Assembly (NCBI GenBank): GCA_018334055.1
Contig: JAGXSS010000039.1
Location: 1 to 64,000 of the forward strand
DNA length: 64,000 nucleotides
Source of the DNA: Peptococcaceae bacterium
GTDB taxonomy: Bacteria; Bacillota; UBA994
Reading direction: 5' to 3'
Position numbers and translations under genes: made by a program
The notes under the pieces: generated by a model
The model's input: the letters and a program-made list of their open reading frames with translations, nothing else
Told to the model about the DNA's origin: nothing
Database searches by the model: none
In this document: piece after piece, positions 1 to 64,000 of the stretch
Layout of the letters: each line of letters starts with the position of its first letter
Numbering within the stretch: position 1 is the first letter of the stretch

Positions 1-73
1 CCCGCGATACGAGTTTAAAGCTCGTATAATCGCTTAGCAGGCGACCGCCTTCGACCTACTCGGCCACCTCTCC
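1..73 (-). tRNA. tRNA-Ser (anticodon GCU), 3' end outside the window
   Basis: Read on the minus strand the segment starts GGAGAGGTGGCCGAG, the usual serine tRNA 5' end, followed by an anticodon arm with loop CTGCTAA (anticodon GCU, reading AGC/AGU). The variable arm of a class II tRNA follows as a clear hairpin (ACGAG...CTCGT). The T arm and acceptor 3' strand lie beyond base 1, so the gene is partial here. It lies downstream of the tRNA-Ser(UGA) gene on the same strand. Confidence 0.93.
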
Positions 74-138
74 GTGCCAACTTACTATAGCACAGACTTC
101 TTGCACAGGCAATGGCAAAAAGCCGGCCAAATACTTGT

Positions 139-228
<90 letters not shown>

Positions 229-265
229 ACAGCACTAATCAGTATACCAACGAAGTATAGCCGCG

Positions 266-1537
266 TCAATTCGTAATTTTTTCTATGCCCATAAATGGGA
301 TTAGCGCTTCCGGCACGCGCACAGAGCCATTTTCCTCCTGGTAGTTTTCCAGGATGGCCGCCACCAAACGATCGATGGCCAATCCCGAGCCGTTCAAAGT
401 ATGTACATAATCGGCCTTGGCTCCCTTTTGGGGGCGAAACTTGATGTTGGCCCTCTTCGCTTGGAAGTCGCGGAAATTTGAGCAACTGGAAATCTCTACA
501 TACCTGTTGTAGCTTGGCATCCACAACTCAATATCGTATTTTTTGGCGGCAGCGAAACCAAGGTCGCCGGTGCACATCTCCAAAATGCGATAAGGAATGG
601 CCAATCTCTCGAGCACCCGACAGGCATCGGCGAGGAGGGTTTCGAGCTCCGCGCTCGAATTCTCTGGTCGTACAAATTTTACTAATTCGACCTTGTTGAA
701 TTGATGCATGCGGATCAAGCCGCGCGTGTCGCGGCCGGCGGCACCAGCCTCTGCTCGAAAAGAAGGGCAGTAGGCGGTGTAGTAGAGTGGCAGTAGCTCG
801 CCGTCTAGCACCTCGTCCCGATGCATATTGGTGACGGGCACCTCGGCGGTAGGGTTTAGGTACAACTCCTGCCCGGCGATCTTAAAGGCGTCCTCGGTAA
901 ACTTGGGGAATTGCCCCGTCCCCACCATGTTGTCATAGGTCACTAAGAGCGGTGGGGCAACCTCGACATAACCATGCTCGGTCGTGTGCAGGTTGAGCAT
1001 AAAACTTATGAGCGAGCGCATTAATCTGGCGCCTAGGCCGCGGTAGAGCGCAAAGCGCGCGCCGGCAATCTTGCCCGCTCTTTCAAAATCAAGAATATCC
1101 AGCGCAACGCCCAGGTCCCAGTGCGCCTTGGGGGCGAAGGCAAACTGGCGCGGCAGAAGATGCAAGGAGCGCACCTTGTTGTGGCTTTCATCCGGTCCAA
1201 CCGGCACATCGTTGTCCGGCAAGTTCGGAATGCGGAGCAAGATGTGCTCGAGCTGTTGTTCGATCTCCTTAATTTCGGCATCTAACTCTTTCACTTCTTG
1301 CCCGAGGGCCTTCATGTTCTCCTGCAGCAAAGCGGTGTCCTGGCCCTGCCGGCGTAATTGCGCTACCTCTTCCGACTTTTGATTGCGCTCGGCCTTCAGC
1401 TGTTCAACAGCCGTTACTTTTTGGCGACGGCCCTCATCGAGTGCCAAGAAATTATCTAGCGACAGGCTTTCACCCTTAGCCGCCACCCCAGCCCGCACGG
1501 CGTCCACATTGTTGCGCACAAATTTAGCGTCAAACAT
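266..1537 (-). CDS. serS: seryl-tRNA synthetase
   Basis: Cytoplasmic class II synthetase that charges tRNA-Ser with serine (and tRNA-Sec where present). The 423-residue length is normal. The N-terminal residues 1-110 form the charged helical arm that grips the tRNA variable stem. The catalytic domain carries motif 2 ([14 protein letters not shown], then [10 protein letters not shown]) and motif 3 ([13 protein letters not shown]) near the C terminus. The ATG start follows a GGGGAGG ribosome site at suitable spacing. The gene sits downstream of a T-box leader, so expression should rise when uncharged tRNA-Ser accumulates. Two tRNA-Ser genes follow it on the same strand. Identification is secure. 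Confidence 0.98.
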
Positions 1538-1584
1538 TACCTAGCCTCCCCTTTCCTCTACTACGTCCAAACCCCGCGAAAAAC

Positions 1585-1805
1585 AAAAAATCGCCCTCTC
1601 GTGAGGGGCGATCTTACTCGCGGTACCACCCTGCTTTGTGCTTTGAACTATAACGCGTCACCGTCACCGTTTTCACGGGCCGCCTTCGAAGTGGACTTCG
1701 CTCCTCCGCTCACACTAGCTCGCACCAGCCGCTAGCTCTCTAAAGTAAGCCGACAAACTACTCTCTTCTGCCTTGCGTTTCATCTATACTCGTATCCTAG
1801 CACAA
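1585..1805 (-). promoter_or_regulatory. T-box riboswitch leader of serS (serine)
   Basis: On the minus strand the leader contains the near-invariant T-box sequence AGGGTGGTACCGCG (about 1620-1634). It is followed by a strong terminator hairpin, ATCGCCCCTC/GAGAGGGCGAT, with a run of T residues ending near 1585. Upstream is an AGAGAG-containing stem I with a GGTGCGAG distal element. A candidate specifier is TCC, a serine codon, at 1693-1695 within GAAGTCCACTTC. Known mechanism: uncharged tRNA pairs with specifier and T-box, stabilises the antiterminator and allows serS transcription. The class is certain; the exact specifier and 5' end are my inference. Confidence 0.93.
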
Positions 1806-1944
1806 AGCACTGGCATAGGCAATGTCTAGTGTCGCCCCACGAAATTATTGGCCTTAGGCGCACCGAGCAGGGAAAAGGCCAGGAACATAGAATACATAAT
1901 ACAAAAGCCATCGCTACCGCCGGATGGAACATAGGAGGAAGTAT

Positions 1945-3138
1945 ATGAAAGATCTCTCTACCCGCGCGCAGAGGATTACCCCGTCGATAACCCTAGGAAT
2001 AGATGCCAAGGCCAAGCAAATGGCCGCCCAGGGCGCCAAGGTTATCAATTTTGGGGTTGGAGAACCGGATTTTGATACCCCGACCAACATTGCCCAAGCC
2101 GCGATTAGCGCCATCCATCGCGGGGAAACGCGCTATACTCCCGCTGCCGGAACCGAAAGCTTGCGCCAGGCCATCGGCGAAAAACTCCGGTTAGAAAACA
2201 ACCTGATTTACACTCCGGGACAAATCGTAGTCTCTAACGGCGCCAAGCACTCGCTCTACAATGCCCTTCTGGCCATTTGCGACCCGGGCGATGAGGTCAT
2301 CATCCCCATCCCCTACTGGGTCAGTTATGCCGAGATGGTGAAAATGGTGGGTGCGGAGCCGGTCTTTGTCAATACCAGGGAGGATGAAGACTTCAAGGTG
2401 CGCGTGGCGGACCTTGAGTCTGCCGTTACGCCAAAAACCAAGGCCCTCATGCTCAACAGCCCGAGCAACCCAACCGGCATGGTCTATAGCCAGGCGGAGC
2501 TGTCCGCCATCGCTGACTTCGCCTTAAGACACGATCTCTATGTGATCTCCGATGAGATCTACGAGAAATTGGTGTATGACCATACCGAGCACCAGAGCAT
2601 TGCTTCCTTGGGAGAAGAAATTAAGAACCTCACCATTGTCGTCAACGGCATGTCCAAGGCCTATGCCATGACCGGGTGGCGCATTGGCTACACCGCCAGC
2701 AATATGGCCCTAGCCAAGGCCATGGGCAGCCTGCAGAGTCACGCCACTTCCAATGCCAATTCCATTGCTCAAGCCGCGAGCATCGAAGCCCTGCGCGGAC
2801 CCCAGGAGGCCATGCAAACGATGGTACAGGAATTTGCGCGGCGGCGACTGCGGATGGTTGAGCTGGTAAACGCCATCCCCGACTTGAGTTGCCGTCTGCC
2901 TAAGGGCGCATTTTATGTCATGGCGAACATCAGTCGATTGCTCGGCCAACAGATTGCCGGTGAAACCATCGTTGATGACGTCGCCTTGGCTCAAGTGCTA
3001 CTGGACAAAGCCCAGGTGGCGGTGGTTCCCGGTTCGGGCTTTGGCGCCGGACAATTCCTCCGCCTGTCCTACGCCACTTCCATGGACAATATCGAAGAAG
3101 GTTTGCGCCGCATCCGCGCCTTACTAACTCGGCATTAG
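1945..3138 (+). CDS. aspartate-type aminotransferase (class I, PLP)
   Basis: A fold-type I PLP aminotransferase of the AspB/AspC-like class I family, expected to move an amino group between aspartate (or another amino acid) and 2-oxoglutarate. Visible family motifs are NFGVGEPDFDTP near the N terminus, the NSPSNPTGMVY substrate-binding segment, SDEIYEKLVYD, and the SKAYAMTGWRIGY segment with the Schiff-base lysine near residue 235. The ATG at 1945 is chosen over the ORF-track start because AGGAGG lies just upstream. Length 397 aa is typical. Its 3' end overlaps the convergent sigma-factor gene by 15 bases. Substrate specificity cannot be read from sequence alone. Confidence 0.93.
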   Translation: MKDLSTRAQRITPSITLGIDAKAKQMAAQGAKVINFGVGEPDFDTPTNIAQAAISAIHRGETRYTPAAGTESLRQAIGEKLRLENNLIYTPGQIVVSNGAKHSLYNALLAICDPGDEVIIPIPYWVSYAEMVKMVGAEPVFVNTREDEDFKVRVADLESAVTPKTKALMLNSPSNPTGMVYSQAELSAIADFALRHDLYVISDEIYEKLVYDHTEHQSIASLGEEIKNLTIVVNGMSKAYAMTGWRIGYTASNMALAKAMGSLQSHATSNANSIAQAASIEALRGPQEAMQTMVQEFARRRLRMVELVNAIPDLSCRLPKGAFYVMANISRLLGQQIAGETIVDDVALAQVLLDKAQVAVVPGSGFGAGQFLRLSYATSMDNIEEGLRRIRALLTRH

Positions 3139-3708
3139 GTCACACTGACCGAGGAGCCGCATCAGTTCAACCCTGTATTGCTTGCGTGCGCGGTAGAGTT
3201 TGCAACGCACTGCCTCTACCGTGCAGGCAAGTTGAGCGGCCATTTCTTCGTAGGACATATTCTTCAGCTCTTTTTGCACTATCAGCCGGCCGTAGACGGC
3301 GGGCAATTTGCTAAAAGCCTCTTCTAGGCAGCGGCGTATCTCCTCTTTCTCCCACTTCTTTTCTGAAGCGCATCCCTCCAGCCAAGCTGGAGGTTTTATT
3401 TTATACCCATCTCGCGCTGCCAGACTCTGCAGGGAGATAAGGGGTGAGCGGCGTTTTTTTCGCATCGTGTCGATGTGATAATTCTCCATAATGCGCAGCC
3501 ACCAAGTGCCAAACGAGGACTCACCGCGAAAATCCTTCACCTTAAGCCAGGCCCGCAGTAAGGACTCCTGGACTAGGTCATCAGCTTCTTGCCAAGAGGG
3601 TGCGAGCTTCATAGCACGCCTTTTAATAAGTGCCAGATAAGTTTTTACCATCTCTTCAAAGACCGCTCTGTCCCCTTTACGCAGCAGTTCCAGTAGCTCG
3701 GACATCAT
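3124..3708 (-). CDS. ECF-like RNA polymerase sigma factor
   Basis: A 194-residue sigma-70-family protein with region 2 (EADDLVQESLLRAWLKVKDF...FGTWWLRI) and region 4 helix-turn-helix (MSYEEMAAQLACTVEAVRCKLYRARKQ). It would direct RNA polymerase to a dedicated promoter set. The ORF-track start adds 12 residues; ATG at 3708, immediately followed by a second ATG, has a good AGAGGGG ribosome site. No anti-sigma gene lies next to it, unlike the second ECF gene at 25.9 kb. It ends convergently with the aminotransferase gene, the two coding regions overlapping by 15 bases. Target promoters are unknown. Confidence 0.88.
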   Translation of the reverse strand: MMSELLELLRKGDRAVFEEMVKTYLALIKRRAMKLAPSWQEADDLVQESLLRAWLKVKDFRGESSFGTWWLRIMENYHIDTMRKKRRSPLISLQSLAARDGYKIKPPAWLEGCASEKKWEKEEIRRCLEEAFSKLPAVYGRLIVQKELKNMSYEEMAAQLACTVEAVRCKLYRARKQYRVELMRLLGQCDLMPS

Positions 3709-3843
3709 CTCACCCCTCTTTCGAATAAATGCACGCAGCAGCAATGCTTAACTATAGTAATAATTCTGCAAGGAGCGGTGTATACCTGCAAGAAATGTTG
3801 GGCGGCGAAAACTATGCAGAACAGAATAACACGTCCCTTTTGT

Positions 3844-5991
3844 TTACCCCTTTGTTGGGAGGCCTTTGCGGGACAGGCTGATGCGTTGGCGTTTTTTATC
3901 TATGCCCATAACGCGAACCTCTACGACTTCCCCAACTGCTACAGCCTGCGAAGGGTGCTTGACAAAGGTCTCGCTAATTTCCGATATATGCACCAAGCCG
4001 TCCTGCTTTACGCCGATGTCGACAAATGCGCCAAAATCAACCACATTGCGCACCACGCCGCGGAGCACCATGCCCTCGGCTAGGTCTTCCATTCGGAGGA
4101 CGTCGCTACGAAACACGGGCCCCTCGACATCTTCCCTAGGGTCACGCCCAGGTTTTTGCAGGGCGAGGTAGATGTCGCGCAGGGTAGGCAGCCCCGCTCC
4201 TAGTGTTTCTGCGGCCTGACGGAGTTTGGCGGCATCAAGATTCACGCCTCCCTGCGTCAGTTCATTGATAGAAAGATTAAGGTGCCCCAAGAAACGGTGA
4301 GTCAAGGTGTACGATTCAGGATGCACCGGGGTGTTATCTAATAAATTGGCTGCGCCGGGGATGCGCAGGAAGCCAGCGCACTGCACAAAGGTGGCCGGAC
4401 CGAGCCGGGGAATTTTTTTGAGCTCCTCTCTACTCTTGTAGGGGCCATGCTCATCACGAAAAGCGACAATGTTCTTGGCTACCGCCGGGGAAATACCGGC
4501 CACGTAGCGGAGTAGCGCCGGCGATGAAGTGTTAAGGTCCACCCCCACACCGTTGACACAGTCCTCGACCACTCCCTCTAACTTGGTGGCCAAGGCTTTT
4601 TGGTTCACATCGTGCTGGTACTGGCCAACCCCGATGGCCTTTGGATCAATTTTTACCAGCTCGGCCAAGGGGTCGATAATGCGGCGGCCAATCGAGACCG
4701 CGCCACGCAGGGTGACGTCCATCCCCGGCAGCTCCTCGCCCGCCAGCGCCGAGGCGGAGTACACCGAGGCGCCCGCCTCACTGACAATGGTGTACGGCAC
4801 TCCTAGGCCATGCTCCCGCATAAGCTCGGCCACAAATTCCTCCGCCTCGCGCGACCCCGTGCCGTTGCCGATAGCGATGGCACTGACCGCATGTTCGCGG
4901 ATTAGGCCGAGCAATAAGCGTGCCGCAGCTAATTTATCGTTCTGCGGGGGGGTGAAGTAGGACACCGCTGTGGACAGCACCTTGCCTGTGGGGTTAACGA
5001 CAGCCATTTTACACCCCGTACGATAGGCTGGGTCGATGGCGAGTATGGTCTTGCCCTTGACCGGCGCCTGAAGCAATAATTGCTTGATGTTTTGCCCAAA
5101 TACTAGGATGGCCTGTTCCTCTGCCACCACGGTCATGCCGGCTCTTATCTCGCGCTCTAAAGAGGGCAAAAGCAATCTCTTGCAGCCATCGACAATCGCT
5201 TCTTTGACTAAGTAGTTCGCTTTGGCTTGGCCGCCTACAAACTTGTGGGTGGCTATCGTGTAGACCTTGTCCTCATCATAGAGGACTTTCACCGTCAAGG
5301 CTTCTTCTTTCTCACCCCGATTAATGGCCAGCAGGCGATGCGGGGGCAGGCGGCGCAGTGGCTCTTCGTAACTAAAGTACATTTGGTAGGTGATGTTTTC
5401 CTCATTTTTTACCTCGGTACTCAACCTGCCTTCGTGCCGCAGCATGTACCGCACCGCCTCGCGCACGCTGAAGTTCTCGCTTAACTGCTCCGCCAAGATG
5501 TCCTTCGCCATCGACAACGCCACGGCACCCTCCGTCAAGCCGTTTTCGGCATTACAAAAAGGAACGGCCAAAACCATGGCCGCCGCCTCCTCCAGCAGGT
5601 GATCAGCCAAAATACGCTCCGCCAGGGGGAGCAAGCCCTTTTCTTTGGCGATGGTCGCGCGCGTACGGCGCTTGGGACGAAATGGTAGGTAGATATCCTC
5701 CACCTGTTGCAAAGTATCCGCTTTCTCTACCAGGCCCGCGATTTCTGGGGTCATCTTGCCAAGTTCCCCGATGAGTCGCTTGACCTCCCCCCTGCGCTCT
5801 TCTAATTGTTTGAGATAGGTGAGACGCTCATCGATGGCCCTTAACTTCACTTCGTCAAGCTCCCCAGTCACCTCCTTGCGATAACGGGCGATGAAAGGTA
5901 TCGTGTTACCCTCTAGCAGTAACTTTTCGACACTTTCTACTTGCCCTAGGCTGATGGCTAACTCGGCCGCTACTTTCGCCAACAGTTTCAC
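3844..5991 (-). CDS. tex: Tex-type RNA-binding transcription accessory protein
   Basis: Conserved cytoplasmic nucleic-acid-binding protein of the Tex/YqgF-like family, linked in other bacteria to transcription and RNA-polymerase recycling. The 715 residues show the helical N-terminal domain (NTIPFIARYRKEVTGELDE), a YqgF-like RNase H fold (ILAIDPAYRTGCKMAVV), helix-hairpin-helix repeats and a C-terminal S1 domain (GMVLRGVVRNVVDFGAFVDIGV). I place the start at GTG 5991, which has GGAGGT upstream; the ORF-track TTG at 6027 would add 12 residues that the family lacks. It stands alone, divergent from the dehydrogenase gene. Whether it has a housekeeping or stress role here is not visible. Confidence 0.95.
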   Translation of the reverse strand: MKLLAKVAAELAISLGQVESVEKLLLEGNTIPFIARYRKEVTGELDEVKLRAIDERLTYLKQLEERRGEVKRLIGELGKMTPEIAGLVEKADTLQQVEDIYLPFRPKRRTRATIAKEKGLLPLAERILADHLLEEAAAMVLAVPFCNAENGLTEGAVALSMAKDILAEQLSENFSVREAVRYMLRHEGRLSTEVKNEENITYQMYFSYEEPLRRLPPHRLLAINRGEKEEALTVKVLYDEDKVYTIATHKFVGGQAKANYLVKEAIVDGCKRLLLPSLEREIRAGMTVVAEEQAILVFGQNIKQLLLQAPVKGKTILAIDPAYRTGCKMAVVNPTGKVLSTAVSYFTPPQNDKLAAARLLLGLIREHAVSAIAIGNGTGSREAEEFVAELMREHGLGVPYTIVSEAGASVYSASALAGEELPGMDVTLRGAVSIGRRIIDPLAELVKIDPKAIGVGQYQHDVNQKALATKLEGVVEDCVNGVGVDLNTSSPALLRYVAGISPAVAKNIVAFRDEHGPYKSREELKKIPRLGPATFVQCAGFLRIPGAANLLDNTPVHPESYTLTHRFLGHLNLSINELTQGGVNLDAAKLRQAAETLGAGLPTLRDIYLALQKPGRDPREDVEGPVFRSDVLRMEDLAEGMVLRGVVRNVVDFGAFVDIGVKQDGLVHISEISETFVKHPSQAVAVGEVVEVRVMGIDKKRQRISLSRKGLPTKG

Positions 5992-6154
5992 AGCACACCT
6001 CCATGTATAAATACGCCCAAGCAACATGCTGGGACTTTACTATTTTAGCAGGACATTTCCGTAACCGTAACGAATCTTGTTTAGAAAGACCCACCAGGCG
6101 AACATTTCCCAGGAAATATCTACACCACCACTATCACAGGGGGAGGGTTGTTAC

Positions 6155-7090
6155 ATGTATAAGATCGTCGTCAAGGGGGGATTGTCCCCCGCCGAGCGTG
6201 CCGAAATTATGTCCTGCTGTCCGGGAGCAACTATCGTCTCGGGCACCGACGAGGAAATCGCCTCTGGTCTACCCGACACTGAGGTCGTCTGGGGAAGCCT
6301 TGACCCCGCCCAACTAGCTCAAGCTGAGAAGCTGCTGCTCATGCAAGTAGTTACAGCCGGCGTGGACCACCTGCTTTCTCCGGAGCTACTGGCAAGCCCT
6401 GCCAGGTTATGCACGACGAGCGGCATGCATGGGGCCACCATTGCCGAGCATGTCTTCTCCCTCGTGTTGGCCTTTGCGCGTGGTTTGCCCACCTTGTTTA
6501 GCCACCAACAAGTAAGACTCTGGCAGCACTACCGCCCGACGCTTCTGCAGGGCCAAGTGATGGGCATCGTGGGCTTTGGCAGCATAGGTCAAGCCATTGG
6601 GCATAGGGCGCTCGCCTTTGGCCTAGAGGTAATCGGCCTGCGCCGGAAACCTTCCCCCTCGCCTAGCGCTACCATGGTCTGGGGCGAAGATAGGCTTGAT
6701 GAACTCTTGCCCCTAGTCGACCACCTGGTCTTGGCTGTGCCACTGACGCCGGCGACAACGAACCTCATTTCGCGGCAAAGGCTGAAATTACTTAAGCCCT
6801 CGGCCTACCTCTACAACATTGCCCGCGGTGCGGTGGTGGACGAAGACGCCCTCGCGGCAGCACTGGCCCAGGGGGAACTGGCGGGCGCGGGGCTAGATGT
6901 CTTTGCGACCGAACCCCTGCCACCGGACAGCCCACTATGGTCCCTAAACAATGCTATCATCACACCCCACACGGCGGGATACTTAGCGGACTATCGTCGC
7001 CAGGCTTTTATCATCTTCCTAGATAATTTGCGCCGCCTAAGGCAGGGGTTGCCTCTGGCAAACGAGGTCGACAAAGGGTCTGGGTACTAG
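6155..7090 (+). CDS. D-isomer-specific 2-hydroxyacid dehydrogenase family protein
   Basis: NAD(P)-dependent oxidoreductase of the D-2-hydroxyacid dehydrogenase family (phosphoglycerate, lactate and glyoxylate reductase relatives), 311 aa. The Rossmann motif GIVGFGSIGQAIG is followed by the catalytic triad context: Arg in YNIARGAVVDEDAL, Glu in DVFATEPLPP and His in ITPHTAGY. The ATG at 6155 is chosen because GGGAGGG lies upstream; the longer ORF-track start lacks a ribosome site. Its TAG stop shares a CTAG palindrome with the stop of aroC on the other strand. There is no ACT domain and no serine-pathway neighbour, so I do not call it serA. Confidence 0.9.
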   Translation: MYKIVVKGGLSPAERAEIMSCCPGATIVSGTDEEIASGLPDTEVVWGSLDPAQLAQAEKLLLMQVVTAGVDHLLSPELLASPARLCTTSGMHGATIAEHVFSLVLAFARGLPTLFSHQQVRLWQHYRPTLLQGQVMGIVGFGSIGQAIGHRALAFGLEVIGLRRKPSPSPSATMVWGEDRLDELLPLVDHLVLAVPLTPATTNLISRQRLKLLKPSAYLYNIARGAVVDEDALAAALAQGELAGAGLDVFATEPLPPDSPLWSLNNAIITPHTAGYLADYRRQAFIIFLDNLRRLRQGLPLANEVDKGSGY

Positions 7091-8178
7091 TATCTGTCGG
7101 GAGCGCTATGCCCCGCAACAAGTAGCGTCAATGCCAGTACATGTTCAGCCACTACCGCCGCCGCGGGCACCATGGTGGTATCGCTCCGCTCGGCGAGCGG
7201 CGCGGTGACTTTCTTGCTCCGGAGGTCGACGGTCAGCCCCGGCATCAGAGTAGGCACCGGCTTAACCGCACAGCGCGCCAAAATGGGCTGCCCGGTGGTG
7301 GTGCCGCCGGCGAGACCGGCATTAACATTGCCGACATAGTGCACGCCGCGCTCTTTGTCCCAAGCCAGTTCATCCCCGGCTGTTCCCGGGGGACTGACGG
7401 CCAGGGCAAAGGCTTGGCCGAATTCGACTCCCTTAATGCCGGGTATGGACATGAGGGCGCCGGCTATTTGGGCATCTAGACGCCGGTCCCAATGCACATA
7501 GGACCCCCAGCCCACCGGCACATTAAAGGCCGCTACCTCGAAGACACCCCCGACACTAACCCCCTCGCGGCGGCACTGGGCGATCAGCTCATCCGCCTGT
7601 CTTTGCAACTCTTTATCGCCCACGCCGTAAGGCTGTCGCACCCTGTCGCGCCACAGCGCAAGTTCTGATGTGGCTCCGTCTAGGGCAAGCGGCCCGAGGG
7701 CCAAAACACGGCTGTAGATCTCAATGCCCCAATGGGCCAGCAGTTGTTTGGCCACTGCCCCCAGAGCGGTGCGCATGGCGGTCTCGCGCGCGGAGGCTCT
7801 TTCGAGGACATTGCGAATATCTGCAAACCCGTACTTTACGGCGCCGGGGAAGTCTGCATGGCCCGGGCGGGGGGCGGTAACCGGGTTGTCCGTTGCGCCG
7901 TGCACGGCATCCATCTGTGCTTTCCAGTTCACATGATCTTTGTTGTCAATGGAGAGGGTCAAGGGGCTACCCAAGGTATACCCGCCACGCAAACCAGAGA
8001 GCACCCGCACCCGATCGCTCTCGATGTCCATGCGACCGCCTCGCCCGGGCACCCGTTGGCGGCGGGCGAGCTCTTCATCAATTTTACCGATGTCGATATA
8101 CCGGCCCGCCGGCAGACCCTCGATAATGCCTGTCAAACCGGGTCCATGCGACTCTCCGGCTGTTAGAAAACGAATCAA
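7087..8178 (-). CDS. aroC: chorismate synthase
   Basis: Catalyses the last shikimate-pathway step, anti-elimination of phosphate from EPSP to chorismate, using reduced FMN. Signatures are the N-terminal TAGESHGPGLTGIIEGLPAG, the RPGHADFPGAVKYG segment and ERASARETAMRTALGAVAK. Length 363 aa is within the family range, though the C terminus is short. The start overlaps the aroA stop by four bases, so the two enzymes are translationally coupled and act consecutively. On the 3' side it meets the plus-strand dehydrogenase gene in a four-base overlap. Confidence 0.97.
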   Translation of the reverse strand: MIRFLTAGESHGPGLTGIIEGLPAGRYIDIGKIDEELARRQRVPGRGGRMDIESDRVRVLSGLRGGYTLGSPLTLSIDNKDHVNWKAQMDAVHGATDNPVTAPRPGHADFPGAVKYGFADIRNVLERASARETAMRTALGAVAKQLLAHWGIEIYSRVLALGPLALDGATSELALWRDRVRQPYGVGDKELQRQADELIAQCRREGVSVGGVFEVAAFNVPVGWGSYVHWDRRLDAQIAGALMSIPGIKGVEFGQAFALAVSPPGTAGDELAWDKERGVHYVGNVNAGLAGGTTTGQPILARCAVKPVPTLMPGLTVDLRSKKVTAPLAERSDTTMVPAAAVVAEHVLALTLLVAGHSAPDRY

Positions 8179-9407
8179 TCTTCTTCACCGCCCTGTATTT
8201 TTGCCAAGTCACCCCAAAACCCGGGATACGAAACGCGCACACAACCGGCCTGCTTGATCGTGGTTGTGCCCGAGGCTAGCGAGCCGGCCACTGCCAAGGC
8301 CATGGCCAGACGGTGATCTTCATGGGAACATACTTCAGCGCCCTGCATTTTCCCTCCGATGATGGCGAAGCCGTCGGGAAATTCCTCTGTCTTAACGCCG
8401 AGCTTGTTTAACTCCGTTAGTAGCGCGGCAATACGGTCGCTTTCCTTGACCCGCAGTTCCCCGGCATCGCGGACTTCGGAGCGCCCCTGAGCGCAGGCGG
8501 CGGCCACCGCCAGCACCGGCAACTCATCGATTAGGCGCGGCACCATCTCCCCGGCAATGCTAAAGGGCCGCAGTTGCCCTCCTCTGACTACAATGCTCCC
8601 GCTGGGTTCAGGCAGGTCATTATCCACTGTCCAAGAGACATCGGCACCCATCAAGCGGAGCACCTCCAGAAAACCAATCCGCCCCGGGTTAAGCCCCACC
8701 TCCGCTACATGGAGGTCGGCCCCCGGCAGGCAGGCAGCTAAGACCACGAAAAAGGCGGCGGCGGATACATCTCCGGGCACGCGAAAATGCATGGGACTAA
8801 GGCGGCTTGCGGCCACCTCGGCCCAACCGGGTCCGAACTGTACTTTTCCCCCACAGGCTTGGAGCATGCGTTCGGTATGGTCACGCGTCGGATGGAGTTC
8901 CTCCACCCTCGTCACTCCGCGAGCAAAAAGCCCCGCGAGTAGGATGGCCGATTTCACCTGCGCCGAGGCGACTTCCGGCCGCCACAGCTTCCCCTGTAAG
9001 GGCCGGCCCTGTATAGTAAGAGGCGGAAGCCCGGCGTCAGTGTTGATACTTCCTCCCATGGCGAGCAGGGGCCTGACCACCCGCTGCATGGGGCGGCGCA
9101 TGAGGGACTGGTCTCCGCTGAGCGTGGCTTTAATGTCGCTGCCGGCCAGTATGCCCGTCAAAAGGCGCATGGTCGTGCCGGAATTGCCGCAATCTAAAGG
9201 GACCTGGGGCTCACAAAAGCCACCCACCCCTTCTGAGTACACCATCGTCCTGCCCTCGGCTAGGCCAAACACAACCCCAAGCTGTTCTAGACAGTGTTTG
9301 GTAGAAAGGACATCCTGTGCCGACGAAACATTCACCAACTCCGAGGTGCCGCAAGTTATGGCCCCAAGCAGCAGGGCGCGGTGACTGATGGACTTATCCG
9401 GCGGCAT
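8175..9407 (-). CDS. aroA: 3-phosphoshikimate 1-carboxyvinyltransferase (EPSP synthase), true start probably upstream
   Basis: Transfers enolpyruvate from PEP to shikimate-3-phosphate, supplying the substrate of aroC, with which it overlaps. Motifs are DKSISHRALLLGA at the N terminus, CGNSGTTMRLLTG, GDVSAAAFF and KESDRIAALLTELNKLG. The first ATG (9407) falls two residues before DKSISHR, so the usual first strand of about 15 residues would be missing. The same frame remains open upstream to a TAA near 9496 and encodes ISSILPFKATLR directly before the ATG, which resembles the missing strand. No ATG, GTG or TTG is available there, only ATA 9443 or ATT 9458/9461. Function is secure; the start is not. 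Confidence 0.95.
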   Translation of the reverse strand: MPPDKSISHRALLLGAITCGTSELVNVSSAQDVLSTKHCLEQLGVVFGLAEGRTMVYSEGVGGFCEPQVPLDCGNSGTTMRLLTGILAGSDIKATLSGDQSLMRRPMQRVVRPLLAMGGSINTDAGLPPLTIQGRPLQGKLWRPEVASAQVKSAILLAGLFARGVTRVEELHPTRDHTERMLQACGGKVQFGPGWAEVAASRLSPMHFRVPGDVSAAAFFVVLAACLPGADLHVAEVGLNPGRIGFLEVLRLMGADVSWTVDNDLPEPSGSIVVRGGQLRPFSIAGEMVPRLIDELPVLAVAAACAQGRSEVRDAGELRVKESDRIAALLTELNKLGVKTEEFPDGFAIIGGKMQGAEVCSHEDHRLAMALAVAGSLASGTTTIKQAGCVRVSYPGFWGDLAKIQGGEED

Positions 9408-9532
9408 GCGCAGTGTCGCCTTAAATGGTAAAATCGAAGATATTGCTACCCCACAAATAATACTCCGCCCCCTTCGAGCCGAACGTTACCCCATACCCTG
9501 ACCGAAAACCATCTAAACAAGGAGGGATTTCT

Positions 9533-10039
9533 ATCAAGGAGTTATTTTTCACGGGCCTCTGCTACCCGGACTATGTCGCCAAGATGGGCGAGGAGCACCG
9601 CGCCGGTTATGACCGTTCCTTGGCCCGCACCGAAATTCCCGCACACTACCTCGCCATGCTCGCCGAACTGCCCGAAACCATCTATGCCCTAGCCATCAGT
9701 GAGCCTTGGTGCGGCGATTGCCGCAATAATTTACCGGTGCTGGCGAAGATGGCCGATAGTAGCCAGGGCAAGCTTTTGCTCCGCTGCCTCGGTCGCGATG
9801 CGAACCCCGGACTGCTAGACAGCTACCCGGCTCCCGATGGCAGCACACGCATCCCTACCTTTATTTTTTTCGCTGCCGATTGGGCTCTCAAAGGTTATTT
9901 TGTCGAACGCCCCGTTCCGGTCACACAGGTTTTAACCTCCGGGAGCGCCGACGAGAAGCGAGCTATGCGCATCGAATACAATGCCGGCGTTTATGCCCAC
10001 GCTGTCGTCGCCGACTTGCTGGACATCATCAAGAGCTAA
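9533..10039 (+). CDS. thioredoxin-family protein, likely ATC start
   Basis: A small thioredoxin-fold protein with the redox-type motif EPWCGDC and the cis-proline segment TRIPTFIFF. It probably acts in cytoplasmic thiol-disulfide exchange; no signal peptide is visible. The ORF track begins at ATG 9584, but a perfect AAGGAGG at 9519-9525 lies seven bases before an in-frame ATC at 9533. The extra residues (IKELFFTGLCYPDYVAK) look like a genuine family N terminus, so I extend the gene to ATC. If a sequencing error turned ATG into ATC the call is unchanged. With this start the protein is 168 aa. It diverges from aroA. Confidence 0.85.
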   Translation: MKELFFTGLCYPDYVAKMGEEHRAGYDRSLARTEIPAHYLAMLAELPETIYALAISEPWCGDCRNNLPVLAKMADSSQGKLLLRCLGRDANPGLLDSYPAPDGSTRIPTFIFFAADWALKGYFVERPVPVTQVLTSGSADEKRAMRIEYNAGVYAHAVVADLLDIIKS

Positions 10040-10102
10040 TTTGTTCCTCCCCCATACTACCATTTTTCTCTTGCGCACAACATAGTTCTGCCTTTCCTCC
10101 TG

Positions 10103-10111
10103 TGGTATACT
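10103..10111 (+). promoter_or_regulatory. extended -10 promoter element
   Basis: TGGTATACT, an extended -10 (TGN plus TATACT), lies 30 bases upstream of the DUF1858 start and after the end of the thioredoxin-like gene. No good -35 is seen, which extended -10 promoters can tolerate. This is inference from motif and position only. Confidence 0.45.
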
Positions 10112-10140
10112 AAAATCAAGGACAATTATGGAGGTGCACT

Positions 10141-10338
10141 ATGAAGATTACTCGCGACATGGGCATTCAAGACGTCGTCGACACCTATCCCGAGTTGGTC
10201 CCAGTTTTTTTTAAGTATGGCCTCGGTTGCCTTGGTTGTGCCGCTGCCCGCTTTGAAAGTATCGAACAGGGCGCAAATGCCCACGGCATTGACGTCGACC
10301 TGTTGATCAACGACTTGAACAAAGCCTTGGCCCAGTAA
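10141..10338 (+). CDS. DUF1858 domain protein
   Basis: A 65-residue protein that is essentially one DUF1858 domain: MKITRDMGIQDVVDTYPELVPVF at the N terminus, then YGLGCLGC with the paired cysteines, then a helical tail. The domain occurs alone or fused to hybrid-cluster and ScdA-like iron-sulfur or nitrosative-stress proteins; its exact role is not established. A GGAGGTG ribosome site precedes the ATG. The gene appears monocistronic, with its own extended -10 promoter and a strong terminator. Confidence 0.88.
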   Translation: MKITRDMGIQDVVDTYPELVPVFFKYGLGCLGCAAARFESIEQGANAHGIDVDLLINDLNKALAQ

Positions 10339-10359
10339 CTGCGGACAAACGACAGCCAC

Positions 10360-10400
10360 AAGGAGGGAGAGCACCATGCTCTCCCTCCTTGTCTTTTTTT
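10360..10400 (+). terminator. rho-independent terminator after the DUF1858 gene
   Basis: A perfect 14-base inverted repeat (AAGGAGGGAGAGCA with its complement, loop CCA) is followed by GTCTTTTTTT. It ends the plus-strand DUF1858 transcript. The stem may also work from the opposite side for the convergent lipoprotein gene. Confidence 0.93.
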
Positions 10401-10425
10401 GGCGCGCATTGACCATCCGGTGGCC

Positions 10426-11370
10426 CTACCGCGTGAGTAGGAAGACGCGCATTCTGCGCCGACCAAATCTGAGTGCTTCCGGCAGGCTTTCGAAAAAGAT
10501 GTCTATTCTATTGCCCCTGATAGCGCTACCGATGTCGGTAGCCAGATACTGCCCGCTCAGGCCGCGCGAGACCTCACAAAGTCCCTCGATATACACCGAA
10601 CTCAGCAGGGGAATGACGCTCCGGTCCACCGCGATATGCCCCACCTGCACCCGCAAACCAGAAAAGGTTATGCCGTACTGGGGGTGGCCGGGCTTCTTAC
10701 CCGTGCTCTCGTACCCGGAGGTATAGGCCGTGGCCGTGACATAGATGACTTTCGAGTAGCGCAGGACATCCCCACCACGAGATAGGGTTCCAACGGTGCC
10801 GTACTCCACCACGCGATCTACCTGCGGTTGCAGTACCTCGGTGCGAACTTGCGTCCGCGAGACCTCCACCCCATTTTCTAAGGTCACTTGGTAGTGGATG
10901 GCCTGCCTACCTTCGCGACCAGCTTGCAACACCCGGGTCACACCGCGGTTGACGCTCGTGTTGGCACGCCGCACTTCGCGAAAGGCCAGACGCTTGTACT
11001 CCACTGCCTCGGTGGTGGTTACGCGCGTCACGGCAATCACCGTCTGCGCCTCGAGCGGAGAATCTAGAGCCGGCTCTACCCGATCTAAATCCCCTAGAGA
11101 AACACCAACCTCGGCCAGCGCTTCGGCCACGCTTACGCCCCGCACCGCCACTCTCTTCTCCTCACCATCCGCCACAATGGTGATCTGCCTGACCTGAAAC
11201 AATGGTTCCGCAATGTCACCCGCAGGGGTCACAGCCCCAGCCGGATTCGCCAGTCGCCAAGACTCACTGCTCGTTTCCACAACTGCACAGCCGACTATTA
11301 GTAACATTGTGGCACCGAGCAGCCCCATGACTAAGAGATTTCTCCCAGTCCAGGTCTGTCTGTTTGCCAT
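10426..11370 (-). CDS. G5/DUF348 and 3D-domain lipoprotein (YabE/Rpf-like)
   Basis: Secreted cell-wall protein with an N-terminal membrane segment and a lipobox-like LIVGC near residue 28. A DUF348-type domain (VRQITIVADGEEKRVAVRGVSVAEAL) is followed by a G5-like region (residues about 120-200). The C-terminal 3D domain (VTATAYTSGYES...ATDIGSAIRGNRIDIFF) resembles the catalytic fold of lytic transglycosylases. YabE-like proteins of this architecture act in peptidoglycan remodelling or resuscitation. The start ATG is preceded by AGGAGGT. Upstream of it is the IS1634 insertion, which has separated it from mgsA and inserted an additional terminator between the two genes. Confidence 0.9.
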   Translation of the reverse strand: MANRQTWTGRNLLVMGLLGATMLLIVGCAVVETSSESWRLANPAGAVTPAGDIAEPLFQVRQITIVADGEEKRVAVRGVSVAEALAEVGVSLGDLDRVEPALDSPLEAQTVIAVTRVTTTEAVEYKRLAFREVRRANTSVNRGVTRVLQAGREGRQAIHYQVTLENGVEVSRTQVRTEVLQPQVDRVVEYGTVGTLSRGGDVLRYSKVIYVTATAYTSGYESTGKKPGHPQYGITFSGLRVQVGHIAVDRSVIPLLSSVYIEGLCEVSRGLSGQYLATDIGSAIRGNRIDIFFESLPEALRFGRRRMRVFLLTR

Positions 11371-11501
11371 TAGCCTACCTCCTTGAGTATTGTTGCATAT
11401 TTTAACGCTAAAAAGCGTGCCCAGAATGCACCTTAGATATACATCTTGGTAACATGCTATGCATGTACCTTAAGAATATGTTCCTAGCCATGGTTTTGAG
11501 T

Positions 11502-11577
11502 TTATCACAACAGGGCCTCTCTTGCCAAGTTTACAGCTTAACAAAAGAAGGGCCACCCCTCAGGTCGCCCTCCTTTT
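11502..11577. repeat. left 76-bp target-site duplication of the IS element, containing a terminator
   Basis: Identical base for base to 13534-13609. It carries the hairpin AAGAAGGGCCACC/GGTCGCCCTCCTT (11545-11575), which on the minus strand is followed by CTTTTG, a rho-independent terminator. This copy lies between the insertion sequence and the 3D-domain gene. The original single copy was the intergenic terminator downstream of mgsA. Confidence 0.95.
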
Positions 11578-11675
11578 CGCGACTTTTGCAGCATCCTTAA
11601 AGAGATGAAACCCAGAGACCCTTGCAGGCGCTAGCTTGCAGGGTAAATTTTTGTCAAGTTTTTTGATTAAAACAG

Positions 11676-11704
11676 TTGCAGATAGTTGGTTTATGTGATA
11701 TAAT
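11676..11704 (+). promoter_or_regulatory. sigma-A-type promoter of the transposase
   Basis: TTGCAG (11676-11681) and TATAAT (11699-11704) are separated by 17 bases, and the transposase start codon lies 23 bases further on. The -10 is a consensus match and the -35 a four-of-six match. It lies inside the element. Confidence 0.75.
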
Positions 11705-11727
11705 TTCTTTCATGGGGAGGCGAGGCA

Positions 11728-13452
11728 ATGTATCTGCAGGTGAGTAAAAGCGGTGGGCGTCCTTATCTGTCTATCGTTCACGGTTACCGAGATCCCGTCA
11801 CTAAGAAGGTTAAACATAGGACAATTCAGGCGCTTGGCTATCTCGATGAGCTGACTCAAACTCACCCTGACCCCGTAGCCCATTTTAAAGAAGTCGTAAA
11901 GACCATGAACGAAGCGGCGGCTCTGGAGAAAAAGCCAATCACCCTCAATCTAGACAAAAATGAAACCCTGCCCGAGGGGCAAGGGAACAGAAAGAACCTT
12001 GGCTACGCTGCGCTGAGCAGAATCTACCACAAGCTTGACCTCGCAACTTTCTTCTCTAACCATTCACGTCCGTTTAAGGCGAAGTTCAATACCAATAACA
12101 TCATGAAGTTGCTTGTCTTTTCGAGAATCCTAGCCCCGGCATCCAAGAAAAAGACCTACGAAGAAAAAGAACGCTACTTTGAGAACACGGACTTTTCGCT
12201 AGACGATGTCTATCGCTGTCTCACGCAAATCGTCACGTTTAAGGACAGCCTGCAATTGCATCTACACCGCCAAGTGAAAGAGACTTTCGGGAGAAGCACG
12301 GAATCGGTCTTCTACGACGTCACCAACTACTATTTCGAGATCGACAAGCAAGACGAACTAAAGAGAAAAGGCGTCAGCAAAGAACACCGCCCTGACCCTA
12401 TCGTGCAGATGGGCCTGCTCATGGACACAAACGGCATTCCTATCTCGTATGATCTTTTCCCGGGTAACACCAATGATAGCGAGACCTTGATGCCCGTTTT
12501 AGCTAAGGTGAAAAAGGAATATGAGGTTGGGCGTATCATCGTGGTGGCGGACAAAGGAATTAACACCGCAGACAATATAGCGTTTTACTTGGCACGCGGG
12601 GATGGCTATGTCTTGTCGCAGACCATACGTGGCGGCAGCAAAGAGATTAAGGAGTATGTGCTAAACAGCGAAGGTTATACAGGAGCAGGTGACGGCTACA
12701 AGATTAAGTCTAGGCTCTACCCACGTGAAATTGCCGTAAGCAACGCCCAAGGCAGGAGAACCAAGTTTCGGGTTGATGAGAAACACGTGGTGTTTTACAG
12801 CGCCGACTATGACCGTAAAGCCAAAGCCGACCGTGCCCCAGCTCTCCAAAAAGCCCGCGATCTAGTGAAAAGCCCGTCACGCTACAACAAGGCCACTTCC
12901 TACGGTGCGGCAAAGTACTTGAAGAACCTTGTTTTCGACCCCACGACCGGTGAGATAGTGACCACTAAGCAGAAGCCCTTCTTCGATGAGGACAAGCTGC
13001 GTGAGGAAGAAAAGTTCGACGGATATTACGCTATCGTCACCAGCGAGTGGCAAAAGAGTGCCACAGAGATCGTCGACATCTACCGTGGTTTATGGCGCAT
13101 CGAAGAGGCGTTCAAGGTCACCAAAAGCGACTTAGAAGCACGCCCTGTATATCTATCTCGCCATGACCACATACAGGCACATTTCCTGATCTGTTTCGTC
13201 GCTTTGGTGATCGCCCGTCTGTTAGCGCAAAGCCTAGACAACAAGTATTCAATCGCCAAGATAGTAGAGAGCCTCAACAAAGCTTCCGGCAGTCGGTTAG
13301 AAGAAAATTGGTATGTCTTTGACCACGCCGACGAGATCACCAGAGCTGTTTCCTCGACCCTAGACATAGACCTAAGCCGCAAGTATCTCAGCTTAGGCGA
13401 CATCAAAAAGATTTTAGGGGCCTCGAAAAAGGCCTCGTTCTGCAACAACTAA
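11728..13452 (+). CDS. IS1634-family DDE transposase
   Basis: A 574-residue DDE transposase of the IS1634 branch of the IS4 superfamily. First acidic residue context: FYDVTNYYFE; second: VVADKGIN; third is the Y-R-E-K signature YRGLWRIEEAFKVTK near residue 455. The N terminus (GYRDPVTKKVKHRTIQALGYLDEL) matches the family's DNA-binding region. The reading frame is intact, with GGGGAGGCGAGGCA before the ATG. It is alone in the element and mobilises it by cutting and joining at the terminal repeats. Confidence 0.95.
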   Translation: MYLQVSKSGGRPYLSIVHGYRDPVTKKVKHRTIQALGYLDELTQTHPDPVAHFKEVVKTMNEAAALEKKPITLNLDKNETLPEGQGNRKNLGYAALSRIYHKLDLATFFSNHSRPFKAKFNTNNIMKLLVFSRILAPASKKKTYEEKERYFENTDFSLDDVYRCLTQIVTFKDSLQLHLHRQVKETFGRSTESVFYDVTNYYFEIDKQDELKRKGVSKEHRPDPIVQMGLLMDTNGIPISYDLFPGNTNDSETLMPVLAKVKKEYEVGRIIVVADKGINTADNIAFYLARGDGYVLSQTIRGGSKEIKEYVLNSEGYTGAGDGYKIKSRLYPREIAVSNAQGRRTKFRVDEKHVVFYSADYDRKAKADRAPALQKARDLVKSPSRYNKATSYGAAKYLKNLVFDPTTGEIVTTKQKPFFDEDKLREEEKFDGYYAIVTSEWQKSATEIVDIYRGLWRIEEAFKVTKSDLEARPVYLSRHDHIQAHFLICFVALVIARLLAQSLDNKYSIAKIVESLNKASGSRLEENWYVFDHADEITRAVSSTLDIDLSRKYLSLGDIKKILGASKKASFCNN

Positions 13453-13467
13453 TTGTAGAGCAAAAAA

Positions 13468-13512
13468 GCCGCAAGGTCCTTGCTGCACAAGGACCCTGCG
13501 GCCTAAATTTTT
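13468..13512 (+). terminator. terminator inside the IS, after the transposase gene
   Basis: Stem GCCGCA-GGTCCTTG paired with CAAGGACC-TGCGGC, loop CTGCA, followed by CTAAATTTTT. It lies between the transposase stop and the right end, ending the element's own transcript. Confidence 0.88.
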
Positions 13513-13533
13513 GCGGGAACTGCAAAAGTCAGG

Positions 13534-13609
13534 TTATCACAACAGGGCCTCTCTTGCCAAGTTTACAGCTTAACAAAAGAAGGGCCACCCCTCAGGTCGC
13601 CCTCCTTTT
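13534..13609. repeat. right 76-bp target-site duplication, containing the mgsA terminator
   Basis: Exact copy of 11502-11577. The terminator hairpin at 13577-13607 lies seven bases beyond the mgsA stop on the minus strand, so this copy still serves mgsA. Its partner has become separated by the insertion. Confidence 0.95.
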
Positions 13610-13615
13610 GCTTTC

Positions 13616-13984
13616 CTACCCCGCGGCTAGCGCCGCCAAAAGTATTCTCGCTGTTCCTATATTGGTCGCCAGAGGCACCTGATGCACATCACAGATGCGG
13701 AGCAAGGCGGTTATGTCTGGCTCATGAGGCTGCGCCGTCAACGAATCACGCAAGAATATGACCATCTCTACCGTCTTAGTGGCCACCATGGCACTAATTT
13801 GGGCATCGCCGCCTGCCGGACCGGAGAGAACCCTTTCGATGACCAGTCCCGTACTCTCTATGAGTCTGGTCCCCGTCGTATAAGTGGCCACCAACTGATG
13901 TTTGGCCAAGACCCCGCGGAAGGCATCTGCCAATTTGTGCATTTCTTCTTTTTTCTTGTCATGAGCGATCAGTGCGATGCGCAT
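13616..13984 (-). CDS. mgsA: methylglyoxal synthase
   Basis: Converts dihydroxyacetone phosphate to methylglyoxal and phosphate, a glycolytic bypass used when sugar phosphates build up. The 122-residue protein has the family pattern: [13 protein letters not shown] at the N terminus, [11 protein letters not shown], and the phosphate/catalytic segment [16 protein letters not shown] with its aspartate. The [18 protein letters not shown] segment closes the fold. It is followed by a terminator duplicated by the neighbouring insertion sequence, and preceded 22 bases upstream by the DUF4097 gene on the same strand, so both may share a transcript. Confidence 0.96.
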
Positions 13985-14006
13985 CTTTATTCCCCCTTTT
14001 TGTCGC

Positions 14007-15167
14007 TTAAAATTTTTCTTCGTTCTCGACGCTGTCTATGTAGGGATCAATTGTCACCCGCCCATTAACTGACTTGGCGGTGATAGTGAGCCAGTGTTCA
14101 AATTCTCCTTGGCGCACTGCCACTAGACTTTTGTTAGCAGGAGGCAAAGCTCCTCCCCGCTCTATTTTGACCTCATGATGCGGCAAATTACACATTACGC
14201 GCCCATGGACAATGCTCGCTATGCACCTAGTGCCTAGGGTGCCGCTCTCGCCAAGACAAACCTTGATGCGGCCATTGACCGTATGCAAGTTCCACGCTCC
14301 CTCCTCCGGCGTCTGACAGATAATGGTCAGCCCACCGTTCACCGCACTTCCGGTGATTTCGGCAGCCGAACCCACCAGCAAAATCCTCCCATTGGTGGAG
14401 CTAAGATGGACGGCCTCGGCGTCGCTATGTATCTCAACTCTACCATTGGTGGTAGTCACCCGGACACTCCCGAGAGTGAGCGGGCCGATTCTGACACTGC
14501 CGTTAGTGGAGCTTAGGTCTAAATCACACTGTTTTTCTTTGGGCCACAGCAGGCGAAAATGCACAATGCTCCGCTGCCCAAATACTTGCTTGGCTGTTAT
14601 GTGGAGAGCATGATCCCCACTTTCCACGGAGTACAGTCTCATTGCCCGCTCTCGCGCTTCTTCGCGGTCCTTGGCATGAACACACTTCTCCACCTCAAGA
14701 TGCCAGGAGGCATCGGGAGAGGGCGCGATTTCGATTTTGCCGTTTACTCCACTGATAATTACTTTGGTCGCCGCGCCTTCTGCCACGCGGCCCGACAGAT
14801 TTTCCTGCCAGGAAAAGTTGGGTTGTCCCAAGCCATCGAACAGGTTGCCGATCACTCCCCATACACCACCAGCATTACGGCTCTCCTGGACCACTTCCCT
14901 AGCCTCATGGAGATGCTCACGTAGCAATTCCTTAGTGCCCTGTAGCTGAGCTCGTAGTCTTTCCTTGGTCTCACGCGCGACCACTTTAGCCCGTAACCGA
15001 GCACTGCGCTCCATATCCTTGGCCTTGGAGTTACCGAGACTGTCCCGCTCCGGAGATGGGGCCCTTTCGGCATGCTCGCCGAGGGCTTTGATGAGATTGG
15101 CTGCGTCGCCAGCGGTAATCTTGCCATCACTGAGCATCTGTAAGACAATCTTTGTTTCCTCACTCAT
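14007..15167 (-). CDS. DUF4097 beta-strand repeat protein with SHOCT-like N terminus
   Basis: A 386-residue protein in two parts. Residues 1-30 ([26 protein letters not shown]) resemble the short helical module that begins many DUF4097/LiaX-type proteins. A charged, probably coiled stretch (about 40-95) follows. The rest is a series of short beta strands marked by repeated NG turns: [48 protein letters not shown]. That pattern defines the DUF4097 adhesin-like beta solenoid. No signal peptide is seen. Relatives are linked to envelope-stress responses, but the role here is unknown. AGGAGGTG precedes the ATG. Confidence 0.85.
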
Positions 15168-15269
15168 ATAGACACCTCCTTGTTTAGGTAAAGCTTATAT
15201 CCAATAAAGTGTAATGTCAACATTAATGAATACTAGACCTTAATCCATTTTGTCCATTGTCCCCGAAGC

Positions 15270-15300
15270 ACAAAGGAGACCTTGCGGTCTCCTTTGTTTA
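15270..15300 (-). terminator. terminator after the ferredoxin gene
   Basis: A perfect 12-base inverted repeat ACAAAGGAGACC/GGTCTCCTTTGT with loop TTGC sits between the ferredoxin stop (15315) and the start of the DUF4097 gene. The T-tract is short on either strand, so efficiency is uncertain. Confidence 0.72.
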
Positions 15301-15314
15301 TGGGCATGTAGGCA

Positions 15315-15485
15315 CTACTCAGGTTTTGGAGCGTCAACCGGACAGACGGCAGCACACGCTCCACAGTCGATACATTTCTCCGGATGTATAACGTAGATCG
15401 GGCCTTCAGCTATTGCTTCGGTAGGACATTCTGGCAAGCAGGCTCCACAGGCGAAGCACTCCTCAGAAATTTTATAAGTCATCAT
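15315..15485 (-). CDS. 2x[4Fe-4S] ferredoxin
   Basis: A clostridial-type bacterioferredoxin carrying two cubane cluster motifs, CFACGACLPECP and CIDCGACAAVCP, in about 56 residues. It would be a low-potential electron carrier for cytoplasmic oxidoreductases. The ORF track begins at 15542, but the ATG at 15485 (followed at once by a second ATG) has GGAGGGGGG upstream and matches normal ferredoxin length; the extra 19 residues look unlike the family. It is monocistronic with a terminator downstream. Its partner enzyme cannot be told from context. Confidence 0.95.
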   Translation of the reverse strand: MMTYKISEECFACGACLPECPTEAIAEGPIYVIHPEKCIDCGACAAVCPVDAPKPE

Positions 15486-15560
15486 TGCACCCCCCTCCGC
15501 GCACCATACAAGCATTTTATCACTTACTCTCGTCGCGTCCAATGCCTTGGGCTAATTTGG

Positions 15561-16067
15561 CTACGCCCCGAGAAGTTTAATTAGCAGATGTGCCGCTACC
15601 GTGGCATCACCTAGCGCTCGGTGCCTGCCGGCAACTAAACCCAGATGCTCGCACAAGGTCTCCAGGCGGTAATTTGGCAAGCCCCGGAACCCCTGACGGG
15701 CCAGGGCAACCGTGTCCACCAGAGGCAATGGAGGAAACGCGTGGTTAGCACGAGCAAACTCGGCCTTGAGAAACCCATGGTCAAACCGCACATTGTGAGC
15801 GACAAAGACCGTCCCCGCCAAATTTGTACTGATAATCTGGGCCACCTCGGCAAAGGTGGGGGCGCCGGCGACCATCGCATCAGTGATGCCGGTCATCTGC
15901 TGGATAAAGGCCGGGATAGGACGACCTGGATTCACTAAAGTGGCATAGGTTCGTAAAATTTTGTCGGCCTGCACATGCACAATGGCCACTTCCGTCACTC
16001 GATCGCGCTCCGCTGATAGCCCTGTGGTTTCTACATCAACTACCGAAAAGATGCTATCTCTATCCAT
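15561..16067 (-). CDS. DEDDh 3'-5' exonuclease (DnaQ/PolC-epsilon-like)
   Basis: A 168-residue stand-alone exonuclease domain. Exo I is FSVVDVETTGL (D and E metal ligands), Exo II is FVAHNVRFDHGFL, and Exo III is GRHRALGDATVAA, ending in the DEDDh histidine and aspartate. Such single-domain proteins serve in proofreading, repair or RNA trimming. The start codon overlaps the stop of the upstream HEAT-like gene in TAATG, so the two are translationally coupled. It is not fused to a polymerase, and a PolC with its own domain would be expected elsewhere in this lineage. Confidence 0.92.
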   Translation of the reverse strand: MDRDSIFSVVDVETTGLSAERDRVTEVAIVHVQADKILRTYATLVNPGRPIPAFIQQMTGITDAMVAGAPTFAEVAQIISTNLAGTVFVAHNVRFDHGFLKAEFARANHAFPPLPLVDTVALARQGFRGLPNYRLETLCEHLGLVAGRHRALGDATVAAHLLIKLLGA

Positions 16068-17617
16068 TACTCCTGCCCATCCGGATGCCGGCGCAAGTCA
16101 AACCCGGCTCGCAAATTATGCTCAGCTACGCGCACGCTCAGCGTCAAGAGATTGCGTAAAAATGCGCTTTCTTCAGGCGGTTGTCCAGCGCTGAGAGCTC
16201 GAGAAATCTCCTTCAGGGTCCGAGCTCCGGCGGTCTTTCCCCGGCGGCGCAAAAACTCCACCGTGAAATCGAGGCGGCGGACTATCTCCCCAAGACGTGG
16301 CGCAAATAAAGCGGCGGTGAATCGGCTAAGAATGTCTTCGGCGGCTCGCTTCTTGCCCTTGACAGTGCGAAAGCGCTGATTAACCTGAAGAATTTCCTCC
16401 GCTGCATCATAGACCAACGAATCTTCCTCGTACCACTCGGCTAATTCTTCCATGGTCAGCACCTCGGCGACCTCGGGCATTTCTTCATCAACGGCCTCGC
16501 CCTCGCTCGGAAACTCATAGGTCTTGGGCGTCATCGGGAATGGTTCGAATACCTGGTTCCAAAATGCCCACTGCGGCGGCAGCAAATTGCTTCCCTGTCG
16601 GTTGCGGTGCAAGGCGTCACGCACAAGGTCACTGGCATAGGCTAAATCGCCCGCTACGGCAGGGTATTTATCCTGTAAGGCCGTAAGCATCGTCCCGCAC
16701 TCCTTGCGGCTGAGGTCGACTGAGCCATAACAGTCCTTAATGCCTTCGTCTAGACTCAAGAGAAAGCTAACCGCCATGAGCCGCCCCCGTTGGCCCTTCA
16801 TAAAACGCGCCACCCAGACAAGGCGACAGCCCTTACCGTCTAGGCCCGTCACTAAGACTTGAAAAACGGCACCGAGCTTGTTTTGGGGGAAAGGTTGCGC
16901 CTGCACCCCTTTAAAGGTCAACCGGCGAGCCTCTCTCTCGACTAATTTGCGCAAGAAAGGTTCTTGCACGGTGTCGCCTAGCCCCCGGAGTGCCCCTAAG
17001 GCTACCGGGGTAGCTAAGGACCCTAGTCCCCGCACTGCTTCTGATGCCAGTACCTCATCGTCGCCACGTGCTAAGGCCTCCAGTAGCGGCACCACTCTCG
17101 GATCAGCCGTCATGACAAGGTCTTGGATATAGGCGAACTGCATCTCCGGCAAGACCGCGGCGAAGTCTTCCAGCACATTGCCAAGTATGCTAGGTTTTAA
17201 CTGCAACTCGTCTAGCAGGTGCTGCAGCGACTCCTCGGCCAACTTGTTGGCATCTTGAAAATATGTCGGGCTCATGAGTTCACTGACGTCTAAGCCGGTG
17301 GCCGTAAGATAGCGCAGGATTTGCATCTTGGCCACGTCGCTAACCTTCGGTTGATGCATGAGCAACAAACACTGGTCCACCACGAGGTCGGCGTCAAGTT
17401 TGAGCAGGAACGCCGCGGCCATGGAGGCTATTTTTTGGTCCTTGGTTTCTGCCAGGACTCTTAGGGCACCGAGCTCCACATGATTGCCCAAGCCTGCCAA
17501 GCGGTCCAGACTTTTTTCAATATCTGAGGATGTATACTTGCCACATCCTAGCTCTATGAGGCGATTCCTGACCACGTGCTGGATGGCCAAACGATAATCT
17601 ACAGTCCTGATGCGCAC
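16067..17617 (-). CDS. HEAT-repeat-like protein of unknown function
   Basis: A 516-residue, mostly alpha-helical protein with no family I can name. Residues about 40-250 show serial helical pairs of HEAT type (GALRVLAETKDQKIASMAAAFLL, VVPLLEALARGDDEVLASEAVRGLGSL). Residues about 255-310 look like a globular insert (VTGLDGKGCRLVWVARFMKGQRG). An acidic linker at about 375-410 (EGEAVDEEMPEVAEVL) precedes a helical C terminus. No signal peptide or membrane segment is seen. It overlaps the exonuclease gene by one base, so a shared process, for example a scaffold for nucleic-acid turnover, is possible but only inferred. Confidence 0.75.
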   Translation of the reverse strand: MRIRTVDYRLAIQHVVRNRLIELGCGKYTSSDIEKSLDRLAGLGNHVELGALRVLAETKDQKIASMAAAFLLKLDADLVVDQCLLLMHQPKVSDVAKMQILRYLTATGLDVSELMSPTYFQDANKLAEESLQHLLDELQLKPSILGNVLEDFAAVLPEMQFAYIQDLVMTADPRVVPLLEALARGDDEVLASEAVRGLGSLATPVALGALRGLGDTVQEPFLRKLVEREARRLTFKGVQAQPFPQNKLGAVFQVLVTGLDGKGCRLVWVARFMKGQRGRLMAVSFLLSLDEGIKDCYGSVDLSRKECGTMLTALQDKYPAVAGDLAYASDLVRDALHRNRQGSNLLPPQWAFWNQVFEPFPMTPKTYEFPSEGEAVDEEMPEVAEVLTMEELAEWYEEDSLVYDAAEEILQVNQRFRTVKGKKRAAEDILSRFTAALFAPRLGEIVRRLDFTVEFLRRRGKTAGARTLKEISRALSAGQPPEESAFLRNLLTLSVRVAEHNLRAGFDLRRHPDGQE

Positions 17618-17771
17618 AAGCTTACCCCCCTAACCTCACCACCGAGGCATAATCCTTTATCTATATTCGTTTGCCGCGGGTCATAATCCTTTCACCCTAA
17701 TCCACTCAGCAGTGTTATTGTCTTTTAATGCGACATAAGCTTTTATACAAGGCGCGAGAGGAGGCGGGGTA

Positions 17772-18557
17772 GTGCTCATTGTCATTAGGCGGCGCCTCTG
17801 GTTGCGATGGTTCGCCACATTGATGGCTATGGTCTTGGCTTGGCAAATATTGGATACAGCTCACCCTGGTTGGGCAGCGCGGAGCATGGCCACGGTAGCC
17901 AATATTAACCGCTTGCTTCCCATCTACAGCGTGGAGCGAGAGGACAAGGTCGTCGCTCTTTCCTTTGATGCCGCCTGGGGAGCAGACCATACAGATGAAC
18001 TACTCGCCATATTAAAGCGGGAAAACGTGAGGGCAACGTTTTTTCTTGTCGGTTTCTGGATTGAGAAATTCCCCGAGTTGGCCTATAAAATCGCCCAGGC
18101 TGGCCATGAAATAGGCAATCACAGTTCCACTCATCCCCATATGTCCACACTCACTGCCGAGCAAATCGTTACCGAAATCAAGCACACTCATGCCCTCATC
18201 GAAGAAACTACCGGTCAAACAGCACAACTATTCCGACCCCCATTCGGGGACTATAACAACCTCCTGATTACTACTCTAACTGCCCTTGGGTACTACACCA
18301 TCCAGTGGAGTATCGATTCCTTAGACTGGCAGCGACAGGCCACCGCGCAAAGTATCTATGAGCGAGTCACTTCGCGCATCCAAAGTGGTGACATTGTCCT
18401 CTTCCACAACAATGCCCCCTACACCAGAGAAGCCCTCCTGCCTATTATTATCACTCTGAAGCGAGAAGGATACGCTTTTGTTCCCATCAGTGAATTGCTG
18501 CTTAGGGAAGATTCGTACATCGACAAAGCCACCGGCAGGCAAAGAAGGAAGAGATAA
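17772..18557 (+). CDS. polysaccharide deacetylase, PdaB-like (sporulation)
   Basis: A NodB-fold deacetylase of about 261 aa with an N-terminal membrane anchor or signal (residues 8-28). Metal site and catalytic motifs: SFDAAWGADHTDELL (D), HEIGNHSSTHPHM (the H-x3-H pair) and RPPFGDYN. The FDAAWG form of motif 1 and the total layout match PdaB/YbaN-type proteins, needed in Bacillus for maintenance of spores. Start GTG 17772 follows GGAGGCGGGG. The gene diverges from the HEAT-like gene and ends two bases from the DAO-type oxidase gene on the other strand. Confidence 0.9.
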   Translation: MLIVIRRRLWLRWFATLMAMVLAWQILDTAHPGWAARSMATVANINRLLPIYSVEREDKVVALSFDAAWGADHTDELLAILKRENVRATFFLVGFWIEKFPELAYKIAQAGHEIGNHSSTHPHMSTLTAEQIVTEIKHTHALIEETTGQTAQLFRPPFGDYNNLLITTLTALGYYTIQWSIDSLDWQRQATAQSIYERVTSRIQSGDIVLFHNNAPYTREALLPIIITLKREGYAFVPISELLLREDSYIDKATGRQRRKR

Positions 18558-18559
18558 AA

Positions 18560-19708
18560 TCAGACTACTGAAGGTTCATAGAAGAGATCGCCGCGGGCAA
18601 ATCTCCCCAAGTCCATTTTCTCAATGGGCAGGGAAGCAGGGAGACCCAAGATGGCCTCGGCCAAAAGCACCCCGGTCATGGGAGCGAGCATAAAACCATG
18701 TCCGCTAAAGCCTGTGGCTAAGAATAAGCCCTCTACCCCGGGAACCCCACCTAAGATGGGGGTGCGGTCGGGGGTCATTTCGTAAAGACCAGACCATTGG
18801 CGCACCACACGCACACCGCGCAAGGGCGGCAGAAGCCGGGTGATTTTCTGCGCCATCTCCTCAAGGAACTGCCATGAAGCGCGCTGGTTGAATCCCGCTA
18901 CCTCGCTGGGGTCGCCGAGCCCCATGATAAAGCTGCCATGCGGAGTTTGCTGGCAGTAGAGATGGTGGTGGAAGGACATGACCATGGGTCCCTGCATGGG
19001 CGCCACAGGCTCCGTCACCAAAATTTGGTGCCTTTCTGGACGAACCGGTATCTCCACCCCCGCCATGGCGCTTAGCTGGCCGGACCAGGCCCCGCCGGCA
19101 TTGACCACAGTCTTTGTGGCGACAGGGCCCCGCGTGGTCTCCACCCCTACTATCTGTCCGTTGCTCCGGCGAATGGCGGTAACTTCCGTAAAGGTTTGTA
19201 TCTCCACCCCGAGGCGCCGGGCCGCCAAAGCATAGGCATCGGTGACATGGAAGGGGTTGCAATGCCCATCGGTGGCATTATATGTTGCCCCCACTAAGCC
19301 CTCGGTATTGAGGTGCGGCACGATTTCTTTGGCTTCCTCCGGGGTGCACAGTCTAACCCCTAGGCCGTGTTGTTGTTGCAAAGCCACATTCTTCTGAAAT
19401 TGCTCCCAACCCACCTCAGTATAGGCTAAAAGGAGGTAACCCCCCTGTTTAAATTCTATATCTCCGTCATACTCTAAGTCGCGATTCATACTCTCAAACA
19501 TTTTGACACTAGGGATAGACATGCGCAAGTTCATCTCGGTGCCCCACTGCTGCCTCACCCCGGCCCCGCAACGCCCGGTCGCCCCGCTGGCTAGATAGTC
19601 GCGCTCCACCACGAGGACGTCCCGGCAACCTTGCTTGGCAAGATGATAGGCAATAGCCACTCCGATGACCCCGCCGCCAATAATTACTACCTCGGCGCTC
19701 TTACGCAT
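18560..19708 (-). CDS. DAO-family FAD-dependent oxidase/dehydrogenase subunit
   Basis: A 383-residue flavoprotein of the D-amino-acid-oxidase/sarcosine-oxidase-beta/HcnC superfamily, oxidising a C-N bond of an amino acid or amine. It has the FAD Rossmann motif VVIIGGGVIGVAIAYHLAKQG, SGATGRCGAGVRQQWG, VVNAGGAWSGQLSAMAG and the C-terminal GFSGHGFMLAPMTG. I prefer ATG 19708, with GGAGG upstream; it overlaps the BFD-like gene by eight bases. It is the last of five overlapping genes encoding an apparent multisubunit complex comparable to HcnABC, octopine/nopaline oxidases and dye-linked proline dehydrogenases. Substrate unknown. Confidence 0.92.
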   Translation of the reverse strand: MRKSAEVVIIGGGVIGVAIAYHLAKQGCRDVLVVERDYLASGATGRCGAGVRQQWGTEMNLRMSIPSVKMFESMNRDLEYDGDIEFKQGGYLLLAYTEVGWEQFQKNVALQQQHGLGVRLCTPEEAKEIVPHLNTEGLVGATYNATDGHCNPFHVTDAYALAARRLGVEIQTFTEVTAIRRSNGQIVGVETTRGPVATKTVVNAGGAWSGQLSAMAGVEIPVRPERHQILVTEPVAPMQGPMVMSFHHHLYCQQTPHGSFIMGLGDPSEVAGFNQRASWQFLEEMAQKITRLLPPLRGVRVVRQWSGLYEMTPDRTPILGGVPGVEGLFLATGFSGHGFMLAPMTGVLLAEAILGLPASLPIEKMDLGRFARGDLFYEPSVV

Positions 19709-19994
19709 CTTTCTCTGCCTCCTCGCTGCCATCGGCGATAGCTCCGAGCGTAATGGGCATGGCGGGAGGCCTGATGACCCCGATGCTCTGGCTCTTCATG
19801 GGCACACCACTTGCCTGCAACTCCCTTTGCACCAAGGGGCGGCAGGTGCGCCCCTGGCAGGGTCCCATTCCTAGGCGGCTGATGCGTCGCAGTTCATCTA
19901 AAGTCCGATACCCTTTTTCTATCAGGACGCGCACATCGCTCAGGGTCAAGTCTTCGCAACGGCAGATGATAATTTGCTTATCTAGTGATGTCAT
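19701..19994 (-). CDS. BFD-like [2Fe-2S] protein
   Basis: A small iron-sulfur subunit of about 97 aa with the bacterioferredoxin-associated-ferredoxin cysteine pattern ICRCEDLTLSDV...GMGPCQGRTCRPL, which binds a [2Fe-2S] cluster. In related dehydrogenases this domain is either separate, as here, or fused to the FAD/NAD subunit. The ATG at 19994 overlaps the upstream stop in ATGA; the ORF-track start at 20042 would lie deep in the neighbouring gene. It presumably relays electrons between the two flavoproteins of the complex. Confidence 0.9.
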   Translation of the reverse strand: MTSLDKQIIICRCEDLTLSDVRVLIEKGYRTLDELRRISRLGMGPCQGRTCRPLVQRELQASGVPMKSQSIGVIRPPAMPITLGAIADGSEEAEKDA

Positions 19995-20488
19995 CTTTTG
20001 TTTGCCCCCAGAGCTAAAAATCTCACTTCTCGTGCCAAGCACTTTGGCACCTCCACATGCACCACCGCGGTACGGTCAAAACGCGGTGGGTTCTGCACGC
20101 GCACAATCTTACCGACACCTATTTGTTGCCCGCCCCGATTTAAGACACCCACCATAGTCCCTACTTCCGGCAAGGGCGCAAATTCATAGGGCAACTTGAT
20201 GAGCGCCGTGTCCTCCGAGTACCGCTCATCCACCACAAAGATCGCGAGCCCCGGACAATTGGCCACACAAATGGCACAGCCATTGCAGAGCGCGGGGTCA
20301 AAATCCGGCAAGTCGTTAATATCAACAAAGGGCTTAATCGCCCCCTGAGGACAGGATGTGGCGCAGGGGTTACAGGGTATCTTTTGAAAACACTCTATGA
20401 TGGCCACCGGCCCAAGGGCTAGGCGCACCTCGCTCGGGGAGACACGCTTGAGGTCGTCGGTGCTCGGCACGCCAGTCTGTTTAAGCAT
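19991..20488 (-). CDS. 4Fe-4S ferredoxin-type subunit
   Basis: A 165-residue protein with two cluster motifs in residues 30-95: CNPCATSCPQGAIKP, with CFQKIPC preceding, and CNGCAICVANCPGLAIF. The C-terminal half is beta-rich (GVLNRGGQQIGVGKIVRV) and resembles an OB-like cap found in related ferredoxin subunits. I favour the ATG at 20488 because GAGGGGGG lies at proper distance; ATG 20497 is alternative. Overlaps with both neighbouring genes imply translational coupling and fixed stoichiometry. Inferred role: electron transfer inside the oxidoreductase complex. Confidence 0.88.
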   Translation of the reverse strand: MLKQTGVPSTDDLKRVSPSEVRLALGPVAIIECFQKIPCNPCATSCPQGAIKPFVDINDLPDFDPALCNGCAICVANCPGLAIFVVDERYSEDTALIKLPYEFAPLPEVGTMVGVLNRGGQQIGVGKIVRVQNPPRFDRTAVVHVEVPKCLAREVRFLALGANKR

Positions 20489-21581
20489 GTTGCTCATCCC
20501 CCCTCATTTGGGCTAAGGCCAAACCCGTGCGGATTTTTTCTCCCACCGGTCCGGCGCGAAGGGCGATAAGCTGTTCTCTGGCTTGACTCATCGCTGTGTC
20601 CACGTCCACTCGAGCCAGCCCTAGGCTCTTGGCGGCGGCCAAACCGGCTAACTCACCCTCAACCATGGCGCTACTAGCCTCTTCTACGCCGGCGACATCC
20701 CCGGCAATGTAGATATGCGGCTCTGAGGTACAAAGGTTGGCATCGCGCCAGGCGACGTGGCCGCCTAACTCGGCAATGTAGGTGAGGCGGCACTGCGCCT
20801 GCCAGAGGAGGTCGGACAGGGGCGATAGCCCCACCGCCAAACAGATGGTATCGACCTCGAGAGTCTTTTCGCTGCCGGGCAGTCTCGCCCAATGACTGTC
20901 CAGGGCACAAATTTCGGCTGCTTGCACCGCATTTGTACCGATAGCTTGCATGATGGTATGCGAGGTTAAAATAGGCACCCCCGCCCGCCGCACCTTGGAG
21001 GCATGCACCAAGTATCCCCCAATATGGGGGGAGCCCTCCAAGATAGCCACCACCTCTACCCCGGCTTGCAGCAACTGATAGGAAACGATTAAGCCGATGT
21101 TCCCTGCCCCAATCATCAAAACCCGCTGCCCGGGGACAATGCCGTAGACATTCATGAGTGTCTGCACTGCTCCCGCCCCATACACCCCCGGGAGGTCATT
21201 GCCCGGAAACGCCAGCATGCGCTCGCTGGCGCCGGTGGCCACGATAAATTTCTCGGCACGAATCTTGCGATATTTCTTCTCGTGGAGCACGGTTAGCACC
21301 TTGTCGTCATAGAGACCGAGGGCCGCACACCGCAGGTAAACCTTTACATTGGTCATGCTTTGCACTTTGTTGACCAGTTGCTGGGCTATATCTATGCCAC
21401 GGGTTCCGGCATCTTGTTTTTCTGACCCAAAGAACATGTGCGTCTGTTTAATTAGTTGCCCGCCAAGGCGGTCATTTTCGTCGATGAGTAACACCTCGGC
21501 CCCGGCCGAGCCTGCGGCGATGGCGGCGCGGAGTCCGGCTGGTCCGCCGCCGATAATGCAGATATTAAACCGCTCCACCAA
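20481..21581 (-). CDS. FAD/NAD(P)-binding oxidoreductase subunit (HcnB/OoxA-like)
   Basis: A 366-residue two-dinucleotide-domain flavoprotein. FAD motif: ICIIGGGPAGLRAAIAAGSAGAEVLLID; NAD motif: VLMIGAGNIGLIVSYQLLQAGVEVV; a second FAD contact is IYIAGDVAGVEEASSAMVEGELAG. It corresponds to the alpha-type subunit of HcnABC-like or proline-dehydrogenase-type complexes and probably passes electrons from the DAO-type subunit to NAD or another acceptor. It lacks the C-terminal BFD domain of many homologues, which is a separate gene here. The GTG start overlaps the preceding plug-type ferredoxin gene by 17 bases. Confidence 0.92.
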   Translation of the reverse strand: MVERFNICIIGGGPAGLRAAIAAGSAGAEVLLIDENDRLGGQLIKQTHMFFGSEKQDAGTRGIDIAQQLVNKVQSMTNVKVYLRCAALGLYDDKVLTVLHEKKYRKIRAEKFIVATGASERMLAFPGNDLPGVYGAGAVQTLMNVYGIVPGQRVLMIGAGNIGLIVSYQLLQAGVEVVAILEGSPHIGGYLVHASKVRRAGVPILTSHTIMQAIGTNAVQAAEICALDSHWARLPGSEKTLEVDTICLAVGLSPLSDLLWQAQCRLTYIAELGGHVAWRDANLCTSEPHIYIAGDVAGVEEASSAMVEGELAGLAAAKSLGLARVDVDTAMSQAREQLIALRAGPVGEKIRTGLALAQMRGDEQHA

Positions 21582-21879
21582 GTTCGCCTCTTCCCTGCTG
21601 TGTTTCCACCACCATACCCTCTACTAGGGGCTCCACGCAAACCCGCACATTGGGAACACCGTCTACTACCATCAGACAGGAGCTGCAAGTGCCGATAGCA
21701 CAAAAAAACCCACGCGGTCGGTGGAGGACAGCACTCTTGCTTAATTCCTTTATCCCCGCGGCATGGAGGGCGGCGGCGATAGTCTCGTTTTCATACCCTT
21801 CTAACTCTTGGCCGTTGTAGGAAAACTTAATCCTTTTTCCTCGCTCAAACTTAAGTATTGGATGTTCATTAATGCGCAT
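21565..21879 (-). CDS. [2Fe-2S] plug-type ferredoxin subunit (HcnA-like)
   Basis: A 104-residue protein of the Fer2_4 group (N-terminal segment of sarcosine oxidase alpha, HcnA). It shows IKFSYNGQELEGYENETIAAALHAAGI and the plant-ferredoxin-like cysteine set GFFCAIGTCSSCLMVVDG with a downstream RVC. It is the first gene of the five-gene redox operon, with GGGAGGCAGTAC before ATG 21879; the ORF-track start adds 18 unlikely residues. It binds a [2Fe-2S] cluster and would plug into the FAD/NAD subunit. Confidence 0.92.
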   Translation of the reverse strand: MRINEHPILKFERGKRIKFSYNGQELEGYENETIAAALHAAGIKELSKSAVLHRPRGFFCAIGTCSSCLMVVDGVPNVRVCVEPLVEGMVVETQQGRGELGGAV

Positions 21880-21965
21880 GTACTGCCTCCCACAGATTTT
21901 TTCCTCTATAAATATTCTACTCAACCTTAACACTACCTGCTAGATGCGCACAATGTCCACAGAAA

Positions 21966-21998
21966 AAGAGCCATGCCCAGGGGCATGGCTCTTGGCCG
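21966..21998 (-). terminator. terminator after panB
   Basis: The inverted repeat AAGAGCCATGCCC/GGGCATGGCTCTT lies just past the panB stop; on the minus strand it runs into TTTTTC. It separates the panB unit from the redox operon, so the two are probably separate transcripts with some read-through possible. Confidence 0.9.
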
Positions 21999-22008
21999 GA
22001 AACATTTA

Positions 22009-22860
22009 CTACTTGTCAAACTCCCGGAAGAGTTTTTCGAACTCTTCTAAGGGGTCGATGACGCGGTAGACATGTTCTTCGCCCGGGAAGCGGCCGGCAC
22101 GCACGTCTGCTATGTAGGCCTTGAAAGCATCGGTTTCGACTTCGGCTACATTGGCGTATTTCTTGACGAACTTCGGGGTAAACGCTTCGAACTTGCCCAG
22201 TAGGTCCGCACTAATCAGGAGTTGCCCGTCGCAGGGCCCCGCCCCGATAGAATATACCGGTATCATCAGCAGCTTAGCGATAAAGGCCGTCACCTCCGGC
22301 GGCACGGCTTCTACCAAGAGCAAGGCCGCACCGGTCGCCTGCACCGCCAAGGCATCCTCGATAACCGCGCGCGCCGAGGCTGTGTCGCGCCCCTGCGCCT
22401 TGTGGCCTCCTAATTGCCCCGAGCTCTGGGGGGTCAAACCGATATGGCCCATGACCAATATGCCGGCGTCGGCGATGGCCTTGATGCGCGTCGCCACCCG
22501 CACCCCGCCCTCCAGCTTGATGCAGTCCACCTCGGCCTCTTTCACAAAGCGCCCGGCATTACGCACGGCGTCCTCATCGGAAATTTGGTAAGACAAAAAT
22601 GGCATGTCCCCAACGACAAAGGTCCCGGGGGCACCTCGGCGCACCGCCTGGCAGTGTCGCAGGCAATCTTCCATCGTCACGGGCACGGTACTCTGATAGC
22701 CTAGTACCACCATGCCGAGCGAATCCCCCACCAGGAGCATATCCATGCCGGCCTGCTCCGCAAAAGATGCCGTGGGAAAATCATAAGCGGTGACCCAAGC
22801 TACCTGTTCACCCTGTTTCTTCATCTTGCGAAAATCAAGGATATTCTTTTTCTTGGCCAT
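22009..22860 (-). CDS. panB: 3-methyl-2-oxobutanoate hydroxymethyltransferase
   Basis: A TIM-barrel enzyme of the PEP mutase/isocitrate lyase superfamily that adds a hydroxymethyl group from 5,10-methylene-tetrahydrofolate to 2-oxoisovalerate, the first step of pantoate synthesis. Family segments: LLVGDSLGMVVLGYQSTVPVT, GDMPFLSYQ, CIKLEGG, MGHIGLTPQ, LLVEAVPPEV with the catalytic glutamate, and CDGQLLI. The 283-residue length is slightly long. panC and panD are not nearby; it follows an unidentified 418-aa gene by 20 bases and precedes the redox operon. A pantothenate role is the default, but the setting leaves open a different acceptor. Confidence 0.9.
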   Translation of the reverse strand: MAKKKNILDFRKMKKQGEQVAWVTAYDFPTASFAEQAGMDMLLVGDSLGMVVLGYQSTVPVTMEDCLRHCQAVRRGAPGTFVVGDMPFLSYQISDEDAVRNAGRFVKEAEVDCIKLEGGVRVATRIKAIADAGILVMGHIGLTPQSSGQLGGHKAQGRDTASARAVIEDALAVQATGAALLLVEAVPPEVTAFIAKLLMIPVYSIGAGPCDGQLLISADLLGKFEAFTPKFVKKYANVAEVETDAFKAYIADVRAGRFPGEEHVYRVIDPLEEFEKLFREFDK

Positions 22861-22880
22861 CTCACTGCCCCCTAACTATC

Positions 22881-24137
22881 TTATAGGCGATGTAGCTTGC
22901 GAGCCGCAATAAAGGAAAGGCCTTTTTCCGTCAAGGCGCGGGCCGTGTTGTTAATCGCCTCATGCTTGTCTAGGTAGTTCCGCTCCAGTTCGACCATCTC
23001 GGCCGGGGTGAGGTCACTCTTATTGCGGAAATAATCCAGTATATCCGAAGGATGCGCGCGCGTCACTTCCCGCTCGGGGTCTCCGCCTTCGTGCTTGGCG
23101 GCAATGTTTGGCACCGTGGCGGCTATCTCTACGAGCTCGTCGCGGCGGTTGTAGGGCTGGCGCACAATGCTCTTGTAGGCCTCGGTGATGTGATGCTCAA
23201 GGCGGACATGGCCCTCCAGTCCGAGGGCACTGCGGATTGAGGAACTCTGCCGGATGGTCTCATTGTTCACCGAATTGCTGAGGTTGAAACCGGCGAGTGG
23301 GGTTGAGCCGTCAGGTCGAGCCATGAGACGGGCCATGAGCAAAGTCCAGAGCACCGAGTAGGGGTTGTCATTCCCCATAAAGACCGATATCTTAAAGCTG
23401 ATGTCAATGCCGAGTTTGTACAACATGTACCCTAAAAAGACCGTGCCGGGGTTGATGTTGAGCACTTCTTTGATGCCATAGTTGGTGTAATAGTAGAGAG
23501 TTTCGTCCACCCACTTGAGGGCGTGGTCATTCGGTTGGCCGATGCCCCCGAAGTACCCCGTGATGGTCGCCGGGCCCCCCAGGTGCACGTTAGAGCCATC
23601 TGTACCCTTGGTGTCTAGCGTTTCGACATAGCTTGCCCCTACGATTTGCATAGCCGCGGCCATGGCGAGAGTGTCCCCTTGGTCGGCCTCTTGCTCCTTC
23701 ATTTTGCGCACGCGTATGTAGCGGCCCGGCATTATTTCTTGATTTAAGATGGCCTGCTCAGCCTCGGCGATGAGCCAGGGGAAGTACTGTAGGGCGCTAA
23801 TCTCCAGCGTCACTGCCTCACCTTCGCTAAAGAACATGCGGTCGGCCTTTTCCCCCAAAACCTGGCGCCGATACTGTGAAATGGGTACAAAGGAGCCCTT
23901 ATCCCGCTCCTCAATCAGCCATTGCAGCTTAGCCAAATAGGGCGAATTCATGTTGCGTAGGCGGTTCATCAAGTTGGGCAGTTGGCGAGCGGCCTCGGCC
24001 TTGGCATTAATTTCTTGCGGCGTGCCGTACTTATTGACCACCCGTAGTAGATTCCGCACTACCTCATTATCTCTCGCGCTTAGAAAATTGTTAAACTCCT
24101 CCATTGCTTCTGGTGTCACCTTGAGTAATTCATTCAC
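22881..24137 (-). CDS. conserved-looking protein of unknown function, upstream of panB
   Basis: A 418-residue soluble protein I cannot assign. The N-terminal 130 residues are helical and charged. The middle looks like an alpha/beta, perhaps barrel, enzyme core: YVETLDTKGTDGSNVHLGG, ITGYFGGIGQPNDHAL, YYYTNYGIKEVLNINPGT, ISFKISVFMGNDNPY, LAGFNLSNSVNNETIR. A C-terminal stretch contains HEGGDPEREVTRAHPSDIL. No cofactor motif, signal or membrane segment is evident. The GTG start has GGAGGT about ten bases upstream. Twenty bases separate it from panB, so the two are probably cotranscribed. A catabolic or biosynthetic enzyme is plausible; no function is claimed. Confidence 0.8.
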   Translation of the reverse strand: MNELLKVTPEAMEEFNNFLSARDNEVVRNLLRVVNKYGTPQEINAKAEAARQLPNLMNRLRNMNSPYLAKLQWLIEERDKGSFVPISQYRRQVLGEKADRMFFSEGEAVTLEISALQYFPWLIAEAEQAILNQEIMPGRYIRVRKMKEQEADQGDTLAMAAAMQIVGASYVETLDTKGTDGSNVHLGGPATITGYFGGIGQPNDHALKWVDETLYYYTNYGIKEVLNINPGTVFLGYMLYKLGIDISFKISVFMGNDNPYSVLWTLLMARLMARPDGSTPLAGFNLSNSVNNETIRQSSSIRSALGLEGHVRLEHHITEAYKSIVRQPYNRRDELVEIAATVPNIAAKHEGGDPEREVTRAHPSDILDYFRNKSDLTPAEMVELERNYLDKHEAINNTARALTEKGLSFIAARKLHRL

Positions 24138-24242
24138 TAAATCCTCGACCTCCTCTTCTCCTCCCTAATGTCTTCCCCATCAGGCCAGGAAATACCTGCC
24201 GGCAGGGCCGATGTGTGGCAAATAAATGTATGGGGATGGGCA

Positions 24243-24267
24243 AAGGGCAGCCTTTGCGGCTGCCCTT
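24243..24267 (-). terminator. terminator after nhaC
   Basis: AAGGGCAGCC/GGCTGCCCTT with loop TTTGC lies 20 bases beyond the nhaC stop on the minus strand. The following T-tract is weak (TTTGCCC). It sits between nhaC and the 418-aa gene. Confidence 0.7.
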
Positions 24268-24286
24268 GCTTCTGTGCAGGCCAAGA

Positions 24287-25678
24287 CTACTCGTCGGCCA
24301 ACTTAGCTATGGAGAAACCGAGGTAGCCATAGACTACGTTGATGACAGGGATCAAGAGGTTGAGAAAGGCATAAGGGAGGTAGGCCAGGGGAGAAACCCC
24401 GAGAGTGGCCATCATAAAGGCCCCGCAAGTGTTCCAAGGGATCAAGGCGGAGGTCACCGTACCGCCACCTTCAAGGGCGCGAGAAAGGTTCTTCGGCGCC
24501 AGACCACGTCGCGCATACTCGTCCTTAAAGAGACGTCCCGGCAGCACGATGGACAGATACTGGTCGGCGGCGAGAATGTTGACGGCTATACAACTGATGA
24601 TGGTACTCAACACGAGAGAACCATTGCTCTTGGCCATGGCGAATAGCTTGACGCCGATGGCGCGGAGCATGCCCGTCTTTTCTAACATGCCGCCAAATAC
24701 TAGGGCACAGACAATGAGGGCCACTGTCCACATCATGCCGTCTAATCCACCGCGGTTGAGCAGGCGGTCGACCACCGCGACGCCACTGTCGATTTCGAAG
24801 CCGTAGTGCGCCGCCGTAATAATAGCGCCCACCGAGGCGCCCTGGAATATGGCGGCAAAAAGGCCACCAGCCACCGAACCGCCGATTAGCCCTGGCAAGG
24901 CGGGAACCTTGAAGGCGATCAGCAAGATGACGATTACAGGGGGAATTAAGAGCCAGGGGGAGATGGCAAAGTTTGTCCTCAGGGCATCTAAAATCACGTT
25001 GATGCGCTCCGCATCAAGTTCCCGGCCCGCAAACCTCAAGCCGAGGATAACATAGAGGACCAATGAAATGACAAATGCAGGGATAGAGGTATAAAGCATG
25101 TGTTTTATATGGGCAAAGAGCGAACTGCCGGCCATGGCGGGAGCAAGATTCGTAGTGTCGGAAAGCGGGGAGAGTTTGTCGCCAAAGTAGGCCCCGGAGA
25201 CTACGGCGCCAGCGACCATGCCGGCTGGCATCCCTAAACCGATGCCGATGCCCGTCAGGGCTATGCCCACAGTGCCGGCAGTACCCCAAGAAGTACCTGT
25301 GGCGAGAGACACGATACAACAGATAACGAATGTGGCAGCGAGGAATACCCCAGGCGAGAGAATTTGTAGGCCGTAGTAAATCATGGCGGGGATGGTGCCG
25401 CTTAAAATCCATAGCCCAATCAAAGTGCCCACAATCATGAGTATGAGAATCGCCTGCAGGGTTGAACTCAGGGTGTCCTTAATTCCTTCCTCGAGTTCTT
25501 CCCAAGGGATACCGAGCATCGCTACCGCGACGACAGCGGCAATGATGCTACCAAAGATGAGTGGAATATGAGGGGCAGCTTCATGTACGAGAACGGCATA
25601 CGACAGGGCGGACACGACACAGATGATAGGTATAAGGGCATGAAAAATGGTAGCTTCTATCCTTTTCTTTGAAACCAC
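24287..25678 (-). CDS. nhaC: NhaC-family Na+/H+ antiporter
   Basis: A 463-residue integral membrane protein with about 11-12 hydrophobic segments. Family features include IPAMIYYGLQI, the conserved SLATGTSWGTAGTVGIALTGIG and VVSGAYFGDKLSPLSDTTNLAPAM with charged residues in the transport core, and the C-terminal GTVTSALIPWNTCGAFM. NhaC members exchange Na+ for H+; some relatives (MleN, TetB-like) exchange malate or lactate, or arginine/ornithine-type solutes, so substrate is not fixed by sequence. It is followed by a hairpin terminator and then the 418-aa/panB unit. It diverges from the ECF sigma operon. Confidence 0.92.
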   Translation of the reverse strand: MVSKKRIEATIFHALIPIICVVSALSYAVLVHEAAPHIPLIFGSIIAAVVAVAMLGIPWEELEEGIKDTLSSTLQAILILMIVGTLIGLWILSGTIPAMIYYGLQILSPGVFLAATFVICCIVSLATGTSWGTAGTVGIALTGIGIGLGMPAGMVAGAVVSGAYFGDKLSPLSDTTNLAPAMAGSSLFAHIKHMLYTSIPAFVISLVLYVILGLRFAGRELDAERINVILDALRTNFAISPWLLIPPVIVILLIAFKVPALPGLIGGSVAGGLFAAIFQGASVGAIITAAHYGFEIDSGVAVVDRLLNRGGLDGMMWTVALIVCALVFGGMLEKTGMLRAIGVKLFAMAKSNGSLVLSTIISCIAVNILAADQYLSIVLPGRLFKDEYARRGLAPKNLSRALEGGGTVTSALIPWNTCGAFMMATLGVSPLAYLPYAFLNLLIPVINVVYGYLGFSIAKLADE

Positions 25679-25885
25679 TGTAGATCCCTCCTACTTTTAT
25701 TTGGGCTAAAACCTGCAACATGCCGTAGGCATCACCCTTTCTGAAATAACTCACTATTGCTTATATACTATCTAATCAACGCGGAAATGACAAGTGACAC
25801 CTTTAGGCAACTATTTAGGCTTTTCACTAGCGGTAACACATGATATCTTTACGTCATGAAACCAATCTTGTGACGGAGGGTGAGT

Positions 25886-26629
25886 ATGGACCAAGGTTGT
25901 GCCTCTCTGCGCCCGGTTTTTCTTCCCGCCGCTCATACTGCCCTTCCCAGCGCGCCTTATATGGCCCACTGGGCAGAATTTATTTGGTTGTTTTTTGTCG
26001 GTCCCAAACTGGACGAACAAGATTTAAAAAGGGAGAAAGCTCTCGTCGAGAGGGCTCGTCACGACCCCGAGGCCTTTGGCGAGCTCTATGAACAAAACTA
26101 CGATCGCATCCTAAACTACGTCGTCCGTCGGACGGCTTCTGTCGAAACTGCCCAAGACATTACCGCCGAAACATTTTATAAGGCTTATAAGAACATTGGC
26201 AAGTTCACTTGGCAAGATGTCCCCTTTCAGGCCTGGTTGTACCGCATTGCCCACAGTGAAATTGGTCTTTGGCACCGCAAGCGCTTCTCTCCTTCAGTCT
26301 CTCTCTCTTTGCTTCAAGAGCAGGGTTTTGACCCCGCTGCCGAACAGGACGTAGAAAAAGAAATACTGGCCGCCGAGGCGGAACTTCTGCGCCATCAGGA
26401 CTTCTTAATTGCGCAAAAACAGCTCGACGCCTTGCCGGAAAAATACCGCGAGGTGCTGTTTTTGCGCTTCTTTGCGGAATTGCCACTGCAAGAAATTGCC
26501 ACCGTCCTCGAAAAGCCCCTCGGGACCGTTAAATCCCTGCTCCATCGCGGCCTCGAGAAGCTGCTGATTATGACCACTGCCGCTAAAAGCAGTGCAACCC
26601 AAAGCTCCAATCGGCATTATAAAGCATAG
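25886..26629 (+). CDS. ECF-type sigma factor, first gene of an RsgI-like regulatory operon
   Basis: A sigma-70-family protein of about 247 aa. Region 2 spans roughly residues 55-115 (FGELYEQNYDRILNYVVRR, DITAETFYKAYKNIGKF) and region 4 spans 180-235 (LPEKYREVLFLRFFAELPLQEIATVLEKPLGTVKSLLHRGLEKL). An N-terminal extension of about 45 residues, with a hydrophobic WAEFIWLFFVG patch, is unusual for ECF factors. ATG 25886 is preferred over GTG 25880 because GGAGGG lies upstream. The next gene, 12 bases on, encodes a membrane protein with an RsgI-type domain, the expected anti-sigma partner. Probable autoregulation is inferred. Confidence 0.9.
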   Translation: MDQGCASLRPVFLPAAHTALPSAPYMAHWAEFIWLFFVGPKLDEQDLKREKALVERARHDPEAFGELYEQNYDRILNYVVRRTASVETAQDITAETFYKAYKNIGKFTWQDVPFQAWLYRIAHSEIGLWHRKRFSPSVSLSLLQEQGFDPAAEQDVEKEILAAEAELLRHQDFLIAQKQLDALPEKYREVLFLRFFAELPLQEIATVLEKPLGTVKSLLHRGLEKLLIMTTAAKSSATQSSNRHYKA

Positions 26630-26641
26630 GGGGTGATGTAG

Positions 26642-27874
26642 ATGGAAAAGTACGATGTCGCCAAACTCGAAAACGCACTGCGCCAGCTTCCTCTGCCTAC
26701 CATCACTACCCCTCTGCACAAGGAAAGGCTGCGCCTGACCTTGCTCGCTGAAGTCGAAGCAACGCGGAAACGCCAACTACCATGGGCGGCTGCGGGTTTT
26801 TGGTACAGCTTTGTTCGTTTTGCCCGTCGCCGCTCCTTGTACTTGGGACTACCATTAGTCGCCGCATTGCTTTGGATAGTGCTTTGGCAGCCACTCTTTG
26901 TTACGCCCCCTACCTTGGCCTATGCCACCCTACAGGCTAACCCCGCCCTAGAGTTGAGCATCGATGCGCGGGGCAGAGTTCTTGAGATTACCCCTCTTAA
27001 CGCACAGGCGGGCTTACTTTTTACCCCACTGGCTTTTCGCCATGTATCCGCCCAAGTTGCGGTGCAGGAGATAATTTCGCGCCTTTACCGCGAAGGTTAT
27101 GTGCAGAGCGGCGGGTCCTTAGCCCTTCTAGTCCACCCCGCTCCCAATATCGACCGGGGACGCATTACTCAGCTGGCGAACGCTCTGCGCAGTAGCGCCG
27201 ACCGCTCTTTAAATGAAATTGCCTCCGGCGCGACACTGAAGGATTTTGTTGTTTCCGGAGCAGTCTCGGCTGAGTATCGCGCCGCCGGTCTCTTACCTCT
27301 CGAAATTGTTATGCTGCTTGATGAAGATTTCGAGGAGGATACAATAATCTCTCTGCTTCGTCTAAGGGAGCAACTAAGTCTAGATGAGACCACGTTTCGG
27401 GCTAGATTCCCGGGCATGGCCAAAATCGTGCGTGAGGCCCAGCGCGAAAATCTACCCCGCGATAAAGTGCTGTACCTTGGGCGTAAGTCTTTAGCCTCTG
27501 AAAAAGATGACGAGGAGGAAAAGGAAGACGACAGGGACGAGGCGGAGGTTGGGCCGCCGCGTTCGCCGCGCTTGCCGCGCGAGAGGCAGGACCAGGGGAG
27601 AAGCGACAAACCCGAAGACCGCGACGATGCAAAACGGGAGCCCCGACAAGAAAAAGATCCCAAGGATAAGGACGAATCAACCCCTCCTGGGCAAAACAGG
27701 CCCCCTCGCTCTGACGATGAAGAGGGGGACGATAGACCTGGCAGACGGGAAGGTGAGCCCCCACGCGGCGACGAAGAGCCTGATTCACCTCGCGGCGACG
27801 AAGAGCCTGATTCACCTCGCGGCGACGGAGAGCCTGACCCAAGGTATGACGAGGAGGATGACCGGAGTGACTAG
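26642..27874 (+). CDS. membrane anti-sigma-like protein with RsgI-type extracytoplasmic domain
   Basis: A 410-residue single-pass protein. Residues 1-62 form a basic, helical cytoplasmic part; a membrane segment follows at about 67-87. From residue 93 there is a domain like the RsgI middle domain: LQANPALELSIDARGRVLEITPLN, then an Ala-rich helix. In RsgI proteins the Asn-Pro bond at this place is the autoproteolysis site; here it is N100-P101. The C-terminal third (from about 285) is low-complexity, acidic and Arg/Pro-rich, including tandem RGDEEPDSP units. By position after an ECF gene it should be its anti-sigma factor, but the N terminus lacks a recognisable RsgI or zinc anti-sigma module. 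Confidence 0.82.
   Translation: MEKYDVAKLENALRQLPLPTITTPLHKERLRLTLLAEVEATRKRQLPWAAAGFWYSFVRFARRRSLYLGLPLVAALLWIVLWQPLFVTPPTLAYATLQANPALELSIDARGRVLEITPLNAQAGLLFTPLAFRHVSAQVAVQEIISRLYREGYVQSGGSLALLVHPAPNIDRGRITQLANALRSSADRSLNEIASGATLKDFVVSGAVSAEYRAAGLLPLEIVMLLDEDFEEDTIISLLRLREQLSLDETTFRARFPGMAKIVREAQRENLPRDKVLYLGRKSLASEKDDEEEKEDDRDEAEVGPPRSPRLPRERQDQGRSDKPEDRDDAKREPRQEKDPKDKDESTPPGQNRPPRSDDEEGDDRPGRREGEPPRGDEEPDSPRGDEEPDSPRGDGEPDPRYDEEDDRSD
27764..27844 (+). repeat. three tandem 27-bp in-frame repeats
   Basis: Two identical units beginning CGCGGCGACGAAGAG (27764-27790, 27791-27817) and a third degenerate copy (27818-27844) encode RGDEEPDSP-type nine-residue repeats near the C terminus of the anti-sigma-like protein. 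Copy number could vary between strains by slippage. Confidence 0.92.
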
Positions 27875-27982
27875 AGAAAATTTCGGTTCCTCCTGCTCTT
27901 TTTGCAACCTTTCTCCGGCTTTGACATTGTAGAGGTAGAAGCAGAGAGTTACTCCGCTTACTTGATGGAAGAGGTGATCCTT

Positions 27983-29242
27983 ATGTTAAGGAAAGGTAGC
28001 ACTAAATTGGTGGCTGTGATCATCGCCGTAGTGGTAATTGTCGCGGGGTATGCGGTACATACTTCCCCACGCGCCTTTGCCCAACTCTCGGTCCAGATTA
28101 ACCCGGAAATCTTGCTGACCCTTGATCGCAATCATAGAGTGCTTAAGGCAGAATTCAAAGGGGTGGAGGATTACCCAGCACTTGCCGATTTAGCTCTAGT
28201 CAATGTGACTGCCGATGAGGCACTGGCCAGCATCGCCACTGCCCTTTCCGCGCTCAACTTGCTGCAAGGCAACCGGGAAGTGATGATTGTCGTCGTCCCG
28301 GCCCGGGGAGTAACTGCCGAGCAAATCGCCCCCTTGGCCAGCTCTGCCGAAAAGAGTATCAGAACCCACCTCCAGGGCCTGCCCACTCAAGTGCCTGTTG
28401 CGGCAGCCTTGCTCGGCACAGAACTCTACGAGGCCTTTAACCGCCGCGCCATACCATTGGCCTCCTTCTCGCGCTTCCTGCGCGACGGCCTTACCGAAGC
28501 ACACTTAGCCGCCATTGTGGCTTTACAGACCGAATTGGCATTAGACGCCACCCTGTTTGCCAAGGAGTTTCGGAGCATCGTCAAGTCCTTCATGGACCTC
28601 CACGAAGTGAGTGCCGACGAAAAAGCGGCCTTGGACTTACTCAAGGTGGCCCTCCAAGCCGACCCTAGCCTACAGTCGGTGTACCATACTGCCTCGGCCC
28701 TCGCTGATATGACTGAGGCAGGTATTGCCCCTCTCCATACCAAGGCACTCCTTGCCCTGCGCCAGAACCTTGACCCGAAAGTCTTTCGCCAAGAGTCGTC
28801 CTCGCTGGCCTCGGCCCTCATTGATATGTATGAGGTGGGGATTAAGCCCGAAATCGGCCTCGCGACCATTGCCGCTGCCATTAAGGCGGACCCATCATTA
28901 GAAGAACTCGACACCATCACCTCGGCCCTAGTTGATCTTATCGAGCGGGGCATTCCGGTGGAAGAAGCGGTTCTTCAGCTAAACGCCGCCATGGTGGCTG
29001 ACCCCACTCTGCAAAACCTCGATTCATTGCTTGGCCTCACGGATGACAGAGGCCGTGGCCAGGGCAGAGGCGACCACGAGGACAGGGCTCGCGACAACAA
29101 GAAGGATGCAGCAGACGACCAAGAAGATGAAGATGAAGATGAAGATGAACAGGAAAAAGAGCGTTACGAGGATAAGGATGAGGACGAACAGGAGGGTCAG
29201 GGGAAAAAGAACAAGCCTAGAGGGAAGAAGACCGGCAACTAA
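27983..29242 (+). CDS. second RsgI-domain protein with helical repeats and acidic tail
   Basis: A 419-residue secreted or anchored protein. Its membrane segment lies at residues 8-25, immediately followed by an RsgI-middle-type domain (LSVQINPEILLTLDRNHRVLKAEF) with the same Asn-Pro pair at 40-41. Residues about 130-350 contain several helical units of about 40 residues (ALADMTEAGIAPLHTKALLAL, ALIDMYEVGIKPEIGLATIAAAI, ALVDLIERGIPVEEAVLQLNAAM). The last 60 residues are a Asp/Glu/Lys tail. There is no cytoplasmic anti-sigma part. I start it at ATG 27983, with AGAGGTG upstream. A sensor or decoy partner of the preceding protein is inferred. Confidence 0.78.
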   Translation: MLRKGSTKLVAVIIAVVVIVAGYAVHTSPRAFAQLSVQINPEILLTLDRNHRVLKAEFKGVEDYPALADLALVNVTADEALASIATALSALNLLQGNREVMIVVVPARGVTAEQIAPLASSAEKSIRTHLQGLPTQVPVAAALLGTELYEAFNRRAIPLASFSRFLRDGLTEAHLAAIVALQTELALDATLFAKEFRSIVKSFMDLHEVSADEKAALDLLKVALQADPSLQSVYHTASALADMTEAGIAPLHTKALLALRQNLDPKVFRQESSSLASALIDMYEVGIKPEIGLATIAAAIKADPSLEELDTITSALVDLIERGIPVEEAVLQLNAAMVADPTLQNLDSLLGLTDDRGRGQGRGDHEDRARDNKKDAADDQEDEDEDEDEQEKERYEDKDEDEQEGQGKKNKPRGKKTGN

Positions 29243-29254
29243 CAACTTCTACAC

Positions 29255-29295
29255 AGAAAAGAGTTACCCCGTCACCAGCGGGGTAACTCTTTTCT
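29255..29295 (+). terminator. terminator of the ECF sigma operon
   Basis: A perfect 16-base inverted repeat AGAAAAGAGTTACCCC/GGGGTAACTCTTTTCT with loop GTCACCAGC follows the stop codon by 12 bases; the 3' arm itself carries the T-run. It closes the three-gene sigma operon. Confidence 0.93.
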
Positions 29296-29551
29296 CATGG
29301 TTAATAGGGAGCTGCTGCCCTTGCCATAGAGAACAAAGGCGCAATATATTGCTAAAACTTAATATAATATTTGCACAGTTCTCGTTGTATAACGCTCTGC
29401 ACGGCATTATACTTTATCTATAGTCATAGGTAGTGCGACTTGGAAATTGCGCAGTAATCAAGGACTAAGGAGGTGTTGCTAGCACCCGCACCCGCACGGC
29501 ACCGGCTCTTTTTGCCATCGAAGGATTTGAATTGAAGGGGGGAGGTTTATT
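29296..29551. other. intergenic region before the substrate-binding-protein fusion
   Basis: About 255 bases without a credible gene. It contains an AT-rich stretch (TTAATATAATATTTGCAC near 29360) that could hold a promoter, and a perfect AAGGAGGTG at 29467-29475 with no good start codon at normal distance. GC-rich CACCCGCACCCGCACGG follows. The true ribosome site of the next gene is GGGGGGAGG directly before its TTG start. Confidence 0.6.
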
Positions 29552-31528
29552 TTGGGTAAACACGTTTTGCTGGTCGTTTCCATACTTTCTTTGCTGGCGG
29601 CGTTGTTCATCGGCATCCCGCCGGTTGTTGCCCAGGGGCCGATACGCGTACTCATTAACGCAAGCCCCTTAGTCTTAGAAGTCGCACCAGTCATTCAAAA
29701 CGGTCGCACGCTCGTTCCTATGCGCGCTATCTTTGAAGCGCTGGGGGCCAGAGTACACTGGGACCAGGCCACCAGCACTGTTACCGCCTACCGGCGCGAG
29801 CGCGCCATAGTCCTTACCATCGGCAGCACCACCGCCTGGGTCAACGGGCCGCCGGTGCAACTGGCAGTTCCGCCGGTCATTGTCGAAGGTCGCACCATGG
29901 TTCCTCTGCGCTTCGTGGCTGAGGCCCTTGGTGCCGAGGTCGCTTGGCAGGACGACCCCCCAACCGTCACTATCACTCACACCCCCTACGTGCCTCCACC
30001 CGTTGGTGGCACCCTAGCGCTCGGATCTATTGCTGACCCGGTGATCTTAAACCCCATCCTCTCCACAGACACCGCCTCGGCGGCCATTCACGGACGCACC
30101 ACCTGGGGCTTAGTACGAAGCGATGTAAACCTCAGTCCCATGAATGCCATCGCCGATCGCTGGACATGGGATCAAACAGCACTGACCTGGCGTTTTTGGT
30201 TGAACCCGAACGTCAGGTGGCATGACGGCACCCCGGTGACTGCTCGCGACGTAAAATTCACTTTCGACACCGTAGCGCATGCCGAATACGACGGCCCTCG
30301 CCGTCCGGCGGTAACTCATGTGCAAGAGATCATCGCGGTCAGCGACCATGTTGTCGATTTTAGAATGCGACAGGTTGACTCCGCCTTCTTATTTAACATC
30401 GGCCTGGGGTTGATTCCACACCACATCTTAGGCCATGTACCGGTGCGGGAGCACCGTGCCCACCCCACGAGCCGTACGCCCATGGGGAACGGCCCCTACC
30501 TTTTTACCCGCTGGGTATCCGGACAATTCGTGGAGCTGACCCGCAACCCAGACTTCTTCCAAGGCGGAGGGAGGCCCTACATTCAGAGCGTTATCACCCG
30601 CACCTACCCGGATATCAATGTCATGCAGGCTGCTTGGGAAAATGGCGACATTGACTGGTTTGGCGCGCTACTCACTGACCACATTGACCGCATCATGCGC
30701 GAACATGCCCAGCGTGCCTACTTTAAAGAGGTGCCAAGCCACGGTTATGACTATGTGAGCTTCAACCTTGAGCATCCCATTCTTAGTGACCGCCGCGTGC
30801 GCGAGGCCCTGGTAGTGGGACTTGACCGCCGGGCCATGGTCGACACTGTCCTCGACCGGCGAGGGCAGGTCATCCACGCTCACCAAGTGCCGACTTCCTG
30901 GGCTACCGGGGCCCAGGGACTGAACCCCTACACTCACAGTGCGGTGCGAGCACGTCAAATGCTCGATGCCGCCGGATGGCGAGTGCCGGCGGGTAGCCGT
31001 GATGGAGTGCGCATGAAGGACGGCCAGCGTTTGACCTTGCGCCTCATGACCAATGCGGGGAATGCCATCCGTGCCGATATCGCCGCCCTCGCCGAAAGCT
31101 ACTGGAAGCGCATCGGGGTAGAATTGGTGGTCGAAATCCTCGAGTGGTCCGTAATGCTCGCCCGTTTTAGTCGGGTGGAGTATGACATGGTGCTCATCGG
31201 TTGGTCTCTTGGGCTTGACCCTAGTGGTTTTTCCTTCTTCCACTCCTCCCAAGCGGTGAGAAATCCAGCCGGCGTTGTGCCAGGGTTTAACCGCGGCCAG
31301 TTCCGTAATGCCGAGGCCGACAGACTGATAGAGGCTGGACGCGCCACCATGGATCTCGCCGAAAGACGGCGCCTCTACCATGAGCTTGACCGCATTTTGA
31401 ATCACGAGCTACCCTATATTTGGATCTTCCAACGCACGGTGGTCACGGCGATCGCCAATCGCGTGCAAGGAGTACAGTGGGGGCCCATCGGTGCTTGGTT
31501 TAGCGAAGCCTGGTTTATAGGGCGGTAA
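29552..31528 (+). CDS. copper-amine-oxidase-stalk/peptide-type ABC substrate-binding protein fusion
   Basis: A 658-residue exported protein. Residues 1-28 form a signal peptide ending VVAQG. Residues about 30-145 contain the CuAO N-terminal-like stalk module (VIQNGRTLVPMRAIFEALGA, then VIVEGRTMVPLRFVAEALGA), common in Clostridia surface proteins. From about 150 a family-5 oligopeptide/dipeptide-binding fold follows: GGTLALGSIADPVILNPILS, NVRWHDGTPVTARDVKFTFDTV, NGPYLFTRW, SFNLEHPILSDRRVREAL. No lipobox is seen, so the stalk probably replaces lipid anchoring. No permease or ATPase genes adjoin it, so the solute is unknown. Start TTG 29552 has GGGGGGAGG upstream. Confidence 0.9.
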   Translation: MGKHVLLVVSILSLLAALFIGIPPVVAQGPIRVLINASPLVLEVAPVIQNGRTLVPMRAIFEALGARVHWDQATSTVTAYRRERAIVLTIGSTTAWVNGPPVQLAVPPVIVEGRTMVPLRFVAEALGAEVAWQDDPPTVTITHTPYVPPPVGGTLALGSIADPVILNPILSTDTASAAIHGRTTWGLVRSDVNLSPMNAIADRWTWDQTALTWRFWLNPNVRWHDGTPVTARDVKFTFDTVAHAEYDGPRRPAVTHVQEIIAVSDHVVDFRMRQVDSAFLFNIGLGLIPHHILGHVPVREHRAHPTSRTPMGNGPYLFTRWVSGQFVELTRNPDFFQGGGRPYIQSVITRTYPDINVMQAAWENGDIDWFGALLTDHIDRIMREHAQRAYFKEVPSHGYDYVSFNLEHPILSDRRVREALVVGLDRRAMVDTVLDRRGQVIHAHQVPTSWATGAQGLNPYTHSAVRARQMLDAAGWRVPAGSRDGVRMKDGQRLTLRLMTNAGNAIRADIAALAESYWKRIGVELVVEILEWSVMLARFSRVEYDMVLIGWSLGLDPSGFSFFHSSQAVRNPAGVVPGFNRGQFRNAEADRLIEAGRATMDLAERRRLYHELDRILNHELPYIWIFQRTVVTAIANRVQGVQWGPIGAWFSEAWFIGR

Positions 31529-31550
31529 TTTAACCTTGCAATTAACAAAA

Positions 31551-31590
31551 TAAAGAAGGCGCCTCGCTTTTTTGCGAGGCGCCTTCTTTA
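31551..31590. terminator. bidirectional terminator between convergent genes
   Basis: A perfect 17-base inverted repeat TAAAGAAGGCGCCTCGC/GCGAGGCGCCTTCTTTA, loop TTTTTT. It ends the plus-strand fusion gene and, from the other side, the encapsulin gene, whose TAA stop forms the last base pairs of the stem. Confidence 0.94.
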
Positions 31591-32424
31591 GCCGAAGACC
31601 ACGATGGCGTCTTTTCTTTTAATCCTAAAGAGGGCCGTCTCGAGCACTCTGAGGCTGTGGTTGAGTCTATCCGGGCCGAGGTAGCCGGTGATCATGTCCT
31701 GTCCGATGACGAGGTCCATGTTTTGCGCCTCACTGCAGACTAGGACCGCACTGTCAGTGCCGAGCACCGCGCTTTGGAACAAATGCCCCTCCACGAGCTT
31801 CCCGACGCGCTCCGATTCCAAGAGCCCGGTATGGGGCTGCACTCTCTGCATCTGTCGATACAGATCAGGGCTGACCACCAGAGCAAAATTACTGACTAGG
31901 CCCTGCCCTAACAATAATTCAATCCCCTGGGCTACATCGATAAAGGCGCTTTCTCCCTCGTTCCAGTTTCCCTTGGCAATGCGGCGCACTCCCGCTGCCG
32001 TCAAGAGCCCCTCATAACCAAGCTCTGGGTTGCCGAGAAAAATGAGCTCGTCTTCCTTCTTGGCGCAGATGGCTGCCGCTCCGATTAGGCTGGACAAGTC
32101 TAAGGGCAAACCATACTGATTGCTATGTTCGAGGTCTCGCCACGCTATTTTTAAATCCTTGTAGACCATAGGTATTTCGACAAAGCAGCGACTCCGAACG
32201 GCTAAGGGGCCGCATTCGTCTTCGCCGAAAAACTCTATTTGCCCACAGTTTGCGGCTGTAAAAGTATCTACGTTGATGCTCTGCACCCCCGCCCCAAGCG
32301 GTCCGTAAAGGCTGATAAAACGCCTCCCCACGAGCACTTGGCGGGCGATTTTAACCACTGTTTCGTCTATTTTCTCCCATTGCTCCGGGGTGAAAGGAGC
32401 ATCCTTGCGCAGTAAGAATTCCAT
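31588..32424 (-). CDS. encapsulin shell protein (family 1)
   Basis: A 278-residue HK97-fold protein that self-assembles into a hollow nanocompartment. Typical family-1 features: LRKDAPFTPEQWEKIDETVVK at the N terminus, VGRRFISLYGPLGAGVQSI, YKDLKIAWRDLEHS, IGAAAICAKKEDELIFLGN and the C-terminal TGYLGPDRLNHSLRVLETALFRI. It lies 13 bases downstream of the gene for an encapsulated ferritin-like cargo, with AGGAGGTG before the ATG, so cargo and shell are made together. The compartment should store iron oxidised by the cargo. No second shell gene is present. Confidence 0.96.
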   Translation of the reverse strand: MEFLLRKDAPFTPEQWEKIDETVVKIARQVLVGRRFISLYGPLGAGVQSINVDTFTAANCGQIEFFGEDECGPLAVRSRCFVEIPMVYKDLKIAWRDLEHSNQYGLPLDLSSLIGAAAICAKKEDELIFLGNPELGYEGLLTAAGVRRIAKGNWNEGESAFIDVAQGIELLLGQGLVSNFALVVSPDLYRQMQRVQPHTGLLESERVGKLVEGHLFQSAVLGTDSAVLVCSEAQNMDLVIGQDMITGYLGPDRLNHSLRVLETALFRIKRKDAIVVFG

Positions 32425-32437
32425 CTCCTACACCTCC

Positions 32438-32782
32438 CTACTCTTTTTTTAGGCTGCCGATGGTTGAACGATTATTAATTGGCATCCCCAGGGCCGTTAA
32501 CATTTCTCTGACTTCGCCTTCGCCCTCGGCAAAGTGCTCGGCCTCCTCGGGGTCTAAGTAGCGCAAGAGGGCCATCAATTCGCCTACATGGACTTTCTCT
32601 TCATCCCTAATGTCACCTATCACCTTTTTAGCTACAGGGTCGTCGGTGGCTAGCACATGGGCGTCATAGACAAATATCGCTTCTAGTTCACCGGCGATGT
32701 TGAGACGAATGGCCTGGATGAGCTCTTCCTTAGCAATTTTCCTGTTGACATTCCCTTGGAATGGGTTGGCAAAATTTGGCAT
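32438..32782 (-). CDS. encapsulated ferritin-like cargo protein
   Basis: A 114-residue EncFtn-type protein: two helices with the ferroxidase ligand pattern (AGELEAIFVYDAH then RDEEKVHVGEL), which forms an iron centre only after dimerisation. The last residues, STIGSLKKE, match the encapsulin targeting peptide (consensus around T-V-G-S-L), which docks the cargo inside the shell. The gene directly precedes the encapsulin gene. Role: iron oxidation inside the nanocompartment, protecting an anaerobe from free Fe(II) and peroxide. Assignment rests on motif, size, tail and neighbour together. Confidence 0.93.
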   Translation of the reverse strand: MPNFANPFQGNVNRKIAKEELIQAIRLNIAGELEAIFVYDAHVLATDDPVAKKVIGDIRDEEKVHVGELMALLRYLDPEEAEHFAEGEGEVREMLTALGMPINNRSTIGSLKKE

Positions 32783-32856
32783 ATTGCACCCTCTTTCTAT
32801 AATTGTCCCACTATTAGTATACCAAAAAATCCCGCTATCATCTATGGCCTTACCAA

Positions 32857-33531
32857 CTAAAACAGCTGCGTCAGTATCACCGCATAAAACATGGCCGGCA
32901 AAAGATTGCCCAGGCGTATTTTCTTGAGCTCCAGAATATTGATGCCAATGGCTAAAATGAGGAGGCCCCCCGTGGCCGACATTTCACGAACGGCGGCGGC
33001 GGTCAACCACGGCGCAATCGTGCCGGCGAGCAAGGTTATGCCCCCTTGGTAGAAAAAGACCGCAACAGCAGAGAAGACTACCCCCACACCCATGGTGGAG
33101 GCAAATACTATCGCCGACACCCCATCGAGCATTGCCTTGGCGAAGAGAGTGGCATGGTTGCCGGTCAAACCGCTTTCAAGGCTTCCGGTTATCGCCATAG
33201 CCCCAACACAGTAAATGAGGCTGGTAGTGACGAAAGCTTGCCCAATTTGACTCTCGCCCCGCATAAACCTCTTCTCTAGCCTTTGGGCGAGACTGTACAG
33301 TCGCCCCTCTATGTCGAGCCACTCCCCGGTCAGCCCTCCGAGGACGAGGCTGCCGATGACAATCAGCGGGTTGCCCGTCTCTAGCGCCTTGGTCAAACCA
33401 ATGAGTATAACGGCCAAACCTAGGCCATGCAGCACTGTCTCTTTGCTCTTTTCGCTAATGCCCCCGCGCAATACCAGCCCGAGCAGAGCTCCCACGGCAA
33501 TGGCCAGAGCATTGACTATTGTCCCTAACAT
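32857..33531 (-). CDS. DUF554 family membrane protein
   Basis: A 224-residue integral membrane protein with about six to seven hydrophobic segments and conserved DUF554 features: GTIVNALAIAVGALLGLVL at the N terminus, GSLVLGGLTGEWLDIE and the C-terminal LLILAIGINILELKKIRLGNLLPA. Function is not established; a transport role has been suggested from structure. It often lies near parB in Firmicutes, as here. The start is two bases after the aminotransferase-like gene's stop, so they are cotranscribed. Confidence 0.9.
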   Translation of the reverse strand: MLGTIVNALAIAVGALLGLVLRGGISEKSKETVLHGLGLAVILIGLTKALETGNPLIVIGSLVLGGLTGEWLDIEGRLYSLAQRLEKRFMRGESQIGQAFVTTSLIYCVGAMAITGSLESGLTGNHATLFAKAMLDGVSAIVFASTMGVGVVFSAVAVFFYQGGITLLAGTIAPWLTAAAVREMSATGGLLILAIGINILELKKIRLGNLLPAMFYAVILTQLF

Positions 33532-33533
33532 TC

Positions 33534-34679
33534 CTAACTCACCTGCGCTATCTCTAAAACTGCCTCCAGAAGCAAGTCGATGTCACTTTCGGTGGAAAAT
33601 GGTCCGGGGCTAACCCTCACCACGCCTTGCTTACTTGTGCCCAGCGTCTGGTGAGCGAGGGGGGCGCAGTGCAGCCCGGCCCGAGTGGCTATGCCAAATT
33701 CTCCATCCAGAATATGCGCCACTTCCGTCGAACCCATGTCCAGAATGTTGAAGGCCACGAGGGGGGCACCTAGGGACTGACCATAGAGCCTCACCTTGGC
33801 TATGCTTTCTAGGCCACTCCGCAGCTGCCTGATTAAGCCACTTTCGTGGCGATAGATGTCGGCCATGCCCCGCGTGGCGAGGTAGTCCAGCCCCGCTGCG
33901 AGCCCCACAATCCCGACCGTATTTAGGGTGCCAGCCTCCAGGCGGTCCGGAAAAATCTGCGGCATCTCGGCCTCGGCAGAAAAACTCCCTGTCCCACCGT
34001 AAACCAACGGGGCAATATGGTGGACCCGCGGACCCACAAAGAGTGCCCCGAGACCGGGCGGACCAAGGAGTGATTTGTGGCCTGGCACAGCCAATATGTC
34101 TATCCCCATCTGCTCGACGTCTATGGGGAAAACCCCAGCCGTCTGCGCAGCATCGACGAGCAAGAGCAACCCTGCCTGCCTCGCCACCGCGCCGACCTCC
34201 GCTATGGGCAAGAGCGTGCCGCAAACATTCGAGGCATGGGTCATGGCGATTAAGCGCGTGTTGGGACGAACGGCCGCTGCCAGCAATGCGGTCTCCACTG
34301 ACCCATCGCTTGTACCCGGCACCACGGTCACTTCAACCCCCTGCTGCGCTAAGTGGTGCAAGGGACGGACTACAGCATTGTGCTCCATAGAGGTGGTAAT
34401 ACAGTGATCTCCGGGGCGGAGCACGCCCAACAAGGCCATATTCAAAGCCTGCGTGGCATTGGCGGTGAACACCAGCCGCGAGGCATCTTTCACCCCGAGC
34501 AGTGCCGCCAGTTGCTGGCGGCAGGAGAAGACGGACCTGCCGGCCGCCAAGGACAGGCTGTGACCCCCGCGACCTGGATTGGCGGCACCATCGCGGATGA
34601 AGGCAGCCATGGCCTCACCCACCAAAAAAGGCTTCGGCCAAGTGGTGGCCGCATTATCCAAGTAGACCTGCTTCTTCAT
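33534..34679 (-). CDS. aminotransferase class V / cysteine desulfurase-like enzyme
   Basis: A 381-residue fold-type I PLP enzyme of the cysteine-desulfurase-like group. Motifs: YLDNAATTWPKP at the N terminus, SMEHNAVVRPLHHL, VDAAQTAGVFPIDV and the Schiff-base lysine in VPGHKSLLGPPGLGALFVG. The C-terminal part has TRAGLHCAPLAHQTLG with the cysteine where sulfur is carried in NifS/SufS-type enzymes. It would mobilise sulfur from cysteine for clusters or thio-modification; no IscU or SufU gene adjoins. It overlaps closely with parB (one base between) and DUF554. Confidence 0.9.
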   Translation of the reverse strand: MKKQVYLDNAATTWPKPFLVGEAMAAFIRDGAANPGRGGHSLSLAAGRSVFSCRQQLAALLGVKDASRLVFTANATQALNMALLGVLRPGDHCITTSMEHNAVVRPLHHLAQQGVEVTVVPGTSDGSVETALLAAAVRPNTRLIAMTHASNVCGTLLPIAEVGAVARQAGLLLLVDAAQTAGVFPIDVEQMGIDILAVPGHKSLLGPPGLGALFVGPRVHHIAPLVYGGTGSFSAEAEMPQIFPDRLEAGTLNTVGIVGLAAGLDYLATRGMADIYRHESGLIRQLRSGLESIAKVRLYGQSLGAPLVAFNILDMGSTEVAHILDGEFGIATRAGLHCAPLAHQTLGTSKQGVVRVSPGPFSTESDIDLLLEAVLEIAQVS

Positions 34680-34680
34680 A

Positions 34681-35535
34681 CTAACTCCCCTGCCTGAGCA
34701 TTAGCTCCATTAGGCGCTCCAATTCCTCGGAGTTATGATAGGCGATTTCTATAGTGCCCCCCGGTCCTTGGTGCTTGAGTTCCACCTTGGTTTGCAGGCA
34801 GTCCCGCAGACGGTCCTCCGCCTCGCGGTACTCCAGCGAGAGCACGCCCCTTGTTTTCGAGGCCGTTGTTTCACGTGAAACATTTTGCAGGCGATGAGCG
34901 GCCTTTTCCGCTTCCCGAACGGTCAATCCCTGTCTGGCAATCCGCAAGGCGAAGGACTCGCGGAGGTGCTCCGGAACAGCTAAAACCGCCCTCGCCTGTC
35001 CGGCGCTCAGTTGTCCCTTTAACACGAGGTCCGCTGCCAGCTGGGGCAATGTTAGCAGGCGTAGCGTGTTGGCCACATGGGAGCGACTCTTGCCGAGGCG
35101 AATAGCAATCTTCTCTTGCGTATAGTCGAGCTCAGATAAAAGGTGGCTAAAAGCTGCGGCCTCCTCGAGCGGGTTGAGGTCCTCTCGCTGCAAATTTTCA
35201 ATGATGGCTATTTCCGCGCTCTCTAAATCAGTCATCTCCCTGACCAAGGCGGGAATCTCGGGCAAACCAGCCAGCCTCGACGCCCGCAGCCGCCGCTCAC
35301 CCACCACCAATTCGTAAGCGTCGCCCCGCGGCCGAACCGTAATGGGCTGAATGACACCATGTTGACGAATGGAATCGGCTAACTCCTTTAACTCCTCATC
35401 CGCAAAAATCTTACGCGGTTGATGAGGATTGGGTAAAATGCGCTCAAGGGCAATCTGTAATACACCCTCATTGGCAGCGGCCTCCATGTCGGTAATCAAG
35501 GCCTGCAAGCCCTTTCCTAACCGCTGCTTAAGCAC
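34681..35535 (-). CDS. parB: chromosome partition protein ParB/Spo0J
   Basis: CTP-dependent DNA clamp that loads at parS near the origin, organises the origin domain and recruits condensin. The 284 residues have the N-terminal ParB/sulfiredoxin fold (ILPNPHQPRK, VVGERRLRASRLAG, IENLQREDLNPLEEA), the helix-turn-helix (KIAIRLGKSRSHVANTLRLL) and a C-terminal dimer domain. The GTG at 35535 encodes the usual LKQRLGKGLQALI beginning and overlaps the parA stop by eight bases; the ORF-track start adds 20 residues within parA. A perfect parS site lies inside the gene. Confidence 0.96.
   Translation of the reverse strand: MLKQRLGKGLQALITDMEAAANEGVLQIALERILPNPHQPRKIFADEELKELADSIRQHGVIQPITVRPRGDAYELVVGERRLRASRLAGLPEIPALVREMTDLESAEIAIIENLQREDLNPLEEAAAFSHLLSELDYTQEKIAIRLGKSRSHVANTLRLLTLPQLAADLVLKGQLSAGQARAVLAVPEHLRESFALRIARQGLTVREAEKAAHRLQNVSRETTASKTRGVLSLEYREAEDRLRDCLQTKVELKHQGPGGTIEIAYHNSEELERLMELMLRQGS
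34867..34882. promoter_or_regulatory. parS centromere site
   Basis: TGTTTCACGTGAAACA is a perfect 16-base palindrome identical to the bacterial parS consensus. It lies within the parB coding region, encoding the NVSRET segment, about 8.5-10 kb from the DnaA-box clusters. ParB nucleates here before spreading. Confidence 0.97.
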
Positions 35536-36346
35536 GCTCCAACACCTCTTTCGCCAATTCCCTATAGACCTCGCTCCCCTTGGAACGTGGGTCATAGGTC
35601 ATGATCGGTTGACCATGGCTGGGGGCCTCACTCAAACGGACATTGCGGGGCACAATCGCCACAAAGACTCTCTCCTTGAAAAATGACTTAACCTCTTCGA
35701 CCACCTGTGCCGCTAAATTCGTGCGGGAATCATACATGGTCAGCAAGGCCCCCGTCACCACAAGGTTGGGGTTGAGATGGCGCTGGACTAAGGTCACCGT
35801 GCTCATCAGTTGGCTGAGCCCCTCGAGGGCGTAGTATTCGCACTGCACGGGGATAAGCACGCCGGAGGCGGCCGTCAACGAGTTCAATGTGAGTAGCCCG
35901 AGGGAGGGCGGGCAATCGATGAGGATATAATCATAACTGGAGAGGAGCGGCAATAAAGCCTCCCGCAGTTTTATTTCCCGCTGCATGGCCAAGACTAACT
36001 CCACCTCGGCTCCTGCCAATTGGATGGTGGCGGGCGCAAGATCAAGGCCCTCATTCCCGGTAGGCAAAATGACCGCATCCATGGGCAGTCCGTCAATCAG
36101 GACATTGTAGATGCACTTTTTGATGCGCCGACGATTAATCCCCAGTCCGGAAGTAGCATTACCCTGAGGATCTATATCCACTAACAACACCCGCTGCCCA
36201 ATTTCCGCAAGCCCCGCACCCAAGTTAACGGCGGTCGTGGTCTTCCCCACACCGCCTTTTTGATTGACAATGGCAACTACTTTTGCTGGCATTACCTTCT
36301 TCACCTCAACAACTACTTCGGGGGTAGCATCGCCCGCCCGCCTCAC
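35528..36346 (-). CDS. parA: chromosome partition ATPase ParA/Soj
   Basis: Deviant Walker ATPase that partners ParB in origin segregation and modulates DnaA. Visible motifs: KVVAIVNQKGGVGKTTTAVNLGAGLA (Walker A with signature lysine), VLLVDIDPQGNATSGLG, and YDYILIDCPPSLGLLTLN. About 255-272 residues. The GTG at 36346 overlaps the noc stop in GTGA, but an internal ATG at 36292 (MPAKVVAIV) fits the usual family N terminus better; I keep the coupled start as the outer limit. It lies between noc and parB in one operon. Confidence 0.95.
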   Translation of the reverse strand: MRRAGDATPEVVVEVKKVMPAKVVAIVNQKGGVGKTTTAVNLGAGLAEIGQRVLLVDIDPQGNATSGLGINRRRIKKCIYNVLIDGLPMDAVILPTGNEGLDLAPATIQLAGAEVELVLAMQREIKLREALLPLLSSYDYILIDCPPSLGLLTLNSLTAASGVLIPVQCEYYALEGLSQLMSTVTLVQRHLNPNLVVTGALLTMYDSRTNLAAQVVEEVKSFFKERVFVAIVPRNVRLSEAPSHGQPIMTYDPRSKGSEVYRELAKEVLERA

Positions 36347-37185
36347 CTGCGCTTGACGATGCGCACTACCACCTCATAATACCCTTCCTCATCCATCTCC
36401 GTCACAGAAGCCTCGACGCCATTGCGCTTCATGAGGTCGACTGCATCCCGCACCGTATTGACAAAAATGCGCACATCACGCACCAAGAACTTGCGCAGAG
36501 GCTTTGCCGTGGAGGCCAAGACTGCAGCCTCGAGTCCCTCACCACCGAGGCACCGTTCCACAGCCTCTTCCACTTGACGGACGGTCATATCAGCCCGCAC
36601 AACTTGCAAGGCGACCTCTGTCTGCAATGTTACATCCTCAATTTTGAGCAGAGCGCGCGCCTGCCTCTCATTCACCGCACCAGTTGCTAGCATCTCCTTA
36701 ACTTCACCGGATAAGCGAAGCAAACGACGCTTATTGGCGATGGTGGACTGGCTCTTGCCCACCCTCTTGGCTAGCTCTTCCTGTGTGATCTGGAACTCAG
36801 AGAGCAGCTGGTCATACGCGAGCGCCTCCTCTAGGACATTTAAGTCCTCGCGCTGAATATTTTCAATGAGAGTGGCCTGGGCGACCTCCTGATCGGTGTA
36901 TTGCCGCACCACCGCGGGAACAGTGGCTAACCCAGCCCCCTTGGCGGCCCGCAGGCGCCTCTCCCCCGCGACCAGCTCATATCCTTGGCCAATCCTCCGC
37001 ACCACGACCGGTTGTATAATTCCGACTTGCAGTATCGAATCCCGCAGTTCAGCCAAACCCTCTTCGGTAAAGGTTTTGCGAGGCTGATATGGGTTAGGCT
37101 TCACGTCGTCCACCTTAAGCTCTATAACCCGCTCAAGGTTACCGCCACCAAACCACCTCATCGCCGCATCCCACTCCTTTGTCAT
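36343..37185 (-). CDS. noc: nucleoid occlusion protein (ParB-family), Noc
   Basis: A 280-residue ParB paralogue: VKPNPYQPRKTF, VAGERRLRAAKGAG, IENIQREDLNVLEEALAY and the helix-turn-helix ELAKRVGKSQSTIANKRRLLRL. Noc proteins bind their own sites on the chromosome, associate with the membrane and block division over DNA. Position between rsmG and parA is the canonical noc place. The short N terminus (MTKEWDAAMRWFGGG) could contain the amphipathic membrane-binding helix. Assignment to Noc rather than a second ParB is by synteny. Confidence 0.9.
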   Translation of the reverse strand: MTKEWDAAMRWFGGGNLERVIELKVDDVKPNPYQPRKTFTEEGLAELRDSILQVGIIQPVVVRRIGQGYELVAGERRLRAAKGAGLATVPAVVRQYTDQEVAQATLIENIQREDLNVLEEALAYDQLLSEFQITQEELAKRVGKSQSTIANKRRLLRLSGEVKEMLATGAVNERQARALLKIEDVTLQTEVALQVVRADMTVRQVEEAVERCLGGEGLEAAVLASTAKPLRKFLVRDVRIFVNTVRDAVDLMKRNGVEASVTEMDEEGYYEVVVRIVKRR

Positions 37186-37240
37186 TACACTCTACGGCTT
37201 ATAATTCGCTACCGCAAAATTCCTTCCTTCTCCGCATCGC

Positions 37241-37954
37241 CTATAGCAGTGGCTTTTTTTCTGGCAATCCGGCCTGCCGTGGAAAGCATAACGGGGTACT
37301 GCCAACCTTTGGGACAACCACCAGCAAGCGCCCCTCTTCGCCCCCAGGCAAAAACCAGGCCACCATACTCATCTTCCCACCTCCGAGCAGGCGTACCGCA
37401 TGCTTCGCTTCCTCTATTTCTAAGGGAGCGCGCGGCCCCTTCATCGCCACAAAAAAACCTCCCTCCCTGACGAAGGGCAAGGACAATTCGCACAACACTA
37501 CCAGTTTGGCCACCCCGCGCGAAATGGCAAAATCAAACTTCTCCCGGTAGAGGCTTTGCCGCGCCACATCTTCAGCCCGCCCGTGCAAAACACTCACCCT
37601 TGTCTGCAAACCGACCTTGGTAATAACTTCCTGCAAGAAGCCAACTCGCTTTTTGAGACTGTCGAGCAGCACAAAGTGCATCTCCTCACAGACTATGGCT
37701 AAAGGTATGCCCGGAAAACCAGCCCCACTGCCAATATCTATCCCCTTCGCCCGATGTGGTAAAACAAGCAAGGCCGACAGGCTATCCAAAAAGTGCTTGC
37801 GCCAGACTTCGCTCTCTAGCACAATCGCAGTCAAATTGAAGCGTTCATTGTATTCCCGTAGCATATCACTATAAAGCTGCAGCTGTTCTCGTTGTCGGTC
37901 ACTGGGAGTGACCCCCATTGGGGCGAGCGCTGCGAGGAATTCACCCCACTCCAT
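37241..37954 (-). CDS. rsmG: 16S rRNA (guanine527-N7)-methyltransferase
   Basis: SAM-dependent Rossmann methyltransferase that modifies G527 of 16S rRNA. Motifs: YNERFNLTAI near residue 35, the SAM-binding GIDIGSGAGFPGIPLAI, LLDSLKKRVGFLQEV and FDFAISRGVAKL. Length 237 aa is typical, with a somewhat extended C terminus (from about 215). The start lies six bases after the mnmG stop. It belongs to the mnmE-mnmG-rsmG-noc run. Confidence 0.96.
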   Translation of the reverse strand: MEWGEFLAALAPMGVTPSDRQREQLQLYSDMLREYNERFNLTAIVLESEVWRKHFLDSLSALLVLPHRAKGIDIGSGAGFPGIPLAIVCEEMHFVLLDSLKKRVGFLQEVITKVGLQTRVSVLHGRAEDVARQSLYREKFDFAISRGVAKLVVLCELSLPFVREGGFFVAMKGPRAPLEIEEAKHAVRLLGGGKMSMVAWFLPGGEEGRLLVVVPKVGSTPLCFPRQAGLPEKKPLL

Positions 37955-37960
37955 CCTGGT

Positions 37961-39823
37961 CTACCTCCCCTCAAGATATACTAAGAGCACCGCTACATCG
38001 GCCGGAGACACCCCGCTGATGCGCATGGCTTGCCCAACAGAATGCGGTCGGCGCAGGGTGAGGTTTTCCTTGGCCTCATTAGACAGACCCCTAATATCCC
38101 CAAAATTTATACTTTGCGCAATAAGTCGATTCTCCAAGCGGAGAAATCGCTCCACTTGCTCTCTCTCCTTAGCAATATACCCCGCGTACTTAATCTCCAC
38201 CTCCAGGCGCGTCGCCAAGGACGGTGATACCGAGCTGGCCTCGGGCAAAAATGGCGCGAGATGCGCCCACCTCACCTCGGGACGTCTTAAGAGTGCCGCT
38301 GCGGTTTGAGCTTGCGTGAGGGGGGCGCTACCGACACCCTGCAACACCTGGTTCACCGCATCGCAATTTGGCACCGTCCTTCTGTTAAGCACGGCAACCA
38401 AATGTGCCAACTCCTCCTCTTCCTCTTTTATGGCTTGGTAATCTTCCGCGGCAATTAGCCCATACTGGGCGGCCACCTCGCCAAGGCGGCTACGGGCATT
38501 GTCTAGACGTAGTAGCAGTCTATGCTCAGCGCGCGAAGTCATCAGTCGATAGGGTTCAGTCACGCCCTTCATAACCAAATCATCTACCAACACCCCCAGA
38601 TAGGCTTCCGAGCGGAGCAGGACCAAGGGAGGTCTGCCCAAAACCCTGGCCGCGGCATTAGCACCGGCGAGCAAACCCTGCCCGGCAGCCTCCTCATACC
38701 CTGAGGAACCATTGATTTGTCCGGCAAAGAAAAGACCGGCGCAGTTTTTGCTCTCAAGCGTCAGACTAAGACCGGTCGGTAAAACAAAGTCATACTCGAT
38801 GGCATAACCGGGGCGCATCATCTCGACCTCGGCCAGGCCCACTACAGAGCGCAATAATTCCACCTGCACATCCTCGGGCAGGGAAGTGGAAAAGCCCTGT
38901 ACATACATCTCGTCCGTATCAAACCCTTCGGGCTCAAGAAACAACTGGTGGCGCTCCTTGTCGGCAAAGCGCACCACCTTGTCCTCGATCGAAGGGCAGT
39001 ACCGCGGGCCTCGCCCTTCAATCATCCCCGAGTACAGAGGCGAACGATGCAAATTGTCCCGAATTATGGCAATAGTGCGCTCTGTGGTGTAGGTGAGGTA
39101 ACAGCTGAGCTGCGCCCGCCTTTCACGAGTGCTGCGCACAGAGAACCTCGCCGGGATATCATCCCCAGGCTGCTCTTCCATTTGCGAAAAGTCAACGCTC
39201 CGGCGGTGAATGCGCGGTGGCGTCCCAGTCTTAAAGCGGCCCATCTCTATGCCCAGACGGCCAAGACTGGCCGATAAACCCGTTGAAGCGAGCAGGCTGT
39301 TGGGGCCACTCTGCAAACTTGCCTGGCCTACGACCACCCGGCCCTCGAGGTAAGTTCCCGCCGTGATGACCACAGTCGCGGCATAAAACTCCGCCCCATA
39401 ATGGGTGCGTACCCCCCTGACTTGACCATTGTCAGACAACACCTCGGTCACTAAGGCCTGGATAATGCGCAAACCCGGGGTACTCTCTAGCAATTTTTTC
39501 ATTAGGGCCTGATACTGCTTCTTGTCGGCTTGAGCCCTGAGAGCCCTCACCGCCGGACCCTTGCCGGTGTTGAGCATGCGCATCTGTAGAAACGTCTGAT
39601 CGGCAACGAACCCCATCAAGCCACCCAAAGCGTCAATCTCAGCCACTACGTGCCCCTTCGCCGGCCCCCCTATGGCTGGGTTACAAGGCATTAAGGCGAT
39701 GGCGTCGAGACTGTGCGTGAGCAAAACCACGCGACAGCCCATTCTCGCCGCGGCATGAGCAGCCTCGCAACCGGCGTGTCCACCGCCCACCACCACACAA
39801 TCGTAACTACCTGCCACATACAT
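37961..39823 (-). CDS. mnmG: tRNA uridine-5-carboxymethylaminomethyl modification enzyme MnmG
   Basis: FAD-dependent subunit of the MnmEG complex that builds the cmnm5 group on U34 of tRNAs, using methylene-tetrahydrofolate and glycine or ammonia. The 620-residue protein shows the FAD motif DCVVVGGGHAGCEAAHAAARMG, NPAIGGPAKGHVV, the RGPRYCPSIEDK segment, EGFDTDEMYVQGFSTSLP and the helical C-terminal TRLEVEIKYAGYIAKE domain that contacts MnmE and tRNA. The gene starts six bases after mnmE. Confidence 0.97.
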   Translation of the reverse strand: MYVAGSYDCVVVGGGHAGCEAAHAAARMGCRVVLLTHSLDAIALMPCNPAIGGPAKGHVVAEIDALGGLMGFVADQTFLQMRMLNTGKGPAVRALRAQADKKQYQALMKKLLESTPGLRIIQALVTEVLSDNGQVRGVRTHYGAEFYAATVVITAGTYLEGRVVVGQASLQSGPNSLLASTGLSASLGRLGIEMGRFKTGTPPRIHRRSVDFSQMEEQPGDDIPARFSVRSTRERRAQLSCYLTYTTERTIAIIRDNLHRSPLYSGMIEGRGPRYCPSIEDKVVRFADKERHQLFLEPEGFDTDEMYVQGFSTSLPEDVQVELLRSVVGLAEVEMMRPGYAIEYDFVLPTGLSLTLESKNCAGLFFAGQINGSSGYEEAAGQGLLAGANAAARVLGRPPLVLLRSEAYLGVLVDDLVMKGVTEPYRLMTSRAEHRLLLRLDNARSRLGEVAAQYGLIAAEDYQAIKEEEEELAHLVAVLNRRTVPNCDAVNQVLQGVGSAPLTQAQTAAALLRRPEVRWAHLAPFLPEASSVSPSLATRLEVEIKYAGYIAKEREQVERFLRLENRLIAQSINFGDIRGLSNEAKENLTLRRPHSVGQAMRISGVSPADVAVLLVYLEGR

Positions 39824-39829
39824 AATTTT

Positions 39830-41182
39830 TCACTTCCCAATGCAAAACTGTGTAAATATTTCATCGGTGAGGGACTGAGAGATCGTCCTCCCCCCGACTT
39901 CACCGAGATAGTCTAAGGCTTGGCGCACATCAATCGCGACCAACTCTAACTCCCAGCCAGTGCGAGCCGCCTCGATCGCGGCCCTCGTGGCCTCTCGGCT
40001 GCGTCTCACGCTCTCCGTGTGCCGGATATTAGTAAGGAGCAAATTATGCTCCCCGCCGATAGTGCGCCCAGCCTCGCGGGCTAAGGTCTCCCTTAGCTCG
40101 ACCACACCACCCCCGGTCACCGTGCTCACTAAAATTGCGCTTTCAGCGGGCGGCAAAACTACCTGGAGCGGTAAATCAGCCTTGGTGACGACGAGGAGGC
40201 GTTGCTTTGTTGTCGTCTTCGCCAAAAGCGCCTCATCTTCGTTCGTTAAATTGGTAGAGCCATCAAGCAACACCAACAGCAAATCAGCCTCCAGCATGGC
40301 TTGCTCCGTGCGTGCCATACCTAGGTTCTCAATAAAATCACCATCACCACGCAAACCCGCAGTATCGAGCAAGTTGACGAGCAGGCCATTAATATTAAGA
40401 CTGACCTCCAAAATGTCGCGGGTGGTGCCGGCGATATCGGTCACAATTGCTCGCTCCTGACCGGCAAGGTAGTTAAACAACGAGCTCTTCCCCACATTGG
40501 GGCGACCGACTATGACCACCCGGTAACCATCCTTGACCACCCGGCCACGCCTGGCACTCGCGAGTAGTTTGCTCAAAACAGCATGAGCAGCCTCTAGCTC
40601 CGCTCCCGCTTCCGACAGCGTTACCTTAGGAGTGTCCATATCCGGAAAATCAATTTGCGCCTCAATTAACGCCAGTACGCGGAGCAATGCCCGCTCAGCC
40701 TCCCTAATTTCTGCCGTCAAGGCACCCCTTAGGTGGAGATTGGCATTCTGCAAAGCCACATCGGAATTAGCGCGAATGACATCTATGACGGCCTCCGCCT
40801 GGCTCAAATCAAGTCGCCCCTGGAGGAAGGCTCTCTTGGTGAACTCTCCGGGAGCCGCCAACACCGCGCCACACTCGAGCAAGCGCTCGAGCACCCGCCC
40901 GGCGACAAACGCGCCCCCATGAATGCCAAGCTCGACGACGTCCTCCCCGGTATAAGAATTAGGAGCGCGAAAAAATGTGAGCAAACACTCATCAATGCGC
41001 CTTCCATCGCTATCCACAATGTCACCTAGATAGACTCGCCATGGACGCGGGGAGAAGCGCCCCTTGCGACGCTGAAAGCAATTCTTGACTACCTCTAAAG
41101 ACTTTCCCCCGCTAAGGCGCACGATGGCAATTCCGCCCTCTCCGGGGGCTGTAGAAATGGCGGCAATGACTTCCTGGTGCAC
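39830..41182 (-). CDS. mnmE: tRNA modification GTPase MnmE
   Basis: GTPase partner of MnmG. The 450 residues comprise an N-terminal tetrahydrofolate-binding domain (IAAISTAPGEGGIAIVRLSG), helical domain and inserted G domain: GRPNVGKSSLFNYL (G1), DIAGTTRDILEV (G2), DTAGLRG (G3) and TKADLP (G4). The C-terminal FCIGK contains the catalytic cysteine. GTG start 41182 is preceded by AAGGAGGAGG. A terminator separates it from jag, so it heads its own operon. Confidence 0.97.
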   Translation of the reverse strand: MHQEVIAAISTAPGEGGIAIVRLSGGKSLEVVKNCFQRRKGRFSPRPWRVYLGDIVDSDGRRIDECLLTFFRAPNSYTGEDVVELGIHGGAFVAGRVLERLLECGAVLAAPGEFTKRAFLQGRLDLSQAEAVIDVIRANSDVALQNANLHLRGALTAEIREAERALLRVLALIEAQIDFPDMDTPKVTLSEAGAELEAAHAVLSKLLASARRGRVVKDGYRVVIVGRPNVGKSSLFNYLAGQERAIVTDIAGTTRDILEVSLNINGLLVNLLDTAGLRGDGDFIENLGMARTEQAMLEADLLLVLLDGSTNLTNEDEALLAKTTTKQRLLVVTKADLPLQVVLPPAESAILVSTVTGGGVVELRETLAREAGRTIGGEHNLLLTNIRHTESVRRSREATRAAIEAARTGWELELVAIDVRQALDYLGEVGGRTISQSLTDEIFTQFCIGK

Positions 41183-41199
41183 ATTTCCTCCTCCTTAAC

Positions 41200-41229
41200 A
41201 AAACAACCCAGTAACCATCAGTTACTGGG
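41200..41229 (-). terminator. terminator after jag
   Basis: CCCAGTAAC/GTTACTGGG with loop CATCA (41207-41229) lies 11 bases past the jag stop; on the minus strand it is followed by TTGTTTTGTT. It ends the rpmH-rnpA-yidD-yidC-jag transcript. Confidence 0.9.
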
Positions 41230-41240
41230 CAAGCGATCCT

Positions 41241-41861
41241 TTAGCGCACCGCGATAATGATTTTGCGGTAGGGTTCGTCCCCCTCACTGTAGGTCAAGAC
41301 GCCAACTTCGTCCTGCAGGGCCACATGTACTATGCGCCGTTCTGAGGCGCTCATCGGCTCAAGTACCGCTTTGCGACCGGTGCGGCGAACTCTCTCGGCC
41401 AGGCTTTTGGCGAGTTCGATGAGCGATTGCTTACGGCGCTCACGATACTGCCCAACGTCGATCTGCAACCGCTTTTCACCGCCGGAGCGAGTGTAAATCA
41501 CTGCCGTCAGCTGCTGTATGGCGTCTAAAGTCTGTCCTCGCCTGCCGATAAGCAGACCCGAGTTAGTGGCGTTGATGGCAATTTCTACCTCATCCGCACC
41601 TTCCCTTGTGACTTCACAAACGGCATCATCTGCTCCCATGTGGCGTAGTAAAGTGGTCAAGAAGACCACCGCCATCTCCAAAACTGTGCTTTTCTTCGTC
41701 ACCCTCACCCGCGCGGGCTTCGCACCCCACAAGCCAAAAAGGCCCTTGGTGGGCTCCTCGAGCACTATCACCTCGACTTGCTCCAGGGATAGGCCGAGCT
41801 CAGCTAAGCCACTCTCTATACCATCTCGGACACTCTTAGCGGTCTTTTCGACGCTTTTCAC
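41241..41861 (-). CDS. jag: Jag/KhpB RNA-binding protein
   Basis: A protein of about 206 aa with Jag-N (KTAKSVRDGIESGLAELGL...VIVLEEPTKGLFGLWG), a KH domain (INATNSGLLIGRRGQTLDAIQQL) and an R3H motif region (SASERRIVHVALQDE). KhpB proteins bind RNA with KhpA and affect cell-wall synthesis and sporulation. GTG 41861 has GGAGG nine bases upstream and lies inside the end of yidC; the ORF-track start is 16 codons earlier. Position after yidC is conserved in Gram-positives. Confidence 0.95.
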   Translation of the reverse strand: MKSVEKTAKSVRDGIESGLAELGLSLEQVEVIVLEEPTKGLFGLWGAKPARVRVTKKSTVLEMAVVFLTTLLRHMGADDAVCEVTREGADEVEIAINATNSGLLIGRRGQTLDAIQQLTAVIYTRSGGEKRLQIDVGQYRERRKQSLIELAKSLAERVRRTGRKAVLEPMSASERRIVHVALQDEVGVLTYSEGDEPYRKIIIAVR

Positions 41862-42540
41862 TAGTACCCGCCTCCACTTCCACCGTCCCACGGGATACGA
41901 ACATAGCATAGAGATACTCCTGTCCTACCGTAAAGACATTGCGCGACACCCAGTACAGAGCGAGTGCTGTGGGAAACTGCAGGGTAAACCATCCCATAAA
42001 CAAGGGCATGATGTACAACATGGTGCGGGCGGAAGGGTCAGTACTCTGCATAGTTTGCTTTGACTGCCAAAATGTAGTCCCCACTGTTAAAACAGGGAGA
42101 ATCCAATAAAACCATGGCAAGGTCATGATAGCGACCTCAGGACTTGGCATGGTCATATTGAGCCCAAAGAAGTAGGGCTGCTTAGAAAAAATATCGGGAA
42201 TGCGCAGTACATTAAACATCGCCCAGAGAACGGGCATCTGAATAAGCATTGGCAAACAGCCCGAGGCGGGATTGACCTTGTACTTTGACCATAGCGCCAC
42301 GGTGGCCTCATTAATCTTCACTTTATCGTCTTTGTACTTCTTCTTGATTTCGTCAAGCTCAGGCTGGATGCGGCGCATAGCCCGGGTAAACTGCATTTGC
42401 TTAATGTTTAACGGCAGAGTAACGACGGTGACTGCTAAAGACAACAGCACGACTGCCACCCCATAGTTCTGTGTAAAGCCGAAAAAATAGTCTAGCATTG
42501 TCTTTAGCATGACATTGATAATTTCCATTAGAGCAATCAT
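41836..42540 (-). CDS. yidC: membrane protein insertase YidC/SpoIIIJ
   Basis: Inserts and folds membrane proteins with or without SecYEG; the Gram-positive form is short and lacks the large periplasmic domain. About 234 residues with five hydrophobic segments. Family parts: YGVAVVLLSLAVTVVTLPL, the cytoplasmic hairpin with MRRIQPELDEIKKKYKDD, and NPASGCLPMLIQMPVLWAMF. ATG 42540 directly abuts a GGAGGG; ATG 42528, four codons later, has the site 12 bases away, so the exact start is open. No lipobox is seen at the N terminus. Confidence 0.94.
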   Translation of the reverse strand: MIALMEIINVMLKTMLDYFFGFTQNYGVAVVLLSLAVTVVTLPLNIKQMQFTRAMRRIQPELDEIKKKYKDDKVKINEATVALWSKYKVNPASGCLPMLIQMPVLWAMFNVLRIPDIFSKQPYFFGLNMTMPSPEVAIMTLPWFYWILPVLTVGTTFWQSKQTMQSTDPSARTMLYIMPLFMGWFTLQFPTALALYWVSRNVFTVGQEYLYAMFVSRGTVEVEAGTSEKRRKDR

Positions 42541-42551
42541 CCCTCCAGAGC

Positions 42552-42761
42552 TTATTTCACAGGGTCGTATCCCCCCATAGACCAAGGGTGACAGCGCAAC
42601 AGGCGACAGAGAGCCAGCAAAATGCCAGAAAAAGCCCCATGTCGCAGAATTGCCTCTTTAGCATACTGACTACAAGTAGGGCGAAAGCGACAACTAGGAG
42701 CCTTCAGGGGGGAAATATATCGCTGGTAGAGGTCAATCAACAAAAGGGCTGCCGTCTTCAT
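42552..42761 (-). CDS. yidD: membrane protein insertion efficiency factor YidD
   Basis: A 69-residue member of the YidD family: [20 protein letters not shown], then [16 protein letters not shown] and the C-terminal [12 protein letters not shown]. It aids YidC-dependent insertion. ATG 42761 follows GGAGAGTGCC and overlaps the rnpA stop as ATGA. The ORF-track start at 42824 would lie inside rnpA. Position between rnpA and yidC is the standard one. Confidence 0.96.
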
Positions 42762-43108
42762 GGCACTCTCCACAATTTTAAGCGACGGCAGATCAATTGA
42801 AATTCTTTTTCCAGTTCTAAGCACGTCGCTTTCACTGCCCCTGCTCGAACAATGACCACTAAGTCTCTGCCATTAACTAGGTCTGGCAGAGACTTGCGCA
42901 CAACTTCTTTAATTCTGCGCCTGACCCGATTGCGTAAAACAGCATTACCTAACTTTTTGCCGGCAGAAAAACCGACGCGAACACTACCGCCATCTCTCGA
43001 GAGACTGTAGACCACCATGAGACTACCAGCGGCAGAGCGCCCCGTGGCAAAAACATGAGAGAACTCTTTTCTTTTCTTGAGTCGGTAGCAAGGTCGCAGG
43101 TCACCCAT
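42758..43108 (-). CDS. rnpA: ribonuclease P protein component
   Basis: Basic protein cofactor of RNase P, which matures tRNA 5' ends. It shows [45 protein letters not shown] (the RNR-type RNA-binding segment) and [20 protein letters not shown]; 116 aa. The ATG at 43108 directly abuts AAGGAG, too close for normal initiation, so an in-frame CTG at 43099 or coupling to rpmH, which ends four bases earlier, is possible. It is followed by yidD with an ATGA overlap. Confidence 0.95.
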
Positions 43109-43112
43109 CTCC

Positions 43113-43247
43113 TTAGGCAGACAATACTTTTCTTCCCTTTAAACGGCGGCGGCTTAACACTTTACGCCCATTAGCGGTGCTCATTCTTTCGCGAAAACCA
43201 TGAACCTTCTTGCGTTGCCGATTATTTGGCTGGAATGTACGCTTCAA
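43113..43247 (-). CDS. rpmH: 50S ribosomal protein L34
   Basis: Not in the ORF track because it encodes only 44 residues. The minus strand reads TTG-AAG-CGT-ACA, giving [20 protein letters not shown] at the start and [13 protein letters not shown] at the end, a textbook L34 sequence and length. The TTG start is preceded by AAGGGAGAG. It heads the rpmH-rnpA-yidD-yidC-jag operon and borders the origin. Confidence 0.97.
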
Positions 43248-43337
43248 TATATTCACTCTCCCTTCAGAGCCTATAGAGCAAGACTATCCTTGCGATTATA
43301 TCAAAACGCTCTGCCTGACGCAATCATCAAAACAAGG

Positions 43338-43680
43338 CTATTATCCGTGTCGAACGGTGTCGTTTATGCACACCTGTTGATAACTCTGTAGATAAGTTGT
43401 GCGTCTTGTCAACTGCCCTCGCCCACTGTCGATGGCGGTAGGCTGAGCAGTGCGCGAAAATCCTGATGAACCATTTTAGTGACCCGTACAAATGTTCTCC
43501 ACACCTGTGGATAAGTTTGTGGATTATTCCGTGTCGAAACAACTCGACATGGGACGAAATACAGAGCAGTTGCATGCCCCAAGCGCTAAAAACTAGACAT
43601 CCACAGCGATTGTGTATATCATATCCAAAGCCATCTACAAAAAAAGAGTCGAGCTTATACTTTGTCCACATAGGATTCGA
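43338..43680. other. oriC, upstream DnaA-box cluster
   Basis: Region between rpmH and dnaA with many DnaA boxes. A perfect TTATCCACA lies on the minus strand at 43506-43514. One-mismatch or near sites are TTATCCGTG 43341-43349, TTATGCACA 43364-43372, and on the minus strand 43375-43383, 43387-43395 and 43518-43526, plus TTTGTCCACA 43661-43670. Four sites cluster within 60 bases. With the cluster downstream of dnaA this forms a bipartite Bacillus-type origin; it should also autoregulate dnaA. Confidence 0.93.
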
Positions 43681-43730
43681 CGCACTTCGCGGCGAAAAGA
43701 TACGTCTACACTTTCTGGGGAGGCTAGCAT

Positions 43731-45059
43731 ATGCCAATGACCGCATCCGAGATCTGGCAGACTACACTTGGTTTGCTCGAATCTCAAATCAGCAAGCATC
43801 AATTCGAAACGTGGCTGTATCCCTGCCAAGCCCATCAGCTGCAAGGTAATACCCTCTCCATCATCGTGGCCACAGAGTTTAACCGCAACTGGCTAGAAAA
43901 CAACTATACACCTACGGTGCAGAAATCCCTCTCATCTGTACTCAACAGAGAAATGACGGTTAAATTTATCTTAGCCTCCGAAGTATCGGCAAAATCTTCA
44001 TCTCTCTCCTCCGAGCGGGTAAACTCTGAGGACATGCCTTTGCTTACGCCCCGCTACACATTTGACAATTTTGTAATCGGGGAAAGTAATCGTTACGCCC
44101 ATGCTGCTTCTTTAGCTGTGGCTGAAGCGCCCGCCACAGCCTACAACCCCCTATTTATCTATGGTGGCGTCGGGCTTGGTAAAACCCACCTCATGCACGC
44201 CATAGGACATTATGTCCTCCAGAACTTTCCCAGAATGAAGGTAGTGTATATATCTTGTGAAAAATTTACCAACGAATTCATTTCTTCCATACAACAGCGC
44301 AAGACAGTGGAGTTTCGCAGTAAGTATCGTTCAGTGGACTTGTTGTTGGTAGATGATATACAGTTTTTAGCAGGTAAAGAGCAGACTCAAGAGGAGTTTT
44401 TCCACACTTTTAACGCCCTTCATGAAGCCAGCAAACAAATAATTTTTTCGAGCGACCGCCCGCCAAAAGAGATTGCCACTCTAGAGGACCGGTTGCGCTC
44501 CCGTTTCGAATGGGGATTAATCACGGACATTCAGCCCCCGGATTTCGAAACCCGGGTGGCCATCCTCCGCCAGAAAGCAGAGAGTGAGAACTTCCGCATC
44601 CCTCTAGAGTTGACCTCCTACTTGGCAGGTCGTATCAACAGCAACATCCGGGAGCTTGAAGGCGGGCTGATTCGTATCATGGCCTATGTTTCTTTCAGCA
44701 AAAAAACCATCACCAGAGAACTCATCGATGAAGTCTTGCGCAATTTATTCCCCGAGGAAAAGACTAAAGTTATAAAAATAAGTGATATCCAAAAAGTAAT
44801 TGCCGCCCACTTTGGTATAAAGGTAGAGGAACTCTCCGCCAAGAAACGCACCCGCAATATATCTTTGCCGCGTCAGATTGCCATGTACCTGGCCCGCAAA
44901 AACACCGATGCCTCCTTGCCGCGCATTGGCGCAGAATTTGGCGGCCGCGACCATACCACCGTAATTCATGCTTGTGATAAAATCTCTACCGACATGGTCA
45001 ATGACCCTACTTTTGCCGCTATCATTCGAGAAATCGAGCTAAAGCTAAAAACTATATAA
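43731..45059 (+). CDS. dnaA: chromosomal replication initiator DnaA
   Basis: ATP-dependent initiator that binds DnaA boxes and melts oriC. The 442 residues have domain I (ASEIWQTTLGLLESQISKHQFETWL), a short variable domain II at about 85-100, AAA+ domain III (NPLFIYGGVGLGKTHLMHAIG Walker A; LLLVDDIQFLAGK Walker B; the GLITDIQPPDFETR sensor region) and domain IV with the box-recognising helix-turn-helix (ISLPRQIAMYLARK, FGGRDHTTVIHA). The start follows GGGGAGG. It is flanked by DnaA-box clusters on both sides. Confidence 0.98.
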   Translation: MPMTASEIWQTTLGLLESQISKHQFETWLYPCQAHQLQGNTLSIIVATEFNRNWLENNYTPTVQKSLSSVLNREMTVKFILASEVSAKSSSLSSERVNSEDMPLLTPRYTFDNFVIGESNRYAHAASLAVAEAPATAYNPLFIYGGVGLGKTHLMHAIGHYVLQNFPRMKVVYISCEKFTNEFISSIQQRKTVEFRSKYRSVDLLLVDDIQFLAGKEQTQEEFFHTFNALHEASKQIIFSSDRPPKEIATLEDRLRSRFEWGLITDIQPPDFETRVAILRQKAESENFRIPLELTSYLAGRINSNIRELEGGLIRIMAYVSFSKKTITRELIDEVLRNLFPEEKTKVIKISDIQKVIAAHFGIKVEELSAKKRTRNISLPRQIAMYLARKNTDASLPRIGAEFGGRDHTTVIHACDKISTDMVNDPTFAAIIREIELKLKTI

Positions 45060-45262
45060 TCCACACCCTTGCTCACCTTATACACTTTTTTTTGTGGACT
45101 AATTTTAGAGCCGCGCTTTATCCCCATCTCGCCGTATAGTTGCTTGCAATTACTCACAACCTAACAGCGCCCTTTAGAGACGATGCTCTCTACATCTTCC
45201 CCACTTAATAACATCTCCACAGCCCTTACTACTAGCACTACGGTTTCTTAACTAATGATTCT
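45057..45262. other. oriC, downstream DnaA boxes and candidate DnaA-trio unwinding element
   Basis: Between dnaA and dnaN. Near-consensus boxes: TAATCCACA 45057-45065, TTATACACT 45078-45086 and TTATCCCCA 45118-45126. Then ATCTCCACA (45213-45221) is followed directly by the GC cluster GCCC and TTA-CTA-CTA (45226-45234), and an AT-rich stretch. That order, box, GC cluster, trinucleotide trios and AT-rich DNA, is that of the Bacillus subtilis basal unwinding system. The assignment of trios is inference from pattern. Confidence 0.78.
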
Positions 45263-45298
45263 ATGCACGCTTTGATAATTTTAGAACGGAGGATGCCC

Positions 45299-46408
45299 GT
45301 GAAAATTGTTATGCGGAGAGATGATTTTGTCGCCGCCGCCACGGATGTAGCTAGGGCTACTAGTTCCAAATTAGGAGATTCTTCATCTAGCGTCAGGATT
45401 ATCGCCGAAAATGACTCCTTAATTCTCACTGCAAATGATTTAGAGCTAGCTATTTCCGCACAAATTAAAGCAGAGGTCATTGTGCCTGGGTCAATCGTAG
45501 TACCCGGGCGCCTGTTAAGCGAAGCTGCCAGAAGATTTCCGAGCGAAGAAGTGAGTATGCATGTGGCCGAAGGAAGGCACGTTCTTAAACTGTGCAGCGG
45601 TTTTTCCGATATGGAGTTAGTTGGTATGGCTGCATCCTTTTTTCCGGAGATTCCGGAGATCGAAGGCTTGACCGTAATCACCCTCCCCCAAGCGCAGTTG
45701 AAAAGCATGCTGAAACAAGTGAGTTTCGCCATGTCGCAGGATTCAATTCGTCTCATCCTCACCGGTATGTTATGGGAATACCAGGATAACAGGCTCCGGC
45801 TCGTAGCGGCTGATGGCACTAAAGTGGCCTCCCGGCAGGAATCATTGGTAGACCAAGACGAAACTGCCTTTTCCATGGTCATGCCAGGAAGGGCTGTCCA
45901 TGAACTTTTACGGCTACTTGACGAAACTGACGAGCCCGTAGAAGTAGCGGTAGGTAAGAACCATTGTCTTGTTCAAATAGGGAATACTACACTGGTTTCC
46001 AAGTTACTCGAGGGAAGATATATCAATGTTGACCAATATGTTCCCACAAATTTCACTACGCTAGTCCAGTTAAACCCGAAAATTCTACTGACCGCCTTAG
46101 ATAGATGCGCCATTATGACCAAGGATCTCCTGACAGGTATCGTAAGATTAAATTTCAACAATCAGATACTCTGTGTAAGGGCCCATTCAGCCGAGCTTGG
46201 CAGTCATTATGAGGAATGGCCTATAGAAAAAAATGGTGAGGATCTAGACATATTTTTTAATAATAAAGTTCTCAGTGATATCATGCGCGCCTTGGATTAT
46301 GGCGATGTAAAGATGTCCTTCACCGGTCAATTTGGTCCCGTGGTGGCTCAGAGTATAAAAAATGAGAAAAATTACTGGAGTTTGGTCATGCCTGTAAGAT
46401 TATCGTAG
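45299..46408 (+). CDS. dnaN: DNA polymerase III beta sliding clamp
   Basis: Ring-shaped processivity clamp, 369 aa with GTG start 45299 (GGAGG six bases upstream; the track start at 45263 lacks a site). It consists of three similar domains. Recognisable parts: VKIVMRRDDFVAAATDVARATSS, IVPGSIVVPGRLLSEAARRFP, LRLVAADGTKVASRQ and the C-terminal YWSLVMPVRLS, which forms the end of the peptide-binding pocket. It follows dnaA across the second origin element. Confidence 0.97.
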   Translation: MKIVMRRDDFVAAATDVARATSSKLGDSSSSVRIIAENDSLILTANDLELAISAQIKAEVIVPGSIVVPGRLLSEAARRFPSEEVSMHVAEGRHVLKLCSGFSDMELVGMAASFFPEIPEIEGLTVITLPQAQLKSMLKQVSFAMSQDSIRLILTGMLWEYQDNRLRLVAADGTKVASRQESLVDQDETAFSMVMPGRAVHELLRLLDETDEPVEVAVGKNHCLVQIGNTTLVSKLLEGRYINVDQYVPTNFTTLVQLNPKILLTALDRCAIMTKDLLTGIVRLNFNNQILCVRAHSAELGSHYEEWPIEKNGEDLDIFFNNKVLSDIMRALDYGDVKMSFTGQFGPVVAQSIKNEKNYWSLVMPVRLS

Positions 46409-46432
46409 TGATCAATCCTAGAGAAGAAGAGA

Positions 46433-46630
46433 GTGATAGTGGTGAGAGAACATATAACTTTGGGACAATTTCTTAAAAACACTAACATCACTTCTAGTGG
46501 GGGAGAAGCAAAACATTATTTAATAGAGCATTTGGTGTTGGTTAATGGTGAAAAAGAAGAGCGCCGCGGCCGCAAACTGTATCCGGGTGACCAGGTCACT
46601 ATCGATAATCAGATCTATATAATCACCTAG
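46433..46630 (+). CDS. yaaA: S4-domain RNA-binding protein YaaA/RlbA
   Basis: A 65-residue S4-like protein: LGQFLKNTNITSSGGEAKHYLIEHLVLVNGEKEERRGRKLYPGD. It always sits between dnaN and recF in Gram-positives and is linked to ribosome biogenesis. Several GTG codons lie near the start (46433, 46439, 46442); the exact one is uncertain. The recF ATG follows the stop by one base. Confidence 0.94.
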   Translation: MIVVREHITLGQFLKNTNITSSGGEAKHYLIEHLVLVNGEKEERRGRKLYPGDQVTIDNQIYIIT

Positions 46631-46631
46631 A

Positions 46632-47741
46632 ATGTGGGTAGAGAGCGTCAGGCTGAGGAATTTTCGCAACTACTTCGCGGAAGACGTTTCATTTTCTCCT
46701 CATATCAACCTTATCGTTGGCAGCAATGGTGAAGGTAAGACTAACCTCCTAGAGGCGCTGTTTCTTTTGGCCACCACCAAGTCGTATCGTCTAGCCCACG
46801 AAAAAGAAATGGTTTGCATTGACAGAGATACCTTTTATGTCAGTGGAGAAGCTGTCCTTCAAGGAGATATTAAACATACTCTAGAAATAAGCTACTCACA
46901 AAAACAAAACAAGAAACAAGCCAAGGTTTCAGGAATTCCCGTAGTCCGCCTCGCTGATTTTATAGGCATCCTTAATGTTGTGTGTTTCTCTCCCGATGAC
47001 TTGAATATCATCAAAGGGGCACCGGGACTTCGCCGACGCCTTCTTGATATTTTGCTTTCGCAAATTGACCGGGTCTACCTTAGCGTACTTCAGCAGTACG
47101 GTAGGGTACTCCGACAAAGGAACGAATGTTTAAAGGCGGTACAAAGGGGAAGAATGCGCCCTACAGAAATTTGGCCCTGGACCGAGCAACTAGCTACCTT
47201 GGCTTGTCAAGTAACGGAGCGCAGATTTAAGGCCGTCAACGAATTGACCACCTCTTATGCCGCCATCAGTAAGGGCATTAATCAAGGCAAGGAGAATCTC
47301 TCTTTAAGGTACATGAGTTCATTAATCAAAGACAGCCATCTCTATACCCCAACCGAAGTGACCGAAAGCCTGCAGAGGAGACAAACAGAGGAGGTTGCCC
47401 GCGGCATTACCACTATTGGGCCTCACCGTGATGATTTATTTTTTTTGATCAACGGACTATCGGCCGCAGACTATGCCTCGCAGGGACAGCAGCGCACCGC
47501 GGTACTGAGTTTGAAGCTTGCGGAAATGGAATACATGTATAAAGTTACCGGTGATTACCCCATATTACTCCTTGATGACGTCTTTTCTGAGCTCGATCAA
47601 AAACGCCGTCAACTGCTGCTTACTACTTTAAGTGGCAGGATTCAAGCGCTCATCACCGGAACCGAGACACTAGAGTGGCCATGGTCAGGCGAAAGAGACC
47701 GGTGCAACATCATAAATATTCGGCAAGGCAAGGTGATTTAG
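46632..47741 (+). CDS. recF: DNA replication and repair protein RecF
   Basis: ABC-type/SMC-like ATPase that helps load RecA at gaps through RecO and RecR. The 369 residues show Walker A (LIVGSNGEGKTNLLEALFLLATTKSYR), the signature region (YASQGQQRTAVLSLKLAEME) and Walker B/D-loop (YPILLLDDVFSELDQKRRQ). Length is normal. Its last base is shared with the GTG of the following remB gene (TAGTG). Confidence 0.97.
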   Translation: MWVESVRLRNFRNYFAEDVSFSPHINLIVGSNGEGKTNLLEALFLLATTKSYRLAHEKEMVCIDRDTFYVSGEAVLQGDIKHTLEISYSQKQNKKQAKVSGIPVVRLADFIGILNVVCFSPDDLNIIKGAPGLRRRLLDILLSQIDRVYLSVLQQYGRVLRQRNECLKAVQRGRMRPTEIWPWTEQLATLACQVTERRFKAVNELTTSYAAISKGINQGKENLSLRYMSSLIKDSHLYTPTEVTESLQRRQTEEVARGITTIGPHRDDLFFLINGLSAADYASQGQQRTAVLSLKLAEMEYMYKVTGDYPILLLDDVFSELDQKRRQLLLTTLSGRIQALITGTETLEWPWSGERDRCNIINIRQGKVI

Positions 47742-47998
47742 TGTTTCTTCATTTGGGTGGGGATTACATTATCCCTAGTGACCAGATTATAGGTGTCTTT
47801 GATATCAAGACTGCCAAGGCACTGTCAACTAGAGAATTTCTCAAGCGAACACATTCGCGCAACATGCACGTCAACGTGGCAGAAGATCAGATTCCCAAGG
47901 CATTTGTCGTGACCAATGACAAAATATATCTCTCCGCCATAGCCGGTGCTACCTTGCGCCGGCGATGCAACTTTCTTAGTAAATCAAAATTCACGTAG
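47741..47998 (+). CDS. remB: DUF370 protein RemB (extracellular matrix regulator family)
   Basis: An 86-residue small protein: VFLHLGGDYIIPSDQIIGVFDIKTAK is the typical DUF370/RemB beginning. The Bacillus homologue YaaB lies in the same place. RemA/RemB-type proteins bind DNA as ring oligomers. The GTG at 47741 overlaps the recF stop by one base and has AAGGTG upstream; the ORF-track start at 47675 adds 22 residues that lie inside recF. Confidence 0.93.
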   Translation: MFLHLGGDYIIPSDQIIGVFDIKTAKALSTREFLKRTHSRNMHVNVAEDQIPKAFVVTNDKIYLSAIAGATLRRRCNFLSKSKFT

Positions 47999-48061
47999 CC
48001 GAGATAAATCACGACTCTTTTACTACAACACGGAGTAGATACCTGTTATGATAAAGAATAG

Positions 48062-49999
<1,938 letters not shown>

Positions 50000-50008
50000 G
50001 GATGAGGG

Positions 50009-52459
50009 ATGATAATGGACTATACTCACGGGCGCATCGAAAAGATCAAGATAGAAGACGAGGTTCAGAAATCATACATCAACTATGCCATGAGTGTCAT
50101 CGTCGCGAGGGCCCTGCCTGATGTCCGGGATGGTTTAAAACCGGCTCATCGGCGCATCCTCTATGCGATGCACGAATTGGGCTTCACCCCTGACAAACCA
50201 CACAAAAAGAGTGCGCGCATCGTGGGCGAGGTCTTAGGTAAGTATCATCCGCATGGCGATGGGGTTATCTACGACACCATGGTTAGGCTGGTGCAAGGCT
50301 TTTCTTCGCGCTATCCTTTGATTGATGGCCATGGTAATTTCGGTTCTATCGATGGAGATTCCGCTGCGGCCATGCGATATACCGAGGCGCGCCTCGAAAC
50401 CTTCGCCATGGATATGTTGGCCGACCTAGACAAGAACACCGTCAACATGGGCCCAAATTTTGATGACACTCTTGAACAGCCCTTAGTGCTGCCGGCGCGC
50501 ATTCCTAACCTCTTGGCCAATGGCACCTCGGGCATTGCGGTGGCGATGGCGTCGAATATCCCTCCCCACAATTTAAGCGAGTTAATTGACGCCGTGATTG
50601 CGATGATCGACAACCCCGAGATCACGATCGCCGAGCTTATGCAGCACATCAAGGGGCCGGACTTTCCTACCGGTGGTTTAATTCTCGGACGTGATGGTTT
50701 TATGCAGGCCTATCATACCGGCAGAGGTTCGGTGCGTATTCGTTCCAAAACTCGCCTAGAAAAGATGAACAGCGGTAAGACTAGAATCATAGTCAACGAG
50801 GTACCATACCAAGTCAACAAAGCGAAGATGATTGAACGCATTGCTGAGCTGGTGAGAAATAAGCAGATCGAGGGCATCACCGACCTACGCGACGAGAGCG
50901 ACCGCGAGGGCATTAGGGTCGTCATCGAGCTGCGCCGTGATGCCAATAGTGAGGTAATCTTAAACCAGCTGTACAAACATAGCCAAATGGAAACGACCTT
51001 TGGCATCATCATGCTCTCCCTCGTTGATGGGCAGCCCCGGACCCTCAACTTGAAAGAGATGCTCCACTACTACTTGCAGCACCAAAAAGAAGTGGTCAGT
51101 CGCCGGACTAAGTTTGACTTGGACAAGGCAGAAGCCAGAGACCATATCCTCGCCGGATTGCTACACGCGCTAGACCATATTGACGCCATTATTTCCACCA
51201 TCCGCGCTTCGGCAACCACGGAATTGGCCAAACAAAACCTCATGGCCGCGTTCACTTTTTCCGAAAAACAAGCCCAGGCCATCTTGGATATGCGCCTGGC
51301 CCGACTCACGGGGCTGGAGCGTGAAAAACTAGAAAATGAACAAAGAGAGTTAGCGGCTTTAATAAATCAATTAAAAAACATTCTTGGCGATGAAAAAATC
51401 CTCCTCGCCCTCATCAAGAGCGAAATTAGCGATATCAAAAGACGCCATGGCGACGCAAGGCGCAGCGAAATAGTCGAGACGGTTGCCGACTTGGGCACCC
51501 TAGACCTTATTGCCGAAGAAGATGTTGTCGTCACCCTCACCCACCAAGGGTATATTAAACGCCTGCCCCTAGAGACCTACCGCAGTCAGCGGCGCGGCGG
51601 ACGCGGTGTAACCGCCATGGGCACGCGCGAAGAAGACTTCGTCGAGAATCTCTTCATCACCACGACGCATCACTATCTATACTTTTTCACCAGCAAGGGT
51701 CGGGTATACCGCACGAAGGTGCACGAGGTACCCGAGGCTAGCCGACAAGCTCGCGGGTTGGCCCTTGTCAATCTCATTGCGCTCGAGGCCAAAGAAAAAA
51801 TCACCGCCGTCATTCCCTTAAAGGAGACAGCGGCGACGGAAGAGTACCTCTTTATGGCCACCCGCCTAGGCATGGTAAAGAAGACGAGTCTAATGGAGTA
51901 TGCCTCTATCAGAAACAATGGTTTGATTGGCATTTCTTTAAGAGAGAATGACGAACTCATTGCCGTTCGCGTCACCGACGGCCAACAAGAGATTGTGCTT
52001 GGCACACGTCTTGGCATGGCAATTCGCTTTGATGAAAGCGATGTACGCGCCATGGGTCGTGACACCCAAGGAGTTAAGGGGATACAGTTAGAGCCGGGTG
52101 ATTACTGTATCGGGATGGATATTGTTAAAGAAGGCGTCGCTCTGCTCGTGGTGACACAAAATGGTTTTGGCAAAAGATCAGCCATCGAAGACTACCGCAA
52201 ACAGACCAGGGGCGGCAAAGGCATACGCACCGTCAAGATGACGGAGCGCAATGGCGAAGTGGTCTGCCTGCGCGCTGTCAATTCAGAAGACGATCTCATG
52301 GTCATCACGGAGCAAGGCATCATTATCCGCATGGACATGAGGAGCATCTCGCAACTTGGTCGTTCCACGCAAGGCGTGACCATTATCCGCCTCGACCAAA
52401 ACGACTCAGTAGTGGCTATCGCTAGAGTGGTACAGAAGCCCGAGTCCTTGGAGGAGTAG
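50009..52459 (+). CDS. gyrA: DNA gyrase subunit A
   Basis: Cleavage-religation subunit of gyrase, 816 aa. It has the N-terminal [23 protein letters not shown], the quinolone-determining region [17 protein letters not shown], the catalytic tyrosine in [12 protein letters not shown] and six-bladed C-terminal pinwheel repeats. The GyrA box appears as QRRGGRGV, separating it from ParC. Start may be ATG 50009 or 50015. Its stop is two bases from the stop of the convergent DUF3147 gene. Confidence 0.98.
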
Positions 52460-52461
52460 TA

Positions 52462-52809
52462 CTAAAGGCGCACACCAAAGCGCCCGAGAATATTGAGGTA
52501 GACATAGTAAGAGGCAAGCATGACCAAGGAGGCCATAGCCAAAGCGGGATAGAAAGTAACATTTCGCTTGAGCAGCGTTTGAAAAGCGATAAAAAAAACC
52601 AATGAGGGTAGTATTATCCAGCTGATGCCTTGGGATAATGCAATCACTTTGTGGATATCTTGTGTATCGGTATAGAGCCAGATCATAGCTAAGATGGAGG
52701 TCAACGGCAACGAGGCGATGATAGCGCCGAGCATGGGTAGACGGCGGCTAACTGTGGATATGGTCGCGATGAGCAAAGCAGAAATGATGGTTTTTACGAC
52801 AAACTGCAT
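52462..52809 (-). CDS. DUF3147 family membrane protein
   Basis: A 115-residue protein with four predicted hydrophobic helices. Family features: VKTIISALLIATISTVSRRLP, GAIIASLPLTSILAMIWLY, and FYPALAMASLVMLASYYVYL. Function unknown. It follows the CsoR-type regulator by 20 bases on the same strand, suggesting coexpression. No metal-binding motif is visible. Confidence 0.85.
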   Translation of the reverse strand: MQFVVKTIISALLIATISTVSRRLPMLGAIIASLPLTSILAMIWLYTDTQDIHKVIALSQGISWIILPSLVFFIAFQTLLKRNVTFYPALAMASLVMLASYYVYLNILGRFGVRL

Positions 52810-52829
52810 GTTAAAACTTCCTTCTACCC

Positions 52830-53126
52830 TTAATGTGGGCTTTCAAGGCGTTTCGTATTTGTGCCCAAGTACTTGTCAACGGCATCAAATAGTTTGTCTA
52901 GTGATTCTTGTTTGCCCTCCCCCGTTGATCCCACGAGGCAGTGACTGATATGGTCTTCGAGAATTACCCGGCTGACCCCATTAAGTGCGCCGATGATGGC
53001 AGACAGTTGGGTGAGTAGTTCGCTGCATTCTCGCCCCTCTGCCGCCATTTTTTTTACTGCTTCAAGGTGGCCACTGATCTTCGCTAACCGGGTGATAACA
53101 TTTTTGTTCTGGGGATGCTGTTCCAT
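52830..53126 (-). CDS. CsoR/RcnR-family metal-sensing repressor
   Basis: A 98-residue all-helical DNA-binding protein. The pattern ITRLAKISGHLEAVKKM, GRECSELLTQLSAIIGALNGVSRVILEDHISHCL provides the Cys-His-Cys set (Cys in RECSEL, His and Cys in DHISHC) that binds Cu(I) in CsoR. In the family, metal binding releases operator DNA. No copper ATPase or chaperone gene is adjacent; the only downstream partner is the DUF3147 gene. A palindrome 15 bases upstream may be its own operator. Confidence 0.92.
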   Translation of the reverse strand: MEQHPQNKNVITRLAKISGHLEAVKKMAAEGRECSELLTQLSAIIGALNGVSRVILEDHISHCLVGSTGEGKQESLDKLFDAVDKYLGTNTKRLESPH

Positions 53127-53140
53127 GAGCTTCCTCCCTC

Positions 53141-53161
53141 GGATCCCTATCGTGGGGATCC
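53141..53161. promoter_or_regulatory. palindrome upstream of the CsoR-type gene, candidate operator
   Basis: GGATCCC-TATCGTG-GGGATCC, a perfect seven-base inverted repeat just upstream of the regulator start. CsoR operators are GC-centred palindromes of this general size, so autoregulation is plausible. It is also a possible weak hairpin, with T residues following only on the plus strand, where no gene precedes it. Confidence 0.5.
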
Positions 53162-53207
53162 TTTTTCATTGTACCAAAGGGAAACACCGCTTGTCGAGTT
53201 CTGGCGG

Positions 53208-55178
53208 CTATTCTCCGGTGCGAGGGGTCTTGGTCCAAGTCTTCGGTGAGCGCCCAATGGCTTTAAGTATCATGGCGCTGGTGTAAGGTACCGGAAAGAA
53301 GAAGGCTGCTAGGGGTAAGAAACACAGTTCCGCCCCTACTCCGAGATGGCCATACCAAGTGAGGGGGCGACTCGTTTGGTCGAGAAAGTGCCGATAACGA
53401 AAGAAGGCATAGAAAGTGAAGCAAATGTACACCAAGCTCAGGACATTTAAAAGTATGCGGATAAAGTGAGGCAAAATGCTGGGGTCGACATTGCCGGTCA
53501 GGTAAAGGAAGAGCATGGTGGGAGGTAGTAAGGTGACGGTCTGATAAAAAGTCCATTCGTAGGGACCTTTAATGGACAAATGCCGTAAGAGAAGCTCCTT
53601 GCGGGCCGGAGGACTACCCTCGGAGCGCCGTATTTTATCCATAACCTGGAGATGACCTGCCCCCCAACGCAGGCGTTGGCGATAAAAGGAGAGAAAACTC
53701 GGGGGGGTCTGCTCACTACTGGCATAGGGTAAATAGTCCGGCCAGGCCCCGGTAGTAAGGTACGCTCGCGTGCCAAGCTCGAGGTCCTCCGTAAGTGATT
53801 GGTGGTCATATCCACCAAGTGCTTGAAGCAGGCTGAACTCGACATAGAGGTTTGTTCCGCCAACAAATGGCAGGCGGCGAAACACCACCGGCAAGTACCA
53901 GTCATGAGCGATGGCTTGATAGAGGGAAGCTATCTTACTAAATGGTCCCATTTCGTAAAAATTGCGCACTTGAAAGACAGGACCCTGCCAAATTTTTGTT
54001 TCTTTTTTTAGGGTGAGCTTCTGATAGGCCACAAAAAGCAGCACATCAGCTTGCGGGCGACTTTCGGCATCATAAAAGCCACAGATGGCCGTTTCAGTAG
54101 AAACCGCCCGCGTCAGGGCATAGTTTAAAGCGCGCCCCTTGGTGGAGGGAACAGTGCTACCTTGGCGCGCGCTAAGCCATAATCCATCGTAATCGTGAGG
54201 AACGTCTACATGTTTGATTACTGGGTGGGGCATGTTTCCTTCGCCTAAAACTCGCGCGACAATATTTTGCGTGGTGGGAAAGCAGTAAGGATAGACATCG
54301 TGGCATAAATGGCGAACTTCGTCCGTATGGATGAGGTTTTGTAAAGAAGAAGACATACCTTGCGCAATGATATTAGTAAAACTAGAGAGAATGTCTTGCG
54401 TGACCTTGTGTCCGGCCTGGGCGGTGCATTTTATGGCCGCGTGCAGGAGGCGAGGATGGGTAGACCCGGCTAGGCTTTCGAAGGTGGCGATGACGGGCAG
54501 GGTTAAGCAAAGGTAGTTTGGGTAAAGTCGGGCGATATCGTCATCCGAACTGCCCGGATAGGCACGGCGCAAGAGGCAGTAGACACGACCCATGTGTAGC
54601 CTTCCGCGGCTCTGGATAAGCTCTGTGGCCAGGGTGGATATAAGCTCCCGCGAGCGCCACCTTGGCTCATTGGTCAATTCAAGAGGGGAGAGCCAAGTGT
54701 GCTCCTTCATCTTGGTGGTATGATATTCTAATAAGGCTATTTCACTCAGCACAGAAAGGGAAAGACGACGCTCTTCATTCCCTAATGGCTCAAGGCACCC
54801 CTTCATGGTGCCGATTAGGAAGGCAAGGGTCTTCTTTATAGTGGAGGGTTTGATGCGGTCAGCTTCTAGAGTTTCTTTTTCATCGGTGACCACTATCACT
54901 TCGTAAGAATTTTTGGGATAATTGAGTTGTTGCATGTGTCGCAAGGTCTTCTCGATTACTTGGGATTCATTGCGGGCAGGAATGAGAATCGAAAAAAACG
55001 GCAATGGATTTTGGCAGACCCTGCTTGTTTCTAGGATGCTGGAAATGGTTACATTTGGGCGGACGTGCCAGTAGCGTTGTTCAGCATAGCGTTTCCAGAG
55101 AAAAAATCTACTAAACATCAGGAAGAGCAGCACATACGCTGCTACGGCGACCAAGTAAATGTACTGGGAGATAGTCAA
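53208..55178 (-). CDS. membrane glycosyltransferase family 2 protein with large insertion
   Basis: A 656-residue GT-A glycosyltransferase. One membrane helix lies at residues 5-25. The nucleotide-sugar fold begins at 60-103 (FFSILIPARNESQVIEKTLRHM, YEVIVVTDE). Residues about 101-320 form a helical insertion not seen in ordinary family members, after which the core resumes (STKGRALNYAL, FYDAESRP with the metal-binding aspartate, SLTEDLELG, RQRLRWG). Three or four C-terminal helices follow. The layout suits a processive or lipid-linked polysaccharide synthase. TTG start 55178 has GAGGTG upstream. No partner genes adjoin. Confidence 0.86.
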   Translation of the reverse strand: MTISQYIYLVAVAAYVLLFLMFSRFFLWKRYAEQRYWHVRPNVTISSILETSRVCQNPLPFFSILIPARNESQVIEKTLRHMQQLNYPKNSYEVIVVTDEKETLEADRIKPSTIKKTLAFLIGTMKGCLEPLGNEERRLSLSVLSEIALLEYHTTKMKEHTWLSPLELTNEPRWRSRELISTLATELIQSRGRLHMGRVYCLLRRAYPGSSDDDIARLYPNYLCLTLPVIATFESLAGSTHPRLLHAAIKCTAQAGHKVTQDILSSFTNIIAQGMSSSLQNLIHTDEVRHLCHDVYPYCFPTTQNIVARVLGEGNMPHPVIKHVDVPHDYDGLWLSARQGSTVPSTKGRALNYALTRAVSTETAICGFYDAESRPQADVLLFVAYQKLTLKKETKIWQGPVFQVRNFYEMGPFSKIASLYQAIAHDWYLPVVFRRLPFVGGTNLYVEFSLLQALGGYDHQSLTEDLELGTRAYLTTGAWPDYLPYASSEQTPPSFLSFYRQRLRWGAGHLQVMDKIRRSEGSPPARKELLLRHLSIKGPYEWTFYQTVTLLPPTMLFLYLTGNVDPSILPHFIRILLNVLSLVYICFTFYAFFRYRHFLDQTSRPLTWYGHLGVGAELCFLPLAAFFFPVPYTSAMILKAIGRSPKTWTKTPRTGE

Positions 55179-55349
55179 GCTCTGTCACCTCTAACCGTAA
55201 TTCTACGCTCCTTAGTGTGTGAAAGAGTTCCGGACAATATCCAATGCGGATGGCAAGGGGCGACAGGATTACTAGCGCTCAAACCGGGGTTAGGCTAACG
55301 AAGTTTTGGGATAACGAAGAGTAAACTTGCAGGAAAGAGAGGGAGAAAC

Positions 55350-56297
55350 ATGGCCAATTTCAATGTCAGTAGCTGTTTGGAGCGTCTTCGGCCGTATATA
55401 ATTCGCACCCCCTTAGTAGAGGTGGAGCACCTCTCAGCCCAAACGGGGAAACGTATTTTTCTCAAAATAGAAAGCCTGCAAAAAACCAGAGCTTTTAAAT
55501 TTCGCGGTGCCATGAATTTCTTGCTGACGATGAGCGGCAAAGAGGCGGAGAGTAAGGTTATTACAGCCTCTAGTGGCAGTCACGGCTTAGGATTAGCGCT
55601 CAGTGGAAAGATTTTGGGACTAGAGTGCATTGTGGTCATGCCCAAGAATGCTTCGCTCGTCAAACAGGAGAGAGCTAAAGGATATGGGGCAACAGTACTT
55701 TTACACGGCAGTTGCTACGACGAAGCGCGGGAGCAAGCCGAACTTTTATCGGCCCAAGAGGGTTATGTCTACGTGCCAAGTTTCAACCATCCGCGCATCA
55801 TCGAAGGACAAGCGACCATTTTGGCGGAAATTTTAGCTGACCGCCCAGAAACAGATGTTGTCTTTGCGCCTGTGGGTGGTGGTGGGCTCGTAGCAGGCTT
55901 GCTCCTCGCCAAAGAACAACTCTGCTCCAAGGTGGCAATTATTGGCGTGGAGCCGAACGGCGCCGCTTGCATGCAGGCCTCGGTTGACGCCGGCATTCTG
56001 TCTACCTTGTCTAGCATGCACACCATTGCTGACGGTGTCGCCGTGCGCACTCCGGGAGAACTGACCTTTGCTATAGTCCATAAGCACAAGCCGGCGCTGC
56101 ACCAAGTTAGTGATGAAGATATCAGATGTGCCCAGAAAGATTTGCTCAGTGAGATGCGAGTAGTGGTGGAGACGGCGGGGGCGGTGGCAGTAGCTGGGAT
56201 GCGCACTTACGATTTGCCCTCTAGTGTAAAAAATATAGTCTGTATAGTTAGTGGGTCTAATGTCGACACAGCAGAAATAGCACAGCTGCTGATTTGA
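55350..56297 (+). CDS. threonine/serine dehydratase-like PLP enzyme
   Basis: A 315-residue fold-type II PLP enzyme similar to catabolic threonine dehydratase and serine racemase/dehydratase. Motifs: RTPLVEVEHLSAQTGKRIFLKIESLQ, the lysine in TRAFKFRGAMNF, SSGSHGLGLALSGK, and the phosphate loop PVGGGGLVAGLLLA. It lacks the C-terminal ACT-like regulatory domain, so feedback-regulated IlvA is unlikely. It may deaminate threonine or serine to a keto acid. It diverges from the glycosyltransferase gene; the next gene lies on the same strand 112 bases away. Confidence 0.88.
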   Translation: MANFNVSSCLERLRPYIIRTPLVEVEHLSAQTGKRIFLKIESLQKTRAFKFRGAMNFLLTMSGKEAESKVITASSGSHGLGLALSGKILGLECIVVMPKNASLVKQERAKGYGATVLLHGSCYDEAREQAELLSAQEGYVYVPSFNHPRIIEGQATILAEILADRPETDVVFAPVGGGGLVAGLLLAKEQLCSKVAIIGVEPNGAACMQASVDAGILSTLSSMHTIADGVAVRTPGELTFAIVHKHKPALHQVSDEDIRCAQKDLLSEMRVVVETAGAVAVAGMRTYDLPSSVKNIVCIVSGSNVDTAEIAQLLI

Positions 56298-56408
56298 ACT
56301 GCTCTGTGCTAGCGGTAGCGTATGTTTAGAATGCGTGATAAAATTAGTGGCCCTGTGTTGGGCATAAACTTTCGCCTTAGGACATAGGTGGCATTGGAGG
56401 GCTTGGAT

Positions 56409-56870
56409 ATGGACGCCATAGGGATTATTTTGTCGGTAGTGGCATTGCTCGCGGCAGCTCTCGCGCACTCTGAATTTGCTAAAGCGAGGCGCATGTATCG
56501 GGTCTTTATGACCGGAACAGACCAAGGGAACTTAGAGCAGGTATTGCTCGCCCAAGCCGCCCGCATAGCGCATTTAGAACAGGAACGCCAGAGCCAAGGG
56601 AAACAATTGTGGGAGGTTGAGCAGAAGCTCGCGCAGGCCATACAAAAGGTGGGCATGGTCAGGTTTAATGCCTTTAGTGATGTCGGGGGAGAAATGAGCT
56701 TTGCGGTCGCCCTGCTAGATTCTCAGGGCAGTGGGGTGGTTGTTAGCTCTATCTACGGACGGTCTGAAGCGAGAGTTTACGCCAAGCCGGTGGTCAAGGG
56801 TGGTACCAGTAGCCCCTTGAGTAAAGAAGAGAGGGCGGCCATAGAGCAGGCTATAGAGACAAATAAATAG
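56409..56870 (+). CDS. DUF4446 family membrane protein
   Basis: A protein of about 153 aa: an N-terminal hydrophobic helix (IGIILSVVALLAAALA), a coiled-coil section (LAQAARIAHLEQERQSQGKQLWEVEQKLAQAIQ) and a C-terminal beta domain containing VRFNAFSDVGGEMSFAVALLD and IYGRSEARVYAKPV, which define DUF4446. Function unknown, often near origin or cell-wall genes in Firmicutes. ATG 56409 has GGAGGG upstream; the track's GTG lacks a site. Confidence 0.9.
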   Translation: MDAIGIILSVVALLAAALAHSEFAKARRMYRVFMTGTDQGNLEQVLLAQAARIAHLEQERQSQGKQLWEVEQKLAQAIQKVGMVRFNAFSDVGGEMSFAVALLDSQGSGVVVSSIYGRSEARVYAKPVVKGGTSSPLSKEERAAIEQAIETNK

Positions 56871-56951
56871 TTGCACGGCAAAGTAATGTGTGCAGGATAT
56901 TGAGCAAGCTCTGAAGAATGCATTTCTTTGCGTGAGGGGAGGGGTCGTCAC

Positions 56952-57890
56952 TTGGTTTCGAACAAGAAACAAGAAAAAGAATTCACCCTACTAATTGTTC
57001 CTCATGGGGACGAAGAAACTTATGCCATGCGCATGCCGTATTGGTGGTTGCACTGGGGTGGTATAGCCTTAGTGGTGCTCTTTATCAGCTCCATCAGTCT
57101 CATATATTCTCTTAGGCAGACCAAACTGCAACTGGCGAACTACCATGGCTTGATGCTTGAAAACAGGCAGCAACAGGAACATATATTGTTTCTGGCCAAA
57201 CAGACCACCGAACTGCAGACCCAACTACAGGAGATACAGGCTTTAGACACCTCGATTCGAGAAATGATGAAATTGGGCAGTAGCCGAGTCACCACTTCGG
57301 CTCGTGTTCAGCCTGCCCTAGCTATCGCACAAGAAGGCGCGACTCGCTCACAATTGACCAATCGCAGCCTGAGTTTGGCGGCGACACTGTTGCGCACCGA
57401 ACAGAATATCGAATCTATCAAAGAAGCTCTCCCCGAGACTGAGGACAGCCTCAAGGGACTTGAGCAGCAGGTGGAGGAACGCCAAGCAAAAGAAGAGGCC
57501 ACTCCTTCCCTGTGGCCGGTCGCGGGGGATATCACCTCTGGTTTTGGCATGCGTCGCTCACCTTTTGGCGCCGGCCGCGAGTTTCATGCCGGCATAGATA
57601 TTGCTGCCCCGCGCGGTACGCCGGTCCATGCTACCGCAGCAGGCACGGTGCGCATGGCCAGCTTTAATGGGGGTTATGGTAATGTGGTCTTCGTTGACCA
57701 TGGTTTTGGTTTCAGCACGGTCTATGCTCATCTCTCCAGGATATCCGTGCGCGTTGGGCAAGAGCTTGCCAAGGGGCAACTAGTGGGGCTCGTGGGCAGT
57801 ACCGGGCGCAGCACTGCCCCGCACTTACACTATGAAGTGCGGGTGGGTGGTACGACCGTCAACCCCATGCGATTCTTAGAAGCGAGGTAG
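56952..57890 (+). CDS. M23-family LytM-type peptidase, membrane anchored
   Basis: A 312-residue type II membrane protein: a helix at about 35-58 (HWGGIALVVLFISSISLIYSL), a coiled-coil stalk at 65-190 and a C-terminal LytM domain (SGFGMRRSPFGAGREFHAGIDIAAP, with the zinc His and Asp; YAHLS; PHLHYEVRV). The metal ligands are intact, so it should cleave peptidoglycan cross-bridges rather than act only as an activator. The TTG at 56952 is preferred because of GGGGAGGGG upstream. It overlaps the bactofilin gene by one base, a common pairing in which bactofilin positions the hydrolase. Confidence 0.94.
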   Translation: MVSNKKQEKEFTLLIVPHGDEETYAMRMPYWWLHWGGIALVVLFISSISLIYSLRQTKLQLANYHGLMLENRQQQEHILFLAKQTTELQTQLQEIQALDTSIREMMKLGSSRVTTSARVQPALAIAQEGATRSQLTNRSLSLAATLLRTEQNIESIKEALPETEDSLKGLEQQVEERQAKEEATPSLWPVAGDITSGFGMRRSPFGAGREFHAGIDIAAPRGTPVHATAAGTVRMASFNGGYGNVVFVDHGFGFSTVYAHLSRISVRVGQELAKGQLVGLVGSTGRSTAPHLHYEVRVGGTTVNPMRFLEAR

Positions 57891-58321
57891 TGAAAGAGAT
57901 GTTTGGTAGCAGCAAACCGAAGAGCGATATTCAGCAGGAGCGCCAGCACGACAAGGTAGATACCATCATTGGCGCGGGGACAGTCTTCGTCGGCGATATC
58001 CGAGTTAAGGGTACATTACGCATTGATGGACGCGTAGAAGGCAAGGTGGACTGTGCCGGCGACCTAGTCGTGGGCGATGCTGGGGTTGTTGAGGCCGAGG
58101 TGCACAGTCGCTCCATCAAACTGGGCGGTACCATTAAGGGAAATATCTTTGTTACAGGCACGATGGACATTGCCGGTACAGGCAAGCTCTACGGTGATAT
58201 GACGGCTGGCAAAGTAGTGATCGCCGACGGAGCCATCTTTCACGGGCAGTGCAATATGCAGGCGCCAGAAATAGGGATACAGAAAAAAGGAATAGAGAGT
58301 ACCCCGGTAGCAAAAGGCTAG
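57890..58321 (+). CDS. bactofilin (polymer-forming cytoskeletal protein)
   Basis: A 143-residue beta-helical protein: a flexible N-terminal tail, then the core TIIGAGTVFVGDIRVKGTLRIDGRVEGKV with successive six-residue strand repeats, ending ADGAIFHGQCNM. Bactofilins form non-polar filaments at the membrane and direct cell-wall enzymes. The GTG start overlaps the stop of the M23 peptidase gene (TAGTG), indicating coupled expression of scaffold and hydrolase. Confidence 0.95.
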   Translation: MKEMFGSSKPKSDIQQERQHDKVDTIIGAGTVFVGDIRVKGTLRIDGRVEGKVDCAGDLVVGDAGVVEAEVHSRSIKLGGTIKGNIFVTGTMDIAGTGKLYGDMTAGKVVIADGAIFHGQCNMQAPEIGIQKKGIESTPVAKG

Positions 58322-58345
58322 GGGGAACAGTATGGAGGCACTACA

Positions 58346-59260
58346 TTGCGCATAGCTCTTATCGTCAATAAAGTTGCCGGCAACGGTGGGTGCGGGCAAA
58401 AGTATCTGGGTGTCGCTGGCTACTTTCAGAGCGCGGGTATTGATTTTACGCCGATGTTCACTGAAAAACCCGGACATGCTACGGAATTAGCCAGACAAGC
58501 GGTGCAGGCCGGCTACGAGGCCGTGGTCTCTATGGGCGGTGATGGCACTCTGAACGAAGTGGTCAACGGGGTGGCTGGTAGCGGAGTAATTTTAGGTTTT
58601 ATACCTGCCGGATCCGGCAACGATTTCGGACGCACTTTTGGCGTTAGCTCGCGCGACACAGTAGGGGCCTGCCAGGTCATTGCCAGCGCTAAGGTGCGGG
58701 AAATAAATATTGGCCGCATTGGAGAGCGATATTTTATTAATATCGCCGGGGCAGGTTTCGATGCGGAGGTGGGTTTGACAGCTAATACTTGGGGCAAGAG
58801 ATATTTTCGCGGGTACTTGGCCTATGTAGCCTCGATCTTGCGGCAACTAGTGTTCTATACTCCCCAAGAGGTGGACATCGAACTTGATGGCCAAGTGCGA
58901 CATGCCAAGGTGTGGTTTGTCGCCATCGCCAATGCTCGCTACTTCGGCGGTGGACTCATGATCGCGCCCCAGGCTGAGCTTGACGATGACCTCTTTGATG
59001 TCTGCATTGTCAAAGAGATCACTAAGCTTGAACTCATTAAGATGATACCAAAAGTTTTTAAAGGTGAGCATGTCCACCATCAAGCGGTAGAGATGCATCG
59101 GGCGCGCAGAGTTCGGATATCTTCCTTGGCGAAGATGGCTGTCCAGGCCGATGGCGAGGTCTTGGGGATACTGCCGCAGGAGTTCCACATTGCCGAAACT
59201 AAGCAAAAAGTCTTTTTGCCCTTAAGAACTCCGACTCTGCCGCAATACATCATAAAATAA
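58346..59260 (+). CDS. diacylglycerol kinase-family lipid kinase (YegS/DgkB-like)
   Basis: A 304-residue soluble lipid kinase: ALIVNKVAGNGGCGQKYL at the N terminus, the nucleotide-binding VVSMGGDGTLNEVVNGV, GFIPAGSGNDFGRTFG, and the C-terminal domain (FVAIANARYFGGGLMIAPQA, DDLFDVCIVKE). Relatives phosphorylate diacylglycerol or other lipids and return them to phospholipid synthesis. The TTG start follows GGAGGCACTACA. It closes the run of envelope-related genes from DUF4446 onwards. Confidence 0.93.
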   Translation: MRIALIVNKVAGNGGCGQKYLGVAGYFQSAGIDFTPMFTEKPGHATELARQAVQAGYEAVVSMGGDGTLNEVVNGVAGSGVILGFIPAGSGNDFGRTFGVSSRDTVGACQVIASAKVREINIGRIGERYFINIAGAGFDAEVGLTANTWGKRYFRGYLAYVASILRQLVFYTPQEVDIELDGQVRHAKVWFVAIANARYFGGGLMIAPQAELDDDLFDVCIVKEITKLELIKMIPKVFKGEHVHHQAVEMHRARRVRISSLAKMAVQADGEVLGILPQEFHIAETKQKVFLPLRTPTLPQYIIK

Positions 59261-59361
59261 CCAAACATTGGCGCCTGTAGCGAGTTCCTAGTGGTAATAG
59301 GCTCTAAACTTGCCAAAACAATCTTTGCATAGTTGGTCGCTACGGCCGAAAATCATTTTTT

Positions 59362-59468
59362 CGTAGCGACGGTGTATTGCACCGTCGTCCTTGCACCACA
59401 CCTTTTCCCTCGCGCTATTTCCGTTTGTTGGTCAAAGATGGACAACGCACCAGTGGTGCGTTGCTACG
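59362..59468. repeat. hairpin repeat element, copy 1 (107 bp)
   Basis: The element begins CGTAGCGACGGTG and ends GCGTTGCTACG, so its ends are inverted (CGTAGC/GCTACG). It has a 5' hairpin GACGGTG-TATTG-CACCGTC, a central conserved section ACACCTTTTCCC...TTTGTTGGTCAAAGATGG and a 3' hairpin CGCACCAGTGGTGCG. No gene is encoded. Copy 2 lies 70 bases on. It looks like a small non-autonomous mobile repeat. Confidence 0.85.
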
Positions 59469-59507
59469 AAAACCCTCCTCGCCCCGTCCCCTATCTTTGC
59501 GTCCAGG

Positions 59508-59531
59508 GTAGCGGCGTGACATGGCACGCCG
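59508..59531. repeat. partial hairpin repeat (5' module only)
   Basis: GTAGCGGCGTGACATGGCACGCCG matches the first 24 bases of the repeat family in structure. It keeps the GTAGCG lead but has a different stem, GGCGTG/CACGCC, in which both arms have changed together compared with copies 1 and 2. Confidence 0.65.
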
Positions 59532-59536
59532 ACCCC

Positions 59537-59658
59537 CGTAGCGACGAAGTATTACTCCGTCGTCCTCGCACCACACCTTTTCCCTTGCGCTATTTCCGTT
59601 TGTTGGTCAAAGATGGACAACGCACCATTGGACAACGCACCATTGGTGCGTTGCTACG
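59537..59658. repeat. hairpin repeat element, copy 2 (122 bp)
   Basis: Same architecture and central sequence as copy 1, with ends CGTAGCGACG and GCGTTGCTACG. It is exactly 15 bases longer because GGACAACGCACCATT is tandemly duplicated (59615-59629, 59630-59644). The 5' stem is GACG-AGT/ACT-CGTC with one mismatch. It lies between the lipid kinase gene and the nrdJ control region. Confidence 0.85.
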
Positions 59659-59786
59659 GGGTTAAGAATGGAAAAAGGCAGCACTTACTTACGGCAGTGC
59701 AATCAGCGGTTGGTTTCTGTGTTTTGCAGGAACCATATTTTATTGTTTGACCCCTATGCCTAGCGGCCTACTATCTCCAGCTCATT

Positions 59787-59802
59787 ACACAACATATAGT
59801 AG
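59787..59802 (+). promoter_or_regulatory. NrdR box 1 upstream of nrdJ
   Basis: ACACAACATATAGTAG matches the NrdR-box consensus (ACAC-W-ATATAT-W-GTGT) at 13 of 16 positions. It lies 32 bases, start to start, from the second box. NrdR represses ribonucleotide reductase genes when dATP is plentiful. Confidence 0.78.
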
Positions 59803-59818
59803 TAGCATTAACTTCATG

Positions 59819-59834
59819 ATACAATATATTGCGC
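59819..59834 (+). promoter_or_regulatory. NrdR box 2 upstream of nrdJ
   Basis: ATACAATATATTGCGC, 13 of 16 matches to the NrdR-box consensus. The 32-base distance from box 1 places both on the same DNA face, as usual for NrdR operators. It ends 85 bases before the nrdJ start and overlaps a TACAAT that could be a -10. Confidence 0.8.
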
Positions 59835-59919
59835 GAGCGGTAAGGCAGCGATGCGCTACCATCAGTGTAGCTAGTAATTGGCTTGGTGGTAAGCAAAACA
59901 GGTGATTGGGGGACGACTT

Positions 59920-62900
59920 ATGAATAATCTTGACGCGATTATCGTGCGATACTACACCAAACAACTCGAGGGGCGTCCCGACCTCTCGGTTTATGATATG
60001 TTTGCGTGGTCAAAGAGAGATGTACTCCTGAAGGACCACAAGACGGGGAAAGTGCTGACTGATATGAAGAATCTAGAGTTTCCAACCCACTACTCGCAAA
60101 ACGCCGTAGACATTATTGCCTCAAAATACTTCCGCAAGGCTGGGGTAAATAACGAGAGCGGGCAGGAAAATTCACTAAAGATGTTGGTGCATCGTCTGGT
60201 CGATTTCTGGGCCGCGTCCCTTAGTGAGGAAGGAATACTCAAGACAAACGAGCAAAGGCGCATCTTCTACGACGAAGTTGCCTATGGGCTGCTCAACCAA
60301 ATTTTTGCTCCTAACTCTCCGCAATGGTTTAACACCGGTCTAGCCCGTAGTTACGGCATTAAGGGCAGTGAAAATGGCCACTTGTACTATGACCCTAAAC
60401 AAAAAAAAGTCGTGGCGGCGGAGGATACCTACACTCGAACCCAGGCTTCGGCCTGTTTTATCTTGTCAATCGAGGACAGGTTGCTCGGCAAAAACTCAAT
60501 TTCCGAGCACTATGTCACCGAGACGGCCCTCTTCAAAGGTGGCTCCGGCACTGGCACAAACTTTTCGCCACTGCGCGCCGTTGGCGAGAGGCTCTCTGGT
60601 GGGGGCTTTTCCTCGGGTCTCATGAGCTTTTTGAAAGGGCTTGACCGCAATGCCGGCGGGATAAAATCCGGCGGGACTACTAGGCGGGCGGCAAAAATGG
60701 TCTCTTTGGATATCGATCATCCAGAGATTGAAAACTTTATCCTGTGGAAGGTCCGCGAAGAAGACAAGGTGCGGGCGCTAGCGAAGATGGGCTACTCGAC
60801 AGATATCGATGGGGAGGCTTACGAGACAGTCTCAGGGCAAAACTCAAACAATTCTCTGCGCATCCCTGATATTTTTATGCAGCAAGTGCAAAAGTTAAGT
60901 GAAGACCCCACGCAGACTATGAGGCTCACCGGTAGGAAGGACCGTGCCGTGGACAGGGAGGTCTCTGTCTTGCACCTGTGGGAACTATTTAACGAGGCTG
61001 CGCACCGCGTGGCCGACCCTGCCCCACAGTTTACGGACACCTTTAATGCTTGGCATACCTGTCCGGCCGGCGAGGATGGCCAACTGTGGGCCCCGCATAA
61101 TCGACTCAATGCGACTAACCCTTGCGGGGAATACGCCTTTCTTGACGATACCAGCTGCAACTTGGGCTCTCTCAACCTCTATCGTTTTTATGACAGCGAA
61201 AACGGCCAGTTTGACCTAGAAGGGTACCGGCACATGATCAGGTTGTCCCAGTTGGTGCTCGAGGCCTCGATTATATGGGGGCAGTTTCCCACCGAGGATA
61301 TCGCTCGCAAGACCTATCTCTTTCGTACCACCGGCCTAGGGGTAGCCAATTTAGCCGCATTGCTTATGGCCACGGGCCTGCCCTATGATTCGCCGGAAGC
61401 ACGTAGCCTAGCGGCGGCTCTGATGGGCGTGGTCACCGGGGAGAGCTACCGCGTTTCCGCCCTCATGTCCCAAGCCGCCGGCCCTTTTGAGAAGTACGAA
61501 ATCAATCAGGCGCACATGAAGCGGGTTATACGGAACCATGCTCGGGTGGCCGGGGCTCTTAATGACGCTTATGAGGGGCTACATTACGAGCCATATCAAG
61601 TAGACCATAGCCTGCTGCAGGCCCTAGGATGGCCAGAATTATCAACCACCCTCAAAGAGTGTTGGGCGGAGGCAGTAGAGTTTGGGGAGTTGTATGGCTA
61701 TCGGCACGCTCAAGTAACGGTGGTCGCGCCCACAGGTACCATCTCCTTTGCCATGGACTGTGCGGCAACCTCAATCGAGCCTTTCTTCTCGCACGTAGCC
61801 TACAAGAAGCTGGTTGGCGGCGGCTTTATGACCATTGTCAACCCCGTTATACACACCGCACTCCGGAAGTTGGGCTATTCTACAGAGCAGGTAGCCGAAA
61901 TCGCCGAATATATTGGGCGGACAGAAAATGGCAGGTTGGCGGATGGCAAAATGGAAGGCGCGCCACACCTCCAAGAAGAGCACTATGCCGTGTTCGATAC
62001 TGCCAGTAAGAACGGCAGCGGCAGCCGTTTCATCCATCACAACGGCCATGTGCTGATGGTCGCGGCCCTTACTCCCCTCGTCAGCGGGGCCATTTCGAAG
62101 ACAGTTAATTTACCCGCACAGGCGACCATCGACGACTTTAAAGAAGTGCATATCCTGGCCTGGCAAAAAGGCGTGAAGGGCCTAGCCTTGTACCGTGATG
62201 GCTCGAAGTTCGCCCAACCGTTGAACAGCAAAGTGGACAGTGCCGACGACGAGGCCGACCTCGAGAACCTCGATTATCTGTCCTTGTTGAACTATGCTCG
62301 CGTCGCCAAGGAGCGCTTGGCCGCGCCGCTACCTGGGTCAAGGCGCGAAAAAATCACCGGCATTCGCGCCGGCTGCACTCATGCGGCCCAAATAGAAGAT
62401 GTGAAACTATACATTACCGTCAATCGCAATAAATGTGGGAAGATATCCGAGATCTACATGAGTACCGACCGCGAAGGTAGCCTAATCACGGGGCTTCTCA
62501 ATTCTCTCTCCAAGACCATTTCGGTCATGCTCCAGTACCACATTCCGGCTGAAGACATAGCCCGCATGCTGCGGGGACAAAAATATGAACCCCATGGCTT
62601 TGTCACCCGTCACCCATACATTAAAACCGCTAGTTCCATATCTGACCTGATTGCAAAGGTCATTGAAATTGAGCTGGGGGATTACTCGCGGGTGCAAGTG
62701 AAGCCAGAGGGTGACGATGTCATTTTGCGGGCCAAAGCGAGGTTTACGGACAGTCTGCCGGCGCGCCAACCTAGCGGTGTGGAGGAAATTATCCGCGATG
62801 CCGAGAAAAACGGCGAAAAACTGTATCATTCCACTTGCTCGAACTGCTCGAGCTTTCGTATGGCAACAAATGGAACGTGCAAAGTCTGCCTAGACTGTGG

Positions 62901-62922
62901 CACCACCACCGGTTGCTCCTAA
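59920..62922 (+). CDS. nrdJ: adenosylcobalamin-dependent ribonucleotide reductase (class II)
   Basis: Reduces ribonucleotides to deoxyribonucleotides with a B12-generated thiyl radical, oxygen-independently. A 1000-residue protein from ATG 59920 (GGGGGA upstream). Parts: an N-terminal ATP-cone-like and helical region, [45 protein letters not shown] with active-site cysteine and asparagine/glutamate, [21 protein letters not shown], and a C-terminal cysteine-rich tail ([28 protein letters not shown]) like a zinc ribbon plus redox cysteines. Preceded by two NrdR boxes. It ends one base from the convergent yyaC. Confidence 0.97.
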   Translation: [1000 protein letters not shown]

Positions 62923-62923
62923 T

Positions 62924-63511
62924 TCAAGCGCGTATTTTGTCGCCATCGGTTCCACCGAGCGCGGTGGAGAGCCCGGCCGCAATAGTCTCGGCCAGCCGGT
63001 AGACCAAGTACAGGCGAGTGTTCTGCAGGACAAAGTACTCCATAAACCCCCCGATGTTGACAACTCCCGTCACATAGATATCGCCTACGGGAGGCAGTTC
63101 CTTGTGGACACCCGCGCCTGGGCGTAAGCTGCCGAGGCCCACGGTAATGACACCGATACTATCTGATTTTCCTAGGCAAGCATCGACGGCCACGACTTTG
63201 GCTGTCCCATGTTTCCGAGAAAGGATGGAAAGCGTCTCGTGGAGGTTGGCAGCGTGCACGGGTTCTTGTAGCGTGCCGTAAATCTGGGTGTTAGGGAGCC
63301 GCCTTTGACTGAGAAATGTTCCAATGATGGGTCCGAGGGCGTCCCCCGTGGACCGGTCGGACCCAATGCAGACGACGACAACACCAGGAGCAAAGGCGAG
63401 ACGTCCTCCCAAGGCCAACGTTACGGCACGACTCACTTCTTGCACAGCGGAGATAGCGTCGATGTTGATTTTGGTCTCTTTTTGGTGTGAAGTCGACCAC
63501 TTAGGCCACAC
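62924..63511 (-). CDS. yyaC: YyaC-type putative spore protease
   Basis: A 195-residue protein of the YyaC family, related to germination protease GPR and hydrogenase-maturation peptidases. Features: VVVCIGSDRSTGDALGPIIGTFL, IYGTLQEPVHAANLHETL, AVDACLGKSDSIG and the C-terminal VTGVVNIGGFMEYFVLQNTRL. It is found in spore formers near parB; here it lies on the other side of the origin. The GTG start at 63511 follows a G-rich run; an internal start is possible. Confidence 0.93.
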   Translation of the reverse strand: MWPKWSTSHQKETKINIDAISAVQEVSRAVTLALGGRLAFAPGVVVVCIGSDRSTGDALGPIIGTFLSQRRLPNTQIYGTLQEPVHAANLHETLSILSRKHGTAKVVAVDACLGKSDSIGVITVGLGSLRPGAGVHKELPPVGDIYVTGVVNIGGFMEYFVLQNTRLYLVYRLAETIAAGLSTALGGTDGDKIRA

Positions 63512-63641
63512 TGCCTAACCCCCCCCGTTCTTTTGGTAGTATATGCCCCGTCTGCGCTCGATATGCGCTCTAAAACGGCGTGCGGCAGGGATATGGCAAA
63601 ACGTGGCGAAGTATGTTGCAGGCTTGGAGGGCGGTGAAGAA

Positions 63642-64000
63642 ATGTGGGAAGACTATGAAGAGACTCGTGCTGACCGTCCACACCTCTGGTTAGCCTTTAT
63701 CTTTATCCTCTTATTGTTAAGCAGCATCTTTATCTTCCGTCCACATATTGGTGCTCGGCCGAGCGTGGGCGAGTTATCATCTGTGGGTGGGATGGTTAGC
63801 ACGACGGTGGACCAGACTGAGCACGGTCGCCCGGTGCTTGCTAAAGGAGTCGCTTCTGGGATGTGGGCCGTGCATGCTATCCCCGCCGATGGTCGGCATT
63901 TGGTGCGTTTTCTCAGCGCCCGAGGTGATGAGCAGTGGGCAGATGTTGCCGGTTTTGCCGAAGTGGTCATGGGGACGCAGGGGAACTTCCTAGTAATTGC
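63642..64000 (+). CDS. membrane-anchored protein of unknown function, cut by window end
   Basis: Open from ATG 63642 to the last base, so it is missing from the ORF track. GGAGG lies about a dozen bases before the ATG. The first 119 residues show a short acidic N terminus (MWEDYEETRADRPHL), one membrane helix (LWLAFIFILLLLSSIFIF) and an extracytoplasmic part with MVSTTVDQTEHGRPVLAKGVASGMWAVHAI. I recognise no family. It diverges from yyaC. Confidence 0.75.
   Translation, partial: MWEDYEETRADRPHLWLAFIFILLLLSSIFIFRPHIGARPSVGELSSVGGMVSTTVDQTEHGRPVLAKGVASGMWAVHAIPADGRHLVRFLSARGDEQWADVAGFAEVVMGTQGNFLVI

Follow-up and report, generated by a model that had tools for sequence, protein, structure and literature searches.

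Within the 64,000-nucleotide stretch analysed here (the window), three adjacent genes at 25886-29242 probably form an autoregulated circuit of an ECF sigma factor and its anti-sigma factor, in which regulated proteolysis is begun by RsgI-type self-cleavage, and the sigma factor induces a second RsgI-type protein that acts as co-sensor or output. A sequence-only reading had proposed these three open reading frames, whose coordinates we confirm, and an alternative sigma/anti-sigma/co-sensor system. The latter is supported by the RsgI domain, recognised by both profile and fold, by a shared promoter word and by the order of the three genes, which is kept in relatives. Since the promoter word is found only before the anti-sigma gene and the sister sensor gene, the parts appear to constitute one small self-regulating circuit. 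All features described lie on the forward strand.

The sigma factor and two RsgI-type membrane proteins

The first gene (25886..26629) encodes a sigma factor of 247 residues with an N-terminal extension of ~40 residues. Previously described as ECF-like, it is a true ECF factor: it contains regions 2 and 4 only (Pfam Sigma70_r2, 1.7e-12; Sigma70_r4_2, 2.4e-15; NCBIfam sigma70-ECF, 2.8e-26), and the locus also provides an adjacent membrane anti-sigma gene and an AAC-type promoter. The start at ATG 25886 is supported because its conserved GGAGG site is also present in the nearest relative (L068); comparison with the same relative revealed no conservation of an alternative ATG at 25961. A consensus scan returned a weak sigma-70-like match (CTGAAA-17-TATACT, 25741..25769), which might drive basal transcription of the sigma gene, within a block conserved with L068. 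The closest solved chain is sigma-BldN (6dxo_A, E=1.7e-30); the product does not belong to the BldN subfamily, scoring 102.6 bits against a TIGR02952 cut-off of 206.

The second gene (26642..27874) encodes the first RsgI-type protein, a predicted anti-sigma factor of 410 residues that is kept in its family and beyond. It comprises a cytoplasmic anti-sigma segment (residues 1-45, 26642..26776), a transmembrane helix assigned by hydropathy (SLYLGLPLVAALLWIVLWQPLFV, 26837..26905) containing a VAA tripeptide, an RsgI_M ectodomain (26906..27316) and a C-terminal tail of acidic, low-complexity composition (27494..27871). The third gene (27983..29242) encodes the second RsgI-type protein, a membrane protein of 419 residues. 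As anticipated from the sequence, AlphaFold2 modelling and composition give it almost no cytoplasmic part, an RsgI_M domain (28079..28417), helical repeats (residues 146-339, 28418..28999; pLDDT ~93) and an acidic, disordered tail (29051..29239; pLDDT <50 at residues 357-376).

The claim that both downstream proteins carry an RsgI domain withstood the profile search with the middle domain (PF23750). The first protein matches RsgI_M at 1.3e-10 (42.4 bits), above the Pfam curated cut-off, and the second at 4.5e-6 (27.7 bits), just above the cut-off of 25.3. Profiles of the two families match solved RsgI periplasmic domains at best at 1e-12 and 4e-10, respectively, and Foldseek pairs the second protein's AlphaFold model with 8t9n, the ectodomain of RsgI from B. 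subtilis (TM 0.75-0.77, probability 1.0). The Asn-Pro pairs have exactly the positions given before and fall between strands 1 and 2: N100-P101 (26939-26944) is invariant in 10 homologues of the first protein, and N40-P41 (28100-28105), in the turn between these strands, is invariant in 11 homologues of the second. Mean column identity in these alignments is only 40-43%. Asn and Pro are the sole residues invariant across all 20 rows of alignment A8. Autoproteolysis requires more than the Asn-Pro pair.

The cytoplasmic part of the first protein had been described as lacking a standard anti-sigma motif. This holds for named Pfam domains only, as a conserved segment of ~40 residues is present. 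It consists of two predicted helices joined by the linker PLPTITT, and its motif gave 57 matches over the loci searched. In Bacillota, Chloroflexota and Patescibacteria alike, these ~40 N-terminal residues recur in the product of the gene that follows this group of ECF factors. Beyond a single clade the segment carries different ectodomains (beta-propeller, DUF3160), indicating that RsgI_M was recruited onto the segment, apparently once. We modelled the sigma factor and residues 1-60 of the first protein with AlphaFold2 as a single read-through chain. In this model the segment is packed at a pLDDT of ~94, and the sigma factor would adopt a closed form like that of CnrH bound to CnrY (TM 0.78, 3.3 A); ECF factors bound to polymerase resemble it far less (TM 0.31-0.40).

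Could the locus hold a conventional SigI-RsgI pair whose sigma factor was mistaken for an ECF factor? The presence of RsgI_M speaks for such a reading, which we nevertheless consider extremely improbable. The sigma factor has a real region 4, and the genome contains no SigI, the best TIGR02895 match reaching 31.9 bits against a cut-off of 185. Searching the first protein for RsgI_N (PF12791) returned nothing at E values up to 10; by comparison, all six SigI-type control proteins matched, five of them over the cut-off and one (L039) weakly. Furthermore, relatives G004, G046 and G037 possess a separate SigI beside a separate RsgI_M gene. The label 'RsgI-type' thus fits the ectodomain only, and neither protein is a full member of the RsgI family.

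The promoter word and its targets

An ECF-type promoter, GCAACC-N15-C(A/G)TTA, precedes the anti-sigma gene at 38 of the 43 loci, with a spacing of 15 in every copy found there. Exact GCAACC occurs at 34 of the 43 (1.5 expected), and the reversed pattern yielded no match in the 672 kb that gave 38 for the true one. At our locus, P2 (TGCAACC-N15-CATTA, 26593..26619) overlaps the sigma gene at its 3' end and would serve the anti-sigma gene, while a genome scan located P3 (TGCAACC-N15-CATTG, 27903..27929) before the second RsgI-type gene. The word likewise precedes 12 of 13 genes of the second RsgI type, and unlinked copies of this gene in other genomes have the same promoter. Recognition by this sigma factor, as opposed to the occurrence of the sequence, is something we infer.

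The 2.4-Mb genome of the window has exactly two copies of the promoter word, one ahead of each RsgI-type gene. As base composition predicts ~1.2 copies of the strict word by chance, it is the positions of the word and not its copy number that are informative. Sites with one mismatch occur elsewhere in the genome (45 versus 13 in the control), several of them in repeated DNA, so a wider regulon is possible; the genome scan found no clear gene set behind them. In Dethiobacter relatives, the same promoter precedes an exported protein with Cu_amine_oxidN1 domains.

A proposed circuit and its alternatives

We propose that the anti-sigma factor is a chimera, in which one membrane helix links the RsgI middle domain to a cytoplasmic segment of two helices that is this ECF group's own. 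The segment would clamp the sigma factor closed at the membrane, as the structural model suggests. By analogy with RsgI, the ectodomain would cut itself at N100-P101 yet stay together until a signal from the envelope, exerted on the outer part with its helices and acidic residues, draws the first strand off; the membrane helix would then be cut by a site-2 protease and what remains degraded by a Clp protease, freeing the sigma factor. Genes of the site-2-protease family (M50) are present (best match 4.7e-59). The freed sigma factor would transcribe from GCAACC-N15-CRTTA, producing more anti-sigma factor, and hence negative feedback, together with the second RsgI-type protein. As the latter keeps the cleavable domain without a sigma-binding part, it most likely acts outside the membrane. 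Once induced by the sigma factor, it would damp or tune the response in the manner of a co-sensor or competitor, or else be the surface output of the circuit.

Between these roles we infer co-sensing rather than regulon output. A minority case can be made that the circuit has the second protein as its output, namely a surface protein produced when needed, held by a single helix and released or rearranged through Asn-Pro self-cleavage, which would serve envelope protection or binding. Its gene and the anti-sigma gene are the only strict sigma targets in the genome, the unlinked copies elsewhere share the promoter, and the exported Cu_amine_oxidN1 protein of Dethiobacter would make the targets surface proteins. 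However, a mere surface protein has no need of the signalling domain and Asn-Pro pair that are retained, and no enzyme or binding domain was recognised in the second protein. It is less likely that the protein is a decoy competing with the anti-sigma factor for the site-2 protease or the signal and thereby delaying shut-off. The same membrane-proximal architecture and Asn-Pro turn, the near absence of a cytoplasmic part and the sigma-induced promoter would all suit a decoy, but extra copies per genome would make for very strong damping. Rather improbable, finally, is an RsgI-like domain that is a structural stalk only, with an Asn-Pro pair that no longer cleaves and a sigma factor freed by ordinary site-1 proteolysis. 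Such a stalk is compatible with the low RsgI_M identity and with a motif context of QANPA/VNP rather than the DINPS of SigI-type RsgI; against it, Asn and Pro alone are invariant throughout A8, whereas the pair has disappeared from a few RsgI proteins of the SigI type.

It is tempting to speculate that the circuit is nearly closed, the only strong targets of the sigma factor being the anti-sigma factor that holds it and at least one sister RsgI-type protein, such that self-cleaving sensors of the circuit make up the whole regulon. We offer this extension tentatively and on balance doubt it. If true, several sensor inputs would converge on one sigma factor through the copies dispersed in other genomes. 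In any event, the locus poses a clean test of the role of a second sensor that lacks a sigma-binding part.

More broadly, the RsgI self-cleaving domain emerges as a portable module with a built-in first protease cut and, placed on a different anti-sigma segment, can therefore serve an unrelated class of sigma factor. Additionally, for an unnamed ECF group of Bacillota, Chloroflexota and Patescibacteria, the anti-sigma segment is now defined as a short stretch and the promoter code is known exactly, which makes it possible to predict regulons in uncultured bacteria directly.

Comparison with known systems

The SigI-RsgI systems of Bacillus subtilis and Clostridium thermocellum (RsgI1-9) likewise employ single-pass proteins with an RsgI middle domain and an Asn-Pro pair, and the acidic or disordered outer tail found here resembles a disordered region that RsgI has in B. 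subtilis (PMC13059805, PMC10202637). In the RsgI pathway, autocleavage is followed by RseP and then by ClpXP acting at an XAA in the helix; a lone extra RsgI, RsgI9, is also known (PMC12203970). Our system differs in its ECF partner with region 4 and in a cytoplasmic segment other than RsgI_N. SigI promoters are of the A-tract type, in contrast to the AAC triad and T-tract of ECF promoters (PMC6056542) that GCAACC-N15-CRTTA shares. Transcripts of RsgI2/RsgI3 in a Cr-soil metatranscriptome carry a SigI-style annotation, and no tie to this lineage was established.

Among anti-sigma factors, the class II protein CnrY (4cxf) also uses two helices without a zinc motif, as predicted here, and the conformation of CnrH superposes on the sigma factor of our read-through model. 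This single-chain model, with its closed sigma factor and two helices, would be consistent with a CnrY-like class II arrangement; CnrY and our segment have no detectable sequence similarity, and their outer domains differ. RsbN, the class III partner of BldN, the closest solved sequence to our sigma factor, has three helices (PMC7406223) versus the two predicted here. Profiles of 10 and 29 segment sequences, run against all solved chains with E values allowed up to 10, retrieved chance-level matches only, with neither RsbN nor any other anti-sigma chain among them; they lend no support to a kinship with RsbN.

Architecturally, the first RsgI-type protein resembles Tt-TolB of Thermoanaerobacter tengcongensis, which binds Tt-RpoE1 through residues 1-39 and has a predicted membrane span, a large outer domain and demonstrated autoregulation (PMC3397946). 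The promoter of Tt-RpoE1 (tGTTAC-N16-CGTC) is not the same code, differing in -35 and spacing from GCAACC-N15-CRTTA. Both proteins join a short N-terminal part, sigma-binding in Tt-TolB and putatively so here, through a membrane span to a large outer domain, which is TolB-type in Tt-TolB and RsgI_M here.

Organization and conservation of the operon

As the sequence-only reading had proposed, three adjacent open reading frames on the forward strand encode a sigma factor (25886-26629 (+), 247 aa), an anti-sigma protein carrying the RsgI middle domain, RsgI_M (26642-27874 (+), 410 aa), and a second, short-tailed RsgI-type membrane protein (27983-29242 (+), 419 aa). The start of the sigma gene at ATG 25886 is backed by a conserved GGAGG site, and ECF regions 2 and 4 are present in its product, which is assigned by sequence to the ECF class. 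RsgI_M was recovered in both downstream proteins above the curated Pfam cut-off (1.3e-10 and 4.5e-6, respectively), these being the only two matches in the window's genome, and the predicted Asn-Pro pairs do lie at N100-P101 and N40-P41. Divergent from the sigma gene lies a Na+/H+ antiporter family gene (NhaC-like, 24287-25678 (-)), which is without an ECF-type promoter site and might be related to the signal of the sigma circuit. Just downstream of the operon (29552-31528 (+)), a peptide-binding protein (SBP_bac_5) is fused to a copper-amine-oxidase N-terminal domain, and its gene contains an internal one-mismatch promoter word at 29856.

At the sequence level, the profiles of both families hit solved periplasmic domains of RsgI (8u9o: 1e-12 and 4e-10). 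For the second RsgI-type protein, AlphaFold (pLDDT 86, pTM 0.76) gives a chain that runs from the membrane helix through strand 1, an N-P turn and strand 2 to approximately ten helices. Among solved structures, this model is closest to the B. subtilis RsgI ectodomain (TM 0.75-0.77), and C. thermocellum RsgI domains rank among the next.

The system was also found in seven further genomes of the same family. The order of sigma, long and short-tailed RsgI_M genes is preserved in G001, G003, G005, G006 and G007; G002 possesses both sensor genes on different contigs, and G004 has two long-type genes next to sigma as well as an unlinked gene lacking the N-terminal segment. The more distant genome G046 holds both kinds of gene at separate places, and the whole operon is repeated in a Dethiobacter record (L069). 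Few residues are invariant in the alignment of either family; N and P are among them, and they alone are invariant when both families are aligned jointly (20 rows). Among SigI-type and other RsgI_M proteins of the phylum, a script counted the pair in 46 of 49 rows, a set in which some rows are the same gene repeated and L030, with a true site of N-S, was miscounted.

A conserved anti-sigma segment

The earlier view that the first RsgI-type protein has no standard anti-sigma motif holds for named Pfam domains only, as a conserved N-terminal segment of ~40 residues is present (consensus EDLIxxLENxExPEIxxPxHxxxLxxxLL). A scan for sigma homologues across GTDB genomes (80 named loci) revealed the same segment at the N-terminus of the protein whose gene follows the sigma gene in this group, with other genes intervening in a few loci. 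After the segment come a membrane helix and an outer domain that differs by group: RsgI_M in one group of loci, Beta_propel with a serpin gene downstream in Dehalococcoidia, a DUF3160 domain in a Microgenomatus-labelled genome and domains without a name elsewhere. In Dehalococcoidia and other Chloroflexota (L083-L085, L092, L095, L096), which share the ECF group and the anti-sigma segment, the beta-propeller is large and the serpin-like gene is a possible protease-inhibitor output.

In the sigma tree, the RsgI_M-bearing rows all lie to the same side of a single branch (support 99/95), consistent with RsgI_M having been added once to a pre-existing anti-sigma segment. The group spans Bacillota, Paenibacillus alkaliterrae and one Hakubella record, which makes a degree of inter-phylum transfer likely. 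The segment in the window's form occurs in 11 of 399 genomes of the phylum.

Because the first two genes share one reading frame, sigma and residues 1-60 of the first RsgI-type protein could be modelled as a single polypeptide by translating TAG as glycine (pLDDT 81, pTM 0.78); the two helices and linker of the segment are mostly at pLDDT ~84-94. The modelled sigma superposes on CnrY-bound CnrH (TM 0.78, 3.3 A) and on RsiW-bound SigW (TM 0.75), whereas it does not superpose on polymerase-bound ECF factors (TM 0.31-0.40, ~22-29 A). This model of a read-through single chain supports, but does not prove, a role for the segment in clamping sigma.

An ECF-type promoter before the sensor genes

ECF promoters are distinguished by an AAC triad followed by a T-tract (PMC6056542). 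The junction of the sigma and anti-sigma genes holds one common DNA word, in different reading frames among loci: GCAACC is present in 34 of 43 loci, where shuffling predicts 1.5 (at most 5 in any of 200 shuffles). If the sixth base may be C, T or G, the count is 38 of the 43, each with its best -10 element (consensus C-A/G-TTA) after a spacer of exactly 15, although several loci are close relatives and not independent. Searched with a stricter form, the named loci (672 kb) gave 38 matches, sitting before sigma, anti-sigma, second-type or exported-protein genes, versus none for the reversed pattern. Fourteen other genomes yielded nine strict matches and no control matches; eight of the nine precede RsgI-type or sigma genes, and the remaining one precedes the gene of an exported Cu_amine_oxidN1 protein.

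TGCAACC-N15-CRTTR occurs exactly twice in the window's 2.4-Mb genome, at 26593 and 27903, before the two RsgI-type genes. Because ~1.2 copies are expected from base composition, their number is unremarkable; it is their positions that are telling. The promoter lies no more than 180 bases upstream of 12 of the 13 second-type genes, with -10 variants CCTTA in the G003, G005 and G007 group and TATTG in L033.

In Dethiobacter- and Clostridium-labelled loci (L066:1871-2896, L076, L077), the strict promoter precedes the gene of an exported protein that matches the copper-amine-oxidase N-terminal domain twice; within the Bacillota group, no other non-RsgI target was seen. Patescibacteria-type and unclassified genomes (L078, L079, L089, L091, L106, L108) keep the ECF circuit with the promoter also before the sigma gene, and in L078, L079, L089 and L091 before the anti-sigma gene too.

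Proposed mechanism and relation to RsgI systems

The sequence anatomy, conservation and promoter sequence of the circuit are matters of observation; clamping of the sigma has support from the model, and the further steps may be envisaged by analogy with RsgI. In RsgI, cleavage at N-P is constitutive, the pieces remain associated until a signal arrives, and a site-2 cut is then followed by ClpXP degradation, which depends on an XAA tripeptide within the transmembrane helix (PMC10202637, PMC12203970). The ectodomain of the anti-sigma protein here would likewise be cleaved constitutively and stay together until signalled, with site-2 cleavage and XAA-dependent ClpXP degradation ensuing. Site-2-protease-family (M50) genes are present in the genome, and the anti-sigma protein has VAA within its membrane helix. 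Because the second RsgI-type protein lacks a part that could bind sigma, its effect must be extracytoplasmic; it could be a co-sensor, a decoy or an output, and we slightly favor a co-sensor or tuner over an output. The acidic, disordered outer tails of both proteins resemble the disordered region of B. subtilis RsgI, which has been proposed as a wall probe (PMC13059805).

None of the papers searched describes an ECF sigma that is partnered by an anti-sigma factor with an RsgI domain; this ECF group may already be numbered in the main ECF reclassification. Separate SigI genes adjoin separate RsgI_M genes in G004, G046 and G037, so the SigI-RsgI and ECF/RsgI_M systems coexist there. Two hallmarks of the RsgI family are absent here: a SigI partner was not found in the window's genome, nor was the cytoplasmic domain RsgI_N in searches whose positive controls matched. 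RsgI_M is common to RsgI and to both proteins described here. Both are RsgI-like outside the membrane, and the first would work like a two-helix ECF anti-sigma factor inside.
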